Below, piece after piece: positions 1-64,000 of a stretch of DNA of 64,000 nucleotides (the stretch's first letter is position 1; every line of letters begins with the position of its first letter). The stretch spans positions 372,001-436,000 of the forward strand of contig NZ_CP060139.1 in NCBI RefSeq assembly GCF_014524565.1. Reading direction: 5' to 3'. The stretch is from Croceimicrobium hydrocarbonivorans. Lineage in GTDB: Bacteria > Bacteroidota > Bacteroidia > Flavobacteriales > Schleiferiaceae. The notes under the pieces are model-generated. The model did no database searches. It was not told where the DNA came from and saw only the letters and a program-made list of their open reading frames with translations. The position numbers were made by a program, and so were the translations under genes.

Positions 1-257
1 TTCCCAGGCAAGCTATCGGCATTAACTTCAAATTGATAGATCTGCTGATAAGCACCAATAGCTTCTAAGAGTGCTTGGGGTTCAATTTTACTGCGCAGGG
101 CCAGTTCAGAAAATGAGCGGTTTAAATCCTGAGCCTCAAAGGCATAAATATGCTCCCAGGGCAATTGGTCTTTATAATCTTCGGCAGGACCAATTCGAAA
201 GGCTTGACTCTTTAAACTTAGACTTATCAGAAGAAAGAAAAATAGTCGTAGGCCCAT
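1..257 (-). CDS. Exported protein of unknown function (N-terminal part, runs off the window)
   Basis: The reverse strand reads open from an ATG whose A is at 257 to the window edge, about 85 codons. It starts MGLRLFFFLLISLSLKSQA, a typical Bacteroidota signal peptide with an SQA-like cleavage region. An in-frame TAG lies six codons upstream, so no longer start is possible. The mature part visible (begins FRIGPAEDY, mixed charged and hydrophobic) matches no family I recognise. It lies 53 bp downstream of the small membrane protein gene and could be the last gene of that operon. The 3' end is missing, so its domains cannot be judged. Confidence 0.6.
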   Translation of the reverse strand, partial: MGLRLFFFLLISLSLKSQAFRIGPAEDYKDQLPWEHIYAFEAQDLNRSFSELALRSKIEPQALLEAIGAYQQIYQFEVNADSLPG

Positions 258-310
258 ATCGAATAAATTTTCCAGCTAGAAAACAAAATACATACCAATT
301 CAATATCAGG

Positions 311-685
311 CTATTGCTCCTCACTCGGAAGGCTCAAGACCCGCAAAACGGAAAGCATTCCAATGGCCAGAAAAAGCAGTGACTGTCCTAAACTCCGAAT
401 CTCAGTTCCCTGCCAATACCAGAATAAGGATAGACCAAACATGAGTAAAAGACTGGGCATTAATATCCAGAACAAGATGCGGCGGTTGACATCGCTCAAT
501 TGTTGTTTACTGGCTTTGGGATTCACCAAAGAAACGAAGCTCAAAGCCAAACCCGTGAGCATTAAAGCGGTATTGAGAGAAAGCAAAATTTCTTCACGTT
601 CCCAAATGGGGCGCATATAATAGTACAATGCCCCGGCAAAAAGGGGGAATTGTAAATAGGATAGGAAATGTAAAAAGCGATTCAT
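311..685 (-). CDS. Small integral membrane protein, unknown function
   Basis: This 124-residue protein has about four hydrophobic segments (roughly residues 5-23, 34-54, 68-90 and 98-116). The loops are short and basic around residues 57-68 (NPKASKQQLSDVNRR). I do not recognise a family. Its start lies 3 bp after the stop of the bestrophin-like gene, so the two are very likely cotranscribed and translationally coupled. Being paired with a channel suggests an accessory or membrane-environment role, but that is inference from position only. Confidence 0.7.
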   Translation of the reverse strand: MNRFLHFLSYLQFPLFAGALYYYMRPIWEREEILLSLNTALMLTGLALSFVSLVNPKASKQQLSDVNRRILFWILMPSLLLMFGLSLFWYWQGTEIRSLGQSLLFLAIGMLSVLRVLSLPSEEQ

Positions 686-688
686 GGT

Positions 689-1732
689 TTACATCAATAT
701 TCCCTTCTTAGCTTCAATGGGGGCGGGTAAATCCGTTTCGCCCAGCATTTCGAGTAAATCAATCTCTATGGTTCGGCAGAGCGATAACATGGGGATATCA
801 TTAGCCATCCCCTGAAAAGGGTTTTCAGAATAATCGCCCACAATCTCCATCACCACATAGAGCCAACCGACGATAACTAAAAATGGAATCGACATCCAAA
901 TTCCGATATTACCAAATTTGGCAAATTCGGGCACCAGCCCAAAAGGCATCAGGAAAATAAAAATACAGACGAAGATGAAGCTCATATTGGCATACTGCCG
1001 CGGTAAAGGGAATTTCTTAATCCGCTCACACTTGCCTTGATGGTCGTAAAAATCATTAAGAATCTTCTGCATTTCCATGTGGCGGAAATCATCAATGAGA
1101 TTTAAGTCTCGCAGTTTTTTGAGGTCTTCACCTTGTTTAAAAATGATTTGAGTAGCGGTATTCTTAGCCGCAATTAAATGATCATGTTCTTCCTTTCCTA
1201 AAAACTGTTGGAGCTCTATGCGGGTTACTTCATCATCCACCAAGCCCACACCAAAAAGCCTTTGATAGCGCCTGGCGAAAGAACCGGTAAACCCTCTTTG
1301 ATTAGAGTGCTCCCAAGGCGTAGCTACCAGTAATTGACTTCGTAATGCGTATAACCAAGCAATATGGCGGAAGATCAGTTTTTGATGCCAGGCCTTAATC
1401 TCCGCATCATCAACAGGTAGGGGATTGTGTAGATTGCTAGTATAATTACGTACCACATTGCCCCAAGACCGACTGCTATTTACAATGGCGCCCCAAATTT
1501 TACGGGCTTCCCACATGCGATCGTAGGCACTGTTATTCTTAAAACCCACATAAAAGGCCACAGCGGTACCAATAATGGAAACCGGCAACCAGGGGATAAA
1601 CATCCAATGATGCCCATCATCCGTATAAACATAGAGGGCCACAACCAAGGTCATCCAAAGAATTAACCAGGGAAAATGGTGTCCGGAAAAAAGAAGGATT
1701 CTTTTAAGCGAAAAATTCTTGGTAATTAACAT
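689..1732 (-). CDS. Bestrophin-like ion channel (UPF0187 family)
   Basis: The 347-residue protein has the architecture of bacterial bestrophins: an N-terminal FSLKRILLFSG segment, two early membrane helices (about 15-35 and 45-65), and the motif NNSAYDRMWEARKIWGAIVN near 65-85. A long cytosolic helical part follows, then two late membrane helices (about 248-268 and 275-297) and an acidic C-terminal region. Family members form pentameric anion or cation channels in the inner membrane. Algal thylakoid bestrophins are proposed bicarbonate channels. Here the gene is close to a carbonic anhydrase and DabAB, so a bicarbonate or charge-balancing role is a reasonable inference. Selectivity cannot be read from the sequence. 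It is followed 3 bp later by a small membrane protein. Confidence 0.85.
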   Translation of the reverse strand: MLITKNFSLKRILLFSGHHFPWLILWMTLVVALYVYTDDGHHWMFIPWLPVSIIGTAVAFYVGFKNNSAYDRMWEARKIWGAIVNSSRSWGNVVRNYTSNLHNPLPVDDAEIKAWHQKLIFRHIAWLYALRSQLLVATPWEHSNQRGFTGSFARRYQRLFGVGLVDDEVTRIELQQFLGKEEHDHLIAAKNTATQIIFKQGEDLKKLRDLNLIDDFRHMEMQKILNDFYDHQGKCERIKKFPLPRQYANMSFIFVCIFIFLMPFGLVPEFAKFGNIGIWMSIPFLVIVGWLYVVMEIVGDYSENPFQGMANDIPMLSLCRTIEIDLLEMLGETDLPAPIEAKKGILM

Positions 1733-1829
1733 AGTCTAAAATGCTTGCTCCCAATTTGAAACTTTTTTAGGGAATATGCACGTGAAAATCCGATTCATAA
1801 AAAACCAGCAGCCCTGCCTACTATAGCTA

Positions 1830-2240
1830 TTATTCGGATTGGGAACTTTGTGCTTTAAGCGAAGGGTATTTAAGCATCCACAATAGGCTGATGAGTATAA
1901 ATGGTAAAACTGAAATAAGCATTAGGGGATTCCAGCTCAACAAGGCACCCAATAGAACGAAGACTAATAATATGCCTATACTGATTATCGCAACCAAAGG
2001 CCCAATTCTTTTAGCTTGAGGCTTAGTGATTAGATAGACCAAGACCATTTGCCCGAACAGAGGTAATAGTATTAATGGATGGGCAAAATGCTCGGGCTGA
2101 TGAAAGAGATCACTAAATAGCTGAACTTCCATTTCAAATAAGAAGGCGCTTTGACCACCGCCCCATTCCAAATAGGCAATTAGTGAACTCAAGAGGACTC
2201 CAAAGGGATAGAAACGGGCTTTTAGAATTTCATTTTTCAT
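1830..2240 (-). CDS. Small membrane protein, unknown function
   Basis: This is a 136-residue protein with four probable membrane helices (about 10-28, 52-72, 80-100 and 104-126) and a polar Ser/Gln-rich C-terminus. No motif is recognised. It starts with ATG and is separated from the bestrophin-like gene by 97 bp, so it may or may not share the transcript. It is divergent from the carbonic anhydrase gene across a 196-bp intergenic region that should carry both promoters. I see no clear consensus promoter there. Confidence 0.65.
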   Translation of the reverse strand: MKNEILKARFYPFGVLLSSLIAYLEWGGGQSAFLFEMEVQLFSDLFHQPEHFAHPLILLPLFGQMVLVYLITKPQAKRIGPLVAIISIGILLVFVLLGALLSWNPLMLISVLPFILISLLWMLKYPSLKAQSSQSE

Positions 2241-2436
2241 AAAGATTCCTTGATTTTAGAAATTTAAGGCTTGAGATTGAGATCCATAGCGAAAGCCGCT
2301 TCACTGAACATTATATAAGGCTCAATCCGAATTATCCTTATGTTTGGAATTCCCTTAATTTTCATGGTCAGTTCATGCCCCTAAATGAATGGCCTGAAAT
2401 TAAGAACAAGCAATCATCCATCCTAAAAAGCATTAA

Positions 2437-3063
2437 ATGGACATTCAAAACATTTTCCAAAACAACCGCAACTGGGTTCAAAGCAAATTAGAACTCGACC
2501 CTGAATATTTCAGTGATTTATCAAAGGGGCAAAGTCCTGAAATCTTGTATATCGGTTGTTCCGACAGCCGGGTTACCGCCGAAGAATTAATGGGCGTATC
2601 ACCAGGTGAGGCCTTTATTCACCGCAATATTGCCAATATGGTTCCCAATACCGACCTCAGTGCCATGTCGGTAATTGAATATGCTGTTACTCACCTTAAG
2701 GTGAACCATGTTGTGGTATGCGGCCACTATTTCTGTGGAGGCGTAAAAGCGGCTATGCAATCGCAAGATCTGGGTATTTTAAATCCCTGGTTGCGAAATA
2801 TCCGCGATGTGTATCGCTTGCACGCCAAGGAGCTCCACGCTATTGCCGATGAGGAAGATCGCTATAAGCGTTTAGTTGAATTAAATGTGGAGGAGCAATG
2901 CTTTAATGTGATTAAAACCGCCGCCCTGCAAAGAGCCCACCGCGAGCGTAACATTAGCGTGCATGGTTGGGTCTTTGATATTCACTCTGGTAAATTGATT
3001 GATTTGGATATCAACTTCGAATCGAAAATGAAGAGCGTAATGGAGATTTATAATTTGGATTAA
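2437..3063 (+). CDS. Beta-class carbonic anhydrase
   Basis: It catalyses reversible hydration of CO2 to bicarbonate in the cytoplasm. The 208-residue length is usual for the class. Zinc ligands are visible as C41 and D43 in the CSDSR motif and as H97 and C100 in HYFCGGV. The partner residues of the Asp-Arg dyad are D43 and R45. The gene is monocistronic and followed closely by a strong hairpin terminator. With dabAB, the LysR gene and a SulP transporter in the same window it fits a bicarbonate supply function for carboxylation reactions. The assignment is firm; the link to the neighbours is inference. Confidence 0.95.
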   Translation: MDIQNIFQNNRNWVQSKLELDPEYFSDLSKGQSPEILYIGCSDSRVTAEELMGVSPGEAFIHRNIANMVPNTDLSAMSVIEYAVTHLKVNHVVVCGHYFCGGVKAAMQSQDLGILNPWLRNIRDVYRLHAKELHAIADEEDRYKRLVELNVEEQCFNVIKTAALQRAHRERNISVHGWVFDIHSGKLIDLDINFESKMKSVMEIYNLD

Positions 3064-3084
3064 GAAGCCAAATCCTCAATATAG

Positions 3085-3111
3085 AGCCAGGTTATCTACC
3101 TGGCTTTTTTG
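3085..3111 (+). terminator. Rho-independent terminator of the carbonic anhydrase gene
   Basis: AGCCAGGT and ACCTGGCT form an 8-bp perfect stem around a 5-nt loop, and the right arm runs into six T residues. It begins about 20 bp after the stop codon. Confidence 0.85.
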
Positions 3112-3158
3112 TTTGCCGCTATTAAGTTCATTAAAGTATAAGGCCTACTTTCGAGGCC

Positions 3159-3542
3159 GTGATTTCCATACTTAGAAATAGCAAGGCCCTAAGTCTGCTT
3201 TGGGGCATAATGGCATTTTACCTCCTGAATATCAGTGTGGATACGCGTGATTTCCAAGCTAATGATATTCCAGAAGACCTGAGCTTTAATGATCAGGAAA
3301 GTATGGTGGAAATTATTGTTGAGCAGATTTTGGGTTATGAAGATGCTTTTATCGAATACGATGATCCGGATACGGAAGAATCGCAAAGTCAAAACAGCTT
3401 AAAGATCGAAGCTCTCATTAATCCCTATCTCTTTATTGGCAAACCGCTCTTTATTGATGAATCCTTAATGGCCTTCAGCACCTTTTTTGCCGGAACATTG
3501 CCAGGCCATTTCAATATCGACAATCCTCCCCCACAAGCTTGA
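3159..3542 (+). CDS. Small acidic exported or membrane-anchored protein, unknown function
   Basis: The 127-residue reading begins at a GTG (MISILRN). An ATG at internal residue 18 is the alternative start. A single hydrophobic segment (about residues 10-26) is followed by a strongly acidic stretch, IPEDLSFNDQESMVEIIVEQ, and a second acidic run, EYDDPDTEES. I have the impression that similar small proteins precede outer-membrane barrel genes in other Bacteroidota, but I cannot name a family. The next gene is such a barrel, 65 bp away behind a weak hairpin. The two probably form one functional unit. Function unknown. Confidence 0.65.
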   Translation: MISILRNSKALSLLWGIMAFYLLNISVDTRDFQANDIPEDLSFNDQESMVEIIVEQILGYEDAFIEYDDPDTEESQSQNSLKIEALINPYLFIGKPLFIDESLMAFSTFFAGTLPGHFNIDNPPPQA

Positions 3543-3564
3543 TTTGTTTTTAAAATCGATTCCC

Positions 3565-3590
3565 GCTCCGCATTAAATGGAGCCTTTTTA
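3565..3590 (+). terminator. Weak hairpin with T-run between the acidic protein and barrel genes
   Basis: GCTCC and GGAGC form a 5-bp stem with a 9-nt loop, followed by a five-T tract. It is short enough to act as a partial terminator that lowers expression of the downstream barrel gene. Confidence 0.4.
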
Positions 3591-3607
3591 TCTAAACAAA
3601 TCAAAAT

Positions 3608-4465
3608 ATGAAACAATGCATTTTAGGGATGCTTAGCTTGCTAGCATTCCCACTCTCCCTATTTGGGCAAATCACTGATGCTCAGAAAGACAGTCTATTT
3701 ATTCAAGAAGTAGAAAATCAGAAGGACCCGGATAAAGTCCTACATGCCGAACCCCTTTATATCGACTTAATTCGGGATTTAGGCGCCCGTAAAGGCGAAA
3801 GGGAATGGAACATTGGAATGGGACTAACCGACAATCTTAGTTTCGATAGCTACGAAGCCTTAATTGAATATGAATGGGCCCCGATGGATCGTCTAGGTCT
3901 GGAGGTAGAGCTCCCCTTTACTCTACATTCGCCACTGGCTGGTGCCGAATCGGAGATCCCCTCCCATCGCTTAAACAGCTTAAAGGTAGCGGCACAATGG
4001 ACCTTCTTGGTGAATGAACAGTATGCCAGCTCAATGGCCATTGGTTATATCAATGAATTTGAGCTTTCGGACTTCAATAATTTTGCCAGGCCACTCATTA
4101 TTGGTAATGTTTATAATCCCTTTCTGGTGATTGCCAAACGCTGGGGACAGAACTTCCATTCCTTGCTGTATACCGGCCCACAAATCGCCCACCATTATGC
4201 TAGCAACCAGTGGCATAAGGCTTATGAAATCAATACCAGTTTCCACTATATGATTAGTGGAACCCGCAATTTTTTAGGTGTAGAAATCAACAAAAGCATT
4301 GAAAATCAGCAATTCGACCTTAGCTTGCGTCCACAAATGCGCGTGGCGATTGCCGATAATCTAATGATAGGGATTGTAGCCGGCATACCGATAAAGCGTG
4401 AAAATGAAAGGCTTAGTTCCTTTCTCCGCTTAATATGGGAGCCTGGCCATCCCCAAAAAAATTAG
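3608..4465 (+). CDS. Predicted outer-membrane beta-barrel protein
   Basis: The 285-residue protein has a clear signal peptide (MKQCILGMLSLLAFPLSLFGQ). A conserved-looking segment follows, HAEPLYIDLIRDLGARKGE at about residues 46-64. The rest alternates polar and hydrophobic residues in strand-like blocks (WNIGMGL, LGLEVELPF, AAQWTFL, EINTSFHYMI, LSLRPQMRVAI), as expected for a barrel. It resembles the COG4313-like transporter barrels I know from Bacteroidota, but the substrate is unknown. It is downstream of the small acidic protein and convergent with the dab operon across a palindromic terminator. Confidence 0.65.
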   Translation: MKQCILGMLSLLAFPLSLFGQITDAQKDSLFIQEVENQKDPDKVLHAEPLYIDLIRDLGARKGEREWNIGMGLTDNLSFDSYEALIEYEWAPMDRLGLEVELPFTLHSPLAGAESEIPSHRLNSLKVAAQWTFLVNEQYASSMAIGYINEFELSDFNNFARPLIIGNVYNPFLVIAKRWGQNFHSLLYTGPQIAHHYASNQWHKAYEINTSFHYMISGTRNFLGVEINKSIENQQFDLSLRPQMRVAIADNLMIGIVAGIPIKRENERLSSFLRLIWEPGHPQKN

Positions 4466-4524
4466 CCCATTTAAGATGAACCCTCCGGGCTCTACTCAGG
4501 TTTAGAATTCTGTTTTAAACCAGG

Positions 4525-4557
4525 AAAGCCAAGTCTGTACAGACTTGGCTTTTTGTT
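4525..4557. terminator. Bidirectional terminator between convergent genes
   Basis: A perfect 28-nt palindrome (AAAGCCAAGTCTG on the left arm, centred on GTAC) ends in a T-run on the + strand and has an A-run on the other side. It can therefore stop transcription from both the barrel gene and the dab operon. Confidence 0.85.
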
Positions 4558-4588
4558 TGGACCTATTAAAGGTCGCTAGGGGAAAGAA

Positions 4589-4906
4589 CTAATTTTCCTG
4601 TCCGGCCATCTCAAAATTGGGGCTCCAAGTGCCTTGTTTGGGCGCATCAGCCGCTAAGGCAATCGCTTTTAAGGCTGCATCATCAGAGACCTCCTTGAGC
4701 TCCGATAAAACCTGCGTCTTTAAGTTCTTTAAATCTTGGATTTTCGCTTCCTGATCCGCTCCGGTCAATTGATGATCTGCCTCCCAGCGACGTAGGAATT
4801 CAGAACGGATATCCTTAATTTGTTGGTCGATGGCCAAACTGATTAATCTTTTAAAATCGGCGGCTTTCCAATCTAATTTTTGAAGATCAATATTCATGGT
4901 TCGCAT
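4589..4906 (-). CDS. Small coiled-coil protein at the end of the dab operon
   Basis: The 105-residue cytosolic protein is almost entirely helical. It has heptad-like stretches from about 18 to 85 (IDQQIKDIRSEFLRRWEA, EAKIQDLKNLKTQVLSEL) and an Ala-rich end. The start is 10 bp after the dabA stop, so it belongs to the same operon. A second possible start is the Met at residue 4. I do not recognise a family. The tight linkage to dabA makes a subunit, assembly or regulatory partner of the DabAB complex an attractive inference. No motif shows this. Confidence 0.7.
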   Translation of the reverse strand: MRTMNIDLQKLDWKAADFKRLISLAIDQQIKDIRSEFLRRWEADHQLTGADQEAKIQDLKNLKTQVLSELKEVSDDAALKAIALAADAPKQGTWSPNFEMAGQEN

Positions 4907-4916
4907 AAGAGTGGAT

Positions 4917-7355
4917 TTAAACGGTTACTAAATTTTCATTCTGTTTTTGGGTGCTGATGGCCTCTAAACTTTGCCACTGCATTTTTCCTTGGTATTCATC
5001 AGCCATTTGTCCGGCCTCATTCATTCGGAAGAGTTTCAACCATTGATGGTCGAATAATTCTTGCAACATGGGATGCTTTTGCAGGATCTTATTAATGGCT
5101 TCCTGAGGGGCGTCGATCACCACATTTAAGCGCTGTGGTAGGTGTTGAAACTGCTTTCCATCGTGTACTGATTGCCAGGCTAAGCCGATGCGTAAATCGC
5201 CTGCCGATCCTTCTAGCACTCCAATACCGCCGCTCACATTGTGCAGGGTTTTATTACCGGCCCCAAAATTTTGATTGTCGGTGGTGCTGGCATAGTACTG
5301 AAGGTTAATCCAGGAAGTAACTACCATGGGGGCAGTCATGATCGCTTCCAAAATGGCGAAGTCTTTATCTTCCTGCCATTGGTAAGAGTGCAAGAAACTG
5401 CGAGCGCTTAGGTTTTTGCCCTTGGTTTTAGATCGCGGAGCGATTACAAAGGCATTGCAGCCTGCCAATCCCCATTCGGGGCGTAGCTGCGACCAGTCTT
5501 TGCTGCGTTTTACAATTTCTGTTTGTGCATCTTTCTCTTGAATTCCGAAACGCAAGGCTCTTTCACGTCGTGCTAATTCTGTGGCATGCTCCAGTTGCTC
5601 TTCCAGCTCTGAAAGCTCCTTCCATCGTTTCTTGTCGATTTCCCGACGGTTAATAATATGGATGGAATCGGTAGTAGTATCGTGCAGGGCCGCTATAAAT
5701 ATCGTATCCGCCGGAAGGCTTATCCCCTCCTCTTTTAAAGCGGCGCGTACCCTGGGGTCGTTTAATAATCGAGCAGAGGTCCAGGCATTAATTTCCCCCG
5801 AATGTCCACCGCAGGCGCCGCAATCCAGAGCAGTGGCGTGGGGGTTATTGACAGTGCTGGCACCATGCCCCACAATCATTACCATAGGAGCAAAGCCTTT
5901 ACTTAAGCCCATGGCCTTTAAGGCTCCCTGTGCCATTTGCACCTGGCTTTCGAAAGGAATTCCGGAAAGGTCAAGGTCTCGATCCGGGTCAGTGGCATTG
6001 GGATCTGCCGCAGGTCGGGTCCAGCCGAAAGAATCACTAATCAATTTGGAGAGGAAGCTTAGGCCTAGTGGACTCACAAAGGCGAAGGCCGATACTTTAC
6101 CGGATTTAAATCGCTTCCAGCTTTTAGCGATTTGCAGGCGGCTAAGTTTTAAACTGCGTTTTTGCTCGGTTTGACGAAGATCCCTGCCAATTTCTCGTAC
6201 TTCAACCGCGCTTGGAATAAGGGCCGGACATTGATTTCTGGCTTTATCAGAAGCCAATTCCTTATACTGCAGAGGCACACCGAAGAAACCCGCAAAACCC
6301 AGGGTTTCAATCTCGGGATCTACCTGTTCCAGATTTCGGCGGTAAAGCTCTGAGCGCACATCGATACAAAATACCGCTTGGGCCTTAGGACGCTGAGCTT
6401 GAGTTTCTTTCGCTTTATGATTTAAGCGCTCCTTTAATTCTCTTTGTGCGGCATAATCAAAGGCATCCTGCAATAGGAGGCGGCTCTCTAGACTTTCACT
6501 GCCCGGGAAGGCCGCCTTTAATTCGAGGATAGCTAAATCTGCCTTGCGTTGCTCCCAAGCTTTGTAGAGTTTTAAGTCGTTGAGTCCTTCAAGTAAGGCT
6601 GCTTCCCAAGTCAATAAAATGGTAAGGAAAGATTCCAGGTTTTGAGTATTGCCACCATAGAGTTTGGCTTGCCAGTCTTGGCCCGCCACGTAGGATGACC
6701 AACCTTTGAGTTTTAATAAGAGGCTGTGCAGATAGGGTTCCAAGGAAGGACCTTTAAGAGCCAGTACCTTAATATTTTGTTCGAGCGCTTCCTGATAATT
6801 GGCTGAAAGGCCTTTCACATAATTTCGGAAATTGGGTAGGCCCATTAATTCGGGTGCCCGGTTAATCATGGCTTCTTCGCGCCAGATTTCAAAGAGGTCA
6901 ATTCCCTCTGCATAAGGCTTATCATGCTGATTGAAAAAGTGAGCAGCCCATTGCGATACCCGATCTACCATAAAGCGCGACCAATCCTTGGTTCCATGTT
7001 CCCGGGCCAGATCTCCTAAGGTATAGAGTTCATAGAGCTCATAATTAGAAGCGGTAAGGGCCAGAAATTTAGCCTGGGCTAAAAACTCGGCACTGCTTTC
7101 CGGGCGATTATTAGCTTGAAGGGCGCGCTCGATATCCGCAGCGATAATCTGCCCTTCTTCGTACTGGGCTAGGTAAAAGTCCAGCGACATGCTCATGTCT
7201 ATTCCGGCGCGACGCTTAAGGCTGAAAGCCGCTTCTTGAAAATCTTGATGGAGCAGACCCAGATAGGGATTTACAGCGATGGAATTTTCTAAAGACCAGG
7301 CGGGAGCTAGCTTTTGGCAAGCTGTTTCGAGGGCCATTTTAATTTTTGCATCCAT
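4917..7355 (-). CDS. dabA: DabA, inorganic carbon transporter subunit (DUF2309/UPF0753)
   Basis: DabA is a peripheral zinc protein related to beta-carbonic anhydrases. With the membrane subunit DabB it drives energy-coupled, one-way CO2 hydration and so accumulates bicarbonate. The length, 812 residues, is typical. The expected zinc site is complete: C330 and D332 in CIDVRSE, H497 in GHGAS, and C512 in DCGACGGHSGE. The H-C spacing of 15 is what I recall for characterised DabA. The gene follows dabB by 20 bp and is followed by a small coiled-coil gene. A divergent LysR regulator suggests CO2-responsive expression. Confidence 0.93.
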   Translation of the reverse strand: MDAKIKMALETACQKLAPAWSLENSIAVNPYLGLLHQDFQEAAFSLKRRAGIDMSMSLDFYLAQYEEGQIIAADIERALQANNRPESSAEFLAQAKFLALTASNYELYELYTLGDLAREHGTKDWSRFMVDRVSQWAAHFFNQHDKPYAEGIDLFEIWREEAMINRAPELMGLPNFRNYVKGLSANYQEALEQNIKVLALKGPSLEPYLHSLLLKLKGWSSYVAGQDWQAKLYGGNTQNLESFLTILLTWEAALLEGLNDLKLYKAWEQRKADLAILELKAAFPGSESLESRLLLQDAFDYAAQRELKERLNHKAKETQAQRPKAQAVFCIDVRSELYRRNLEQVDPEIETLGFAGFFGVPLQYKELASDKARNQCPALIPSAVEVREIGRDLRQTEQKRSLKLSRLQIAKSWKRFKSGKVSAFAFVSPLGLSFLSKLISDSFGWTRPAADPNATDPDRDLDLSGIPFESQVQMAQGALKAMGLSKGFAPMVMIVGHGASTVNNPHATALDCGACGGHSGEINAWTSARLLNDPRVRAALKEEGISLPADTIFIAALHDTTTDSIHIINRREIDKKRWKELSELEEQLEHATELARRERALRFGIQEKDAQTEIVKRSKDWSQLRPEWGLAGCNAFVIAPRSKTKGKNLSARSFLHSYQWQEDKDFAILEAIMTAPMVVTSWINLQYYASTTDNQNFGAGNKTLHNVSGGIGVLEGSAGDLRIGLAWQSVHDGKQFQHLPQRLNVVIDAPQEAINKILQKHPMLQELFDHQWLKLFRMNEAGQMADEYQGKMQWQSLEAISTQKQNENLVTV

Positions 7356-7375
7356 AATTTTTGCTTTTTAAGCGA

Positions 7376-8935
7376 TTAGCTATTTGCTCGTTTCAATGAA
7401 CCAAAGAGGCGATCGGTGAGAACGCTCAGATAAAAACCATTGCGAAGGTGAATTTCCATCGCTCTGAACCTGCTGGAGGTTCGGAACCGTTTGGGCAAGA
7501 AATAAGTGCCCAGAGCCAAGATGGTAAAGGCCAGTAATACTCCTATGCTGAGGAAGATTTGTACGGTACTAAGCTCTGGACTCTGGGCAATTTCGGGCCT
7601 CAGAGCTAGGTGAATGATATCTTCCAGTATAAAGAAGCTTAGCACCACCAGCATAGCCCGTAATACCAGAATAAAGCGCGCTCTGAGTTCAATTCCTTCT
7701 TCAAAACTCTTGGAGAGCAGCACCGAAGTACCCACTGCGATAATGGCTGCAACAATGAGCAAACCTAAGCTCATTCCCTCAAAGCCACCTCGCAGAGTCA
7801 GCACCCCACCAAATATGACTAAGGCCAGTATCATGGCCATTAAGACCCTGTTCAGGGAGACTTCGGCCTTCTGGTTTAGCCATTGATCATTGCGATAACG
7901 ATCGATCTGGCTACCCGAACTTAGGAATGAGTGGGCCTTGTAGAAGGAATGAGCCATCAGGTGTAAAAGTGCTGCGGAATACAATCCTAGGCCGGAAAGC
8001 ATAAGGCTGAAACCCATATGCCCGATGGTTGAATAAGCCAATGATGTTTTAATGGCAGGCTGAGTTGGTGCCACCGCCGTTCCGTACAAAGCACTTAAGG
8101 CGCCAATGCTTAAGAGCAGAAGACTAGCCGCTTCGGTTCCACTAATTAAGGGCGAAAAGCGAATGATCAGGTAAGGACCGGCATTGATCAAACCGGCGTG
8201 TAAGAGTGCTGAAACCGGGGTTGGGGTTTCCATAACTTCGAGGAGCCAGCTGTGAAAGGGTATTTGCACCGCCTTAAGCGCGGCAGCCAGAACCATAAGG
8301 ATGGCCGCGGCATTTAATTGAGCAGACCAGGCTCCGGCTTCCAATTGACTAAAGATCGCCGACAATTGGGCGGTATGAAATTCGGAGTAAATCAGGGCCA
8401 AAGCACTGATGAGCAAGATATCGGCAATGCGGGCTACCACAAATTTCTTGCGGGCGGCTAAGCGGGCTCTTTCGCGATGACCGTAAAAGAGTAAGAGCCT
8501 TTGCAGGGCCATGCTGGTTCCCGTCCAAGACAGAGCTAGCAAGAGTAGGTTTCCGGATAAGACGAAGAACTGAATCAAAGCAACCGTAAGCGCTAATTTG
8601 GCGCTAAAGGCTCCTTCGCGGGAATCGCCATCCATATAATTACGACTGTAGCGAAATACGATAAAGGCGATCAGGTTAATCATGAAAAGCAGCAGGCTAT
8701 TGAGACGATCCACTCGGATGGAGAAACCTAAGTCGGCAAAACCGAATAGAGCCGACTCCATTGGCCCTTGGACATAGACCCAAACCAGGGCCAGGCTGGC
8801 CATGCTTAATCCCAAGATTGAAGATCGAATAGTGAGGCTATTGGGGAGCTTCGGATTTTTAGGCGCATAAAAAAACCCAATTCCAAGGTTTAGGATTGGG
8901 CTTAGCAGAATGGCAGTGAGAAGTATGGCAGTCAT
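7376..8935 (-). CDS. dabB: DabB, membrane subunit of the inorganic carbon transporter (complex I antiporter-like)
   Basis: The 519-residue protein is polytopic, with about 13 membrane helices, and belongs to the NuoL/MrpA-like proton_antipo_M family. Recognisable antiporter features are the helix with FHSWLLEVMETPTPVSALLHAGLINAG near 230-255 and the following S-rich and H-containing helices (SIGHMGFSLM, LMAHSFYKAHSF). It is first in the operon, directly upstream of dabA, which separates it from ordinary complex I subunits. It is expected to couple proton or sodium flow to CO2 hydration by DabA. The start is an ATG 88 bp from the divergent lysR start. Confidence 0.92.
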   Translation of the reverse strand: MTAILLTAILLSPILNLGIGFFYAPKNPKLPNSLTIRSSILGLSMASLALVWVYVQGPMESALFGFADLGFSIRVDRLNSLLLFMINLIAFIVFRYSRNYMDGDSREGAFSAKLALTVALIQFFVLSGNLLLLALSWTGTSMALQRLLLFYGHRERARLAARKKFVVARIADILLISALALIYSEFHTAQLSAIFSQLEAGAWSAQLNAAAILMVLAAALKAVQIPFHSWLLEVMETPTPVSALLHAGLINAGPYLIIRFSPLISGTEAASLLLLSIGALSALYGTAVAPTQPAIKTSLAYSTIGHMGFSLMLSGLGLYSAALLHLMAHSFYKAHSFLSSGSQIDRYRNDQWLNQKAEVSLNRVLMAMILALVIFGGVLTLRGGFEGMSLGLLIVAAIIAVGTSVLLSKSFEEGIELRARFILVLRAMLVVLSFFILEDIIHLALRPEIAQSPELSTVQIFLSIGVLLAFTILALGTYFLPKRFRTSSRFRAMEIHLRNGFYLSVLTDRLFGSLKRANS

Positions 8936-8957
8936 TTCTTGTGCTTTTGTGACGGGA

Positions 8958-8994
8958 CAAAACTAGAATGGATATATCATAAGTTTTTATTTAT
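8958..8994. promoter_or_regulatory. Candidate dab promoter -7 element and LysR-type dyad
   Basis: On the minus strand TAGTTTTG (8965-8958) fits the Bacteroidota -7 consensus TAnnTTTG, 22 bp upstream of the dabB start. No TTTG -33 element lies at the right distance. The position is instead occupied by an AT-rich imperfect dyad (ATAA at 8979-8982, TTAT at 8987-8990 and 8991-8994), compatible with the T-N11-A type of LysR site. A promoter that needs an activator would look like this. The match is weak because the region is AT-rich. Confidence 0.4.
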
Positions 8995-9023
8995 ATTTCG
9001 AATGTCAATCATAAAAGCATTTT

Positions 9024-9932
9024 ATGAACTATACTTTGAATCAGATTCGGGTATACCTCAAAATTGTTGAGACCGAGAGCATTACTAAGGCTGCAGAAGA
9101 GCTTTATATGACCCAACCTGCAGTGTCGATTCAGCTGAAAAATTTCCAGGATCAATTTGAAGTTCCGCTTACTGAATTGATTGGTAGGAAACTGCATATC
9201 ACCGAATTTGGTTATGAGATTGCGGAGATTGCAGAAAAAGCATTTTTAGAACTGGAAAACCTCAGGTTCAAAACCTTAGAGTTTAAAGGTCTACTATCAG
9301 GGAAGCTTAAAATCTCCTCCGCCTCCACCGGTAAATATGTGATTCCCTTTTTCCTGAGCGAATTCCTTCAAACTGCGCCTGGCATTAATTTGGTATTGGA
9401 CGTAACTAATAAAAGTCGGGTGCTAGAAAGCTTAAAGCAAAATGAAATTGACTTTGCTATAGTTTCGGTAATTCCCAAAGATCTGGAGGTAGAGGAAGAA
9501 AAACTGGTGGAAAACAAGCTCTTTCTGGTAAGCGATGGCAAGGGAAATCCTAAAAAGAAGCCTTTGATATTTCGGGAAGAAGGATCAGCAACCCGCCAGG
9601 AAATGGAGCGCTATTTTCAACAGCATGGCAGCAAGGATCGCAAGAAACTGGAGCTCACCTCTAATGAGGCGGTAAAGCAAGCGGTGGTGGCGGGTTTGGG
9701 AAATTCCATCGTACCCTTAATCGGGATTAAGAACGAATTATTGAACCAGTCGATACATATTGTTCCACGGCGTGGCTTACCCCTTAAGACCGACTGGCGT
9801 TTGATTTGGCTTAAAAGCAAGCGGTTATCCCCTGTGGCCCAGGCCTATCTCGACTATATACGGGAACACAAAGAGGAGATTATCGAAAAGCATTTTAAAT
9901 GGTATGAGGACTTTGAGGGAGAGATCAGTTGA
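9024..9932 (+). CDS. LysR-family transcriptional regulator of the dab operon
   Basis: The 302-residue protein has an N-terminal winged helix-turn-helix (about 1-62, containing ESITKAAEELYMTQPAVSIQLK) and a LysR substrate-binding domain (about 90-295). It is divergent from dabB with an 88-bp intergenic region, the classic arrangement of a LysR activator and its target. By analogy with CbbR-type regulators of carbon assimilation it may sense a metabolite of low-CO2 stress. That is inference. The 3' end overlaps the convergent T9SS-cargo gene by 8 bp. Confidence 0.9.
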   Translation: MNYTLNQIRVYLKIVETESITKAAEELYMTQPAVSIQLKNFQDQFEVPLTELIGRKLHITEFGYEIAEIAEKAFLELENLRFKTLEFKGLLSGKLKISSASTGKYVIPFFLSEFLQTAPGINLVLDVTNKSRVLESLKQNEIDFAIVSVIPKDLEVEEEKLVENKLFLVSDGKGNPKKKPLIFREEGSATRQEMERYFQQHGSKDRKKLELTSNEAVKQAVVAGLGNSIVPLIGIKNELLNQSIHIVPRRGLPLKTDWRLIWLKSKRLSPVAQAYLDYIREHKEEIIEKHFKWYEDFEGEIS

Positions 9933-11553
9933 GAAAAAGATTCTTGCTAATCTGGCGGCCATCTCCAAAACGAATGATAATAGTATACATACCATGCAGC
10001 TCAGACCCCAGCTGAAAAGCTCCAGTAGCAGCTCTTTTCAGATTATGCTCAATTATACGCCCTGAGAAATCGACAAGATCTAATTGATAATTGCAATCTA
10101 CCGATTCAAAACCTCCCAATTTGAAGCTTCCCTCTGTGGGGTTTGGGTACAAATAAACAGTTTGTGCCGATGGAATATCGCAAGGACTATCATCTAGTTT
10201 CAACCAGGGATGATTTCCATTTCTATCTATTTGATTTACGGAGTAATAACCAGGACTCGATGATCTAGCACAAGTAAAGTAAACAGTCCCATCCTCAGCT
10301 AAGATGGGGTTTAAGAAAGATTTATTCCCGTAAGATGAGGCTGCTATTTTTGCTCGATAATGCAGAACTAAATGGTTATTATATAGATTTATTTCAAAGC
10401 CTTCGTAGAGCTTATGGTCAATATCCGATCGATAGATTGTACTCTTGGAAAGAAGAAAGTGATTTTCGGAATGTGCCACTTCGATTCCCGGTAATAAGGT
10501 ATCACCAGATGGATTTAAAAAGTATTCACTTTTAAACTCAATAGCTCCAATTCTTGTCAGGCTAGCATCAAAAACATCTAGTTTCCGCAAAGCTTCAGTT
10601 GGACTATACACTTTAATAATTCGATCCTGAACAAGCCAATCTGACCTTCCTTCAGCATGCGCCACATATATATTGGCACTGCTCTCCGCTGAAAAACGAA
10701 ACTTGAATTGACTAATCTGATTTAGGTCATCGCTATTTGCCAGAATATGGTAATAATACCGGTCCTCTGTTAAGGAGTCGAGAACCAGAAAAGTACAATA
10801 GGTGGTATCCATATAAGTCTCAGCATTCAGGATTTGAATATAAGGATGACCAATCTGATCCATATTTAACAAGCTATTTAGCTCTATTTGTCTTATTGTC
10901 TTTCCTGTGTTCAGGCTTATGCAATACAAACTATCAAATGCACTTGCTCCTGCTTTCCAAAACCATTGTAAAAGCTGACCATTTTCCTCGAATGAATCAG
11001 CGAAAGGCCTAAGCTGGTTGGAGCTTTGCCAAAGGATTTGTTCTTGATCCATGTCAAATACAGCAAAGGCATATAGATCGGGGCTACCGATTTCCCAAGC
11101 CTTCTGCTCCAAATAAAGCAGTTTATCTTCCTTGCTAAAGAAAATAGGTTCAAGACTATAGGAAGCGGTACTAGGAAAGAGCAAGGGTAAACTGTTGAGC
11201 GCTATGCTATCCCCGCTTTCAGAATCCAAAATTGACCAATACCCACGAGATGTAGAGGGATTACTAAATCTTGATACAGATTTCCCGTAACAGACCAAAC
11301 TATCCCCATTTAATAGGCTGAGCCGAATACTTTCACTACCGGAATTAAATTGACGATCAATGGTTTCTGAAAATAGATGATTGACAGTCCATTGAGCTTT
11401 TAGCTGAGTAGAACATATCAAGAATAAAATGAGCGCATAAAAGGCAAGGCTCCTTCCATTTTTTAAAGAATCGATTAAAATCAAAGGACCCTTATGATTT
11501 TTCAACTTGACTATAATTGCTCCAGTCAGCAAGGTAGGATTTATGAGTAGCAA
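9925..11553 (-). CDS. Secreted protein with type IX secretion C-terminal sorting domain
   Basis: The 542-residue protein ends in a type A T9SS sorting domain of about 75 residues. It opens with VYLYPNPTEGSF, contains LDLVDFSGRII and ends with MYTIIIRFGDGRQISKNLFLN. A hydrophobic segment (LAFYALILFLICSTQLKAQ, about 36-54) is the signal sequence. It is preceded by an unusually long 35-residue stretch with no other ATG, so the true start may be a non-ATG codon further in. The middle region looks like beta-rich repeat or propeller sequence without an identifiable domain. The product should be exported by T9SS and attached to the cell surface or released. Confidence 0.8.
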   Translation of the reverse strand: MLLINPTLLTGAIIVKLKNHKGPLILIDSLKNGRSLAFYALILFLICSTQLKAQWTVNHLFSETIDRQFNSGSESIRLSLLNGDSLVCYGKSVSRFSNPSTSRGYWSILDSESGDSIALNSLPLLFPSTASYSLEPIFFSKEDKLLYLEQKAWEIGSPDLYAFAVFDMDQEQILWQSSNQLRPFADSFEENGQLLQWFWKAGASAFDSLYCISLNTGKTIRQIELNSLLNMDQIGHPYIQILNAETYMDTTYCTFLVLDSLTEDRYYYHILANSDDLNQISQFKFRFSAESSANIYVAHAEGRSDWLVQDRIIKVYSPTEALRKLDVFDASLTRIGAIEFKSEYFLNPSGDTLLPGIEVAHSENHFLLSKSTIYRSDIDHKLYEGFEINLYNNHLVLHYRAKIAASSYGNKSFLNPILAEDGTVYFTCARSSSPGYYSVNQIDRNGNHPWLKLDDSPCDIPSAQTVYLYPNPTEGSFKLGGFESVDCNYQLDLVDFSGRIIEHNLKRAATGAFQLGSELHGMYTIIIRFGDGRQISKNLFLN

Positions 11554-11702
11554 TGAACATCACAAACATCCTATAAACTATTTAAGCTAGGATCTGTACA
11601 CTGAATATGATTGCTGTTTGACCTATATGTTGGAAAATGAAGAGGAGATTTTTCACTTCGAAGATCTAGCCTAAATCAATCCTTAAATTTGATCAAGCCT
11701 AC

Positions 11703-12152
11703 TTAGTTCGATTTCAACTGGTATAAAGCAATCGCCTCTTTGAGCTCCCTTTTGGAGCGCCTGCCAGCCTGATATCCTAATAGCACTCCTACTCCTCCTA
11801 AAGCAAAATTAATCCCGGCTCTTAAGGGAGTACTTGCATGATTAATAGCATCATGAAATCCATCGCTATCTTCAGGCTTATACTGATTGTACTCAACTAT
11901 TGCGGCAATACCTCCTAATAATAATACACCCGCGATAGAATAGTCTACGATAGACCAGGTTTTACTTCTCCTTGAGCTTCTGGCCAATAGATAGATATCA
12001 GAATCTTTAATTTCCGTGTGCAAGAGATAGTTCCGTATCTCACGACTGGAATAATTTTCCAAATTTAGATTCTCAGCCTCAATAGGAGTGTATTGAGCCT
12101 GAAGGTTTAGGCTGCTTAAAAGCAGAATCAAAGGAAGAACTACAGATTTCAT
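11703..12152 (-). CDS. Exported or membrane protein of unknown function
   Basis: The 149-residue protein has a signal peptide (MKSVVLPLILLLSSLNLQAQ) and a short polar region. Two hydrophobic segments follow (about 73-90, SIAGVLLLGGIAAIVEY, and about 112-128, AGINFALGGVGVLLGYQAG), then a basic RRSKRELKE tail. The glycine-rich helices resemble small Bacteroidota membrane proteins of unknown role. The gene stands alone, with 150 bp to the T9SS-cargo gene. Confidence 0.65.
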   Translation of the reverse strand: MKSVVLPLILLLSSLNLQAQYTPIEAENLNLENYSSREIRNYLLHTEIKDSDIYLLARSSRRSKTWSIVDYSIAGVLLLGGIAAIVEYNQYKPEDSDGFHDAINHASTPLRAGINFALGGVGVLLGYQAGRRSKRELKEAIALYQLKSN

Positions 12153-12235
12153 TAAGGTTTATTTAGCTTAACAATTGAAGTCTAAATATACCTTTACCTT
12201 GAATTTCACCAATCCCTAATTTGTATTCGGCTTCT

Positions 12236-13357
12236 TTAATCCACTGCATACAGCTTTTCCATCTGCCCTTTCACTACATTCTCCGGAGTAATCTTCATTA
12301 TAGATTTTAAAAGAAACTGCCCCCAGGGTTTATGCACCAATTGCCCGAAGCGCCAGGAATTATTAACCACATAATCCACTTTGGCTCGGCGTTGGGCCTC
12401 AAATTCCTGAAATGCTGCCCTCAAGTTTGGGCTTCTCTTATGGATAAGTTGAGCCAGGTAATAGGCATCCTCAATTCCCTGACAAGCCCCCTGCCCCATA
12501 TTAGGAGTAGTGGCATGGGCAGCATCACCTATTAAGCAAGCCCGATCTTTATGCCAGCTATCCAAACGTTTTAAATCGGCTAGTTCTGTGCTATGTACAA
12601 AGTCGGTTGCGCGGATAATTTGATTGACCACAGGATCAAAATCTGCATACATTTCTTGGAGGCTGTCGATACTAATTTCCGCCGGTGAAATTTCAGTATT
12701 AAGCACGGCGAAGAAGTAAACCTGATCTTCGGATATATGGGAAAAGCCAAAGCGCCTTTTAGGCCCCCAAAGCTCTTTGCCTTCCTTTCGCAATGCTTCG
12801 GGTAGGCGAATATGAGCAATGCCTCGGGCACAAATCTGATGACTTTGGCGGTATTCGGAGGCAAAGCCTAAACTTTGACGAAGCTTGGATTTGATGCCGT
12901 CCGCGCCAATAATCCAATCGGCTTTGCGCTTGGCATTCTCAAACTGAATTTCAATCTGATCGCCTTGCTGTTTATGGCTGAGATAAGGCATGCCCAGTTC
13001 CACCTTAGCCACTGCTTTTACTTTCTCTAAAAGTATGGCTTGCAATCTGGCGCGGTGAATGGCCACAGTTTGATTGCCAAAACGATCGGCCACCACATTG
13101 GAGTCCACCTCTTTTACCGCTTTTAAATTGGGATAGGCGATTTCCATTTTGTTGAGCACAAATCCCGCCTTCAGAATCTCATCTTCTATTCCCAACCTCT
13201 GCAATACCCGCAAGGCATTGGGCTGCAACCAAAGACCGGCTCCAACTTCTGATAAATCCTCTGCCCTTTCGTAAACAGTCGACTGTATGCCTAGCTTTGC
13301 TAAGGCCAAGGACATGCTTAATCCGCTTATGCCTCCACCGATAATGGCTATTTCCAT
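12236..13357 (-). CDS. FAD-dependent monooxygenase (aromatic hydroxylase-like, UbiH/TetX superfamily)
   Basis: The 373-residue protein has all three flavin-monooxygenase signatures: GGGISG near residues 7-12 for the FAD ADP moiety, the DG motif (WIIGADGIKSKLR, about 155-168), and the GD motif (CLIGDAAHATTPNMGQGACQGIEDA, about 280-304). Such enzymes hydroxylate aromatic or polycyclic substrates with NAD(P)H and O2 in the cytoplasm. The substrate is not evident. It is divergent from a TetR regulator and separated from it by tandem operator-like repeats, so the enzyme is probably induced by its substrate. This suggests detoxification or antibiotic inactivation rather than ubiquinone synthesis. 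Confidence 0.9.
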   Translation of the reverse strand: MEIAIIGGGISGLSMSLALAKLGIQSTVYERAEDLSEVGAGLWLQPNALRVLQRLGIEDEILKAGFVLNKMEIAYPNLKAVKEVDSNVVADRFGNQTVAIHRARLQAILLEKVKAVAKVELGMPYLSHKQQGDQIEIQFENAKRKADWIIGADGIKSKLRQSLGFASEYRQSHQICARGIAHIRLPEALRKEGKELWGPKRRFGFSHISEDQVYFFAVLNTEISPAEISIDSLQEMYADFDPVVNQIIRATDFVHSTELADLKRLDSWHKDRACLIGDAAHATTPNMGQGACQGIEDAYYLAQLIHKRSPNLRAAFQEFEAQRRAKVDYVVNNSWRFGQLVHKPWGQFLLKSIMKITPENVVKGQMEKLYAVD

Positions 13358-13370
13358 TGGAATCGTAATT

Positions 13371-13407
13371 TTAGGTCAAATTTACTAAATTAGGTCAAGT
13401 GTACTAA
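13371..13407. promoter_or_regulatory. Two tandem operator-like 18-bp repeats between the monooxygenase and tetR
   Basis: TTAGGTCAAATTTACTAA and TTAGGTCAAGTGTACTAA stand one bp apart and match at 16 of 18 positions (19-bp period). Each begins with TTAG and ends with CTAA, so each is also a partial dyad. They fill most of the 56-bp gap between the two divergent start codons. This is the expected position for TetR operators controlling both genes. Confidence 0.7.
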
Positions 13408-13413
13408 TATTTC

Positions 13414-14025
13414 ATGAAGACAAAAGAGCGCATTTTAGCTAAAGCTTTAGAACTATTTAATTCTGAAGGCCTTAAAGAAGTTACTCTACGCAAGATTGCG
13501 GTAGCTCTGGAGATTAGTCAGGGTAATTTGAACTACCATTTCAAAACCAAAGGCGAATTAATAGCGGCCCTTTACTTCGATTTGGTAGCGCATATGGACC
13601 GTGAAATGGAAAAGATTGTCCAGGACCAGGCCCTCCTACCCCTAATTTATGAGAGCTCCTGGGTATCGATGAAAACCCTTTACGACTATCGCTTCATCAC
13701 CAAGGATCTTTATGCGGTGCTGGACGCTGACCCCGAATTAAAGAAACATTATTTGGGTCTGCAAGGATTGCGCAAGCAACAATATATGCAGCTCTTTAGC
13801 CATATGATCCAACAAGGCCTCATGCGCCCCGAAGAATTTGAAGGTGAATACCTGGGCCTCTATGAACGCATGAATATCCTAGGCGACAATTGGATCAATG
13901 CCTCCATCCTCTTTAAAGGCAAAGATCAGGCGGTAGTGAAGCATTACCATCGCTTGCTTTTTGAAATGGTTTATCCTTATTTAACTGAGGAGGGGAAGAA
14001 GGGCTATGGTGGATTGATGGATTAA
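13414..14025 (+). CDS. TetR-family transcriptional regulator
   Basis: The 203-residue protein has an N-terminal TetR helix-turn-helix (about 1-48: KERILAKALELFNSEGLKEVTLRKIAVALEISQGNLNYHF, reading continuous but quoted in part) and a helical ligand-binding C-terminal domain. The start ATG is 6 bp after the second operator-like repeat, so bound repressor would also block its own transcription. The likely target is the divergent flavin monooxygenase, with a ligand that is a substrate or product of that enzyme. The gene is the last one left of the putative tRNA-associated island. Confidence 0.88.
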   Translation: MKTKERILAKALELFNSEGLKEVTLRKIAVALEISQGNLNYHFKTKGELIAALYFDLVAHMDREMEKIVQDQALLPLIYESSWVSMKTLYDYRFITKDLYAVLDADPELKKHYLGLQGLRKQQYMQLFSHMIQQGLMRPEEFEGEYLGLYERMNILGDNWINASILFKGKDQAVVKHYHRLLFEMVYPYLTEEGKKGYGGLMD

Positions 14026-14452
14026 GATTTTCTTTTCATCTAATTGGATTTGAAGCGATAAATCTGTGGTTCTGCAGCATAGCAAATAACATACTTTCAT
14101 TTCTTACTACTATTTAATATAGATTATACTAGAGCAATCAGGTCATAGTATAGACAACAAAGACGAATAATCAGCACATGGTGTACCCTTCAAGTTACAA
14201 TCGAGCGTGCACGTAGTTATAAATAAAAAATCCCTTCTGATTACACTGGAAGGGATTTATGCGCTCGTAACAGAATTCGAACCTGTGACCGTCTGCTTAG
14301 AAAGCACAAAGCAGACAGTTCTTCACTTGCATTTTACTGTAAAACAGTAGTTTAAAATTGAAAAAGGTTCGGTCAGTCACTTATTATTAACAGTACGATT
14401 AACTGGGATTAAAACATACCCTATTGACTTTTTAGTTTGTTCAAACGGACGA
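14026..14452. other. Gene-free stretch holding a tRNA 3'-half remnant
   Basis: No credible gene is seen. The first 200 bp are AT-rich without structure I can name. The middle holds the decayed tRNA-Arg 3' half and its terminator (separate entry). The remaining 150 bp up to the fic stop are AT-rich. A hairpin (GTCTGCTT at 14291-14298, AAGCAGAC at 14308-14315) overlaps the edge of the remnant. Confidence 0.6.
14225..14302 (-). pseudogene. Decayed 3' half of tRNA-Arg plus terminator; candidate att site
   Basis: Read on the minus strand, this 78-nt segment aligns without gaps to the 3' half and terminator of the intact tRNA-Arg(UCU) at 23861-23937. The match begins with TTCTAAGCAGACGG, inside the anticodon loop. 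It is 31/32 identical through the anticodon stem, variable region and T-arm. It is degraded in the acceptor strand and again preserves AATCCCTTCC and GGGATTTTT of the terminator stem. Beyond the anticodon loop towards the 5' half there is no similarity. This is the shape left at the distal junction when an element recombines in a tRNA anticodon loop. Confidence 0.75.
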
Positions 14453-15580
14453 CTATTCAGTCATAAATAAAGAAAGATAATCATCAAAAACATACTTCTG
14501 CGGCTTTGAATCACCCCATTTTTTCAATATACCAATTCTCTCAAGGCTATCAACAAGCTTATAAGAAGCCGGTCTTGACAATCCGATGATCTCAGTTACC
14601 TCAGAAACTTCTACAATTGGCTTGACATACAAATATTCTACAACTTTTTGTGCATTTTCGGCCCTTCCTCGTAGAGTGTTAATTTTTTCACTGACTGTTC
14701 TATTCAAATTCAGAATTCCCTCTAAGGTGCCAATTGATGTTTTAGCAGTTTCTATGATTCCTGCTAAAAAAAATGTAATCCAAGCCTGCAAGTCACCAGA
14801 CTTCCTTACCAGCATTAGTTTTTCATAATATTCTAGCTTGTGCCTTTCGAAAAAGTCTGATAAATACAATAGCGGTTTTTCCAACACCTTCTGTTGAACT
14901 AGATATAAAGTGATTAACAGCCGCCCTACTCTACCGTTCCCATCTAAAAAAGGGTGTATTGTTTCAAATTGATAATGGATTAATGCTACTTTGACAAGAG
15001 GGTGTAAATTAGTTTCATCACTATTTGCAAATTTTTCTAAATCACCCATTAAGCCTGCTATTTCAATATGCGGAGGAGGCACAAATGACGCAGAGCTAAT
15101 TCCCATCCCCCCTATCCAATTCTGACTTCTACGAAACTCTCCCGGTTCTTTTCTTGCACCCCTCACCCCTTGTAAAATACTTTTATGTGCAATCTTTATT
15201 AATCTGCTGGAGATTGGGAGTTTTTTCAAGTGCTCAATTGCTAAATTCATGGCCTCAACATAATTTTGCACTTCCCGCCAATCATCCCTTCTTTCATCCC
15301 GAATCTGATTCTGTGATTGGACTGCTTCAGGCAGGTCTGTGTTGGTGCCTTCAATTTTACTTGATTTTGTAGCTTCCTTAACTACATGTAGCCTAATGAA
15401 TAAATCGATATTTGGGACAAACTTTGAAAACATATCGAGCTTACCTACAAGATTTGAAGCTTCAGCTAATAGATTGGCTAAATTTGTATCCTTCATTTCC
15501 CATCTCCTATCAATTTCAGAGGGTTTGAAGTAATGATAGGTTCCTTCATTGATAAAGTACCCTTGGTGAAATTGGTCCAT
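14453..15580 (-). CDS. Fic/DOC family protein (AMP transferase-like)
   Basis: The 375-residue protein has a complete Fic motif, HPFLDGNGRVGR at 209-220, with catalytic H209 and the nucleotide-binding GNGR. An inhibitory-helix motif (S73-xxx-E77-G78) in the N-terminal Fic_N region marks it as the class with an N-terminal autoinhibitory glutamate. A C-terminal winged-helix-like domain (about 300-370, EVSEVTEIIGLSRPASYKLVDSLERIGIL) suggests DNA binding or self-regulation. Such proteins transfer AMP or other nucleotides onto targets. The targets here are unknown. It is the outermost island gene, on the same strand as all other island genes. Confidence 0.9.
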   Translation of the reverse strand: MDQFHQGYFINEGTYHYFKPSEIDRRWEMKDTNLANLLAEASNLVGKLDMFSKFVPNIDLFIRLHVVKEATKSSKIEGTNTDLPEAVQSQNQIRDERRDDWREVQNYVEAMNLAIEHLKKLPISSRLIKIAHKSILQGVRGARKEPGEFRRSQNWIGGMGISSASFVPPPHIEIAGLMGDLEKFANSDETNLHPLVKVALIHYQFETIHPFLDGNGRVGRLLITLYLVQQKVLEKPLLYLSDFFERHKLEYYEKLMLVRKSGDLQAWITFFLAGIIETAKTSIGTLEGILNLNRTVSEKINTLRGRAENAQKVVEYLYVKPIVEVSEVTEIIGLSRPASYKLVDSLERIGILKKWGDSKPQKYVFDDYLSLFMTE

Positions 15581-15764
15581 ATTAACAGCAATATTATAGA
15601 GAAGTTAACAAAACAGGCGATTTGGTTAACAGAATCCAGCCATTGTTAATCAAAACCGCGGAATAGTTTACAAAACTAGTTGAGCTGTATAATAAATCCC
15701 AAGTTTGGTATAAAACTATTTAGATTGAACAACTATCACCACAGGTACATCGAAGTTATAGTGA

Positions 15765-17039
15765 CTACTTAAACCTCCTGAAAGCCTGTACAAACTGGTA
15801 GTAGCCGTAGCCTACGAATAATCGAGCAAAGAAGTCAAGTATATATACGAAGGCATTGGTCTCAAATACAAAGCTTGATAATCCATCATACAAATCCAGC
15901 TTATGCAGCGGATTTAATAATCCGATAAACAACATTGTATATTCATCACCGGTCAGCCACCGTCCTTCAAACTGTCCAGAAATAAGAATTAGCACGAAGA
16001 AAACCACAACCACAACTAAAGTAAAAACAACTGCTCGAAGCCAAGATGTTTTATGACGATTACTAATGCTGTTTAAGCCCAAAATCAAATAATCCTGCAA
16101 AGTCCTTAATTTAATTCTCCATTTTGCCCAATCACCTCCCTTAAACTTTACCCAAGTAGCATTTTGCTTTGCTCTCGCTTCAAATTGTCCATACTTACTT
16201 GCTTCATAAGGATCGCCATTTTCTAAGGAAAGCTTCTTTATTACTCTAAATGTTTCTTGAAATTGCACTGTTGAAATACTATAATCATAATCTACATTAC
16301 TAGCAAACAACTTATTTTCAGAACTGTAGTTTACAGAAAAAGACAAATCATTCTCTAAAAATGCCAATCCATTATTAAATATTGATGAATACAGGTCAAA
16401 CCCTTTTAAAAATCTAACCTCTATGATACTTACATGTTCATTAAATGAACTGCCGCGAAGTAGTAAGTTATGGCAGAATACAGTCTCAGTTACTGAAAAC
16501 ACTCCCTCAATTGCGGAATTAAATACAACAGAAGGTTCATTAAAATTACAACCATGAATTTTTAAAACACCTCTTATTTTTACTGAAATCAATTCAAAAG
16601 GTCCTGAAAAATCACATCGGGCGATTTGCCCCCCATCAAAGACCACTCCTATCAACTTGAAATTGGAACCGAATTTCGTATCAAAACATTTTAAATCAAC
16701 TGAAGACTTATGATCATCACCAAAGGAAAATATAGTTAAACCTAGTTTAATGTTACATCTAAAAAACGTCAACCTCAAACTAATTGAAGTATTTTGATCA
16801 AAAACTAATTCACCTTCAATGTGAAGGTCTTTAAAGTCTGCATAATTCAGATTACAACCATAGAAGCAGATATCTCCAAAATACTCTCCGGACACCCGAA
16901 CAGCTAAGTCCGTATAATCCGCTATTATTATTTCTACCGGGTCTCTCGTGCTAAATTTGTGTACGAGTCGAAGCGGCTGGTCTTTTTCTTCAGGTTTAAG
17001 ACTTAGTAGCTCTCTTAAATTAAGAACCTTCCTTGGCAT
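15765..17039 (-). CDS. Pentapeptide-repeat-like protein with C-terminal membrane helices
   Basis: The 424-residue protein has a long N-terminal region (about 25-245) of irregular five-residue periodicity (for example YADFKDLHIEG, FNEPSVVFNSAIEG, LRGSSFNEHVSI) of the right-handed quadrilateral beta-helix kind. A linker follows, then two or three hydrophobic segments (about 330-355 and 385-415) separated by a region with the loop GLLNPLHKL. The architecture recalls bacterial proteins that combine pentapeptide repeats with an ion-channel-like C-terminus. No function is assignable. It is AT-rich relative to the window flanks, in line with island DNA. Confidence 0.65.
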   Translation of the reverse strand: MPRKVLNLRELLSLKPEEKDQPLRLVHKFSTRDPVEIIIADYTDLAVRVSGEYFGDICFYGCNLNYADFKDLHIEGELVFDQNTSISLRLTFFRCNIKLGLTIFSFGDDHKSSVDLKCFDTKFGSNFKLIGVVFDGGQIARCDFSGPFELISVKIRGVLKIHGCNFNEPSVVFNSAIEGVFSVTETVFCHNLLLRGSSFNEHVSIIEVRFLKGFDLYSSIFNNGLAFLENDLSFSVNYSSENKLFASNVDYDYSISTVQFQETFRVIKKLSLENGDPYEASKYGQFEARAKQNATWVKFKGGDWAKWRIKLRTLQDYLILGLNSISNRHKTSWLRAVVFTLVVVVVFFVLILISGQFEGRWLTGDEYTMLFIGLLNPLHKLDLYDGLSSFVFETNAFVYILDFFARLFVGYGYYQFVQAFRRFK

Positions 17040-17468
17040 TAAAAAGCTTTAATCGTTATCCCCATCCCCAATTCATATCCACTTTAAACAGGTAACAAGC
17101 ATATTGTATCCAATTAACAGAACAACTTAAACCATCTCACGATCCCGCAACCTCAATAGGCATATCCTTCAACTGACTTTCTGATATGCATCTCAAAGGC
17201 CTTGAGATGCACATAAAGGGTTTTCGGTAAATCCTTAAGATCTGAATTCAATCATCTACCAGAGGTTTTCAAATTCAAATTCCGGGTAAGGAGAATTGAT
17301 ATTTACATAATAGTCGAAACAAGAAATTCAAGGATTTCTCAAACCTAAAGACCTTCCATATCAGTTGCAAGGGGAAAATTCTCCATTTTTTTATCAGAAA
17401 ATCCCTTTAGCTAGTCCTTCATCAAAATACTCGGAATGAATTTGCAACCTGATCCTAAATAGACTTAT
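17040..17468. other. Gene-free stretch with one perfect hairpin
   Basis: I see no gene in these 429 bp. The only clear structure is a 10-bp perfect inverted repeat (TGCATCTCAA at 17187-17196, TTGAGATGCA at 17202-17211) around AGGCC, without a T-run on either strand. It is therefore not a normal intrinsic terminator. Confidence 0.6.
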
Positions 17469-17951
17469 TCACCCCACCAAGCTTGCAATCCTCCTATACT
17501 CCTTCCACTTAGGATCGTATTTAAAGCCGCAGCCGAACTCGATCCATTTGTCTTCCTTTTCATTTAAATCCATTAAGGTAGCCTGGGCAAATTCGGGATT
17601 ATCAATATACATATCCATGATCATCCCAAAATCAGTAGCGACTCTTGCCACTACATGAACCACGCATTCTTTTTTAAGAAGATCCTTAAAGTAATCCTCA
17701 ATAGTTCCCATATCTAATTCTTCAGAGCCTGAATCATCTATTTCCACGCTAAACTGAAGATTGTAGGGACAATACTTTTTATAAGGGTAATCTTTATAAG
17801 CTAAATCCAGCCAACCCGTTGCCGGCTTGCCGGTTTCAGTCTCCGTCATTAGAATAGTAATAGAATTAGGGGGATAAACCCCTTCAGTAGACCGAATTGT
17901 ATCCCAATCCAGATCTTCCTTGTTGCTTTTAAAAAAACTGAGTAGTCCCAT
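17469..17951 (-). CDS. DUF695-like protein, unknown function
   Basis: The 160-residue soluble protein has an N-terminal half with GKPATGWLDLAYKDYP. Its C-terminal half (VVHVVARVATDFGMIMDMYIDN, then FKYDPKWKEYRRI) fits my memory of DUF695 (a Gly/Arg-Thr strand, Tyr-rich strand, and DPxWxxY near the end). This was not checked by search. There is no signal peptide. It starts 36 bp after the decayed secreted-protein gene and is the last member of a four-gene same-strand run beginning with the YiiX-like hydrolase. Confidence 0.6.
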   Translation of the reverse strand: MGLLSFFKSNKEDLDWDTIRSTEGVYPPNSITILMTETETGKPATGWLDLAYKDYPYKKYCPYNLQFSVEIDDSGSEELDMGTIEDYFKDLLKKECVVHVVARVATDFGMIMDMYIDNPEFAQATLMDLNEKEDKWIEFGCGFKYDPKWKEYRRIASLVG

Positions 17952-17987
17952 ATTTATGTGGTTTCTTCAAAGAACAAGCACCCTAGC

Positions 17988-18743
17988 TTAATAAGTTGGC
18001 TGCTTTCTATCGGCATTAAGCCTATCCATTAAAGCCTTGAAATTAAGATTATCTGAATTTCCACTTTCATTCACTTCAAAATGATTGAGCAAGGCCCATT
18101 CAATTTGCTTGAGGATTGTTTCCTTTTGTTCTGTATTGGTGATTTTATCAAGACTCCTCATGAGTAATTCGGGCTGACAAATAAGACAAGCTCCCAATGA
18201 GTATAAAGGCTCTTCATTTACTGATCCTCGATTAGCCCAGATGCTAGCGATGAGTTTATCAATAAGCTGAAGATCTTTGCTAGCACAGAAATAATCAGGA
18301 ATTAATTGAAGAATGGGATTGTACTTCCTATCCGTATATTGATTCAACACTACGGCAATTGATCCTGAACTTAAAGAGTCTCGACCTTTCAAAGTAAGGT
18401 TCAAACTATCCGCTAAAACTCTCTGCTTGTCCAGAACTCCCATTATGAGTCCTCTTAGGGAATCACTGTGAAGAGCACTTAAGTCCTGAATACTACTTCT
18501 CGGAATAAATCCTTCCATTTGACTTCCCTTCCAGGGACTCAAGCATGCCCAATCTGACTCATCCTCTAATTGGTAGTAGAAAATGGCATCCTTATACAAG
18601 GTGTCTATGCTGTGAAATTACATCCCTGGCCCATTTCGAACCTCTATATAATTGAGGCTATCAATAAGAACAGCAGGCCCTTTCTGAGCTAGCATTGAAA
18701 ATGAAAAACACAGCATTAGGCATGGTAGTATAGTGCTTTTTAT
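17988..18743 (-). pseudogene. Secreted protein gene with lost start codon and in-frame TAA
   Basis: An intact reading frame of about 200 residues (ending ...LMDRLNADRKQPTY) begins only at a TTG at 18599. Upstream, in the same frame, the sequence encodes a good signal peptide and linker (KSTILPCLMLCFSFSMLAQ, then KGPAVLIDSLNY). It is interrupted by a TAA at 18618-18620. The codon where the start is expected, just after an AGAGGAA ribosome-binding-like sequence, is ATA at 18741-18743 rather than ATG. Two independent lesions suggest a decayed gene. Translation could still begin at an internal ATG (residue L-M-L) but would stop at the TAA. The protein family is not recognised. Confidence 0.65.
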
Positions 18744-18862
18744 TTTCCTCTAATCTATTTAGAAATGAGCAGGTAATACATCCTCTTAATTTCGGTAGGC
18801 TTGGTAAAAAAACAGAAATCTCCAATCTGTTCTTCTAGTTTAATCATTGGGAAGGCAGAAAT

Positions 18863-19483
18863 CTAAATGCCTGAAATTAAATCCTTTTCAATTAAATACC
18901 TTAATTCCAATAATGATATACCCTCCTCTGGAGTTTGATCTATATTCCAATCAAGAAATTCCAGCGTGCCAACAAATGAAATCACATTATACTCTCCCAA
19001 TATATGATCGAGGTAAAGAAAGAATAATGCCTGACTGCCGATTAAATTTGAATTCAAATTCTTGATATAGACTGCGGCATTCACCTTTTGATGGGTAGAG
19101 TCGATCTCTGGGATCACTAGAATATGACTACTTGGGAATTCGGTATCCTCAAAATTTAGGCTAATCTCATCTTTAGCTTGTCGAAACTTATGGACTATCC
19201 AATTATCAATAACTGGCTTAGCTTCAAAAATAACTTCCACTGGCCTAAGCCCCTCTTTCTGACCATCTGCACTTAAGATCAAGACAGTTTCCCCATTTTC
19301 ACCAATAGTCATTTCAGGGTAAAGCATGGGATGATATTCTCTAGCCTTTGCACTTAATTGATTGTAGATCCCGTAATCCTTAAAGTCGGATCGGATAAAA
19401 TCCTCCAATTCATTTTTATGGCGAATCACCCATTTCCAGAATTTTTCTTCCCTAGTGGAACGTTTAAAAATAGTAATGGCCAT
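18863..19483 (-). CDS. Uncharacterised cytosolic protein coupled to the YiiX-like gene
   Basis: The 206-residue protein begins MAITIFKRSTREEKFWKWVIRHKNELEDF and contains the motif ETVLILSADGQKEGLRPVEVIFEAKPVIDNW at about 65-95. I associate that FWKWF...LVISADG pattern with an uncharacterised bacterial family. It has no signal peptide or membrane helix. Its ATG overlaps the TAA of the YiiX-like gene by one base, so translation is coupled. A toxin/immunity or effector/partner relationship with the hydrolase is possible but purely positional. Confidence 0.65.
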   Translation of the reverse strand: MAITIFKRSTREEKFWKWVIRHKNELEDFIRSDFKDYGIYNQLSAKAREYHPMLYPEMTIGENGETVLILSADGQKEGLRPVEVIFEAKPVIDNWIVHKFRQAKDEISLNFEDTEFPSSHILVIPEIDSTHQKVNAAVYIKNLNSNLIGSQALFFLYLDHILGEYNVISFVGTLEFLDWNIDQTPEEGISLLELRYLIEKDLISGI

Positions 19484-20171
19484 TAATTTAGAATTATAAC
19501 ACTATCCACATTCATTAGCTTATCCGAATTAAACATGGCAGCAGGAGAAATCACCTTTTCATCCAATGGAATCTGATCCCCGTATCGCTCTTTCAATTTA
19601 GCTTTAACCTGATCATGACTAAGGTCAAAGTCCGCAAGCCTTTCTAAAGCCCCGATTTCAATTCCAGTTGCCTGCTGGTAAATTTTCCATACCAATTCAG
19701 AGCAATACATTTTATCGTCAGACCATTCAAAGTATATATCATAGGGCTTGCCCATATATTGCTCTCCTATTCGCCTCATTTTCTTCAAGGTGATTGAATC
19801 TAGAACCTGGTCTGCGTTTTTCAAACGCTTTATTACATAATGCCCCTCTTTACCTCGAGCGATCCATTTTTTAAGGGGTGTTAGGCGTACCGGCTGTACC
19901 GCCTCATAAACGAAATACTGGCCTTGCTTCTCATAAATTATCCCCATATGACTGTATGGAGAGTGGGTCGCCAATTGAATGGCTTTGCTTTGAGCTGACT
20001 TTGAGCTTTGGAAAATTATATCGCCACTTTGAATCCTTTGTTCGAGGGAATGAGCTTCCCTTAGCTCAACATCTTGGACGACCACTTCTCCGAATTGATA
20101 CATTTTAAAGCCCAATAACTAATCAAGCCTACAATTCCCAGAGCCAAAGCAATTAGAAGTCTTTTTCTCAT
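19483..20171 (-). pseudogene. YiiX-like permuted papain-fold (NlpC/P60) hydrolase with frameshifted signal peptide
   Basis: The catalytic part is intact. GDIIFQSS, then SHMGIIY with the histidine, YEAVQP, and YCSELVWKIY with the catalytic cysteine are the hallmarks of the YiiX/YebB permuted papain fold. It can start at the ATG reading MYQFGEVVV (20103). Immediately upstream, from the ATG at 20171, a different frame encodes a strong signal peptide (MRKRLLIALALGIVGLISYW). It would fuse in frame if the AAAA at about 20103-20107 had one more A. Homologues I remember are exported, so this looks like a one-base loss (or a sequencing or assembly error). Without the signal peptide the enzyme would stay cytosolic. 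Confidence 0.65.
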
Positions 20172-20383
20172 CCAAGATTAAGGTTTAGGGCTTTAATATA
20201 CTTGGAGTTTCTAGCAATTGCTAAGTTAAACTTCTAGCTTTTTAGGCGGCATGGCTTTAGATGAAGAACTGCGATTAAACGCATTAGATAGGCAAGCGAG
20301 CTTAGGCCTGTAAAGAAATAAAAGCTGATCCTAATGGGCTAATCATTATCCTTGAAAAGGTTCCTGGATGACCGCCGCCTCCC

Positions 20384-21304
20384 CTATTTTACAGATACCA
20401 CTCTCTGATTTTCGGTCAGTAGTTCACCTTTCTTCAGCTTCATGGAGAATTGAGCGGCTCCTTCTGCAGACATATGCACCAGATCATTAAAACACTCATC
20501 CTTCATTTTCATATCTCCGTAATCGTAGAAGGGTATTTCTGGGTAGTGCTTAAAATAGAAAGCATAGAATTCAGGCTGAAGAACTTCCACGGATTCCCAT
20601 AATAAGTGATGAACCGGAGGATTAATGAATATCAATGCAATTCCTTCCCTTTTACAGTAGTCTACGATCTTATTTAAAAAATACAATTCGTGTTTTGAAG
20701 TATCAAAATTCAGATCACCGACCTCAATTTGCTCTACTGCTACAAATCTCCTTTTCGCACTTTTTAGCTTGTTAACAGTTTTGCTTTCAGATCCTTCACC
20801 GTAAGTAGCCCTACCTGCAAATAAAAGCTGAAACCCAATTAAAGATTGAGACATAAAGGCCCTTAAAGTTTCCTTTGGCCTTAAGGAGTATAAATAGTGC
20901 AACTCTTCTGTATTTAATAGGGGCAAGTAAAGCTTTAACTTATCATTCAGTTGAGTTTCATTTAAAAACCACTTTCCACCGATACTGGTTGAAATATTTC
21001 TGGAGTTAAAGCCCAGAAAGAGCGTATCGATTTGAGGATTCAGTTCCTTGAGTTGCTTGAGCTTGATATAGCTATAAAAATAAGGGTCGCCTCCATGTGC
21101 ATAATTCTTATACTCGGGTAAATAGGTTTCGTCAAAAGACAGATTCATTTGTGAATTCCCAAGGACTAAGACATGCTTTTCGGATTTAATCTTGAATGGA
21201 CCTAATTTACTTCCGAGGAATACTCGGTTAACTAAAAACATTAGTCCAATAAACAAGCCCAGAACCAGGAAGAACAGCAATACTTTGCTAAGAAATGTTC
21301 GCAT
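20384..21304 (-). CDS. SGNH/GDSL-like membrane-anchored protein paired with MBOAT (AlgJ/X-like role)
   Basis: I start this gene at the ATG at 21304 (MRTFLSKVLLFF), 4 bp after the upstream MBOAT stop. A longer frame would overlap that gene by 38 bp. The 306-residue protein has an N-terminal signal anchor, a block-I-like GNSQ (serine at residue 51), and near the C-terminus FNDLVHMSAEGA, which supplies the expected Asp and His of an SGNH triad. Such proteins act in the periplasm with MBOAT acyltransferases to O-acylate an exopolysaccharide. The acceptor is unknown. Confidence 0.75.
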   Translation of the reverse strand: MRTFLSKVLLFFLVLGLFIGLMFLVNRVFLGSKLGPFKIKSEKHVLVLGNSQMNLSFDETYLPEYKNYAHGGDPYFYSYIKLKQLKELNPQIDTLFLGFNSRNISTSIGGKWFLNETQLNDKLKLYLPLLNTEELHYLYSLRPKETLRAFMSQSLIGFQLLFAGRATYGEGSESKTVNKLKSAKRRFVAVEQIEVGDLNFDTSKHELYFLNKIVDYCKREGIALIFINPPVHHLLWESVEVLQPEFYAFYFKHYPEIPFYDYGDMKMKDECFNDLVHMSAEGAAQFSMKLKKGELLTENQRVVSVK

Positions 21305-21308
21305 CGGA

Positions 21309-22763
21309 CTAAAAATCAAAATAGATAAAATCCTGTCGGGCTCCACCGAAATAAAATAAGAGAATCCCTAAGAAACCATACAATGCCCACCGATACCTTC
21401 TTTTCCAGTTTAAACCCAAAGTTTCCAAGCTATGCTTGTCTTTTCGATAGAGCCATTCCACCAAAAAGAAAACCATGACCATTAATATAATTCCAAGCGC
21501 TTTCTTTCCTCCTGCTAAATTGGGCATGGCTAATAAGGAAGGTGAAAAAATTCCATTGAGATAAGCCCAAGCATGGCTTATACTTTCTGCCCGGAAGAAA
21601 ATCATGGAAAAGCCCGTAAGACTAAATACCTTCATCATCTGAAGCATTTCTTTAACTGAAGGCATGATCTTGCCTTCTGCTACCAGTCCGGTATACTGAA
21701 CCATTTCCTTTCTGAATAGAACAAATGGTAACATGTAGGTTGCATGGATAGCGCCCCATACAATGAATGTCCAGTTTGCCCCATGCCAAAAGCCAATTAC
21801 TAAGAATTGTAATACCGTTATAAAGGCCAGCTTTGTGGTACTTTTTCTATGCTTCAAGGCTAATGGCAGATATAAGTAATCCCTAAACCAGGTTGTAAGC
21901 GATATATGCCATTTGCGCCAAGCCTCAGGTATATTCCTCGAAAAATACGGATAGGAAAAGTTCTTCATCAAGTTAAAACCGAAAAGGCGAGCAGTGCCAA
22001 TTGCTATATCGGAATAACCTGAAAAGTCAGCATAGATTTGAATGGTGAAAAATATGGCGCCTAATACCAGTGCACTTCCATTATAATCTGAAATTCCCCC
22101 AAAAGTTTGATTAGCGAAATTGGCACAGTTATCCGCAATAACCATTTTTTTAAATAATCCCCAAAGCATTTGACGTAAGCCATCTACTGCCTTTTTATAA
22201 TCAAAATGTCTCGGTTTATAAAATTGCGGTAAAAGATTGGAGGCCCTCTCAATTGGACCAGCCACTAATTGTGGGAAAAAGCTCACAAAAGCTAAAAATC
22301 CGATTAAATCTTTAGTAGGCTCTAATTTTCGCTTATAGACATCTATTGTGTAGCTCAATGTCTGAAAAGTATAAAAACTAATTCCTACAGGAAGAATGAT
22401 ATTTAAGGAGTCCCCAGCAATTTCATAGCCGAAAACAGTAAATGCTGCTTTAAAATTACTGAGAAAGAAGTTGTAGTATTTGAAGAAGCCTAAAAGACCA
22501 AGGTTTGTAAATACACTTAACCAAAGGAGTGTCTTTCTCTTTTTGGGACTAAGTTCTCGAGTTAGGCCTCGACCAATTGCAAAATCAACAAGGGAACTAA
22601 ATACTATTAGAGATAGAAACCTCCAATCCCACCATCCATAAAAAACATAGCTCGCCAGTAAAAGAAAAGCGTTTTGAAGCTTCAGACTAGTATTCGTCAA
22701 AAACCAATAGACCAAGAACACTACTGGTAAAAAAACCGCGAAATCTATGGAATTAAATAGCAT
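21309..22763 (-). CDS. MBOAT-family O-acyltransferase (AlgI-like)
   Basis: The 484-residue polytopic membrane protein opens with MLFNSIDFAVFLPVVFLVYW and has WWDWRF early. It carries the MBOAT core: H286 in WRKWHISLTTWFRDY and the catalytic H327 in FWHGANWTF. It should move acyl groups across the inner membrane for O-acetylation of a polysaccharide by the SGNH partner immediately downstream. No polysaccharide polymerase or glycosyltransferase genes are nearby, so it probably modifies a polymer made elsewhere. It is the first gene inside the right end of the island. Confidence 0.9.
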   Translation of the reverse strand: MLFNSIDFAVFLPVVFLVYWFLTNTSLKLQNAFLLLASYVFYGWWDWRFLSLIVFSSLVDFAIGRGLTRELSPKKRKTLLWLSVFTNLGLLGFFKYYNFFLSNFKAAFTVFGYEIAGDSLNIILPVGISFYTFQTLSYTIDVYKRKLEPTKDLIGFLAFVSFFPQLVAGPIERASNLLPQFYKPRHFDYKKAVDGLRQMLWGLFKKMVIADNCANFANQTFGGISDYNGSALVLGAIFFTIQIYADFSGYSDIAIGTARLFGFNLMKNFSYPYFSRNIPEAWRKWHISLTTWFRDYLYLPLALKHRKSTTKLAFITVLQFLVIGFWHGANWTFIVWGAIHATYMLPFVLFRKEMVQYTGLVAEGKIMPSVKEMLQMMKVFSLTGFSMIFFRAESISHAWAYLNGIFSPSLLAMPNLAGGKKALGIILMVMVFFLVEWLYRKDKHSLETLGLNWKRRYRWALYGFLGILLFYFGGARQDFIYFDF

Positions 22764-23125
22764 TTGAAATTTTACAATAAGTATTTATATCTACTTTAAA
22801 TCAAAATAACTTGCACAACAAACTATTCAATAATAAAATTATCTACCCAAATTTAATCAGGCAGAAAAACACCAGTAAAATTTCAAATTCATGCGAAGCA
22901 GTTTTTACTTTAAAATATAATTCAATCTTAAATAATGCTATCTGATCAAAAATCCAGACCACATTACTCTGTCTTTATATCTTAAGTAAATACAACAAAG
23001 AAACTGCTTCCACAAAGATATATTCTTAATCCAAATTATTCCTAATTGGACTATAGGGTTTTTCTGTTTTTTTAAAGTTCCCAAGGAAAAGCCATCTCGA
23101 AAAGCCATCTCGAAAAGCTTGAACC
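22764..23125. other. AT-rich gene-free stretch left of the repeat array
   Basis: There is no credible gene. The stretch is AT-rich and contains a 13-bp tandem duplication (AAAAGCCATCTCG at 23087-23099 and 23100-23112) just before the first degenerate unit of the 117-bp array. A minus-strand open frame here is made of array sequence and is not supported. Confidence 0.55.
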
Positions 23126-23773
23126 TATAAGTTGATTCTGATTGAGTTCTTTGGTCATACACCAAAAATCCTCGGGCTGTCGCCCTGTATTTTTCATTTC
23201 TAGCCCTGGCTTGCAAGCAAGCTTACGCCGGGAAGGATTAGCAAGCTGATCCTGATAAGACTCAATGGTCATTCACCAAAAATCCTCGGGCTAGCGCCCT
23301 GGCTTTTTCATTTCTAGCCTTGGGCTTGCAAGCGAGCTTGCGCCGGGAAAAGGATTAGCAAACTGATCCTGCTAAAGCTCAATGGTCATTCACCAAAAAT
23401 CCACGGGCTGTCGCCCTGGCTTTTTCATTTCTAGCCTTGGGCGTGCAAGCAAGCTTGCGCCGGGATAAGGATTAGCAAGCTGATCCTGCTAAAGTTTAAT
23501 GGTCATACACCAAAAATCCGCGGGCTGTCGCCCTGTATTTTTCATTTCTAGCCTTGGGCGTGCAAGCAAGCTTGCGCCGGGATAAGGATTAGCAAGCTGA
23601 TCTTGGTTAAGCTTAATAGTCATACACCAAAAATCCGCGGGCTTTCGCCCTGTATTTTTCATTTCTAGCCCTGGGCTTGCAAGCAAGCTTGCGCCGGGAA
23701 AAGGATTAGCAAGCTGATCCTGATAAGGCTCAATGGTCATTCACCAAAAATCCACGGGCTAGCGCCCTGGCTT
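23126..23773. repeat. Tandem array of a 117-bp hairpin-rich repeat (six units plus a degenerate leading one)
   Basis: Units recognisable by CACCAAAAATCC begin at 23160, 23274, 23391, 23508, 23625 and 23742, spaced 114, 117, 117, 117 and 117 bp. A worn partial unit precedes the first, and the last is cut after its first hairpin. Each unit carries a GGGC/GCCC hairpin, a T-rich run (CTTTTTCATTTCTAGCC), a strong GCAAGC-GCTTGC hairpin bounded by GGC/GCC, and AGCAAGCTGATCCTG. The units differ at a few positions, so duplication is not brand new. The 117-bp period is a multiple of three, which creates meaningless open frames through it. No genes lie between units. Confidence 0.9.
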
Positions 23774-23866
23774 TTTGTTTTAAGCTCCATAGGCTTGCAA
23801 GCGAGCTTGCGCATGGAGCTTAAAACAAAAATCCCCTCCGGTTGCACCGGAAGGGATTTTTGGTGA
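23741..23866. repeat. Inverted repeat joining the repeat array to the tRNA 3' end
   Basis: TTTTTGTTTTAAGCTCCAT (23772-23790) and its exact complement (23813-23831) form a 19-bp perfect stem around a 22-nt centre that itself folds (GCAAGCGAGCTTGC). Outside the stem both arms carry a different hairpin, and outside that the same TCACCAAAAATCC. On the right arm, read on the minus strand, this sequence is the tRNA-Arg 3' end running into its terminator. The left arm is therefore an inverted, altered copy of the tRNA end region. Confidence 0.8.
23827..23861 (-). terminator. Terminator of tRNA-Arg
   Basis: The AAAAATCCC/GGGATTTTT stem continues into TCCGGT/ACCGGA with a single mismatch and a short loop. 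It starts directly at the encoded CCA of the tRNA. A degraded copy sits beside the tRNA remnant near 14.2 kb. Confidence 0.85.
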
Positions 23867-23937
23867 TCGCGACAGGATTCGAACCTGTGACCGTCTGCTT
23901 AGAAGGCAGATGCTCTATCCAGCTGAGCTACGCGACC
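23861..23937 (-). tRNA. tRNA-Arg (anticodon UCU), CCA encoded
   Basis: The minus strand folds as a full cloverleaf. The acceptor is GGTCGCG paired with CGCGATC (one G-U) and the D-arm is GCTC/GAGC. The anticodon stem TCTGC/GCAGA has loop CTTCTAA (anticodon TCT at 23903-23901), and the T-arm ACAGG/CCTGT has TTCGAAT. Discriminator A is followed by encoded CCA. The gene is intact and its 3' half is probably the copy brought in by the element to its left. Confidence 0.95.
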
Positions 23938-23964
23938 TTGGTCTTCCTAAATAAATTAGGGCTG

Positions 23965-23997
23965 CAAAAGTAAAACTAATTCCCTAGCCCCGCCAAG
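23965..23997 (-). promoter_or_regulatory. Candidate promoter of tRNA-Arg
   Basis: On the minus strand TACTTTTG (23972-23965) fits TAnnTTTG, 27 bp before the tRNA 5' end. A CTTG lies 21 bp further upstream (23997-23994). Spacing and sequence fit the Bacteroidota sigma-A type promoter. Confidence 0.5.
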
Positions 23998-24039
23998 GCA
24001 TTTTGCAATTTCATAGCTTAGAGGCTTCAATTACCAACC

Positions 24040-25560
24040 ATGACCTTTAAATTTCTCAAAGAAGACCTCTCAGCCTCCCTCGTTGTATTCCTGGTCGCCG
24101 TGCCTCTCTGTTTGGGTATTGCCGTGGCCTCTGGCGCCTCACCTCTATCGGGCTTAATTGCCGGTTTAGTAGGCGGCATTGTGGTAGGCAGCATTTCCGG
24201 TTCTCAATTGAGTGTGAGTGGTCCGGCAGCCGGTTTAACGGCTATCGTTTTAGATGCCATAACTTCCTTACCCACCTTTAATGCCTTCCTACTCGCGGTA
24301 GTAATAGCCGGGGTCATTCAGTTTTTATTGGGCAGCTTTAAGGCCGGAGTAATTGGTTACTACTTCCCTACGGCCGTAATTAAAGGCATGCTTTCGGCTA
24401 TTGGACTGATCCTAATCCTCAAGCAAATTCCCCATGCCCTAGGCGACGATAAAGATTATGAAGGGGATAGTACCTTTATCCAATTCGATGATCAAAACAC
24501 TTTTACCGAAATTGTAATGGCTATCCAGAACCCAGCTATGGGTGCGGTGATCATAAGCCTGGTTGCACTTGCCCTGCTCATTCTTTTCGATAGCCAATTC
24601 TTTAAACGCTTCTCCATTTTTAAAATCATTCCCCCTGCCCTTTTAGCTGTACTGAGTGGCGTAGGTCTCAATAGCCTTTTTTCTGCTTACAAACCCGAAT
24701 GGGCCCTGCAAGACCTGCATTTGGTAAGCATCCCTACCAGTGAGGATTTAGGGGGGCTCTGGGCCCAATTTAGCTTTCCGGATTGGTCGCATTTTAGCAA
24801 TCCTGATATTTATATGATTGCGATAACCATCGCCTTAGTAGCCAGTATTGAAACCCTTCTAAGCATTGAAGCGACCGATAAACTGGATCCTAAGAAAAGG
24901 ATTACTCCTGCTAACCGCGAATTACAGGCTCAAGGTGTAGGCAATATGCTAAGCGGCCTATTAGGTGGATTACCTGTTACCGCCGTAATTGTTCGCTCCT
25001 CAGCAAATATCAGCTCTGGAGCTCAAACTAAGCTGGCTGCAATTTTTCACGGTGTCTGGATTGTTCTGAGTATTATTTTCCTGGCGGATATCATGAATCT
25101 CATTCCCCTCTCAGCTCTGGCAGCTGTTCTATTGGTGGTAGGCTATAAATTGGTGAAACCCTCCCTGGTTAAATCCATGTACAAAAAGGGCCTCAATCAA
25201 TTTATCCCTTTTGTTGTAACTATCGTAGCTATCTTATTAACCGACCTGCTTATTGGCATTGGCATTGGTATGGTGGTGATGGTATTCTACATCCTAAAAA
25301 GCAATTTCTTTAGTGCCGTACATTATGAGAACTTAGGGAATAACAAAATCCTCATTCGCTTGAATAAGGATGTCTCCTTCCTCAATAAGGCCATTATCCT
25401 CAACCACCTGGAAAAGGTGCACAGCGGAGCGGAGGTTACCCTAGATGCCCGTCGTGCAGAATTTATTGATATGGATATTCAAGAGGTGATTGATGATTTT
25501 GTGCAATCAGCCCCCGAGCGCAATATTAAAATTGACTATCGGCCTTTTATTCCGCATTAA
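24040..25560 (+). CDS. SulP-family inorganic anion transporter with STAS domain
   Basis: The 506-residue protein has about 12-14 membrane helices. It begins with the typical FKFLKEDLSASLVVFLVAVPLCLGIA and the sequence SGSQLSVSGPAAGLTA of the SulP core. Further landmarks are VASIETLLSIEATDKLDP and the conserved GLLGGLPVTAVIVRSSANI. A short C-terminal STAS domain occupies about 425-506. SulP carriers move sulfate, bicarbonate or other anions. Bacteroidota members are often neighbours of carbonic anhydrases, so bicarbonate uptake with sodium is plausible here. The last 14 bp overlap the convergent LytTR gene. Confidence 0.9.
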   Translation: MTFKFLKEDLSASLVVFLVAVPLCLGIAVASGASPLSGLIAGLVGGIVVGSISGSQLSVSGPAAGLTAIVLDAITSLPTFNAFLLAVVIAGVIQFLLGSFKAGVIGYYFPTAVIKGMLSAIGLILILKQIPHALGDDKDYEGDSTFIQFDDQNTFTEIVMAIQNPAMGAVIISLVALALLILFDSQFFKRFSIFKIIPPALLAVLSGVGLNSLFSAYKPEWALQDLHLVSIPTSEDLGGLWAQFSFPDWSHFSNPDIYMIAITIALVASIETLLSIEATDKLDPKKRITPANRELQAQGVGNMLSGLLGGLPVTAVIVRSSANISSGAQTKLAAIFHGVWIVLSIIFLADIMNLIPLSALAAVLLVVGYKLVKPSLVKSMYKKGLNQFIPFVVTIVAILLTDLLIGIGIGMVVMVFYILKSNFFSAVHYENLGNNKILIRLNKDVSFLNKAIILNHLEKVHSGAEVTLDARRAEFIDMDIQEVIDDFVQSAPERNIKIDYRPFIPH

Positions 25561-26272
25561 GCGACAAAGCCTCGATCTGCTGAAGATAATCTTGCACCCG
25601 ACTTTTATAGGAACGTGAAACCGGAATTTCGGTGCCGCCAATACTCACTTCCGTGGGATGGATGCTTTGGGCCTGCTCCGGATTAATAATGAAGGAACGA
25701 TGCACCCTTAAAAAGCCCTGTGGCAAACGCTCTTCCAACTGCGATATACGCTCACGGGTTTGCAATTGTTCTTGCTCCATAAAAAAGGTACACTGCTCAT
25801 TCTTGCTTTCGATGTAGAGCAATTTGCGCAGATCAATCTTGATTTGCTTTCGATCCGAGATTAATTCAAACCACAGCGGACCAGCCTCTCTTTCCTTTTC
25901 CACTTTGGTAGGACGAAATAGTCGATCCTGAACCAAAGTAAAGAAGAGCATATAAAGCCAGAGAAACAGAGGATTTACAAGAACCTTGGGCAGGCGATCA
26001 AATTGCAATTCGAATATGAACCAATAGGCCCCTACCATTCCCAACCATTCAAAATAAAGCGAAAAAAGCAAGAGGTAGAATAAATGTAACCATCGCCAAT
26101 TACTTTGAGACCTTCTCCATAGTAAAAGGCCATAGTTCATTAAAGCCGCACCCGGCAATAGAAATGTAGCCAGCATTAAGGCGGCTGAAAAACTCCCTAA
26201 AAGACTCTGGTAAATGAGGGTCATGATCAGCAAAGCGATCAACCAGAATGAAATTTGTTTCAGTACTTTCAC
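25547..26272 (-). CDS. LytTR-family DNA-binding regulator with N-terminal membrane domain
   Basis: The 241-residue protein has about four membrane helices (about 7-27, 33-51, 62-82 and 98-115). A C-terminal LytTR domain follows (about 140-235), recognisable by IDLRKLLYIESKNEQCTFF, GFLRVHRSFIINPEQ and IPVSRSYKSRV. It starts at a GTG. No upstream in-frame ATG occurs before a stop, and the next ATG is at residue 18. It has no receiver domain, so it is a membrane-anchored one-component regulator. Its targets are unknown; the divergent short ExbB-like gene is the nearest candidate. Confidence 0.85.
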   Translation of the reverse strand: MKVLKQISFWLIALLIMTLIYQSLLGSFSAALMLATFLLPGAALMNYGLLLWRRSQSNWRWLHLFYLLLFSLYFEWLGMVGAYWFIFELQFDRLPKVLVNPLFLWLYMLFFTLVQDRLFRPTKVEKEREAGPLWFELISDRKQIKIDLRKLLYIESKNEQCTFFMEQEQLQTRERISQLEERLPQGFLRVHRSFIINPEQAQSIHPTEVSIGGTEIPVSRSYKSRVQDYLQQIEALSLNAE

Positions 26273-26402
26273 GCTGTAAATATGCAGCGAAATCCCTCTG
26301 TATACAAGGAAGCACGGGTTTTAACCTTTTAGTTTCGGGTTTCGACTTTGCAGGAAAAGGGCCTTTTGAACGTGATTTGAAGCAAATAAAAAACAATTTA
26401 TC

Positions 26403-26723
26403 ATGCTAGAGTTTTTTTACATGGGTGGTCCGCTTTTTATGAGCTTGATCAGCCTGGCCCAAATCGCTATGTTCATCGCAATGATTTTACATTTTCAAGG
26501 TAAAGACACCCGACATTTAGTACGTGAGGCAGGTTTGCTTGCTCTTGCCCTGGGAATCTTAGGTCAGCTTATTGGGCTATACGAAGCCTTTAAAGGCATT
26601 GAACAAATGGGTGGGGTTTCCTCAGCTATGTTAGCTGGCGGACTTAAAGTTTCTATGATTACCACTCTGTATGGATTGGTAGGTTTCATCATTAGCCGGC
26701 TATACTTGCTTATCCGTAAGTAA
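26403..26723 (+). CDS. Short MotA/TolQ/ExbB-like membrane protein
   Basis: The 106-residue protein has three hydrophobic helices (about 8-30, 42-63 and 78-103). It keeps the core pattern of TolQ/ExbB proteins: LALALGILGQLIGLYEAFKGIEQ, then AMLAGGLKVSMITTLYGLVGFIIS. Full ExbB proteins are about twice as long, and no ExbD/TolR gene follows. It ends in its own strong terminator and looks intact rather than truncated. It could be a minimal proton-channel subunit working with a partner encoded elsewhere. This is inference. Confidence 0.75.
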   Translation: MLEFFYMGGPLFMSLISLAQIAMFIAMILHFQGKDTRHLVREAGLLALALGILGQLIGLYEAFKGIEQMGGVSSAMLAGGLKVSMITTLYGLVGFIISRLYLLIRK

Positions 26724-26726
26724 TTT

Positions 26727-26769
26727 GAAAAGCGGAACCAGACAGGCTTTTCAGGTTCCGCTTTTTCTT
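26727..26769 (+). terminator. Terminator of the ExbB-like gene
   Basis: GAAAAGCGGAACC (26727-26739) and GGTTCCGCTTTTTC (26754-26767) form a long GC-containing stem with a 14-nt loop and a T-run. It starts 3 bp after the stop codon. Confidence 0.88.
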
Positions 26770-26896
26770 TGGTTTTGAAATTCATTTATTTAATCGCTTC
26801 TCGCGGGGCTCTTACTAATTTGTTGATATATTTTTTCAATCTTCACTTACAATTAAAATGCATTAAATAGCTTTATATCAGTATGTAAAGCTAAGC

Positions 26897-29554
26897 ATGT
26901 TCCCAGCAAATATTCCTTTTACAACTAAGTACAAGTTTTATTGGAATAGTATTTTAGTTGTTTTAATCTGTCCATTAATTGTACTTAGTCAGGATATTCC
27001 CTATTGTCATTATTCTGTAAACGAGGGCCTTCCCAGCTCTCAGGTCTATAATGCAGTACAGGATAAAAATGGACTGCTTTGGTTTTCTACAGATAGAGGA
27101 TTGGTTCGATATGATGGAATTGAATACAAGACTTTTACCCGTGAAGATGGATTACCCGAAAATTCGATTTTAAGACTCTTCCCTCAGGATGATGGCAGTA
27201 TTTGGGGCATAAGCCTCAACTCCAAGCTCTTCTATTTTGATTATCAAGATCAAATCATCCACCCCTATTCCTTTAATGATAGTATTCCTCAGATTGAAAA
27301 CCGACCGAAGATTCTGAGTATTTACAGAAGTCCTGATCACTACCTCTATCTAGCTTTCTCAGGACTGGGTTTTTATCGCCTGGATTCTTTGGGTCTTGTT
27401 GAACATTTTGGTCTGGAATCTGACCCAAGTGAGCAATTACCTTTTTATTTGGTGGGACTCAAATCAAAACTGACTCCAAACCAAAACACCTTTGTCTTTG
27501 CCTTAAAAGAGCCCAATCTTAGTAGAGAACTCTTCCCTTATGCCGATTTGGACTCAGTTCTGATAGACAGAGAGGCCTGGAGTCCGCATTACCGGATGAC
27601 TTGGCCCTCAGGACGAGCCCCCCTCTATTACTATTACAATCAATGCTATTATCAGCCCAAGGCGCCTCCCATCAAAACGCAGTCTCGCATCTTCGGAATC
27701 GGGGCCTTCAACTCCCAATATTTCTGGATTGCTGAAAGTGGAAAGGGATTAAAAATCTATCGCTCCGATGGAAGTTTAATAGATTCTATTCTTCCTAATA
27801 AATCCATCAGTGATGTATTAGTAGATCAATCCGGAGGCTGGTGGATTTGCACCCTCTACTCCGGTATCTACTACCTTAAAAATCCCTACTTCCGAAAAAT
27901 TGCCCTTCCCAGTCATTTTGATGAAAACCTGGATCAGATTGATCATCATCCGCAAGAAGGCATATTAGCGGGAACCTATCTCATTCCTTCTATTTATTCG
28001 ATTGCTCAAAAAGCGGAGATCTATCCCTAAAGAAAATTTCGTCAATTCCTTTGCAGTAAGGTTCATCATGCCTTTGTGTCCAAAGAAGAATATTCGAATA
28101 GACTGTGGATTGCTGATCAATTCTATAAAGCTAAAAGCAGCTTAAACCTGCGCAGTATCAGCGAAGACCCTCAAAGCGGTGAAATCTATCTTATCTACCA
28201 AAATCCCTATATCGAGGTTTTGGATTCCAATTTACAATTCCACCATTATGCCTTAGATCAAAGGGTTTTATCCGCCTGTAATAGTGCCGACTCCGGATGG
28301 TTTATCGGTTCGTCCAATGGTCTTTATCATTTGGATAAAAATGGAAAGCAGAGATCCCTAAGCCATCGCTATCCAGGATTTCAATTACCGATTAACCAAA
28401 TTGCCAAACACCAAAACGGCTATTTGTTTTGCAGTCAGGGTAATGGCTTAATCGTTTGGAATGCAGACAGTGTTTTCTCCATTAGAGCTAAAGATGGATT
28501 GATTTCCGATTTTTTAGAAAACCTTTATATCGATAATGAAAATCAAGTTTGGCTTATCAGTAAACAAGGCTTTAGTCGAATTCAATTCGACTCCCAATGG
28601 CAGGCTCAAATTCGGACTACCGGTCCTGGCTCCGGACTACCCGAAGGGGAATTACGCAATCTGGTGGTAGATGATAACTTGCTTTGGTTTACCAGCTCCA
28701 GCGGCTTGTACACTTATGCCTATACCCAAGATACCATCGCTTCGATTGAAAAGTCATTTCTTCATTTTAAAAGCCTTCAAGCCGGTTCCAAAACCCAGCC
28801 TTTAGCCAGCGAAGAGCTAAAACTAGGCGCCAATCAAAACAAATTGAATATTCAGTTTGAGGACATCTTTTACCGTCAAAAGGGTGCTATACAATATCGA
28901 TATCGACTTAAAGGTCTTGAAGAAGACTGGCATTATTCCAAATCCGGTGAGGCGATCTATCCCGAAATTCCGCCTGGTAGCTATAGCTTCGAAGTAGAGT
29001 CTAATATTGCTAATGCCGGCTTCAAAGGTCATCAGGGCTTTAGTTTTAATCTTGCTGCTCCATTCTATCAGCAATGGTGGTTCTATCTTCTGGAGGCATT
29101 GGCGCTTGCCTCGGTACTCTATGCTTTTTTCAAGGTTCGCATCCTGATTTACAATCGTGATTTGGCCCGGGAAATTTTACGTTTCACTCTAAGGTGGTTA
29201 CGGCGTAAAAGTAAAATCTTGGTTATTCAAGATAAGGGTCAAATTACCCGGATTCCGGTGGAAGATATTTGGTATTTACAGGCTTCTGCCAATTATGTGG
29301 AAATTGTTAGCATGCACGGTCGACATAGCACCCGCGGCAAAATCAGCGAAATGCAAGAGCAACTCCCAGAGCCGCTGGAGTTTTTGCGGGTACATCGCTC
29401 CTACATCGTTCGTTTGGATAAGATCTACCAGATTCATCCCAAGCAAATTACCTTACTGAATGGTGAAAAGCTTCCTTTGGGAAGCTCCTACCAAGCGGAA
29501 CTATTGAAACAGGCTGAGCGAAAAGCGGGCATAAAAAAACGCCCCATAAAATGA
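26897..29554 (+). pseudogene. Propeller/Y_Y_Y/LytTR sensor-regulator interrupted by one in-frame TAA
   Basis: Two open stretches (26897-28030 and about 28031-29554) lie in the same frame and are separated only by a TAA at 28028-28030. The sequence after the stop (RKFRQFLCSKVHHAFVSKEE...) continues without a gap. Read through, it is one 885-residue protein. It has a signal peptide (to about 32) and two-component-regulator propeller blades (NGLLWFSTDRGLVRYDG, GSIWGISLN, NQVWLISKQGFSRI). A Y_Y_Y domain (YRYRLKGLEEDWHY, IPPGSYSFEVES), one membrane helix (WWFYLLEALALASVLYAFF) and a C-terminal LytTR domain (GQITRIPVEDIWYLQASANYVEIV, FLRVHRSYIVRLDKI) follow. A CAA-to-TAA change would explain it. As read, the N-terminal sensor and C-terminal regulator are separated. 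Confidence 0.8.
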
Positions 29555-29561
29555 GGCGTTT
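29533..29561. terminator. Terminator of the nqr operon overlapping the end of the LytTR gene
   Basis: AAACGCC and GGCGTTT pair around CCATAAAATGA, with CAT/ATG adding to the stem. On the minus strand it is followed by a run of seven T, so it best serves the nqr operon. The stop codon of the sensor-regulator lies inside the hairpin. Confidence 0.75.
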
Positions 29562-29582
29562 GATATTCTTGTATGCTTCGGC

Positions 29583-30893
29583 TTAGCCACCGAAGTCGTC
29601 GAAACTTACGTTTTCTGGTGGTACACCCCAGTCGTCGCACATCTTTAATACGGCGGCGTTCATCATAGGAGGTCCACAGAAATAGAACTCAATTTCTTCG
29701 GGTTCTGCATGCTTAGAAAGGTACTGATCGATTACGGCTTGGTGTACAAAACCGGTAAATCCATCTCCTTCCTTATCATCTACACTTTTCTTTTCAGTCC
29801 AGTTATCTTCTGGTAATGGCTCAGAAAGTACAACGTGGAACTGGAAGTTCGGGAATTCCGCTTCAATTTTCTGGAAATCATCCAGGTAGAAAAGCTCACG
29901 CTTAGAACGACCACCGTACCAGTAACTTACTTTACGGCCGGTCTTTAAGGTGTGGAATAAGTGGAATAAGTGTGAACGCATGGGCGCCATACCTGCACCA
30001 CCACCGATATAAAGCATCTCGGCCTCGGTTTCTTTAATAAAGAACTCTCCGTAAGGACCGGATACGGTTACCTTATCACCAGGCTTTTGATTAAATACAT
30101 AAGAAGAACAGATTCCAGGATTTACATCCATCCATCCGTTTTTAGCACGATCCCAAGGTGGAGTAGCAATACGAATGTTCAACATCACGATATTACCTTC
30201 TGCAGGGTGATTGGCCATGGAGTAAGCACGGAAGATGGTTTCATCATTCTTCATCTTAAGATCCCAAAGACCAAACTTATCCCACTCTGATTGGAAATCG
30301 TCAGGTTTACGTCCTAAACGTGGATGAGCGGTGATATCGATATCCTTATAATCTACTTCACAAGCAGGAACATCAATTTGGATATAACCACCGGCTTCGA
30401 AATCGAGGTTTTCACCTTCCGGTAATTTAACCACGAATTCTTTAATAAAGGAAGCTACGTTGTAGTTAGAAACCACTTCGCATTCCCACTTCTTAATACC
30501 AAAGATCTCTTCTGGAACGTGGATTTTCATATCTCCACGAACCTTCACCTGGCAACCTAAGCGCCATTTTTCTTGTACTTCTTTACGGGTAAAGTAACCT
30601 ACCTCGGTAGGAAGAATTTCACCACCACCTTCAACAACCTGGCATTTACACATGGCACAAGTACCGCCACCACCACAGGCAGAAGGAAGGAAAATTTTCT
30701 CGTTACCAAGGGTAGTAAGTAAGGTGCTACCAGAGTCTACTTGACGGTCTTCGCCGTTGATATTCAAGGTAACAGGTCCACTGGGAGAAAGCTTGGCTTT
30801 GGCGCCCAGAAGTACAGATACCAACAGAATAATCAGTAAAAAGAAGACTACGATACTGGAAATGATAACCGTACTGGTCGATAATAATACCAT
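29583..30893 (-). CDS. nqrF: Na+-NQR subunit F, NADH dehydrogenase with 2Fe-2S and FAD domains
   Basis: NqrF takes electrons from NADH. The 436-residue protein has an N-terminal membrane helix (about 8-30) and a ferredoxin domain with cluster ligands C73, C79, C82 and C114 ([12 protein letters not shown] and RLGCQV). A ferredoxin-reductase module follows with [12 protein letters not shown] for FAD and [17 protein letters not shown] and [10 protein letters not shown] for NADH. It ends FDDFGG as usual. It is the last gene of nqrABCDEF, 18 bp after nqrE. Confidence 0.97.
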
Positions 30894-30911
30894 CAGTTCT
30901 TAATTTCTTAG

Positions 30912-31529
30912 TTACAATTTAATTCCCATGAAGGCCATGAAGGCGATTCCCATCAATCCGGTTACGATAAAGGTAATTCCTAAACCACGCAAAGGGGCTG
31001 GAATATGGGAGTAACGGATTTTTTCGCGGATGGCTGCAATAGCAACGATGGCTAAGAACCAACCCACTCCACTACCTAAACCGAATACAGTAGCTTCACC
31101 AATGGTATTATAGTTACGCTCTTGCATAAAGAGGGCACCACCAAGGATAGAACAGTTTACCGCGATCAAAGGCAAGAAGATACCCAAAGCTCCGTATAGA
31201 GCCGGTGCAAACTTCTCTACAATCATTTCTACCAACTGCACCATAGAGGCAATTACCGCGATGAACATGATAAAGCTTAAGAAGCTTAAGTCAACTTCAG
31301 CGAAATCCGGTCCTAACCAGCTTAAAGCGCCTTCTTTCAAAATGTAGTTTTCCAGTAAGTAGTTCACCGGAACGGTAATGCCTAATACAAAGATTACCGC
31401 TGCTCCTAAGCCCACCGCAGTATTTACTTTCTTCGATACTGCCAAGTAAGAACACATGCCTAAGAAGTAGGCAAAGATCATGTTCTCAACAAAGATGGAT
31501 TTTACAAATATGTTTATTAACTCTTGCAT
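30912..31529 (-). CDS. nqrE: Na+-NQR subunit E
   Basis: The 205-residue protein has six membrane helices. C26 and C126 are the two conserved cysteines that, with those of NqrD, hold the intramembrane 2Fe-2S cluster in the known NQR structure. Length and start ([30 protein letters not shown]) are typical. It lies 6 bp from nqrD. Confidence 0.96.
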
Positions 31530-31535
31530 GATGGC

Positions 31536-32210
31536 TTAGTTTTCTTCGATCAATTCAGTGTTACGTGAACGCTGTACCCAAATGATAATCCCTACGGTAA
31601 TAAGGGCCATTGGAGGTAAAAGCATTAAACCGTTATTGCTGTAAAAACCTCCTTCGCTTAAGTACCAAGACTCAGGTACAATTTGAAATCCGAACAATTG
31701 ACCGGATCCCAATAATTCACGGAAGAAAGCTACGGTTAATAAGATCCAGGCATATCCGAATCCATTACCTAAACCATCAAGGAAAGATTTCCAAGGGGTA
31801 TTACCCAAGGCGAAGGCCTCGAAACGTCCCATGATAATACAGTTAGTGATAATAAGACCTACGAATACCGAAAGCTCTTTACTAACATCGTATACATAAG
31901 CTTTCAATACCTGGTCTACTAAAATTACCAAGCTGGCAACTACTACCAATTGAACGATAATCCGGATTCGGTTAGGAATCAGGTTACGCATTAAAGAGAT
32001 CACTACGTTACCGGCACTCAATACGAACAATACCGAAAGCGACATTACCAAAGCCGGATACAGCTTTACGGTAATCGCAAGGGCCGAGCAGATACCTAAA
32101 ACCTGAACGGTAATCGGGTTACTGTCGTTAAGGGGGTCCGTAATCAGTTTGCGGTTTTTCTTGCTAAAGAGCGATTCACGCTCCTTCTTTACTTCTTGTA
32201 CTTCCGCCAT
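31536..32210 (-). CDS. nqrD: Na+-NQR subunit D
   Basis: The 224-residue protein has six membrane helices after a charged N-terminus (to about 25). C41 and C124 are the cluster cysteines paired with those of NqrE. The sequence KLITDPLNDSNPITVQVLGICSALA is characteristic. It is spaced 4 bp from nqrC. Confidence 0.96.
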   Translation of the reverse strand: MAEVQEVKKERESLFSKKNRKLITDPLNDSNPITVQVLGICSALAITVKLYPALVMSLSVLFVLSAGNVVISLMRNLIPNRIRIIVQLVVVASLVILVDQVLKAYVYDVSKELSVFVGLIITNCIIMGRFEAFALGNTPWKSFLDGLGNGFGYAWILLTVAFFRELLGSGQLFGFQIVPESWYLSEGGFYSNNGLMLLPPMALITVGIIIWVQRSRNTELIEEN

Positions 32211-32214
32211 GATT

Positions 32215-32955
32215 CTATTGATCGATAGTTGCTAAACGATTATCTTCCATAGTACCTGCTGATGCTGTTTTCACAGTCTTCAGGTAGTCTACATAACTCT
32301 TCATGCAGTCAGAGATCATAGTTTGAACTCCTACTGAAGTAATAGTTCCACCGCTGATACCATTTACTTGGTGCTCGCCGGAGGCATTACCCTTCATTAC
32401 TTGAATGCCAGTAAAAGAACCATTGTCTTCTAACATTTCTTTACCGGGGAAAAGACTGGTAAAGCTCTCGCCTTTAATCTCAGCTCCTAAACCAGGAGTT
32501 TCGGATTTGTGATCGAAGGTGGCTCCGTAAATGGTGCTCACATTTTTCTCCAAAGAGATGTATCCCCAGATAGGACCCCAAAGTCCTTTTCCACGCATTG
32601 GAATGATATAGTAAGTTTCACCGTCTTTATCTGCAATGTATAAGGGCGCATTGCGCTCCATTGGAGCTTTAGCTACCTCTTTAGACATCTCCACATCAAA
32701 AGCTGCGATACCACTTACTTCTTTGGAGTTATTGATCACTACTTCTTTAGTGATGTACTTATCATAGGCTTCCTCAGCTTCCTCGCGAGATACTTCAATA
32801 TTGATAGAAGAAAGGATGTTTTGCATCTTCTCCAATCGGATATTGTTATCCTGCATAGGTTTTAAGCTCGTGGCGGCAAAAGATAACATAGCCGCTACTA
32901 CGATCACCATGACCGCAGCGAAGGTAAATGTGTATGAATTCTTATTAACGTCCAT
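32215..32955 (-). CDS. nqrC: Na+-NQR subunit C, FMN-binding
   Basis: The 246-residue protein has one N-terminal membrane helix (about 10-30) and a periplasmic FMN-binding domain. The covalent FMN site is T204 in GISGGTITSVGVQ. It reads SGGT rather than the SGAT I know from Vibrio, which I believe is common in this phylum. GLWGPIWGYI and PGLGAEI are further family landmarks. It is spaced 1 bp from nqrB. Confidence 0.96.
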   Translation of the reverse strand: MDVNKNSYTFTFAAVMVIVVAAMLSFAATSLKPMQDNNIRLEKMQNILSSINIEVSREEAEEAYDKYITKEVVINNSKEVSGIAAFDVEMSKEVAKAPMERNAPLYIADKDGETYYIIPMRGKGLWGPIWGYISLEKNVSTIYGATFDHKSETPGLGAEIKGESFTSLFPGKEMLEDNGSFTGIQVMKGNASGEHQVNGISGGTITSVGVQTMISDCMKSYVDYLKTVKTASAGTMEDNRLATIDQ

Positions 32956-32956
32956 C

Positions 32957-34150
32957 TTATGCTGCTTTTACGGTTGCCAAACGTTTTTTACGCTTGTTGA
33001 TATTAGCCTGAATTACATAGTGGTCGATCAGAGGAGCCATTACGTTCATAAAGAGAATGGCCATCATAATACCTTCTGGATAGGCAGGGTTAAATACGCG
33101 AATCATAATCGCGAAGAAACCTACCAAGAATCCGTAGATCCATTTACCACGGTTGGTCTGTGCGGCTGATACCGGATCAGTAGCCATAAAGACAATACCG
33201 AAAGCAAAGCCACCCATAATAAGGTGTTGCCATCCTGGTAAACTCATAAAGGATTGTTGCTCTGGAGAGATCGCATGAGGAGCAAAGGCATTGAAAAGGT
33301 ATCCCATGGCTAAAGCGCCAATCACACCGCTCAACATTATTCTCCAGCTAGCAATACCAGTGTACAATAAGATTGCGGCACCAATTAAAATGGCTACCGT
33401 AGATGTTTCACCAATAGAACCCGGAATAAAGCCCATGAACATATCCCAAACTGAGTACTGTACATCTCCGCCAGTGGCGTAAGATCCTAAAACAGTAGCT
33501 CCGGAGAATCCGTCTACTACTGATTGACCAGCATCAGCACTGGTGTTGATCCATACTTTATCACCACTCATATAAGTAGGATAAGCAAAGAAGGCAAAGG
33601 CACGAGCGGTTAATGCGGGATTCAGGATGTTCATCCCGGTACCACCGAATACCTCTTTACCAATTACCACGGCAAAGATTACTGAAACTGCTACCATCCA
33701 CAGCGGAATGTCGATTGGCATAATCAAAGGAATCAACATCCCTGATACCAGATAACCTTCCTGAATGGAGTGTTTCTTAATGATACAGAAGATAAATTCT
33801 ACTCCCAATCCTACCCCGTAGGAAACGATGAGCATAGGAACGATTTTCATCGCCCCCCAAAGGAATTTATCACCAAAAGTCATGGTTTCAGCCAGGCCTA
33901 AGGCAGTGTAATGCAAATTACCGGCATTCCACATACCGAATAAAAGTGCAGGAACCATGGCCATTACCACGGTAATCATAGTACGCTTCAGGTCAATAGC
34001 ATCGCGCACATGCGCTCCACTATGGCTGGTGTGTCCCGGAGTAAAAAGGAAGGTTGCAAAACCGTCGTATACCGGGTGGAGTTTTTCGAACTTACCGCCT
34101 GCTTCAAAATGCGGCTTAACGCTGTCGAGAATATTCTTGAATAGTTTCAT
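32957..34150 (-). CDS. nqrB: Na+-NQR subunit B, FMN-binding membrane subunit
   Basis: The 397-residue protein has about ten membrane helices. The covalent FMN threonine is T219 in DGFSGATVLGSYATGG. The GKEVFGGTGMNILNPALTARAF segment (about 164-186) is a hallmark. NqrB carries the sodium path and the quinone-related site. It lies 10 bp after nqrA. Confidence 0.97.
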   Translation of the reverse strand: MKLFKNILDSVKPHFEAGGKFEKLHPVYDGFATFLFTPGHTSHSGAHVRDAIDLKRTMITVVMAMVPALLFGMWNAGNLHYTALGLAETMTFGDKFLWGAMKIVPMLIVSYGVGLGVEFIFCIIKKHSIQEGYLVSGMLIPLIMPIDIPLWMVAVSVIFAVVIGKEVFGGTGMNILNPALTARAFAFFAYPTYMSGDKVWINTSADAGQSVVDGFSGATVLGSYATGGDVQYSVWDMFMGFIPGSIGETSTVAILIGAAILLYTGIASWRIMLSGVIGALAMGYLFNAFAPHAISPEQQSFMSLPGWQHLIMGGFAFGIVFMATDPVSAAQTNRGKWIYGFLVGFFAIMIRVFNPAYPEGIMMAILFMNVMAPLIDHYVIQANINKRKKRLATVKAA

Positions 34151-34160
34151 CCTAATCTGT

Positions 34161-35513
34161 TTAGTCGCCTAATTCATCCAACATTAAATCCAAGCCCTCA
34201 CGTAAGGTTTCCTGTACCGGAATCTTAGAGGTACAAACTACCTCACAAAGCGCCATATCTTCCTCGGCCACCTCATAGATGCCCAGGTTTTCCATCGCTT
34301 CGATATCCTTAACCATGATAGACTTTAATAGTTGTACCGGATAAATATCAAATGGGAATACCTTTTCGTACTCGCCGGTTACAACAAATGCACGCTCTTC
34401 ACCATTTAAATTGGCATCCAGATTCAAGCGCTTATTAGGCATCATCCAGTTAAAGAGGGCACGGGAAATACTAAACTTGTTGAAGTTAGGAGCCATCCAA
34501 CCAAAGAACTGGTCTTCTCCACCTTCCGGCATTACGGTAATTTGATTATCGTAAAAGGACAAATAACCTTCAGAAGGAATTTGATTACCAGTAAGGATGT
34601 TTCCAGAAATATAACGGTTGTTTCCAGCCGCTACATTGCCTTCCAGGATCGACTTCACATTGGCACCAATCAGGGCCTTATAATAACGAGGCTTAGATAC
34701 CTGAGCACCAGCCAGAGCCACACTACGTTGCGCCTGGAACTGACCACTCATAAATAAGCGCCCGATCATAATTACATCTTGTAAGCCTACAGTCCAAACG
34801 GTTTCTCCTTTATTAATAGGAGCCACAGCATGCATTTGCACACCAGGATTTCCCGCAGGGTGTGGACCGGTAAAACGATGCATCACCGCTCCTTCCACCT
34901 TAAAGGCTTCTGAAGGATTAGTACGACCATCTAAACCTAAATGCACTTTACCATCGGTAAGTTGCATTAAAGCTTTGATACCGGTTTTAAATTCGGCTTC
35001 CTGTCCGTGAACCACAAAATCCGCATCCGGTGCCAAAGGAGCACTGTCGAAACAAGATACCCAGATATCACGGGGTACACGGTCGGGATTCGCTACAATG
35101 TTGTAGGGGCGTTGCTTCACCAGAGGCCACATACCAGCTTCTACGATTTTGCCTTTCACCTCATCTCTTTTCAGAGAAGCAGGATCGGCAGAACCGAAAT
35201 CGCGGTAGCGAATCTCTTTGTCAGCTAATACACGAACTTCCAGAATTCGGCGTTTCTCTCCTCGAACCACTTCGGCGATTTCACCACTAACGGGCGAGCC
35301 AAATGTGATTGCGGGACGACCCTTGTCGAAAAAGATCGGATCACCGGCCAGAACTTCATCCCCTTCTTTCACTTTAAGCTTCATGCGAATTCCCGGGAAA
35401 TCCGAAGGCTTGAGAGCATAGGTGCTGGGGGTGTCGGCAGTTGCGAAAATTTTCTCCGCTTCGCCTTGCAGCTTGATATCTACGCCCTTTTTAATTTTGA
35501 TAACTTCTGACAT
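34161..35513 (-). CDS. nqrA: Na+-NQR subunit A
   Basis: The 450-residue cytoplasmic subunit has a biotinyl-lipoyl-like N-terminal part (VKEGDEVLAGDPIFFDKG, PVSGEIAEVVRGEKRRI) and the family landmarks WPLVKQRPYNIVANPDRVPRDIWVS, in part, and FTGPHPAGNPGVQMH. It is first in the operon. The Na+ pump oxidises NADH with a quinone and exports sodium, as expected in marine Bacteroidota. The divergent neighbour is the T9SS plug gene, 155 bp away. Confidence 0.96.
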   Translation of the reverse strand: MSEVIKIKKGVDIKLQGEAEKIFATADTPSTYALKPSDFPGIRMKLKVKEGDEVLAGDPIFFDKGRPAITFGSPVSGEIAEVVRGEKRRILEVRVLADKEIRYRDFGSADPASLKRDEVKGKIVEAGMWPLVKQRPYNIVANPDRVPRDIWVSCFDSAPLAPDADFVVHGQEAEFKTGIKALMQLTDGKVHLGLDGRTNPSEAFKVEGAVMHRFTGPHPAGNPGVQMHAVAPINKGETVWTVGLQDVIMIGRLFMSGQFQAQRSVALAGAQVSKPRYYKALIGANVKSILEGNVAAGNNRYISGNILTGNQIPSEGYLSFYDNQITVMPEGGEDQFFGWMAPNFNKFSISRALFNWMMPNKRLNLDANLNGEERAFVVTGEYEKVFPFDIYPVQLLKSIMVKDIEAMENLGIYEVAEEDMALCEVVCTSKIPVQETLREGLDLMLDELGD

Positions 35514-35550
35514 CGAATGGAATCAAAAAATTGTCATTATTATTGGCTTG

Positions 35551-35582
35551 CAAAATTAAGACGAAGCTTGAGCCCGCCTAAA
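35551..35582 (-). promoter_or_regulatory. Candidate nqr operon promoter
   Basis: The minus strand has TTTA (35582-35579), 20 nt, then TAATTTTG (35558-35551). This fits the Bacteroidota TTTG-N19-21-TAnnTTTG pattern except for one base in the -33 box. It would start transcription about 30 bp before the nqrA ATG. Confidence 0.55.
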
Positions 35583-35668
35583 CTACGCGCAATTTAGAAC
35601 TCATCTAAATTGGCGGCAAATTTAAAGCTTAAGTCGCAATAATTCAGACCCAAACGCATTTTTTACTC

Positions 35669-36982
35669 ATGCCCTATCGCTCCCTATTCCCGCGCCTCTT
35701 TTTTATCCTGCTGATATCGCTCCCACATTTCGGCTTAGCCCAGACCCAAGAGTACTATCAAAATGATAAGCTTCGTTATGAGGACTATATCTACCAACCT
35801 GGTATCCGTTCGGTGCGACTGGTTCCCAGGGGTAATGATCTCGCTATGCCAGTGATAGCCTTAAATAGCGGTGAAACCCTGGAACTGAGTTTTGATGATC
35901 TTTATGAGGAGTTCACCAATCTTTCCTATGCGATTTACCATTGCAATGCCGATTGGACTCCATCAGACATCATGCGCAATGATTACCTCAATAATTTTAG
36001 TGATGATTATATTCAGGACTTTGAGTATTCTTTAAATGCCTTTATCCCCTACACTCATTATAATCTGCAAATTCCCAATAATCAGGTAAGCTTTAAGATT
36101 TCCGGGAACTACCTGCTTTTAGTGTATCGTGATGGTGATCCCGAAAAGAGGGTTTTGAGTAAACGCTTTATGGTTTATGAAGAAATCGTTCAGGCCGGAG
36201 GCAGGGTAAAACGTCCTACCCGTGTAGAGAAAATCGACACCCATCAAGAACTGGACTTCACCTTATCCCATGGCTCCTACCCCATTCCTAATCCCTTTAC
36301 TGATTTGAAGGTGGTCCTGATGCAAAATCAGCGCTGGGATTTAGCCATTAAAGATCTGAAGCCTCAATTCCTGCAAAATGGTCAACTCATCTATCAATAT
36401 GATGATGAAAACACTTTTGAGGCCAATAGCGAATGGCGCAACTTCGATATTAAAAACCTCTACAGCCTCAGTTTAAATGTGCGTCAAATTCGGCAAGACA
36501 CCTTCTTTAAGGTATTCTTGAAAAAGGATCAAAGTCGGGCGGTGGAACGCTACTCTACCCTCTTTGATATTAATGGCCAATATCGAGTTCGACGCCTGGA
36601 TGCTACTAATTCCGATTCCGAAGCCGACTATGCCCTGGTGGATTTCTTCCTCGATTATCCCAATGAAATAGGTTCGGATGTGTACCTCTTTGGTGAGTTC
36701 ACCGATTGGAAGATGTTACGGGAATACAAGATGTATTACGACGCAGATCGAAGAGCCTATCGCTGCCAGGCCTTGCTAAAACAGGGTTTTTACAATTATG
36801 CCTATGCCGTAAACATGCAAGGGAAGGAATATGCCGACCTCAGTTTTTTAGAAGGCAGCCACTGGCAAACAGAGAACGATTATCAAATTTTGGTTTACAA
36901 TCGAGAAATAGGCAGTCGCTACGATCGACTAGTTGGATTTGCTACCTTTAGCTCCAACGACCTATTTAACCAAAACGACTGA
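35669..36982 (+). CDS. Type IX secretion system plug protein (DUF5103)
   Basis: The 437-residue protein has a signal peptide (to about 24) and the DUF5103 pattern IRSVRLVPRGND..MPVIALNSGETLELSFDDL..., with YAIYHCNADWTPSDIMRNDYLNNF at about 90-115. The C-terminal half includes DVYLFGEFTDWK, of carbohydrate-binding-like fold. The family corresponds to the protein that plugs the periplasmic mouth or lateral gate of the SprA translocon. This fits the T9SS-sorted cargo at 9.9-11.5 kb. Its TGA overlaps the ATG of the next gene. Confidence 0.88.
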   Translation: MPYRSLFPRLFFILLISLPHFGLAQTQEYYQNDKLRYEDYIYQPGIRSVRLVPRGNDLAMPVIALNSGETLELSFDDLYEEFTNLSYAIYHCNADWTPSDIMRNDYLNNFSDDYIQDFEYSLNAFIPYTHYNLQIPNNQVSFKISGNYLLLVYRDGDPEKRVLSKRFMVYEEIVQAGGRVKRPTRVEKIDTHQELDFTLSHGSYPIPNPFTDLKVVLMQNQRWDLAIKDLKPQFLQNGQLIYQYDDENTFEANSEWRNFDIKNLYSLSLNVRQIRQDTFFKVFLKKDQSRAVERYSTLFDINGQYRVRRLDATNSDSEADYALVDFFLDYPNEIGSDVYLFGEFTDWKMLREYKMYYDADRRAYRCQALLKQGFYNYAYAVNMQGKEYADLSFLEGSHWQTENDYQILVYNREIGSRYDRLVGFATFSSNDLFNQND

Positions 36983-37962
36983 TGCTCAAACGGCAAAAAG
37001 GCAGCGAATGCCTCAATTGCGGCCAAGAAATTGGCGATGCTAATTATTGCAGCAATTGTGGTCAGGTAAATGATACCCGACGTCTCACCTTCATCGAATT
37101 AATCGGTGAATCTCTTTCCAACTTTTTTGCCGTCGACGGACGAGTTTTCCGCACTCTTAGAGATGTTCTAATTAAACCCGGAAAAGTAGCCACAGACTTT
37201 AGGCTTGGTAAAAGGATGCGCTATATGAATCCGGTGCGCTTCTACTTTCTTGCCTCTATCCTACTGATTACTTCCATTCAATTGAACCGCGATGCTAATC
37301 TGGTGAATAGTAATATTGATCAGGAAAGTATCAGTCGCCTCAAAACGCTAAGCGATGAGGAACGCGAAAGCGCCATCCAAAAAGCGGAAGATAAATTGAA
37401 TGATTTCGAAGATCCCAGCTTAGCTATTCGCTTTTCTGCCATGAGCGATTACCTATTGGTGAAACCCGAGGGCAGCAAGGAAGAACTCTACCAACGCTTG
37501 AATCTTGAGCCCGGTTTCTGGAATGATTTCGCTTTCGAACAAGCGCAAAAGACAGCGAAATTCGGGCATAATCAAAAGGATAATTTTGAGAGCTTTAACC
37601 GCGAGCTCATCTCAAAGCTAGCCTGGATTCTTTTCCTCTTTATCCCAGTTTTAGGACTGGTTTTAAAGCTTTTATACTTCCGTCGCGATTTCTATTACCC
37701 CGAACATCTCTTCTTTACCCTATATCAACAGGGCCTGTTTTTCTTTGTTTCTTTCCTCTACAATTTGGTAATTGATAATCAGACGGTATTCATTCTCATC
37801 ATCTTACTCTACGGAGTGCATTTGTTTATCGCGATGCATCGTTTTTACGGTCAAACCTGGGGGAAAACCTTCTTTAAATACCTCCTGGTAAACATCTTTG
37901 GTCTACTAAGTTTTGTGGCCTTTTTTATGCTATCCCTGGTTTTGGTTTTCATTCTCATGTAA
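36982..37962 (+). CDS. DUF3667 zinc-ribbon membrane protein
   Basis: The 326-residue protein begins with a zinc ribbon (C10, C13, C23 and C26 in CLNCGQEIGDANYCSNCGQ) and the DUF3667 core RLTFIELIGESLSNFFAVDGRVFRTLRDVLIKPG, in part, followed by RYMNPVRFYFLAS. A charged helical insertion and about five C-terminal membrane helices follow. The function of the family is unknown. It is coupled by a one-base stop/start overlap to the T9SS plug gene, a pairing that may only be operonic convenience. Confidence 0.85.
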   Translation: MLKRQKGSECLNCGQEIGDANYCSNCGQVNDTRRLTFIELIGESLSNFFAVDGRVFRTLRDVLIKPGKVATDFRLGKRMRYMNPVRFYFLASILLITSIQLNRDANLVNSNIDQESISRLKTLSDEERESAIQKAEDKLNDFEDPSLAIRFSAMSDYLLVKPEGSKEELYQRLNLEPGFWNDFAFEQAQKTAKFGHNQKDNFESFNRELISKLAWILFLFIPVLGLVLKLLYFRRDFYYPEHLFFTLYQQGLFFFVSFLYNLVIDNQTVFILIILLYGVHLFIAMHRFYGQTWGKTFFKYLLVNIFGLLSFVAFFMLSLVLVFILM

Positions 37963-37982
37963 GAAGGAGCTACTTTTGTGGC

Positions 37983-38942
37983 ATGGAAAGCATGGGTTCC
38001 GATATTTCATTAGCGGCCGAACTCCTCAGTGAAGGAAAAGCCGTAGCAATTCCTACGGAAACAGTATATGGTTTGGCTGCAAATGCCTTAGATGCCAAGG
38101 CAGTAGCCCAAATATTTGAGCTAAAGAAGAGACCCGCCTTCGACCCGCTCATTATTCATTTAGCTTCCGCTGATCATTTGGGCGACTATGTAAAAGATAC
38201 CGGCCCCTATTTCGATGCCCTTTATCAAGCCTTTAGTCCGGGTCCCTTAACCTATGTTTTTCCTAAGCAGGATATAATCCCGGATATTGTAACGGCTGGA
38301 CATCCTACCGTAGCCGTGCGTTTTCCGGCCCATCCACTTTGCCAATCCTTATTGCAAAAGCTCGATTTCCCACTGGCTGCTCCATCCGCAAATCTATTTG
38401 GTCGGGTAAGCCCTACTCAGGCTAATCATGTGGCGGGTCAATTTGGCGATAGTCTGGCTTATATTTTAGATGGTGGTTCGGCTCAGGTAGGTTTGGAATC
38501 CACTATCATCGATCTTAGTCAGGATGAACCAATAGTGCTACGACTAGGCGGCTTAAGCCTGGAAGCGATCGAAGAAGTGCTGGATCGAAAGGTGCCTTAT
38601 ACCCGAAGCTCCAGTAGCAATCCCAAGGCTCCGGGAATGCTGAGTGCCCACTATTCACCCGGTATTCCTTTAACCCATGGCAATCTCGATCTAAACCTCA
38701 ATAAGGTAGATCGTAAGCGCTGTGGCAGCATTAGCTTTTGCAAGAAGATTAGTGGTATTCCTGATCAAAACCAGCGAATCCTCTCTCCCACTGGTGACTT
38801 AAAAGAAGCCGCCAGCAAGCTCTTCGCTGCTATGCGTAGTTTTGATAAAAATGAGGTGGATGTAATTCTGGCCGAAGAATTCCCGAATGAAGGCTTGGGC
38901 CGCGCTATAAATGATCGCCTAAGAAGGGCTTCCGTGGCTTGA
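37983..38942 (+). CDS. L-threonylcarbamoyladenylate synthase (Sua5/TsaC type)
   Basis: The 319-residue protein makes threonylcarbamoyl-AMP for the t6A modification of tRNAs reading ANN codons. The N-terminal YrdC domain has [50 protein letters not shown] and [15 protein letters not shown]-terminal Sua5-type extension (about 210-319, beginning [13 protein letters not shown]) distinguishes it from short TsaC. The 3' end overlaps the convergent lptB by 24 bp. Confidence 0.95.
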
Positions 38943-39692
38943 GCCCGGATTAAATACCGCTTCCCGCTTTTTACGCAATTCGAAGTTTTGTCCTAAATAA
39001 ACCCGACGAACCTGCTCATCCGAAGCTAGTTCTTCCGCGGATCCTGATTTTAAAATTTGCCCTTCAAACATCAGATAGGTACGATCCGTAATAGCTAGGG
39101 TTTCCTGCACATTATGATCGGTAATTAAAATCCCAATGTTCTTACTCTTCAAAGAGGCAACAATGCTTTGAATATCTTCTACCGCGATCGGGTCTACCCC
39201 TGCAAAAGGCTCATCTAAAAGAATAAAATTAGGATCTACCGCCAGGGCACGGGCAATCTCGGTACGGCGACGTTCACCACCGGAAAGCAAATCTCCACGG
39301 TTTTTGCGGATATGCTGTAAACCAAATTCATCCAGCAGTGACTCTAATTTTTTCTTCTGATCAGCTTTGGAAAGATCGGTCATTTGCAAAACGCCCATGA
39401 TGTTCTCCTCTACACTGAGCTTACGGAAAACACTGGCCTCTTGGGCCAGGTAACCAATCCCCTTTTGGGCCCGCTTGTACATGGGATCGGTAGTGATTTC
39501 TTGCTGATCGATAAATACCTGTCCTTCATTGGGTTTAATAAGGCCAACTACCATATAAAAGCTGGTGGTTTTACCGGCACCATTAGGACCTAATAGTCCT
39601 ACGATTTCCCCTTGCTGCACCTGAAAGCTTACGCCTTTAACAACGGTACGAGAACGGTATTTCTTAACAATATTTTCTGCGCGTAAAATCAT
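38919..39692 (-). CDS. lptB: LptB, ATPase of the lipopolysaccharide export ABC transporter
   Basis: The 257-residue ATPase has Walker [10 protein letters not shown] (35-43), Q-loop [12 protein letters not shown] typical of LptB, signature LSGGE (136-140), Walker B FILLDEP and switch ITDHNV. It powers LPS extraction from the inner membrane with LptFG, encoded elsewhere. It follows tatC by 1 bp, so both are cotranscribed. A basic C-terminal extension ([20 protein letters not shown]) is somewhat longer than in enterobacteria. Confidence 0.95.
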
Positions 39693-39693
39693 C

Positions 39694-40527
39694 CTAATCC
39701 TTTTTAGCCGGTACTTTCAGCTCTTTCAATTGTCGCTTTTCCAGGCGGGCTGCAATCCGAATACTTATTTCGTACAAAATAAAGATTGGGAAAGAAACCA
39801 AAATCTGACTGGCCACATCGGGCGGAGTAATAACCGCCGAAAGTACCAGAATCAAAACGATGGCATGGCGACGATATTTTCTTAGGAACTCGGCCGTAAC
39901 CAGACCACTACGAGCTAGGAAGTAAATCACCACCGGCAGTTCAAAGATAATGCCGGTTGCCAGAGTTACTGTACTCACGGTAGAGATATAAGAATTGAGG
40001 TCAATTAAATTGTTGATCTCATCACTAATCGTATAAGAACCTAAAAATTGCAGGGAAAGAGGTACAATCAGAAAATATCCGAAAGAGACCCCGAGAAGGA
40101 ACAATATTCCACCGAAGAATAATACCCAACGCGAGTATTTGCGTTCGCTGGATTTCAGGCCTGGAGCCACAAAGCGCCAAAATTCATACAGAACATAGGG
40201 AAAGGCCAAAATAAATCCTGCAATCAAGGAAACCCAGATGTGCGTAGAGAATTGGCCAGCCATTCGGGTATTCAGAATTTTAAAGGGCATTTCACTGAGG
40301 CAGAATAACTCTGTATTACTAATTTCGCGCGAAATAGTGCAAAAAAGTTCGTAAGTGAAGAAGTCGGGCTGCTTAGGTCCAAATATGATTACATCGAATA
40401 AAATGCTTTTACCTAAAAAGGCCAACATGGCCATAAGCATGATTGCCAGTGTAGATCGTATGAGGTGCCAACGTAGAACTTCCAGATGTTCGAGGAAGGA
40501 CATGTGATCACTTTCTGCCTTTGCCAT
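39694..40527 (-). CDS. tatC: TatC, twin-arginine translocase subunit
   Basis: The 277-residue protein has six membrane helices and the N-terminal [17 protein letters not shown] that binds the twin-arginine signal. [15 protein letters not shown]-like (here [13 protein letters not shown]) and later [12 protein letters not shown] are TatC hallmarks. It is the first gene of the tatC-lptB pair. No tatA is nearby. Confidence 0.95.
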
Positions 40528-40657
40528 TGATTTTTCAAAAATTGCTGCAAAGTTGCTAAATTTTAGCTGTGAAACAGATGCAATCCCGGGGAAGATTTAT
40601 TTGCTCTCACGCAGCTATAATTAGTATATTTAAAGAAATTAATAAGACACGTAAGTA

Positions 40658-42856
40658 TTGGGAACGCAAATTTCCACGGCTCAAGCGCATTTAAAACGCT
40701 TTTTTGGTTTTAGCCAATTTAAGGGCAATCAAGAGGCCGTAATCGAAAACGTACTTGCTGGCAACGACACCTTTGTGATCATGCCTACAGGCGGAGGTAA
40801 ATCACTCTGCTACCAATTACCGGCCATTATGCAGGACGGTACCGCCATAGTCGTATCGCCATTAATTGCCCTGATGAAAAATCAGGTGGATAGTTTAAGA
40901 GGCTTTGCCGATGATTCGGGCATTGCACATGTGCTTAACTCTTCCCTTAGTAAGAGAGATGTAGAACAGGTAAAGGCTGATATCGTAAATGGTATTACCA
41001 AATTGCTCTACGTTGCTCCAGAATCCCTCACCAAAGAAGAGAATATCGAATTCCTTCGCTCGGTAGAGATTTCTTTCTTCGCGATTGATGAAGCTCACTG
41101 TATTTCGGAATGGGGTCATGACTTCAGACCGGAGTACCGCAATCTTAAACAGATCATCCAAAAAATCGGGCGTAAGCCAATTATTGGCCTCACCGCTACG
41201 GCGACCCCCAAGGTGCAAAGCGATATTCAGAAAAACCTGGGCATGGAAGATGCCGAGGTCTTCAAAGCTTCCTTTAACCGCCCGAACCTCTTTTATGAGG
41301 TACGTCCCAAAACCAAGAATGTTGATCGTGATATCATTCGCTTCATCAAGAAGAATGAAGGTAAGAGTGGCATCATCTATTGCTTGAGTCGGAAAAAAGT
41401 GGAGGAGCTGGCCCAAACCCTGCAGGTAAACGGAATTAACTCCCTGCCCTATCATGCTGGTTTAGATGCAGGCACCCGCTCTCGCCATCAGGATGCATTC
41501 CTTATGGAAGATGCCGACGTGATTGTGGCCACTATCGCCTTCGGAATGGGAATCGATAAGCCGGATGTGCGCTTTGTGATTCACTACGATATGCCCAAAA
41601 GCCTGGAGAGCTATTATCAGGAAACCGGTCGTGCCGGTCGTGATGGTGGCGAAGGCCATTGCCTGGCTTTTTACTCCTATAAGGATGTAGAAAAGCTGGA
41701 GAAATTCCTCAATGGTAAGCCTGTCTCAGAGCAGGAAATAGGCATGCAGCTTCTGCAAGAGGTGATTGCCTATGCGGAAACCGCCATGAATCGAAGGAAA
41801 TTCATTCTCCATTATTTCGGGGAATTCTTTGATGAAGAAAATGGACCCGGAGCGAAGAACGATGATAACAGTCAAAATCCGCGCAAGCAATTTGATGCTC
41901 GTGAGGATTTAAAAACGGTATTGGAAACCATTATAGCTACCGCTCAACGCTTCAAAGCGAAATCCGTGGTAGATACTCTATGTGGAACTTTGAACTCCAT
42001 TACCAAGCAGTATAAAGTTCAGGAGCTCCCCGTTTTCAATATGGGAGCAGATAAAGACGAGAAGCACTGGATGTCAGTAATCCGCCAGGCCATTGTTCAA
42101 GGATATCTGCGTAAGGATATCGAAAAATATGGAGTACTCTTCATTAGCGATAAAGGTCAGGCCTTCCTTAAGGAACAAGGTCCCTTCCTAATTGCGGAGG
42201 ATCACGACTATGAAGAAGAAGCCGGACAAGAAGAGATAATCTCTGAACAAAAGGCTGGCGCTTCCTTCGATCCGGAGCTCTTCAAAATGCTGAAGGAACT
42301 CACCCGTAAGGTGGCCAAATCCAAAGGCCTGCCTCCCTTCACCGTATTCCAAGAACCTTCTTTAAATGAGATGGCCCTGCACTACCCTACCAGTCTCGAT
42401 GAACTGAAACAGATCTCTGGCGTTGGAGAAGGTAAGGCCCGCAAGTTTGGAACTCCTTTCCTTGAGCTCATCAGCAAATACGTTGAAGACAATAATATCG
42501 AGAAAGGCGATGGCCTGCTGGTTAAATCAGTAGTGAATAAATCTGGCTTAAAGGTCTACATCATTCAGAGTACCGACCGTAAGCTTCCCCTCGAAGATAT
42601 TGCCGCTGCCAAAGGCCTGAGTATGGATGATCTGGTAACTGAAATTGAGCACATTGTGCATTCAGGTACCAAAGTTAATCTCGACTATGTTTTGGAAGAT
42701 ATGTTCGATGAAGAACAATTGGAAGAAGTGCATGATTATTTCATGGAAGCCGACTCAGATGAACTGCAAGAGGCTTACGATGAATTTGATGGCGACTACA
42801 GTGAGGAAGAATTGCGATTAATGCGCATCAAATTCATGAGCGAAGTAGCGAACTAA
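40658..42856 (+). CDS. recQ: ATP-dependent DNA helicase RecQ
   Basis: The 732-residue 3'-5' helicase has Walker A PTGGGKS (43-49) and the DEAH/aromatic loop IDEAHCISEWGHDFRPEY. Motif VI is YYQETGRAGRDG, and an RQC domain follows. An HRDC-like region (FQEPSLNEMALHYPTSLDELKQISGVGEGKARKFG in part, about 565-600) and an acidic C-terminal tail complete it. The start must be TTG at 40658: a TAA lies two codons upstream in frame and no ATG precedes the helicase motifs. Length beyond E. coli RecQ is due to the C-terminal extension usual in Bacteroidota. Confidence 0.95.
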   Translation: MGTQISTAQAHLKRFFGFSQFKGNQEAVIENVLAGNDTFVIMPTGGGKSLCYQLPAIMQDGTAIVVSPLIALMKNQVDSLRGFADDSGIAHVLNSSLSKRDVEQVKADIVNGITKLLYVAPESLTKEENIEFLRSVEISFFAIDEAHCISEWGHDFRPEYRNLKQIIQKIGRKPIIGLTATATPKVQSDIQKNLGMEDAEVFKASFNRPNLFYEVRPKTKNVDRDIIRFIKKNEGKSGIIYCLSRKKVEELAQTLQVNGINSLPYHAGLDAGTRSRHQDAFLMEDADVIVATIAFGMGIDKPDVRFVIHYDMPKSLESYYQETGRAGRDGGEGHCLAFYSYKDVEKLEKFLNGKPVSEQEIGMQLLQEVIAYAETAMNRRKFILHYFGEFFDEENGPGAKNDDNSQNPRKQFDAREDLKTVLETIIATAQRFKAKSVVDTLCGTLNSITKQYKVQELPVFNMGADKDEKHWMSVIRQAIVQGYLRKDIEKYGVLFISDKGQAFLKEQGPFLIAEDHDYEEEAGQEEIISEQKAGASFDPELFKMLKELTRKVAKSKGLPPFTVFQEPSLNEMALHYPTSLDELKQISGVGEGKARKFGTPFLELISKYVEDNNIEKGDGLLVKSVVNKSGLKVYIIQSTDRKLPLEDIAAAKGLSMDDLVTEIEHIVHSGTKVNLDYVLEDMFDEEQLEEVHDYFMEADSDELQEAYDEFDGDYSEEELRLMRIKFMSEVAN

Positions 42857-42890
42857 TTAATTTAGCCCTGAGCTAAAATTCCCTTTTTTA

Positions 42891-43442
42891 ATGCAAATTA
42901 TTGAAACGCCCATCCCGGGTTTATTAGAGATTGTCCCCCGCGTTTTTGGTGATGATCGCGGCTATTTTTACGAATCTTATAATAAGGCCATCTTCGAGAA
43001 TTTCGGAGTTAATTTTGAATTTGTTCAAGACAATCAATCCTTAAGCAATAAAGGGGTTTTGCGTGGCTTACACTTTCAAAATCCACCTTATGCCCAGGGT
43101 AAATTGGTACGGGTTATTCAAGGGGCTGTTTTAGATGTGGTGGTAGACATTCGCAAAGGCTCCCCTACTTACGGGCAACACCATAAAGTAAAGCTCACCG
43201 GCGAAAACAAATTAATGTTTTGGATTCCTCCCGGTTTTGCCCATGGCTTTGCAACCTTAGAAGACAACACGATTTTTAGCTATAAATGCACAAATCTGTA
43301 CCACAAAGAAAGTGAAGGCTCCGTTCTATGGAATGACCCAGCCCTGAAAATAGACTGGGGATTGGAAAACCCGCTGCTCTCGGATAAAGACCGTGAATCG
43401 CGCCCTCTTTCTGAACTCGACTCTCAATTTAGATTCTCATGA
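42891..43442 (+). CDS. rfbC: dTDP-4-dehydrorhamnose 3,5-epimerase
   Basis: The 183-residue cupin enzyme acts in dTDP-L-rhamnose synthesis. H61 in VLRGLHFQNPP is the catalytic base, followed by QGKLVRVIQGAVLDVVVDIRKGSPT. FWIPPGFAHGFATLED and WNDPALKIDW complete the family pattern. The other rml genes are absent from the window, so it is separated from its pathway partners. Its stop overlaps the start of the transglycosylase gene (ATGA). Confidence 0.95.
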   Translation: MQIIETPIPGLLEIVPRVFGDDRGYFYESYNKAIFENFGVNFEFVQDNQSLSNKGVLRGLHFQNPPYAQGKLVRVIQGAVLDVVVDIRKGSPTYGQHHKVKLTGENKLMFWIPPGFAHGFATLEDNTIFSYKCTNLYHKESEGSVLWNDPALKIDWGLENPLLSDKDRESRPLSELDSQFRFS

Positions 43443-44419
43443 AACTCCGCGTAGAACAAATAAGTATGGCTTTGGGACTGATTGGTATCAGTACTCTCTT
43501 GATTTTTGCTCGCTACGGTGAGCGGGATGATGTAGGCCAGAAAGAAGATTTTAAAGACAATTACTCTATTTACAGTTTGCCAATTCCCGAGCATTTAGAT
43601 TTCGCTGGGGAGGCCGTACCTCTGGATGACCCTCAGGTAGTGGAGGCCTTTGACCGCGAATTATTGGTAAACACCTATTGGCAAAGTCAAACGCTCTTGT
43701 TTATCAAGCGTTCTGCCCGCCACTTCCCCACCATTGAAAAGATCCTTAAGGAAAATGGCGTTCCGCTAGATTTCAAATATCTCCCCTTAGTAGAATCAGG
43801 CCTTACGCCCATAGTTTCACCAGCCGGAGCGGTAGGTTTTTGGCAAATTATGGAAAGTACCGGCAAGCAATACGGTTTGGAGATAGATCGCGAAGTAGAT
43901 GAGCGCTACCATGTAGAAAAAGCTACCCGCGTAGCCTGTGCTTATTTAAAAGAGGCTTATGCCGAATTTGGTTCCTGGACCTTGGCCGCGGCATCTTACA
44001 ATATGGGAATCAGCGGACTGAAAAAACAAATGGAACGCCAGCGTGAAAATTCTTACTACGCTTTGAACTTAAATCCTGAAACGGCCCGTTATGTATACAG
44101 ACTATTAGCCGTTAAGGAAATCCTCGAAGCTCCGGATCAATATGGCTTTCACGTTAGAGCTAAAGATCGTTACCTGCCTCAGGAAACATTTACGGTTAAG
44201 GTTGATAGCAGCATCAGCCACGTTGCTTACCTCAATGAGAAATACGGCATTAACTATCGCATTCTGAAGTATTACAACCCTTGGTTGAGAATGGAGAACT
44301 TGCCTAACCCTCAGTCGAAGGTTTATGAATTTGTGATTCCTAAAAAAGCTAGTAATACACAGGATCAACCCTTTGACCCACCCATTACGCAACCGGCTGC
44401 CGAACAAAGTAATCACTAA
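43439..44419 (+). CDS. Membrane-anchored lytic transglycosylase (SLT/MltD-like)
   Basis: The 326-residue protein has an N-terminal signal anchor (about 8-25) and an SLT domain (about 100-215). Catalytic E119 lies in YLPLVESGL, followed by SPAGAVGFWQIMESTGKQYGL and AAASYNMGISGL. A LysM-like or linker region follows (about 255-310, VKVDSSISHVAYLNEKYGINYRILKYYNP), then a Gln/Pro-rich tail. It cleaves peptidoglycan glycan strands with 1,6-anhydro product formation. It is cotranscribed with rfbC and the small tail-anchored protein. Confidence 0.9.
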   Translation: MKLRVEQISMALGLIGISTLLIFARYGERDDVGQKEDFKDNYSIYSLPIPEHLDFAGEAVPLDDPQVVEAFDRELLVNTYWQSQTLLFIKRSARHFPTIEKILKENGVPLDFKYLPLVESGLTPIVSPAGAVGFWQIMESTGKQYGLEIDREVDERYHVEKATRVACAYLKEAYAEFGSWTLAAASYNMGISGLKKQMERQRENSYYALNLNPETARYVYRLLAVKEILEAPDQYGFHVRAKDRYLPQETFTVKVDSSISHVAYLNEKYGINYRILKYYNPWLRMENLPNPQSKVYEFVIPKKASNTQDQPFDPPITQPAAEQSNH

Positions 44420-44430
44420 AAATCAGCCCT

Positions 44431-44718
44431 ATGGAAGCTCCAAAATTGCCCAGTTTCATTCGTCAGAACAAGCACAAATCTTTCGAATTCCAACCTCGCT
44501 ATTACAGTGAATCCAAAGAGCGTATCGACAATCTACGTCAGAAGTACCACGGTACCGAAGAAGGTCCCAAGCCCGAACGCAGAGCCAGTATGCTGAGAGA
44601 TGAGATGGCGCAGAATTGGAAAAGCGGACGTCAATCTAATGTGAGCTCTTCCAATCGTAAATTGCTGTATATCATTGTAGGCCTTGCGGCCCTCACCTAC
44701 TATTTAATCATGAATTAA
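44431..44718 (+). CDS. Small tail-anchored protein upstream of mutL
   Basis: The 95-residue protein has a charged, partly disordered N-terminal 75 residues (HKSFEFQPRYYSESKERI, RRASMLRDEM) and a single C-terminal membrane helix (LLYIIVGLAALTYYLIM). In related genomes I recall a similar gene before mutL wrongly labelled as a riboflavin synthase subunit. Nothing here supports that enzyme. It sits 11 bp after the transglycosylase gene and overlaps mutL by one base. Function unknown. Confidence 0.75.
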   Translation: MEAPKLPSFIRQNKHKSFEFQPRYYSESKERIDNLRQKYHGTEEGPKPERRASMLRDEMAQNWKSGRQSNVSSSNRKLLYIIVGLAALTYYLIMN

Positions 44719-46583
44719 TGGCAGATATCATCAGGCTTCTGCCCGATAATGTAGCCAACCAAATTGCCGCTGGTGAAGTGGTGCAGCGCCCTGCATCAGT
44801 GGTTAAAGAGCTGCTCGAAAACAGTGTCGATGCCGATGCCTCGGAAGTGCATTTGGTCGTTAGCGAAAGTGGAAAAACCCTAATCCAGGTAAGTGATAAT
44901 GGAAAGGGAATGAGCGAAACCGATGCCCGGATGGCCTTGGAGCGTCATGCCACTTCCAAGATTCAAAAAGCGGAAGATATCTTCAGCATCCTTACCAAAG
45001 GCTTTCGTGGTGAGGCCCTCGCTTCCATTGCGGCGGTGGCCAAATTAAATATGCGCACTCGCTTAAGAGGTAGTGAGCTAGGCACTGAACTTAAAGTAGC
45101 TGCCAACGAAATTGAATCTCAGGAGTTTTGCCAATGCCCGGAAGGGACCACCATTAAGGTGCAAAACCTCTTTTATAATATTCCTGCACGACGGAATTTC
45201 CTTAAATCCAATCAAGTAGAATTACGTCATATAATTGATGAATTCGAAAGAGTGGCCATGGCCCACCCTGAAGTGGCCTTCAGCTTTGAGCATAATAATT
45301 CGGAGCTCTTTCATTTAGAGCCCAGTACCCTGCGCCAAAGGATTGTAAACATCTTTGGTAAGCGTTACAATGAAAAGCTGGTGCCCGTAAGTGAGGATAC
45401 CGAATTAGTAAAACTAGAAGGCTTTGTAGGTAAACCCGAATTTGCCAAGAAAAGTCGGGGTGAGCAATTCTTCTTTGTAAATCATCGCTATATCCGAAAT
45501 CCTTATCTCCATAAGGCAGTGCAAAAGGCCTTTGAAGGATTATTGCTAGATGACAGCCATCCTAGCTACTTCCTTTTTATGGAGCTGGATCCGGCCCGCA
45601 TTGATGTAAATATTCACCCCACGAAAACGGAAATTAAGTTTGAGGATGAAAGGGTGATTCACAGTATTATTCGCACGGCGGTAAAACATTCCTTAGGTCA
45701 GTATAATATTGCTCCAAGCCTCGACTTTGAGCATGATCAGCAATATGCCCCTCCTCCCCCGACGCATAAAAATGTGGAGGCTCCGGGTATTTATATCGAC
45801 CCTAATTTCAATCCTTTCGATAAAAAGCCGGATAGCTCAGCCCGTTCTGGATCAAGTGCTTTAAGTTCCAACTCTGGTTCCAGCTCTTTTGGAGGAAGTG
45901 GATACAGCAATCCTCGGCCTACCTCCCGAGAGAGTCAGCAGTGGGAATCCTTGTTGAGCCAAATTCCGGAAATTCCGGAAGAAGCAGAACAAAGTGAACT
46001 GATTCCAGCAGAAGGTCTAAATAAGGTTGCCTATATTCAGGTAGGTAGAAAATACCTTTTAAAGGCTCATGGAGAAGGATTAATGCTCATCCATCAGGCC
46101 AGAGCCCACCAAAGAATCATCTTCGAGAAAATGATGGCTTCCTTGGCTAATCAGCAGGTAGCGGCCCAGCAATTACTCTTTCCAGTGCAGGTAAGTTTTA
46201 GTGCCGGTGACTTTAGTCAAATTAAAGAGCTTTTACCCACCTTAAGGGAAATGGGTTTTGATTTGGATGAATTTGGGCAGAAGGAACTGATCGTACATGG
46301 TATTCCCCTCTTTTTAGAGAACCCCGATCTGGATCAGATTTTACATCAACTATTAGAGGAAGCAAAAGATTACAATAGCCATAGTAAGGAGGAGCTGCAA
46401 GAAAAAATGGCGGCCGAAATGGCCAAAGTGGCAGCTTTAAAAGTAGGCACCGTTCTTGAACCTCAGGCCATGGCGCATTTGGTTGATGAACTCTTTGGCT
46501 GCTCTTCACCTTATATTAGTCCTGAAGGTCGCCCCACCATCATTAACCTGGCCCTGAACGATTTGGATAAAACATTTACTTAA
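44718..46583 (+). CDS. mutL: DNA mismatch repair protein MutL (without endonuclease motif)
   Basis: The 621-residue protein has the GHKL ATPase motifs (VANQIAAGEVVQRPASVVKELLENS in part, VSDNGKGM, RHATSKI, GFRGEALASIAAV) and the NIPARRNFLKS region. A Ser/Pro-rich linker covers about 350-415 and a C-terminal dimerisation domain follows. Where endonuclease-type MutL has DQHAxxExxxxE this one has HQARAHQRIIFE, and the late CPHGRP becomes SPEGRP. The metal site therefore appears absent. I believe this is normal in flavobacteria. Stop and start overlap with both neighbours by one base. Confidence 0.95.
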   Translation: MADIIRLLPDNVANQIAAGEVVQRPASVVKELLENSVDADASEVHLVVSESGKTLIQVSDNGKGMSETDARMALERHATSKIQKAEDIFSILTKGFRGEALASIAAVAKLNMRTRLRGSELGTELKVAANEIESQEFCQCPEGTTIKVQNLFYNIPARRNFLKSNQVELRHIIDEFERVAMAHPEVAFSFEHNNSELFHLEPSTLRQRIVNIFGKRYNEKLVPVSEDTELVKLEGFVGKPEFAKKSRGEQFFFVNHRYIRNPYLHKAVQKAFEGLLLDDSHPSYFLFMELDPARIDVNIHPTKTEIKFEDERVIHSIIRTAVKHSLGQYNIAPSLDFEHDQQYAPPPPTHKNVEAPGIYIDPNFNPFDKKPDSSARSGSSALSSNSGSSSFGGSGYSNPRPTSRESQQWESLLSQIPEIPEEAEQSELIPAEGLNKVAYIQVGRKYLLKAHGEGLMLIHQARAHQRIIFEKMMASLANQQVAAQQLLFPVQVSFSAGDFSQIKELLPTLREMGFDLDEFGQKELIVHGIPLFLENPDLDQILHQLLEEAKDYNSHSKEELQEKMAAEMAKVAALKVGTVLEPQAMAHLVDELFGCSSPYISPEGRPTIINLALNDLDKTFT

Positions 46584-47320
46584 TGCTGCGTTTTAACCTT
46601 TTGCCAGATGTAATCAAGAATTTGATCATCTTAAATGGCCTTTTTTACTTAGGTACAGTGGTTATAGAAAGTACAACCAACTTTCCTGTAACCAACTATT
46701 TAGCCTTACATTATCCTTTATCTCCCGATTTTCAACCCTTCCAGTTTGTAACCAGTATTTTCATGCATGGTGGTCTTACCCACTTATTCTTCAACATGTT
46801 TGCACTATACATGTTTGGAAGTGCGCTGGAGCAAATTTGGGGTGGACCACGCTTTCTACTTTATTACCTTTTAACCGGGATAGGTGCATCCTTTTTTAAT
46901 TTGGGAGTTGAATATTGGCAGTATACTTCCGCCACCGCCGAACTTTCAAATTCCACAATTGAATTAATCCTCCGCGGAGACATTGATGCTCTTTCCTTAA
47001 TCACAAATGAAAGTATGGCTGATATCTCCAAAGCCTTTGGGGTAATACACGGCTCTACAATTGGCGCTTCTGGAGCGGTCTTCGGAATACTCTTAGCTTT
47101 TGGGATGGTGCTTCCCAATCAGCCTATCTATTTCATTTTCTTCCCCGCTCCCATTAAAGCAAAATATTTGGTGATCGGTTATGGCCTTTTAGAATTAAGC
47201 CGAGGCCTTCAATACAATCCTGCCGATAATATTGCACACTTTGCTCATTTGGGCGGGATGGTAATTGGTTTCCTAATTTTGCAATACTGGAAAAAGAAAA
47301 ACGGTACCTTAATGAGATGA
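46583..47320 (+). CDS. Rhomboid-family intramembrane serine protease (first of two)
   Basis: The 245-residue protein has six membrane helices, with catalytic S163 in GASGAVFG and H222 in FAHLGGMVIGF. The HGGLTHLFFNMFALYMFGSALE segment (about 62-83) is the conserved L1/TM2 region. An insertion rich in Ser/Thr/Glu between TM3 and TM4 (about 115-150) is unusual. It cleaves transmembrane substrates within the inner membrane; targets are unknown. It overlaps both mutL and the second rhomboid gene. Confidence 0.93.
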   Translation: MLRFNLLPDVIKNLIILNGLFYLGTVVIESTTNFPVTNYLALHYPLSPDFQPFQFVTSIFMHGGLTHLFFNMFALYMFGSALEQIWGGPRFLLYYLLTGIGASFFNLGVEYWQYTSATAELSNSTIELILRGDIDALSLITNESMADISKAFGVIHGSTIGASGAVFGILLAFGMVLPNQPIYFIFFPAPIKAKYLVIGYGLLELSRGLQYNPADNIAHFAHLGGMVIGFLILQYWKKKNGTLMR

Positions 47321-48207
47321 ATTCAGCCTGGGATCAAATAAAATATCAATACCGAAGTGGCGGCGCATTAAACCAATTGATCATGATCAATTTAGCGGTA
47401 TTTATCCTCTATTTGATCCTCAATGTTTTAAGCTTCCTATTTCAGATTAATATCTCCGGGCTTTTTATCAGCTTCATGGCCTTGCCCTCTGATTTGGGTA
47501 CCCTCGCCACCCGCCCCTGGACCTTGATCACCTATATGTTCCTGCATCAGGGTTTCTGGCATATCTTCTCTAACCTTATCTGGCTTTACCTCTTTGGTCG
47601 CATCTTTCTCGAATACTTTGGCGGCCGACGATTAATTGCCACCTATTTATTAGGAGGCCTTATTGGTGGTGCTTTTTATGTACTCAGCTACAATATCTTC
47701 CCGGTATTCGCTCAGGCTGTAGCCGAGAGTACCAACCGTGGTGCCTCCGCCGGTGTAATGGCGGTGGTTTTTGGAATTGCCATTTACAATCCTCGTTACC
47801 CCATCCGTATTCTAATCTTAAGTATTCCCTTATGGGGAGTGGCGGCCTTTGCCCTGCTTATGGATCTGATTGCTTTAGGTGAAGGCAATAATGCCGGAGG
47901 ACATTTAGCTCATATTGCCGGTGCGGCCTTTGGTTATTTTATGGCCAAATCCTATGGTAGCGGTCGCGACCTTACCGCTGGTTTATCCAGCCTTTTGGAT
48001 CGACTGGCGAACCTTTTTAAACCCAAACCCAAGCTTCGTAAAGTATACTCTAAAGGAAACAGTAAAAGCACTTCGTCCCCAAAATCTTCCGGGAAACGGG
48101 GTGATGAAGAGAGGCTCAACCATATTTTGGAAAAGATTAACCGAAGTGGTTACGATAGCCTGAGTAAGGACGAAAAAGATCATCTCTTCAAATTCGGAAA
48201 GGATTAA
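47317..48207 (+). CDS. Rhomboid-family intramembrane serine protease (second of two)
   Basis: The 296-residue protein has six membrane helices, candidate S144 in GASAGVMA and H199 in GGHLAHIAGAAFGY. The serine motif is GASAG rather than the usual GxSG, but serine and histidine are both kept, so activity is likely. A basic and serine-rich cytosolic tail (about 220-296, ending in a helical KINRSGYDSLSKDEKDHLFKFG stretch) resembles the C-terminal DUF6576-type tail known from this group. It is coupled to the first rhomboid by ATGA. Confidence 0.92.
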   Translation: MNSAWDQIKYQYRSGGALNQLIMINLAVFILYLILNVLSFLFQINISGLFISFMALPSDLGTLATRPWTLITYMFLHQGFWHIFSNLIWLYLFGRIFLEYFGGRRLIATYLLGGLIGGAFYVLSYNIFPVFAQAVAESTNRGASAGVMAVVFGIAIYNPRYPIRILILSIPLWGVAAFALLMDLIALGEGNNAGGHLAHIAGAAFGYFMAKSYGSGRDLTAGLSSLLDRLANLFKPKPKLRKVYSKGNSKSTSSPKSSGKRGDEERLNHILEKINRSGYDSLSKDEKDHLFKFGKD

Positions 48208-49290
48208 ATGGCTGCAAAACGTAAGAACTTCTTTGACGGATTTCTTTATGTACTCAATACCATCGCAGCCTTTGCGCTGCTTTGCTCCTATCTGAGCAAT
48301 TATATCAGTCCACGAGTTTTCACCTGGTTTTCCTTCTTAGGCCTGGCTTATCCCTATTTATTGGTGGCCAATATTCTCTTTGCCATTTGGTGGGCCCTGC
48401 GCCTAAAAACTAAAATTATTCTTCCCATTGTGGCCATTGCCGTGGGCTACAAACAAATTCCATTGGTTTATCAATTTGGAGGCAGTAAGCAAGTGGTGGC
48501 CTCTGGAGAAGCCTTAAAGGTGATGACCTTTAATGTGCATAATCTCAACCGCTTTCAATGGCTTCCTGAAGAAGACATTCCTCGACGCATTGAGCAATTA
48601 ATAGAAGATGAGCAGCCAGACATTGTGCTGATGCAAGAATACTACCGTCTGGAAAATCCTTTAAATCCGGATATGCCCTATGTTTATTTTGAGTTTCAAG
48701 ATAAGGTGGGGAAAACCGGGCAGGTAATCTATTCTCGTCTTCCCATCCTGGATAAAGGTTTTTATCCCCTCCCGGCTCCCGAAGGCGCTATAGCAAAAGG
48801 CAAGGCCCTCTGGGTGGATGTAGAATGGCAAGGACGCAGATTAAGGGTCTATAACTTGCACCTTTATTCGGTTGGCCTGGCTGGTGATGATTATGAAAAC
48901 CTGGGGCAGCAAAGTGAAGAAAGCAATGAGGAGTTTCAAAAACGCATGTATCGTATCGGCGGAAGCCTAAACCGTGCTTTCGAACGACGCGCCTATCAAG
49001 TTGAGTTTTTAGATTCCGTTTTCCAAGCTCATGAAGGTCCTATAATTGTGGGTGGCGATTTTAATGATCCTCCCAGTTCCTATACTTTCCACAAATTACA
49101 CGAGCATCTTCAAGATTCCTATGTAAGCGCTGGTGAAGGATGGGTGCGCACCTTTAATCGCGGTCCTTTACCCTTTAGAATAGACCATATTTTGTATCGA
49201 GATAAAGATCTGCGCTGCCATTCCTATAAGGTATACCAGCAAAAGCTTAGCGACCATTATCCGGTGGAAGCTGAATTTAGTTGGCGCTAA
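48208..49290 (+). CDS. Membrane-anchored endonuclease/exonuclease/phosphatase-family hydrolase
   Basis: The 360-residue protein starts with two or three membrane helices (about 10-30, 38-60 and 66-82). An EEP domain follows with MTFNVHNLNRFQW, LMQEYYRL, VGGDFNDPPSSYTFH, DHILYRD and LSDHYPVEAEF. The family acts on phosphodiesters or phosphate esters. With the domain behind membrane helices a lipid or envelope substrate is more likely than DNA, but this is inference. Its ATG directly follows the stop of the second rhomboid gene. Confidence 0.88.
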   Translation: MAAKRKNFFDGFLYVLNTIAAFALLCSYLSNYISPRVFTWFSFLGLAYPYLLVANILFAIWWALRLKTKIILPIVAIAVGYKQIPLVYQFGGSKQVVASGEALKVMTFNVHNLNRFQWLPEEDIPRRIEQLIEDEQPDIVLMQEYYRLENPLNPDMPYVYFEFQDKVGKTGQVIYSRLPILDKGFYPLPAPEGAIAKGKALWVDVEWQGRRLRVYNLHLYSVGLAGDDYENLGQQSEESNEEFQKRMYRIGGSLNRAFERRAYQVEFLDSVFQAHEGPIIVGGDFNDPPSSYTFHKLHEHLQDSYVSAGEGWVRTFNRGPLPFRIDHILYRDKDLRCHSYKVYQQKLSDHYPVEAEFSWR

Positions 49291-49348
49291 ATTTAGAATT
49301 AGGAAATTTGGAATGAATTCTGATATTCATTTTGCCTAAACTCAAGCA

Positions 49349-50419
49349 ATGAAATTTCGGTTTACTTTCCTTCTCCTTAGTTTATCATTCCTAGCATTCG
49401 GGCAGAATAATTCCTTTTCGGATCTCTTTCAATCGGTCAATAGTATTTGCTGGGAAACTGAAGCTGAAATTATTAAAGCACAGGCCACCGGTACCTTAAG
49501 CGAAAAACAAAGTGATTCTCTGATCAATCGCTGGGAACTATTCTGCGGTACTACCGAAGCGAGCATTCGCTCCCGATTATTACATGATCTCAAATATCAA
49601 GGCAAACTAGACACCCTTATTCCCTTAGAATATTGGCGGGTTTATTTCAAAAACCTGGAAGGTGATTCCTACCTCAGTTCCGAACTGCAAAAGCATTTGG
49701 AATGGTCTAAAGGCGAGGCCTGGCAATTGCTTTACAGTCGGGAATGGCCCAAATATGAAAGGAAGGTGCTCGAAATATTAGCGGCTGAGGATATGCAGGA
49801 GGTCTATGACCAGATGATGAAAAAGGAATCTTATGAGGATCCTGAATTTGAAAAGCTAAGTCAATTGGTTAAGGATGAGGCACAACCAGAAGACATTAGC
49901 TTTGGACTGGCCTATAACTACTTTTACCTCAATCAAGATTTAAAGGAAAACTTGGGTGCCATGCATGGGGCTTCCCTTTTTATGGATTACCAGACCGAAA
50001 AATTTGGTTTCAGCCTCCAAACCGGATTTGCGGCCAGCGAGCAAAAAGCCTATTTACGCTTTGTGGAAGATGGCAATCAAACGGTAAGTGATCTGGAAAT
50101 CCTCTTCCACATCGAAGCCTATTTGCAATATGCCGTGCTTAACTCACGAAGAAGTCGCTTGCGCTTTGGTGCTGGTTTTGGTTTCAATAGCTTTAGCACC
50201 GACCTTTCCAATTATGATGAAGAGCTGGATCAGGAAAACCCTATTGGCATTGGAAGTTTTTATCCCTCAGTTGGCCTTGATTATTCCAATCGCCTACATG
50301 GCACTCGCCGCATTGGATTAGCAGCTCAATATCATCTTACCGACTATAATGGCAATGATGAACTGCGCAGCGCCCTAGCCGGACATATGCTCGCAGCTAG
50401 CCTTTATTTCAGCTTCTAA
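49349..50419 (+). CDS. Exported protein with helical N-domain and predicted outer-membrane barrel
   Basis: The 356-residue protein has a signal peptide (MKFRFTFLLLSLSFLAFGQ) and a helical region with two cysteines (about 20-180). A strand-rich C-terminal half follows (ISFGLAYNYFYLNQDL, KFGFSLQTGFAAS, RLRFGAGFGFNSF, GLDYSN, AASLYFSF), ending in phenylalanine as outer-membrane barrels do. The layout is the same as that of the protein at 58468-59631. No function is known. Confidence 0.65.
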   Translation: MKFRFTFLLLSLSFLAFGQNNSFSDLFQSVNSICWETEAEIIKAQATGTLSEKQSDSLINRWELFCGTTEASIRSRLLHDLKYQGKLDTLIPLEYWRVYFKNLEGDSYLSSELQKHLEWSKGEAWQLLYSREWPKYERKVLEILAAEDMQEVYDQMMKKESYEDPEFEKLSQLVKDEAQPEDISFGLAYNYFYLNQDLKENLGAMHGASLFMDYQTEKFGFSLQTGFAASEQKAYLRFVEDGNQTVSDLEILFHIEAYLQYAVLNSRRSRLRFGAGFGFNSFSTDLSNYDEELDQENPIGIGSFYPSVGLDYSNRLHGTRRIGLAAQYHLTDYNGNDELRSALAGHMLAASLYFSF

Positions 50420-50421
50420 AA

Positions 50422-50453
50422 TAAAAGCCCCGCAACCAAAAGGCGCGGGGCTC
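50422..50453 (-). terminator. Terminator of the peroxiredoxin gene
   Basis: AGCCCCGC (50426-50433) pairs with GCGGGGCT (50445-50452). On the minus strand the stem is followed by TTTTATTTT. It also lies just after the stop of the convergent + strand gene but lacks a T-run in that direction. Confidence 0.8.
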
Positions 50454-50473
50454 AGAACTTATAAGAATCAATC

Positions 50474-51106
50474 TTAGTTTTTGCTCAAGTAATCAGCTAC
50501 TCCTTCGTGAGTGTCTTTCATACCTTCTTTACCTTCATCCCAGTTAGCAGGACAAACTTCTCCTTTGTCTTCGAAGAATTGTAAAGCTTTAACCATACGC
50601 ATAGCTTCATCTACACTACGGCCTAATGGCATATCATTTACTACTTGATGACGAACGGTACCTTCTTTGTCGATTAAGAACAAACCACGGTATGCAACCA
50701 TTTCGCCTTCGGCTTGCATCTCATCATTCTCATCGTAGTAATAGTTTCCAGCTAATACATCGTAGTTAGCCGAAATAGTTTTGTTGGTATCGGCTACTAC
50801 TGGATAAGTAACTCCTTGGATACCACCGTGATCTTTAGAAAGCTGTAACCAACCCCAGTGAGACTGCTCAGTATCGGTAGAAACGGCAACCACTTCAACA
50901 CCTAATTTTTTGAAATCCTCCAAACGAGCCTGGAAAGCATGTAATTCGGTAGGACAAACAAAGGTGAAGTCTTTAGGATAGAAGAACAAGATTACATAGT
51001 TCTTGCCTTTGTATTGGTCGAGGCTGAAATCTTCGATGATCTCCTCGCCATTGATTACAGCTGCGGCTTTAAAAGATGGGGCTTTCTTGCCTACTAATAC
51101 TCCCAT
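50474..51106 (-). CDS. 2-Cys peroxiredoxin (AhpC/Prx1 type)
   Basis: The 210-residue thiol peroxidase has peroxidatic C51 in FFYPKDFTFVCPTE and resolving C185 in GEVCPANW. The conserved arginine region is present (VADTNKTISANYDV..., RGLFLIDKEGTVRHQVVNDMPLGRSVDE, in part). It reduces hydrogen peroxide and alkyl hydroperoxides in the cytoplasm. It is monocistronic, with its own terminator and a good promoter match upstream. High expression is likely. Confidence 0.96.
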   Translation of the reverse strand: MGVLVGKKAPSFKAAAVINGEEIIEDFSLDQYKGKNYVILFFYPKDFTFVCPTELHAFQARLEDFKKLGVEVVAVSTDTEQSHWGWLQLSKDHGGIQGVTYPVVADTNKTISANYDVLAGNYYYDENDEMQAEGEMVAYRGLFLIDKEGTVRHQVVNDMPLGRSVDEAMRMVKALQFFEDKGEVCPANWDEGKEGMKDTHEGVADYLSKN

Positions 51107-51176
51107 GTTTTGATTTTTAGGTTGTTAGTATATTATATTTATAAAAGCTATTTGAATTTTATTTTGATAGCCAATG

Positions 51177-51208
51177 CAAATGTAGGCTTATCATCCGGCC
51201 TCTTCAAT
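51177..51208 (-). promoter_or_regulatory. Candidate promoter of the peroxiredoxin gene
   Basis: The minus strand reads ATTG (51208-51205), 20 nt, then TACATTTG (51184-51177). This is a near-consensus Bacteroidota promoter, leaving a leader of about 65 nt before the ATG. Confidence 0.6.
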
Positions 51209-51246
51209 CCTGCCTGTTCAATCTTTTCTATGAAGCTTCAGAAATA

Positions 51247-51948
51247 CTAATGTGAAACGGATAACCAGGCAATTCCAAGGGCCAACAAAATTACGCCATA
51301 CTTCAGGAAATTAAAACGATGCGACTGGTTTCCTTCGAAAAGAATCGTGGTACTGATATGTAGGAAAATCCCGAATACATAGGCGGTCATTTCAGCGCTA
51401 TGCTCAGCAAATAAGGGGAAGAAATCGCCGATGATCACCCCCAATGGAGCCATCAAAGCAAAGCTCAGCAACCAAAGTCCTACGATATACCATTTGCCAC
51501 TAAACTCACAGAGCATATTGTAGAGAATTATGCTCACGGGAAGCTTATGTACAATCAGTCCCCAAAAAAGGGCATCCCGACTTAAATCATTCATATGACT
51601 GCCAATGGGAATACTCTCAATTAAGGCATGTAAAAACAAGCCCAGCATTACGCCCATCGGTAAACCTTTATTCTGAAAAAGCTCACTGTGGCTATGCCCA
51701 TGCTCCAGGCCTTTACTCATGCCCTCAAGTAAGAGCTGAGTAAAAAAGCCCGCCATTATCACTAAACCATAATGGTGACTGTGCTCTTCATAAACTTCAG
51801 GTAAAAGGTGAAAAACACCAATTCCTAAGAGATAGGCTCCACTGAATATTAAAAGAAACTTGATAGACAATTTGCTGGATTTACGCAGCCATCGTCCTAA
51901 AAGGGCCCCTAGCAGGACCGTAGACATTAATAAAAGATAAGTCATCAT
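51247..51948 (-). CDS. ZIP-family divalent metal transporter
   Basis: The 233-residue protein has about eight membrane helices. The metal-binding helices are GVFHLLPE (TM2), the histidine-rich loop LEHGHSHSE, FLHALIESIPIG (TM4) and LIVHKLPVSIIL (TM5). ZIP proteins import zinc or iron. It overlaps the downstream end of the methyltransferase gene by 4 bp and is the last gene of a three-gene run. Confidence 0.9.
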   Translation of the reverse strand: MMTYLLLMSTVLLGALLGRWLRKSSKLSIKFLLIFSGAYLLGIGVFHLLPEVYEEHSHHYGLVIMAGFFTQLLLEGMSKGLEHGHSHSELFQNKGLPMGVMLGLFLHALIESIPIGSHMNDLSRDALFWGLIVHKLPVSIILYNMLCEFSGKWYIVGLWLLSFALMAPLGVIIGDFFPLFAEHSAEMTAYVFGIFLHISTTILFEGNQSHRFNFLKYGVILLALGIAWLSVSH

Positions 51949-52688
51949 GCTTGCGCCAGCAATATTAAACGCTCCGATTGTCGGGCTTCAAAGTTCGCCA
52001 AATTATAAGAACCAAAAATATCGAGTATTTGGAGGCCGCTTTCGCGGAAAAGCGCCTGAAACTCTTGTAAAGACAAGGCCCAAACCTCTTCCTTAAAACG
52101 ATGTTTCTTGCCATCCGGCTCCTTTAAAAAGATCTCCTTCACAATTTTACCTCCTTCAATTCTTCTTTCGATCTGAAACTCATGTCCTTCAATATTCCTT
52201 TGCTCGGAGGGAATTAGGTCTTCACAAACCTTTTCCACATTTAAGAAATCGATTAGCAATAAAGCGCCGGGCTTCAAAGCCTGCTTGATCCTTTGCATGG
52301 CTTTCAGGTTCTCTTCCCACTGATCAAAATAACCAAAGCTGGTAAAAAGGTTTAGGATAAGGTCGAAACGCTTAGTTCCTAAATCCTGTCGCATATCGGC
52401 CACCTGAAAATGTAGCTTATCCTCCAGATATTGAGCGGCAAACTCAATATTGGCATCGGCTAAATCTAATCCAGTTACCTCCATTCCCTTTTGATGAATG
52501 TAGCGGGCATGGCGACCTCGGCCACAGGCCAAGTCTAAAATATGCCAATCGCTTTGAGGTTGCAGTCGGCTAAAAAGAATATCAATAAAATCCTGGGCTT
52601 CTTGCTCATCACGATGCTGATACAGCATATGATAAAAGCGGGTATTGAACCACTGTTCATACCAGGAATTTGGTGTTTGCTTGCTCAT
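51945..52688 (-). CDS. Class I SAM-dependent methyltransferase
   Basis: I begin at the ATG at 52688 (MSKQTPNSWYEQWFNTRFYHML). A longer frame would run back into the permease gene. The 247-residue protein has motif I ILDLACGRGRHARYIHQKG with acidic loop GLDLADANI, then FQVADMRQDL and FDLILNLFTSFGYF. The substrate is unknown. It sits 1 bp after the permease stop. Confidence 0.88.
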   Translation of the reverse strand: MSKQTPNSWYEQWFNTRFYHMLYQHRDEQEAQDFIDILFSRLQPQSDWHILDLACGRGRHARYIHQKGMEVTGLDLADANIEFAAQYLEDKLHFQVADMRQDLGTKRFDLILNLFTSFGYFDQWEENLKAMQRIKQALKPGALLLIDFLNVEKVCEDLIPSEQRNIEGHEFQIERRIEGGKIVKEIFLKEPDGKKHRFKEEVWALSLQEFQALFRESGLQILDIFGSYNLANFEARQSERLILLAQA

Positions 52689-52689
52689 T

Positions 52690-53475
52690 TTAAAAGAGAC
52701 TGCGGATAGCGTCCACAATACCCAGCAAAGAAACAGAAGATATTATCAAGATCACAATTAGAGTATAGCGCACAATGGCATTGGCTTTCGGAAGGAATAA
52801 GATATAGCGCGCCCCGATCCAGGCTCCTAAGCCCTGACCTACTGCTAAGAGCAAGCCTGGCACCCACTCTAAATGACCGTTCCATACAAAAACCACGAAG
52901 GCCGGAAGGACAAATAAAAAGGCTAAAACCAGCTTAATAATATTGGCGTCTCTCAAGCTGTAATGCGCAACCAAAACCAAGAGTGATAAGAGCATTATCC
53001 CAATACCCATTTGCAAGAAGCCACCGTAAACCGCTACCGCAAAAATCAAAATCCAGTTCAATACGGTTTTATGTGATTTACTGGTATCGGTGGGCCGAGC
53101 CCATTTTCCGGGCTTATAAACCATTGTCCCCAAAAGCAGGAGCATAATTAAACCGATGATGCGCTTAAGCACTACCGGATCTACATCTACCGCTAAAAAG
53201 GCACCGAGCACCGAGCCAATAACAGCTGGCACTAAAAACCAGGCGCTATCCTTAAAAAGAAAAAGTGTTCGCGGCGAACGACGTAAACTCAGCACCGCCG
53301 TAATGGTTTGAACCAACGCTCCAATCCGATTGGTACCATTGGCCACATTCGCTGGCATCCCACTTAAAATCAGTAAACTCAGGGTAATCGCAGAGCCATT
53401 TCCGGCCAGAGTATTGATAATTCCGGCTAAAAAGCCACCACCAAATAATAGAGGATAGTACCACCACTCATTCAT
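52690..53475 (-). CDS. TauE/SafE-family membrane permease
   Basis: The 261-residue protein has about eight membrane helices in two repeats. The repeats open with FGGGFLAGIINTLAGNGSAI and VYGGFLQMGIGIMLLSLL, the two glycine-rich signature helices. The family exports sulfite or organosulfur anions, or handles other anions. It is the first gene of the run with the methyltransferase and ZIP genes. Confidence 0.9.
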   Translation of the reverse strand: MNEWWYYPLLFGGGFLAGIINTLAGNGSAITLSLLILSGMPANVANGTNRIGALVQTITAVLSLRRSPRTLFLFKDSAWFLVPAVIGSVLGAFLAVDVDPVVLKRIIGLIMLLLLGTMVYKPGKWARPTDTSKSHKTVLNWILIFAVAVYGGFLQMGIGIMLLSLLVLVAHYSLRDANIIKLVLAFLFVLPAFVVFVWNGHLEWVPGLLLAVGQGLGAWIGARYILFLPKANAIVRYTLIVILIISSVSLLGIVDAIRSLF

Positions 53476-53544
53476 GTGGCAAAGGTAGCTTGAGGGAATG
53501 GAAATTTAGGTTTATATAGTTTTACTTAATGATAAGATTGGAGC

Positions 53545-54375
53545 TCAGGATATCAATTTATAACCGACCCCTCGAATATTTACAATCTTCACTGAGGGGT
53601 CCTCTTCCAGCTTCTTACGCAGGCGCGAAATGAACACATCCAAAGTACGCCCCACATAATCGCCTTCATCTCCCCATACTGCTTCCAGCAAGTCTTCCCG
53701 CTTTACGGTTTGATTAATATCCTGATACAAACGCAAAAGCAATTCTCCTTCCTTGCCGGTTAATTCTTGCTTTTGATCCTTAAAACTAAGCTGGGCTTTA
53801 GTAGGCGAATAAGTATAAGCTCCCAACTGAATGCTATCTTCCGATAGGGGTTCGGCTTCTATATTCTTCTTACGCGGATACATTAGCAATAAGACAATGG
53901 GTCCCACTATAAAAATCGCCATTAACCAAAGGGGGAATTCAGCCGATTCCTCTTCTTGAAAATCCGGAAAGCGAATCTGTAGTCGGTACTTTGCTGTGGG
54001 TTGATCTCTACCTAAACAAGGAATGATATTCGAAAGACTGTCAGGGCTGTGCTCAAAACTGTAAACTACCTCCCCAGTAGCTTCATTGATAAGCGCCACC
54101 TGATAATATTCCGAAAGCTTGGCTTGGATTACAGTTTCTTCGATGCGATCTACCAAGCGCAGAGGTTCAAATGAAAAGGGCTTCTCAAATTTTAAAATGA
54201 ATAGGTCACCTTCTTGCTCCACAGGCATCACCCGCGAATTGATATCTCCAAAATCACTGAGGATATGATGCCCCATCTGCCGAACGGCCACCTGATAATG
54301 TGCGGCCTCCCCTTTCGCTGAAAGCAAAATGGAAAAAAACAATCCCAGAATAGTATGAAACAAGCGCAATTGCAT
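53545..54375 (-). CDS. ToxR-like membrane-bound winged-helix regulator (inverted topology)
   Basis: The 276-residue protein has an N-terminal signal-like segment (1-25), a periplasmic domain (about 26-165), and a membrane helix (about 166-186, FPLWLMAIFIVGPIVLLLMY). A C-terminal OmpR-type winged helix follows (about 195-276: LTGKEGELLLRLYQDINQTVKREDLLEAVWG and RTLDVFISRLRKKLEEDP, in part). In classical ToxR the DNA-binding domain is N-terminal; here it follows the membrane helix. It would sense an envelope signal and regulate directly. The divergent TonB-like gene is the likely target. Confidence 0.85.
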   Translation of the reverse strand: MQLRLFHTILGLFFSILLSAKGEAAHYQVAVRQMGHHILSDFGDINSRVMPVEQEGDLFILKFEKPFSFEPLRLVDRIEETVIQAKLSEYYQVALINEATGEVVYSFEHSPDSLSNIIPCLGRDQPTAKYRLQIRFPDFQEEESAEFPLWLMAIFIVGPIVLLLMYPRKKNIEAEPLSEDSIQLGAYTYSPTKAQLSFKDQKQELTGKEGELLLRLYQDINQTVKREDLLEAVWGDEGDYVGRTLDVFISRLRKKLEEDPSVKIVNIRGVGYKLIS

Positions 54376-54502
54376 CTTTCAAAAATACCCCAAAAGCCAA
54401 GCTCCCAAAAGGCTTTACCGAAGTTTTACACTAATTTACATTGACTTTACTAATTGAATATCAAGCTGCTGCTACATTTGGTTTCCATCTAATTCTAAAA
54501 CC

Positions 54503-55309
54503 ATGAAAATGTTGAAGTACAAATTAATTCTCGCAGGTTTATCCTTAGGGCTAGCGTCCTATGCCTATCTCAATACCTCAAGCTCTGATACCGAACCCAA
54601 GCTTGCACCTAAAAGCCAAGCCAATGCCAACTCTCATGTGCAAGCAGACCTCTTCTTTCAAAAAAATGAAGGTTTCTTCTTTGATTTAGATACCCGCTTT
54701 AGACCCATCAAAAGATCGGAATTACTAGAAGCTAAGCAATTCTCTGATTTTGCTGATGCCGCGGATATCCAAAAGCTGCGCCGCTATCAATCTTTGGAAT
54801 TGGCCGCAGTGGTTTCTGAGCAAATAGCAGATGAACGTTTACTTGCCGATGGACCTGAACTAAGTGAAGCGCAAATCGCCTGGCTTCACAATGCCCCTTA
54901 TTCCACCAATTTCCGACTGCGAGCCGATTTTCTGGAAGCCCTTACGGTAGACACTACCAATCTCTCTTATAATTATAGTACACCTCATTATACCCTAGTG
55001 CCTGAGTCTCAAGCCTATTATAAGGACGGTAAAAGAGCCTTCATTCAATACATCCGGGAAGGTGCACTCCCGATTACCAGCACCTTAAATGAAGAGGATC
55101 TCTTTGCGGCTAAAATCTATTTCACCATCGGGGTAGACGGCGTGATTACGAAAGCCAAAGTGGGTACCAGTTGTAAAAGTGCTGAATTGGATGCCAAAAT
55201 GTTAGACCTCTTGGACAATTTACCAGGCGATTGGGAAGTAGCACGCGATATGAATGGCCAGGCGGTTGAGCAAGAATTAGTGCTCTCTTATGCTCTGCCA
55301 GGTTGCTAA
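54503..55309 (+). CDS. Membrane-anchored TonB-like C-terminal domain protein
   Basis: The 268-residue protein has a signal anchor (about 5-24) and a helical middle. Its C-terminal 90 residues (FIQYIREGALPITSTLNEEDL, then AAKIYFTIGVDGVITKAKVG and LLDNLPGDWEVARDMNGQAV) resemble the TonB C-terminal fold. There is no Pro-rich TonB linker and no ExbBD nearby. It may be an envelope partner or signalling protein rather than an energy transducer. It is divergent from the membrane-bound regulator. Confidence 0.7.
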   Translation: MKMLKYKLILAGLSLGLASYAYLNTSSSDTEPKLAPKSQANANSHVQADLFFQKNEGFFFDLDTRFRPIKRSELLEAKQFSDFADAADIQKLRRYQSLELAAVVSEQIADERLLADGPELSEAQIAWLHNAPYSTNFRLRADFLEALTVDTTNLSYNYSTPHYTLVPESQAYYKDGKRAFIQYIREGALPITSTLNEEDLFAAKIYFTIGVDGVITKAKVGTSCKSAELDAKMLDLLDNLPGDWEVARDMNGQAVEQELVLSYALPGC

Positions 55310-55379
55310 ATTGATTCACAATTAGAGAATTAGGCCTTTTAGACATTCATTACTCTGCGTAGAACAAAGGCATGTATCA

Positions 55380-55407
55380 GGGACCTTGAAATTTATTTCG
55401 AGGTCCC
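55380..55407 (+). terminator. Hairpin terminator or attenuator before the WG-repeat gene
   Basis: GGGACCTTGAAAT and ATTTCGAGGTCCC pair along 13 positions with one G-T, and a T-rich stretch follows (TTCGTTATTTTCT). It probably ends the TonB-like transcript. Because it overlaps a possible TTG start of the next gene, that start is unlikely. Confidence 0.65.
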
Positions 55408-55421
55408 TTCGTTATTTTCTC

Positions 55422-56492
55422 ATGACCCACCGAACATTCTTTTTAGGACTAATCGCCTTTAGCCTGCAGGCTCAATCCCAAAGCTCAGCTTTAAGAGGGA
55501 TGGAAAATTTAGAAGGTTATAAACTCATTCGAATTCTGGATAGTGGATATTACAGCACATCTCAATTAGCAGTACTTGAAAAGTCCAGGCACCATCAAAG
55601 CATTTTTCACCTCGACTGGGAAATCGACTATGATCAATCCGGAATGGACAGTAGCTCTTTGATTGCTTGTCGTCCGGCAATTAAAAATGCCTATCGAAAA
55701 ATTGATCCCTTTAAAGTAGTAGATCAAGACCTATATGCCAGAATTGATGACTTGATGGGACAAGAATTGGAAACGGCCTTGGTACACTCCAAACGCAAAA
55801 GGGGAATCCTCTATCGCTATGGCAATAGTGAAGAATGGGCCTATGTAGACGCCAAAGACCTGTTTCGGGAAATTGATTGGGAGTATCAAAGCGGCACTCT
55901 CGTTGCGGTTTCGCAAGGCGATAAATGGGGCTGGTACGACTGGTATCGACAGGTTCAAGTGGTGGAACTGAATTATGAGCATCCTTCGGAATTGCCCTGT
56001 ACCTTGGATAAATCTGATCTTCAAAATCAAAGTTTGTTTCTGTTGCAGGATTTCAATCAGGCCAATAGCGAATGGCGCATTGACTGCATCCAAATGGACT
56101 ATATCAATGGCGATGGAGTATTTATCGGTCGCTCTGCCGAAAGCGGATTATGGGGCATGTTCCAAGGCTGGGATTCTCAATATCAAACGTTGATTCCTCA
56201 AGCCTATGACTCCTTACGCTTCTTTCCCTGGAATGGTGACTATACCGCTGTTTTCAAAAATGCCAAGGTGGGCTTTTACCTTTCATCTTGGTCGGGCATG
56301 GAGGAAGGAAAACAAAGCATCCCCTGCGAATACGACGACTATCAACGAGCTACTAAAGAAGACGGAACTCCAGTTTTGGCGGTTCAGAAAAATGGTAAAT
56401 GGGCCTGGATCGATTGGCAAAATGGAGAGCTAAAAACCGAACTTAAATACGATTCCTTCGAGGCTTTGCCCTATCCCTATTACCAGCAGTAA
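55422..56492 (+). CDS. Secreted WG-repeat protein
   Basis: I use the ATG at 55422 (MTHRTFFLGLIAFSLQAQS), which gives a clean signal peptide. An upstream TTG falls in a terminator hairpin. The 356-residue protein contains WG-type beta repeats: GDKWGWYDWYRQVQVVELNYEHPSE, in part, then SGLWGMFQGWDSQYQTLIPQAYDSL and NGKWAWIDWQNGELKTELKYDSF. The repeats form a beta-propeller or beta-roll-like module of unknown ligand. No catalytic residues are seen. Confidence 0.75.
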   Translation: MTHRTFFLGLIAFSLQAQSQSSALRGMENLEGYKLIRILDSGYYSTSQLAVLEKSRHHQSIFHLDWEIDYDQSGMDSSSLIACRPAIKNAYRKIDPFKVVDQDLYARIDDLMGQELETALVHSKRKRGILYRYGNSEEWAYVDAKDLFREIDWEYQSGTLVAVSQGDKWGWYDWYRQVQVVELNYEHPSELPCTLDKSDLQNQSLFLLQDFNQANSEWRIDCIQMDYINGDGVFIGRSAESGLWGMFQGWDSQYQTLIPQAYDSLRFFPWNGDYTAVFKNAKVGFYLSSWSGMEEGKQSIPCEYDDYQRATKEDGTPVLAVQKNGKWAWIDWQNGELKTELKYDSFEALPYPYYQQ

Positions 56493-56643
56493 ATTCTGAA
56501 ATGAAGGATTAGTGGCACTTCACAGATTGTCATTTATGTACAAAAACCCGTTGTTCAAGTCATTTAATCCGCTAATGTGACTAAGATCGGCTCCCTTAAA
56601 AATGGATTCGGATATCTTGGGGCTTTAACCAAGCCAATCAGGT

Positions 56644-58461
56644 ATGCCGAAACTCTACCAGACCAATACAGTCCTAGCATTCCTTATTCCGATCGACCGG
56701 AATTTTCGTTTTCCATTTCTCCTTTTACTATTTCTCCTTCCTCAATTTCAGCAGGCGCAAACCATTAATGGGAAGCCCACCAATTCGTATATGAATTGCA
56801 TAAAACAAGAAGGTACTTCCTATCGAAATTCTTGTTTGGGAAATGGACTTTATGATAACCATCAATCTGCTGCGACTTCCTATATCACTAATCTCTGTGA
56901 CGAAGCAGTGGATGTGTATTATCATTTTGAAGGGGAATGGATCGACTCTAAAGACAATCCGATAACACCCGGGAAACATCAAAAAAATCGGGTAGCCAAT
57001 AATGTAAAACCCGGAAAGCGAGTACGGATTTACTTTTGTGAAACCCGAAAGAACAGTGGAAATATTGTGATTGATAAAGTGGTGCCTGCCGGACAAAGCA
57101 GTTCTTTCTCTTCCAGTGGCTCGGGAAGTTCTTCTGGTGGATCAGGATCCTTTGGCTCGGGAAGTTCTGGCCGCAATTCTTCAGGTAGCTCCTCCAGTTC
57201 CTCTTCTTCCTCCGGTTCCATTGGCAGTACTACTAATGATTCCGACCCAATTGGCTCCATGACCAATTCCATCATGCAAAAAAGCAGTGGCTCAACTTCC
57301 TCCAGTTCCTATAATAGTGGTTCATCCTCATCTAGCCGTTCTTCCAGTCAAAGCCAAAGTCAGAGCAGCGGCAATTCTCGTTTAGATAGAGAACGCCGCA
57401 TTCAACAACAGCATCAAGAGCATGTAGAAGCCTCACGCAGAAACAGTGCGAATTCTCAGCAGGGTGCAGCCAATAAAAGACAATCTACCGCCCAGGCAGA
57501 ACAGCAAAGAAAAGCGGCGGAAGTGGCTCGCAAACAAGCGGAATACGAAAGGCAAAAGCGCCAAGCTGCCGAAGAAGCCCGCAAACGACAGGAGTATGCA
57601 CAATGGAAGAATCAACAGAACCAGAAAAATGCCCAAGCGGCAGCAGCGGCGGCGGCTACAACCGTAACTCTACTAGCCGTTTTAGGTCGTGAGATTTATA
57701 AGAATATGGGCGTAGTTGATTTTGATCAGGTTTATCGCGATAAGCCCAGCTTCTATGCTTCCACCGAATACGGCTACTCTTTCCTCCTACACCCCATCTA
57801 TTTTAATAGTGAAGTCTACGATGGAGTGCGTACTTCCAATAACACCGACTATGACTTTGCTTGGCCTTTGAATTTCGATTTCAAAGCCAAAATCGGCTTT
57901 GAATCCCCCTACTTTGGTGGCTATGGTTTTGGTGGAATGGGCATCGGCACCAGCCTTCTCTTCCACAGCTTCAATTTCCCATCCTACCAATATGGTGGTC
58001 AGGTACACGCCGGAATTCCCAATGCTAAATTTCTCTTTGCCTATGAAGCTGGTGGACGCGCTTTAACCAATGATTATTGGCTTTTGGTTGAAGAGTCTGG
58101 CAGTGGCTTTACCGACCTCACCTATGGCAATATTAAATATGGCGCACGATTTAGTTGGGGATCTTTTACCCGCAGCCATTTAAGCCTTGGGGTGATTTAT
58201 GAAAATGTTGCCGGAGCCAACGACGATATCAAAGTACAGCGCATTAATGTAGAAGGCTTGGATTATACGAAGACCTACTATATTCCGGGCTATTTTATTG
58301 AGTATAAAAAGGACCATAGCTTTAACTTCTTCTTACACTTCTATCCCAATTATCCTTTTTCGGGCGAGGTGAACTACGCTTACCGTGGTGGTGAAGATTA
58401 TGATGATGGCAGCATCTACCTCTATGTTGGATTTTTGCGCTCTTTAGACTTTTACAAATAA
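56644..58461 (+). CDS. Exported Ser-rich, Gln/Ala-rich protein with C-terminal barrel-like domain
   Basis: The 605-residue protein has an N-terminal extension and hydrophobic segment (FPFLLLLFLLPQFQQAQ, about 23-40). A small domain with five cysteines (about 50-140) follows. Next come a serine/glycine low-complexity stretch (about 150-250) and a charged Gln/Ala/Arg coiled-coil-like helix (about 255-330). A hydrophobic Ala run leads to AATTVTLLAVLG, and the C-terminal half is strand-rich. The last part (YFNSEVYDGVRTS..., FEYKKDHSFNFFLHFYPNYP-like) looks like an outer-membrane barrel. The start could be a later codon. No known family. Confidence 0.6.
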   Translation: MPKLYQTNTVLAFLIPIDRNFRFPFLLLLFLLPQFQQAQTINGKPTNSYMNCIKQEGTSYRNSCLGNGLYDNHQSAATSYITNLCDEAVDVYYHFEGEWIDSKDNPITPGKHQKNRVANNVKPGKRVRIYFCETRKNSGNIVIDKVVPAGQSSSFSSSGSGSSSGGSGSFGSGSSGRNSSGSSSSSSSSSGSIGSTTNDSDPIGSMTNSIMQKSSGSTSSSSYNSGSSSSSRSSSQSQSQSSGNSRLDRERRIQQQHQEHVEASRRNSANSQQGAANKRQSTAQAEQQRKAAEVARKQAEYERQKRQAAEEARKRQEYAQWKNQQNQKNAQAAAAAAATTVTLLAVLGREIYKNMGVVDFDQVYRDKPSFYASTEYGYSFLLHPIYFNSEVYDGVRTSNNTDYDFAWPLNFDFKAKIGFESPYFGGYGFGGMGIGTSLLFHSFNFPSYQYGGQVHAGIPNAKFLFAYEAGGRALTNDYWLLVEESGSGFTDLTYGNIKYGARFSWGSFTRSHLSLGVIYENVAGANDDIKVQRINVEGLDYTKTYYIPGYFIEYKKDHSFNFFLHFYPNYPFSGEVNYAYRGGEDYDDGSIYLYVGFLRSLDFYK

Positions 58462-58467
58462 TATTCA

Positions 58468-59631
58468 ATGCGTCTAGCCCTACTCTTTTTAGTACTTCCT
58501 TTCTTCTCATGGTCACAAACCGAATACATTGGCTATGAAGATTACCGCCTTCAGCAAATGTTAGAGGAAAGCATAGAAACTGGCGATAGCCTCAATGCGC
58601 GTAAAACCATGCGCTATATTGAGTTTACCCGTCAATTAGACGAGCTGGAATTTGCTTTCCAACAAAGTTTCAAATCTCCGGGTACCCAAGCTGACTTGAA
58701 ACCCGAAATTGAAAAGCGACTGGAAGCTCTTTCAAAACTGAATCTCGCCGGTCAGGCCTATCGATTTCACCTAGAAGAAGCTAATGAGAGTACGGCCCAG
58801 GATTCTCTCAATAGCTATTTCAATTATTTGGAGCAATTAGGGCTTTCCAACTATTTCTTAAATCTATTTGATGATTTAGAGAGTGAGTCCAATAGCGAGA
58901 TGCAAATGGAAGAAAGGGAAGACACTGATGATCAATTAAGTGCGGTTTGGGAGCAGCAAAGCTTTGGACGCTATTCCGATCAATCCCGATTTGATTATCG
59001 CTTTCAGTTAGGAATGGTTTACAATTATTTCCACTTTTCCGATACCTCGCAATTCCCACCTGAAATTGATGTACAGTGGTCCAAGAAAGGGAGCACAGCT
59101 TTGGTCCTCTATATTGGTGCATCTTATAAAATCAATAGCAAGGTTTCGGTCTTTAGTGAATTGGGCTATAGTAGCTCTCAACTGGAGTACCAATCCGAAT
59201 TTACAGATCCCTGGTTGGGAGAAACCTTTATTAATGGCAATGAGTACAGCTTTAGTCAGCTCGACCTCATCTTTGGCGCTCAGTATAGATTAGCTGATAA
59301 ATGGCAATTAGCACTGGGTTTAGCCCCTTCTTTCACCCTTAAGTCCGAATCCATCAATTTCCAGGAAAACCTTGATGGGAGTCGTAATTATGGTAGCCTC
59401 CAGGATTTAAAGGAATCGGAATGGTTCCGCAGCACTCAATTTCGAATGCTCTTTGAAGTGGCTTATTTATGGCGATATATTGAAGTGTCTGATTATCCCA
59501 TTTTGATTAGCCCCTATTTCCGTCCCATGCTCAGCGCGAGCTCTTACCGACGATCGGATGTAAGCATAGGACCCAATTGGGAACGCTTTTCAATAAGTCA
59601 GTTTCAGCTTGGGGTTCGAATATCTTATTAA
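58468..59631 (+). CDS. Exported protein with helical N-domain and predicted outer-membrane barrel
   Basis: The 387-residue protein has a signal peptide (MRLALLFLVLPFFSWSQ). An acidic helical region (about 20-160) and strand-rich C-terminal half follow (FDYRFQLGMVYNYFHFS, KVSVFSELGYSSSQLEYQ, LIFGAQYRLADKWQLALGLAPSFTL), ending in QLGVRISY. It is 6 bp from the Ser-rich gene and cotranscribed. The layout matches the protein at 49349-50419. No function is assignable. Confidence 0.65.
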   Translation: MRLALLFLVLPFFSWSQTEYIGYEDYRLQQMLEESIETGDSLNARKTMRYIEFTRQLDELEFAFQQSFKSPGTQADLKPEIEKRLEALSKLNLAGQAYRFHLEEANESTAQDSLNSYFNYLEQLGLSNYFLNLFDDLESESNSEMQMEEREDTDDQLSAVWEQQSFGRYSDQSRFDYRFQLGMVYNYFHFSDTSQFPPEIDVQWSKKGSTALVLYIGASYKINSKVSVFSELGYSSSQLEYQSEFTDPWLGETFINGNEYSFSQLDLIFGAQYRLADKWQLALGLAPSFTLKSESINFQENLDGSRNYGSLQDLKESEWFRSTQFRMLFEVAYLWRYIEVSDYPILISPYFRPMLSASSYRRSDVSIGPNWERFSISQFQLGVRISY

Positions 59632-59632
59632 A

Positions 59633-59661
59633 AAAAGCCGGTGCAATTTGTGCCGGCTTTT
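59633..59661. terminator. Bidirectional terminator between convergent genes
   Basis: AAAAGCCGG and CCGGCTTTT pair with an 11-nt loop, with T-runs on both strands. It lies in the 36-bp gap between the barrel gene and the carboxypeptidase gene. Confidence 0.8.
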
Positions 59662-59667
59662 CTTTTA

Positions 59668-61398
59668 TCAATAAATCTCTGCAATGGGATAGCGCAGGTG
59701 TTCCATTTCATAGTATTCACTGCGCTGGTAGAAGAAGGTCAAGACTGCCCATGGATTGCCCTGCAAATCTTGATGCTCTGCCATCCATTGATCATATTCC
59801 CTTTTAATCAGAGGGTGTTTCAGCATTTCCATGGCCTTATCTTCAAAAACATAAGGCGAAAAATATTCCTTTTGCTGGAAGATGATATCAAAGAAACCCC
59901 AGGATAAATAAGAGTCTACCGACTTTGGACTTAGAACAGAGGCTAAGAAATACCGATGCATCTGATCACCGGGTACCAAATAATCCCCGGCATAAAAAAG
60001 ACGACTATCGGTACGCACCTCTACTTGTTCTACCTCGGTGCGAAAATGCCCCTCATAAGGTGCATCGGAATGATTCCACTCTTGAAGGTAAGTAGATCGG
60101 ACTTCCATCAAGGTATCCTGGGCCAGGGGCCGCATCTCAATATTTTGGTATTGCAATCGACTTATAACTTCGCGCCAGGCCTGAGGGATCACATAATATT
60201 TTGGAACATAAGCTTCTTCCACTGCCTTATAATGGGGATAATACGGAATCTTCAGTTCCTCAATCTGATCCCGATGGTATCTTAATCGGCGATACGCACC
60301 TAATTCGCTGGGCTCATAGCTGTATTCAAAGGCATTAAAATCCAGTTGTTCTACTTGAGTACTATCCAGTTCCCAAGCCACCGGAAAACTCAGGCTCTCC
60401 TTTTCCCATTTTTGCGCCTCCTTAAAGGCTAACAATATTTCTGCTCGATGCGCTTCACTAAAGCTATTCAGGTGCTGCAGGAACTGATAGGTAGAAAGCA
60501 CCCTTTGCGGATAGGATTTAAACATATGGGCTTCGGTAATAAAACCGAGGCTATGGAAAAGGGCCGTATATCCACTAGCATAACGTGGACTTTCTAAAAA
60601 GGCCGCATAACCATCATTAGGCGGACGACCAAATACATTCACATAAGGAACCATAGGCCAGGATTTGGCCATTTCTGTATAGAGATAGGGTAGCATTTTC
60701 TCTTGCTGCAATTGAGCCAAGGAAGGTGCTAATTTATCTTGTTGGCTAGCAATAAGCGTGAGGGTATAAGGATAGTCTGCCCCATTACTGGTATGGGTAT
60801 CCACAAAAATATGAGGCTTTAAGGCCTGATATAGAGCCCAAAAGGAAAAGGTATTAAGGGCATCGCCTTTAATAAAATCGCGATTGAGATCTAGATTGCG
60901 GGCATTACCCCTAAAGCCTTGTAACTCCGGTCCATTTTGATTTGCGCGGGTATGCGGCCGAGCTTGGAGGCTTCCGCCGATATTGTAAACCGGTATTATA
61001 GCTATTAAATGTCCTTCATCCGGACCACCTAGAGCCAGCATGTTATTGGCCCACATAATACTAGCATCCATACCGCAGCTTTCGCCCGGATGAATACCAT
61101 TATTAATAAGGGTAACTAACTTTCCTTCTGCTAATTGAGCTAAAGATTGCTCCTCACTAAAAGCTTCTTTTTGGATGAGAAATAAGGATAAGGGCCGACC
61201 ACAGTCCGTTTGGCCCAATTCCAAATATTGTGCATTTAGATACTGCTGATCCAATTCCTTATAGGCTTCAATGAGCTCGGGATAGGTCCAGGCTTCATTG
61301 GTATCCTTATCCGGAAGTAGCTGAGCTGAAAGCGATCCGGCCCAACCTATCAGTACCCAAAGGAATAGATTAATCCTCATCCACCTTCTCTTCTTCAA
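59668..61398 (-). CDS. M14-family zinc carboxypeptidase, exported
   Basis: The 576-residue protein has a signal peptide (to about 26) and a full M14 site: H103 and E106 in GIHPGESCG, H202 in FVDTHTSNG, the NARNLDLNRDF substrate loop, and the general base E289 in GFITEAHMF. The C-terminal 250 residues form an extra domain without known motif. It probably trims peptides in the periplasm or outside. The start overlaps the upstream lipoprotein gene by 29 bp. The Met at residue 7 would reduce the overlap to 11 bp. Confidence 0.92.
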   Translation of the reverse strand: MKKRRWMRINLFLWVLIGWAGSLSAQLLPDKDTNEAWTYPELIEAYKELDQQYLNAQYLELGQTDCGRPLSLFLIQKEAFSEEQSLAQLAEGKLVTLINNGIHPGESCGMDASIMWANNMLALGGPDEGHLIAIIPVYNIGGSLQARPHTRANQNGPELQGFRGNARNLDLNRDFIKGDALNTFSFWALYQALKPHIFVDTHTSNGADYPYTLTLIASQQDKLAPSLAQLQQEKMLPYLYTEMAKSWPMVPYVNVFGRPPNDGYAAFLESPRYASGYTALFHSLGFITEAHMFKSYPQRVLSTYQFLQHLNSFSEAHRAEILLAFKEAQKWEKESLSFPVAWELDSTQVEQLDFNAFEYSYEPSELGAYRRLRYHRDQIEELKIPYYPHYKAVEEAYVPKYYVIPQAWREVISRLQYQNIEMRPLAQDTLMEVRSTYLQEWNHSDAPYEGHFRTEVEQVEVRTDSRLFYAGDYLVPGDQMHRYFLASVLSPKSVDSYLSWGFFDIIFQQKEYFSPYVFEDKAMEMLKHPLIKREYDQWMAEHQDLQGNPWAVLTFFYQRSEYYEMEHLRYPIAEIY

Positions 61399-62164
61399 CC
61401 AGAGTAAGAGCGGTGAGCATTTCGGCCTGCAGGCTGGTATAGCTGGCTAAAACATCATTAAAATCACCTAGATACTCTCCTGTAAAAGTGTGTGGCTCAG
61501 TTTCACCATAAGTATGGCCAACCAATTCTCCTTTCTCATCGAAAAGATAAATATCGGCCAGGAGACGCAAGTTTGCCTTGGCTCCATAAGTAGTTACTTT
61601 ATCAATAACCAAACGTGCATAACCAATGGCCAGCAATTCGCATTCGGTCGCTTTGGTAACATTACGAACTGCAGATCGCAGACGAGGACTCTCTTCAATA
61701 AAAGTCTTCACATCACCATTCTCCAATTCTAAAAACTGTACTGCTTCTTCGCTTAAGTAGACGGTAGGAAATTTGGGATTTCCCGTCACTTTTAAAAGCT
61801 CGCGCTCTTCCTTTTGTTTAACACGATCGAAACGTGGCTTTTTAGCCATATCCGCACCCGCGATAGTATTCAGGTTTAACTGCATTTGTAAACCTTCTGC
61901 CAGGGTATTGTAGTAGCGATCACTATTGGTTGCTAAACTGGCATTGATCTTTTCACTTAAAGCTTCTACCTTTTTATTGAAGGCATCGGCATCACCCGCA
62001 GGAACAGTAGGTAATTGCGGAGGAGCTATATAGAAACCCGTAACAACGAGGTTCTTTACATCGGCTGGTGCCTGATAAGTTTGGTAGGCCTTGATGCGCA
62101 AGTTGCCACAGCCATTTAAAAGCAAAGCAAGACTTAAAACACTAAGGGTGCGGAGTATTTTCAT
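61370..62164 (-). CDS. Lipoprotein of unknown function
   Basis: The 264-residue protein has a lipobox (LSLALLLNGCGN, cysteine near residue 19). A mixed alpha/beta body follows without a family I can name (NLVVTGFYIAPPQLPTVPAGDADAF, then AKANLRLLADIYLFDEKGELVGHTYGE). The acidic C-terminus is EEEKVDED. It overlaps the carboxypeptidase gene and is likely cotranscribed with it. Confidence 0.75.
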   Translation of the reverse strand: MKILRTLSVLSLALLLNGCGNLRIKAYQTYQAPADVKNLVVTGFYIAPPQLPTVPAGDADAFNKKVEALSEKINASLATNSDRYYNTLAEGLQMQLNLNTIAGADMAKKPRFDRVKQKEERELLKVTGNPKFPTVYLSEEAVQFLELENGDVKTFIEESPRLRSAVRNVTKATECELLAIGYARLVIDKVTTYGAKANLRLLADIYLFDEKGELVGHTYGETEPHTFTGEYLGDFNDVLASYTSLQAEMLTALTLVEEEKVDED

Positions 62165-62221
62165 GATTGTGATTTTGTGACTCGCACGAAGATACTGCGC
62201 ATTGAGCCACGGTCACAAATT

Positions 62222-63997
62222 CTAAGAAGCCTTCTTGTCAATCAATGCTCCTTTCTTCATAAAATAGCGTAGCGATACCAAAGATATCAGCAAGGCTACC
62301 AGCCAGGCGGCACTTTCTATTGCATCATCAAATAATAAGGATCCGAGCGCAAATAGTGCCGAATACACTAAAACTACACCCGATAGCCAGGCACCAAATA
62401 AAGCTCCGCTAGCCTGATGCTTCTGCCCCTCCTTTCGGAAAGGCTTCCAAAATCCTGAAGGACGAATACGCGCGTAGAAATTCTCTAAAACCTTCGCATC
62501 TGTGGGTTTGCTGATAAAGGTTACCAGAACCCAAACCAGACTTGTAAAGACCACGGTAGCAATAAAATCACCGTTCTGATGATAGAAGGATTCGGGCAAA
62601 TAAGCTTTAAGCGGAAACTTTAATAAGGCCCAGGCCAAAAGTGGTGCCAGGGTTGCACTCAATTCACTCCAGGCATTAATACGCCACCAGTACCAGCGTA
62701 AAATCAATACCATTCCTAAACCAGCACCAGAAGCGATTAGGAAACTAGCAGCCTCATCGATCATTCCGATTTGAGCGGTAGAATACATGGCCACCAACAT
62801 GATAAGTAAGGTGATAATACGACCGGCCATCACATAATGCTGATCGCTTGCTTCTGGCTTAAAAAAGCGACGGTATAAATCATTGGTCAAATAGCTGGAC
62901 CCCCAATTTAACTGGGTAGAGATGGTACTCATATAGGCGGATAAAAAACCTACGAAAAGCAAGCCCTTTAATCCTGAAGGCAAGAAATCACGCATCGCAA
63001 AAACAAAGCCTTTTCGAGACTCCTCCAAAGGTAAATCCGGATAGAGAATTAATGCCGCCAGACCTACGATTATCCAGGGCCAAGGACGTAAACAATAATG
63101 CGCAATTTGAAAGAACAAACTCGAATACACGGCATGTTCCTCATTTTTAGCGCTCATCATTCTCTGTGAAATATATCCGCCGCCGCCAGGCTCATTGCCA
63201 GGATACCAACTCGCCCACCACTGCAAAACGATGTAGGAGAAAAAGGCGCCTGCCGATAAGGAAAAGGTACCCACCGCTAAATCACTACCACTGCCAATCT
63301 GAGGAAAGAAGTCCAAACGCCAGGCCGGTAATTGGTTTTTAATCCCACTTAATCCACCTACTTCGGGAAGGTTTAAAACAATTATAGCCAGAATAATGCT
63401 GCCCGACATGGCAATGATGAACTGTACAAAATCCGTAATCGCAATTCCCAATAAGCCTGCGATAGATGAGTATACCGCCACCAAGGCCATAGCCGCCATA
63501 CAGAACCAAAATGCTTCTTGGGCCGGAATTTCAAAAAACACTTCCAGAATAGAAATGAGAGCAGCATTTACCCAGCCGATTATTACCACATTCATAAAGA
63601 GGCCAAGATAAACGGAACGAAGTCCACGCAAGAAAACAGCTACCGGACCGGAGTACCTTAATTCCAACAATTCCAATTCGGTGATAATCTCCGCTCTACG
63701 CCAAAGGCGAGCAAAGAAAAAGGTGGTGAGCATTCCACCAATGGCCATATTCCACCACAGCCAGTTGCCCGAAATTCCATGCTGAGCAATTTTCTCTGTA
63801 ACCCATAAAGGAGTATCTGCCGCAAAAGTGGTGGCTACCATAGACACCCCAGCGATATACCAGGGTAATTTCCTACCACCTAAAAAGAAGCCCGCTAATC
63901 CGCCTTCTGCCTTTCCTCGGAAATACAGACCTAAGAAAACAAAGAGCAGCATAAAGAAGCCTACTACCCACCAATCGAGCGTACTAAGATGTGTCAT
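62222..63997 (-). CDS. Sodium:solute symporter (SSS family)
   Basis: The 591-residue protein has about 14-15 membrane helices. SSS landmarks include FFLGGRKLPWYIAGVSMVATTFAADTPL, in part (helix 1 region), and FIGFLSAYMSTISTQLNWGSSYLTNDLYRRF-like (here FVGFLSAYMSTISTQLNWGSSYLTND), which holds sodium-site serines and threonines. The substrate is unknown. It starts with MTHLST at the right end of the window. One more in-frame codon (AAC) precedes it, so a longer N-terminus beyond the window cannot be ruled out. Confidence 0.88.
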   Translation of the reverse strand: MTHLSTLDWWVVGFFMLLFVFLGLYFRGKAEGGLAGFFLGGRKLPWYIAGVSMVATTFAADTPLWVTEKIAQHGISGNWLWWNMAIGGMLTTFFFARLWRRAEIITELELLELRYSGPVAVFLRGLRSVYLGLFMNVVIIGWVNAALISILEVFFEIPAQEAFWFCMAAMALVAVYSSIAGLLGIAITDFVQFIIAMSGSIILAIIVLNLPEVGGLSGIKNQLPAWRLDFFPQIGSGSDLAVGTFSLSAGAFFSYIVLQWWASWYPGNEPGGGGYISQRMMSAKNEEHAVYSSLFFQIAHYCLRPWPWIIVGLAALILYPDLPLEESRKGFVFAMRDFLPSGLKGLLFVGFLSAYMSTISTQLNWGSSYLTNDLYRRFFKPEASDQHYVMAGRIITLLIMLVAMYSTAQIGMIDEAASFLIASGAGLGMVLILRWYWWRINAWSELSATLAPLLAWALLKFPLKAYLPESFYHQNGDFIATVVFTSLVWVLVTFISKPTDAKVLENFYARIRPSGFWKPFRKEGQKHQASGALFGAWLSGVVLVYSALFALGSLLFDDAIESAAWLVALLISLVSLRYFMKKGALIDKKAS

Positions 63998-64000
63998 GTT

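What the first reader, a model, noticed from the sequence alone, without database searches (positions are those of the whole stretch)
23126..23773. 117-bp tandem repeat array with two hairpins per unit beside the tRNA
Six units with a near-constant 117-bp period carry a GGGC/GCCC hairpin and a GCAAGC/GCTTGC hairpin and share the motif CACCAAAAATCC. They are too long and spacer-free for CRISPR and have no cassette genes. Possible roles: recombination or attachment sites, transcribed structured RNA, binding platform for a nucleoid or partition protein, or REP-type palindromic repeats that amplified. Its place exactly at the island junction suggests a link to mobility.
Basis: partly seen in the sequence, partly recalled or inferred. 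Interest (0 to 1): 0.6.

Follow-up and report, generated by a model that had tools for sequence, protein, structure and literature searches.

The report
Bacteroidota tRNA-linked palindromic repeat array
The repeat array is a tandemly amplified copy of a small non-coding palindromic element that sits directly behind tRNA (and tmRNA) genes across the phylum Bacteroidota and copies parts of the tRNA gene beside it; it is an unrecognised relative of the E. coli 'tRNA-linked repeats', a class known since 1978 whose role is still largely unexplained.

Summary
The array is real: six 114-117-bp units abutting tRNA-Arg(TCT). It is not an island feature. It is a tandem amplification of a ~160-bp element found directly 3' of tRNA/tmRNA genes across Bacteroidota. 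In 89 of 120 a tRNA or tmRNA ends 30-62 bp upstream. In tRNA sense each element holds: the tRNA's terminator; a central hairpin (CAAGCTTGCTTG); a mirrored terminator closing on the tRNA's 3' flank; a linker; and a hairpin copying the adjacent tRNA's T-stem (GGATCA...TAATCC). Mirror arms and T-stem copy match the local tRNA far better than swapped partners do. Fresh copies are bounded by direct repeats of the tRNA 3' end starting in the T-loop. I read the E. coli tRNA-linked repeats (TLRs) at tyrV, argQZYV and lysT-Q: same boundary and T-stem-like closing helix, but no mirrored terminator or central hairpin. Verdict: a TLR-class element, new phylum-wide variant. Each locus is inherited vertically within the genus with compensatory changes, which favours a retained structured RNA/DNA element; propagation mechanism and function are inferred, not shown.

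The parts
23861..23937 (-). tRNA-Arg(TCT); T-loop TTCGAAT
   Evidence: ARAGORN, Rfam RF00005 72.2 bits
23827..23861 (-). tRNA terminator, first mirror half (f + hp1): AAAAATCCCTTCCGGTGCAACCGGAGGGGATTTTT
   Evidence: sequence
23742..23826 (-). unit 1: arm 23813-23826, central hairpin core AAGCTCGCTT 23799-23808, arm' 23777-23790, hp1' 23755-23767, mirrored flank f' GGATTTTTGGTG 23742-23753
23703..23720 (-). unit 1 hp3, T-stem mimic GGATCAGCTTGCTAATCC
   Evidence: hp3 class matches adjacent tRNA T-stems
23586..23690 (-). unit 2: hp2 core 23681-23690, arm 23655-23670, hp1' 23638-23650, f' 23625-23636, hp3 23586-23603
23469..23573 (-). unit 3: hp2 core 23564-23573, hp1' 23521-23533, f' 23508-23519, hp3 23469-23486
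23352..23456 (-). unit 4: hp2 core 23447-23456, hp1' 23404-23416, f' 23391-23402, hp3 23352-23369
23235..23339 (-). unit 5: hp2 core 23330-23339, hp1' 23287-23299, f' 23274-23285, hp3 23235-23252
23119..23224 (-). unit 6, distal and decayed at its end: hp2 core 23215-23224, hp1' 23173-23185, f' 23160-23171, no intact hp3
14222..14303 (-). degraded tRNA-Arg 3' fragment (TTCTAAGCAGACGGTCACAGGTTCGAATTC, 14273-14302) plus terminator; relic of an insertion, in a segment absent from sister genome G001

Best explanation
The array is a tandem amplification of a tRNA-linked repeat (TLR) of a new, Bacteroidota-wide type. Shown: each element sits directly 3' of a tRNA/tmRNA gene; it mirrors that gene's own terminator region around a conserved central hairpin; it then carries a hairpin copying the T-stem of the same tRNA; and where a copy is fresh, the tRNA 3' end from T-loop position ~58 onward, sometimes with its terminator, is repeated behind it. 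Inferred: an ancestral insertion or duplication at the T-loop boundary made the unit (body flanked by direct repeats of the tRNA 3' end). [quoted passage not shown] Unequal recombination between units multiplies it into arrays such as this one and homogenises them. This is how E. [quoted passage not shown]
For: Position: 89/120 pattern loci have a tRNA/tmRNA end 30-62 bp upstream on the same strand, 6 more are later units of such arrays, 9 more follow a T-arm fragment; reversed-pattern control was zero in the genome searches. Tailoring: T-stem copy 181/267 matches vs 86.8+-7.7 permuted; outer mirror own 23.6 vs 11.0 swapped, 82% above the swapped 95th percentile; inner arms 27.4 vs 14.4. Covariation at tRNA-Pro in seven species: 10 pairs changed on both sides, covariation score above all 500 shuffles and all slides. 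Vertical inheritance: linkers similar at the same tRNA across the genus (10.9) but not between tRNAs of one genome (5.0, background 4.9). Direct repeats up to 61 bp; X1 = X2 in G104 and in G100 while X differs between them. E. coli TLRs read directly share boundary and closing helix. Published TLR properties: PMC8144298.
Against: No transcript data were available, so the RNA step is unproven. Mirror complementarity could be kept by templated repair of the palindrome, not by selection. E. coli TLRs lack the mirrored terminator and central hairpin, so common descent with them is not proven. The element is absent from most tRNAs of each genome and from many species, so any function is dispensable. 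Detection used a fixed pattern that includes hp2 and hp3, so diverged members are missed and the conservation of those two motifs is partly built in.
Confidence: 0.5

Rival explanations
1. Selfish non-coding mobile element: a ~165-bp unit integrates at the T-loop of tRNA genes, carrying its own copy of the tRNA 3' end, mobilised in trans by an unidentified recombinase.
For: Direct repeats of the tRNA 3' end bound fresh copies; filled versus empty sites in one genus with shared downstream sequence (G102 vs G110/G089) and in the home genus (G002 lacks it at Arg-TCT); copy 2 behind tRNA-Arg(ACG) of G022 carries the flank of tRNA-Arg(TCT).
Against: hp3 loop length varies from about 12 to 31 nt, which does not fit a fixed-overlap tyrosine-recombinase core. 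In the home genus each tRNA locus has its own vertically inherited sequence and within-genome copies are unrelated. Y1/RAYT transposase is absent from 16 of 23 positive genomes. No copy on a phage record; one genuine viral-contig copy lies behind a tRNA-Ser 3' end.
Confidence: 0.28
2. Mutational by-product: fold-back DNA synthesis at tRNA terminators makes inverted copies, and recombination multiplies them; no function.
For: Arms and mirror match the local sequence, as templated copying would give; arrays are homogenised.
Against: Does not explain the conserved hp2 core, the conserved mismatch and motif of hp3 or the conserved linker within a tRNA lineage, nor persistence at tRNA-Pro in 7 of 7 genus members.
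Confidence: 0.12
3. Transcription insulator: tandem bidirectional terminators that shield the tRNA gene from antisense transcription.
For: Terminator-like sites in the array on the + strand: 7 found in the region (6 of them on the + strand) versus 1.9+-1.4 in shuffles.
Against: Does not explain the T-stem mimic or direct repeats of the tRNA 3' end; most tRNAs do without it.
Confidence: 0.08

Closest known systems
E. coli tRNA-linked repeats (TLRs; rttR of tyrTV, argQZYV, lysT-Q, rrn RrA/B/F) (Stenum et al. 2021, PMC8144298; Egan & Landy 1978 and Rudd 1999 as cited there)
   Same: Directly behind tRNA genes, 1-5 copies; copy of the tRNA 3' end beginning at AATCC (position ~58); closing helix GGATnA...TAATCC/CATCC complementary to the T-stem; a whole tRNA 3' end plus terminator duplicated at lysQ
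   Different: No mirrored terminator and no CAAGCTTGCTTG hairpin in the E. coli copies read; in Bacteroidota only 5-9 bp of tRNA identity survives in most copies; tmRNA is also used
tRNA-integrated genomic islands / ICE attachment sites
   Same: Direct repeat of the tRNA 3' end
   Different: About 165 bp, no genes; hp3 is a variable-loop hairpin, not a fixed core site; vertical inheritance
REP/BIME palindromes with RAYT
   Same: Short extragenic palindromes, sometimes clustered
   Different: Not dispersed; tied to tRNA; no Y1_Tnp in most positive genomes
Integron attC arrays
   Same: Palindromic sites with tandem spacing of similar size
   Different: No cassettes in the array; each site copies its tRNA neighbour

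Membership tests
tRNA-linked repeats (TLR) | Located immediately downstream of a tRNA/rRNA gene in the same operon | tested here: met
   89/120 loci within 30-62 bp of a tRNA/tmRNA end, same strand
tRNA-linked repeats (TLR) | 18-19 bp at the 3' end identical to the 3' end of the upstream tRNA | tested here: inconclusive
   Identity run starts at the same base; 17 bp or more in about 20 of 88 loci, 57-61 bp in three, only 5-9 bp in most; in the window only AATCCT remains
tRNA-linked repeats (TLR) | One to a few tandem copies per locus | tested here: met
   Single to about six units
tRNA-linked repeats (TLR) | T-stem-complementary closing helix (found here in the E. coli copies; not part of the published definition) | tested here: met
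   Tyr 10-bp arm, Arg 8-bp arm; Lys shorter by eye; Bacteroidota
[quoted passage not shown]
   no RNA-seq available
REP/RAYT | Linked Y1 transposase in the genome | tested here: not met
   absent in 16/23 positive genomes including this complete one
Tyrosine-integrase attachment site | Inverted core arms with a fixed 6-8 bp overlap | tested here: not met
   hp3 spacing between GG and CC varies from about 12 to 31 nt
Known Rfam RNA family | Covariance-model match over the element | tested here: not met
   only tRNA/tmRNA hits in 18 element loci and the window
CRISPR | Identical repeats separated by unique spacers | tested here: not met
   117-bp head-to-tail units, no spacers

The most novel reading that the evidence does not exclude
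A phylum-wide, so far undescribed structured element that is rebuilt from the gene it sits behind: it mirrors the tRNA's terminator and mimics the T-arm of its own tRNA or tmRNA, and belongs with the E. coli TLRs to one bacterial class of tRNA-linked structured RNAs or DNA elements with a common T-loop boundary and a dedicated machinery.
Probability: 0.4. Interest if true: 0.85.

Novelty: new variant of a known kind. Interest (0 to 1): 0.7.

Why it matters
TLRs have been known in E. coli since 1978; the 2021 source says that until its RrA/B/F work they had no known function. A phylum-wide family with more than a hundred comparable loci, precise anatomy, covariation and both filled and empty sites turns that old puzzle into one that can be tested by comparison and by deletion in cultured Bacteroidota. 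It also gives a pattern for finding such elements, which Rfam release 15 lacks and which can be mistaken for island ends or tRNA fragments.

Tried and rejected
RAYT/REP: Y1_Tnp absent from most positive genomes. Linker pairing with the tRNA 5' half: no better than other tRNAs. Phage origin: no phage-record match, strict pattern 0 in viral contigs, looser pattern 15 hits of which 14 look like coding chance and one is a genuine element behind a tRNA-Ser 3' end. Island-specific feature: G001 shares the array without much of the neighbouring DNA. Known RNA family: none in Rfam. Tyrosine-recombinase core site: loop lengths vary. Literature: no Bacteroidota counterpart found in the open-access library. 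RNAalifold on the MAFFT alignment of ten first units was uninformative because the arms misalign.

Full report
Observation. The array is real and unique in this 4.04-Mb single-contig genome as a long array. Six units with spacing 114, 117, 117, 117, 117 abut tRNA-Arg(TCT), which lies on the minus strand at 23861-23937. Read in the tRNA's direction, the units lie in the tRNA's 3' trailer. The motif CACCAAAAATCC, read on the plus strand, is the inverted copy of the end of the tRNA and the start of its terminator.

Comparison in the family. Fetching the tRNA-Arg(TCT) locus from about 30 genomes of the family, chosen without regard to repeats, showed the same anatomy with different sequence in roughly a dozen of them and a plain terminator in the rest. 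Tandem arrays with 108-125-bp period occur in G001, G004, G005, G014 and G027, and G003 has a longer-period array. In each species the mirrored part follows that species' own terminator.

Not only this tRNA. A pattern made of the central hairpin and hp3 (AAGCTYGCTT...GGATCA...AATCC) was run on 88 family, 395 order and 296 phylum genomes; the reversed control never matched. Hits lay 44-62 bp behind tRNA-Arg(TCT, ACG), Pro(TGG), Ser(GCT, TGA) and Val(GAC, TAC), and behind a tRNA-Leu that ARAGORN misses; two hits behind 3' ends that I read as tmRNA were also seen. All 80 listed titles that name a phylum or lower taxon are Bacteroidota; one says only 'uncultured bacterium'. In 89 of the 120 a tRNA or tmRNA ends 30-62 bp upstream on the same strand, 6 more are later units of such arrays, 9 have a T-arm fragment upstream, 6 are at contig edges, 10 are unresolved. 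Some of these named loci are the same species as G genomes in other counts (for example identical linkers for L241 and G019), so the sets overlap.

Anatomy (tRNA sense): tRNA | flank f | terminator hairpin hp1 | arm | hp2 CAAG-CTTG-CTTG | arm' | hp1' | f' | linker, often C-rich | hp3 | next unit or sequence. From tRNA end to the end of hp3 the median length is 158 bp (5th-95th percentile 147-175). Outer mirror f/f': own score 23.6 against 11.0 for partners from other tRNAs and 11.9 within the same tRNA type; 82% of loci exceed the swapped 95th percentile. Inner arms: 27.4 against 14.4. The three bases outside GGATCA...TAATCC copy the T-stem of the adjacent tRNA: 181/267 against 86.8+-7.7 permuted on the 3' side, 112/267 against 62.3+-6.2 on the 5' side. 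Nearly all host tRNAs have the T-loop TTCGAAT.

Direct repeats and empty sites. Counting from AATCC in the T-loop, the sequence behind hp3 equals the tRNA 3' end for 5-61 bp; 17 bp or more in about 20 of 88 loci. In G104 and in G100 the whole tRNA 3' end plus terminator stands on both sides of the body, identical within each genome but different between them. In the same genus G110, G089 and others have the site without the element, and G102 (filled) shares downstream sequence with G110. In the home genus, G002 lacks the element at tRNA-Arg(TCT). Behind tRNA-Arg(ACG) of G022 a second copy carries the flank of tRNA-Arg(TCT).

Inheritance. The tRNA-Pro(TGG) element is present in all seven genus members, as single copy or array. 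f and f' change together: CGACCAAAAAG/CTTTTTGGTCG, CGACAAAAAGG/CCTTTTTGTCG, CGACTAAAAAA/TTTTTTAGTCG, CGACGAAAAAC/GTTTTTCGTCG. On the MAFFT alignment 10 of 46 pairs changed on both sides and the covariation score (0.169) exceeded all 500 shuffles (mean 0.094) and all slid versions (0.056 or less). One position in hp3, C against A, is a mismatch in all five sequences that have letters there. Linkers are alike at the same tRNA across the genus (mean 10.9) and unlike between tRNAs of one genome (5.0, background 4.9). So in this genus each locus is an old, vertically kept lineage; this argues against an actively jumping element and for retention of the fold, although templated repair of palindromes could also keep arms matched.

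Known relatives. The closest described thing is the family of tRNA-linked repeats of E. coli: 22 copies at ten loci, each with 18-19 bp at its 3' end identical to the upstream tRNA or rRNA. The source states that the TLRs had no known function so far; three of them, RrA/B/F, are read-through sRNAs that bind Hfq and CsrA (PMC8144298). I read three tRNA loci in MG1655. The junctions are ...GAGT|AATCCTTCCCCCACCACCA (tyrV)...GGCGAGT|AATCCTCCCGGATGCACCA (argQZYV) and GAGCGAAGCGAGT|CATCCTGCACGACCCACCA (lys). The upstream arms GGGGAAGGATGA, GGGAGGATAA and GAAGGATAA give the same kind of T-stem-complementary helix; at lysQ the tRNA 3' end and terminator are duplicated as in G104. The mirrored terminator and the central hairpin are absent there. 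I therefore call the Bacteroidota elements a new variant of the TLR kind; common ancestry with the E. coli ones is likely but not proven.

The island. The segment next to the array differs between G000 and its sister G001 (18753-23129 and 14007-17433 are missing there) while the array is shared. A degraded tRNA-Arg 3' fragment at 14222-14303 marks an old insertion. Pfam finds Fic, C92 peptidase and MBOAT proteins and a weak DUF695 match in the segment, no integrase. Elsewhere in the genome an element sits behind a degenerate tRNA-Ser fragment 48 kb from tRNA-Ser(TGA), as expected if an island was inserted there. So islands insert beside or through these elements, as at any tRNA; the array is not made by the island.

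Limits. The survey pattern contains hp2 and hp3, so diverged members are missed and the count is a floor. Many genomes are metagenome assemblies. There are no expression data. Searches of the literature covered only open-access papers.

Noticed in passing
L116 (G000:C1:2757988-2761594): Second element locus of this genome, behind a degenerate tRNA-Ser 3' fragment about 48 kb downstream of tRNA-Ser(TGA) at G000:C1:2711162; suggests a 48-kb island inserted in that tRNA.
   Followed up: partly
G000:C1:295803-295983 (L331): Two decayed tRNA-Pro-type units 5 kb downstream of the tRNA-Pro element, split off by inserted DNA.
   Followed up: partly
L345 1778-2100 (E. coli K-12 lysQ): The lysQ tRNA-linked repeat is flanked on both sides by the complete tRNA 3' end plus terminator, as in G104; a clean case for studying how such elements insert.
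   Followed up: partly
L317 6549-6655 (IMGVR_UViG_3300042896_000682): A genuine element behind a tRNA-Ser 3' end inside a contig classed as viral; may be host flank of a provirus.
   Followed up: no
L297 2530-4151: About 1.6 kb holding one long ORF and no integrase lies between tRNA-Arg(TCT) and a displaced tRNA 3' fragment with element; looks like a very small genomic island.
   Followed up: no
L060 (G058:C29) and G058:C34, C3: Eight listed copies of a 43-53-bp tRNA-Arg 3'-end sequence kilobases apart in one genome, perhaps serial island insertions.
   Followed up: no
window 23086-23118: A separate 13-bp tandem repeat GAAAAGCCATCTC (2.5 copies) just beyond the distal end of the array.
   Followed up: no
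window 4917-8935: DabA-type inorganic carbon transporter gene next to a proton-antiporter-type gene (DabB-like), in the neighbourhood of a LysR regulator.
   Followed up: no
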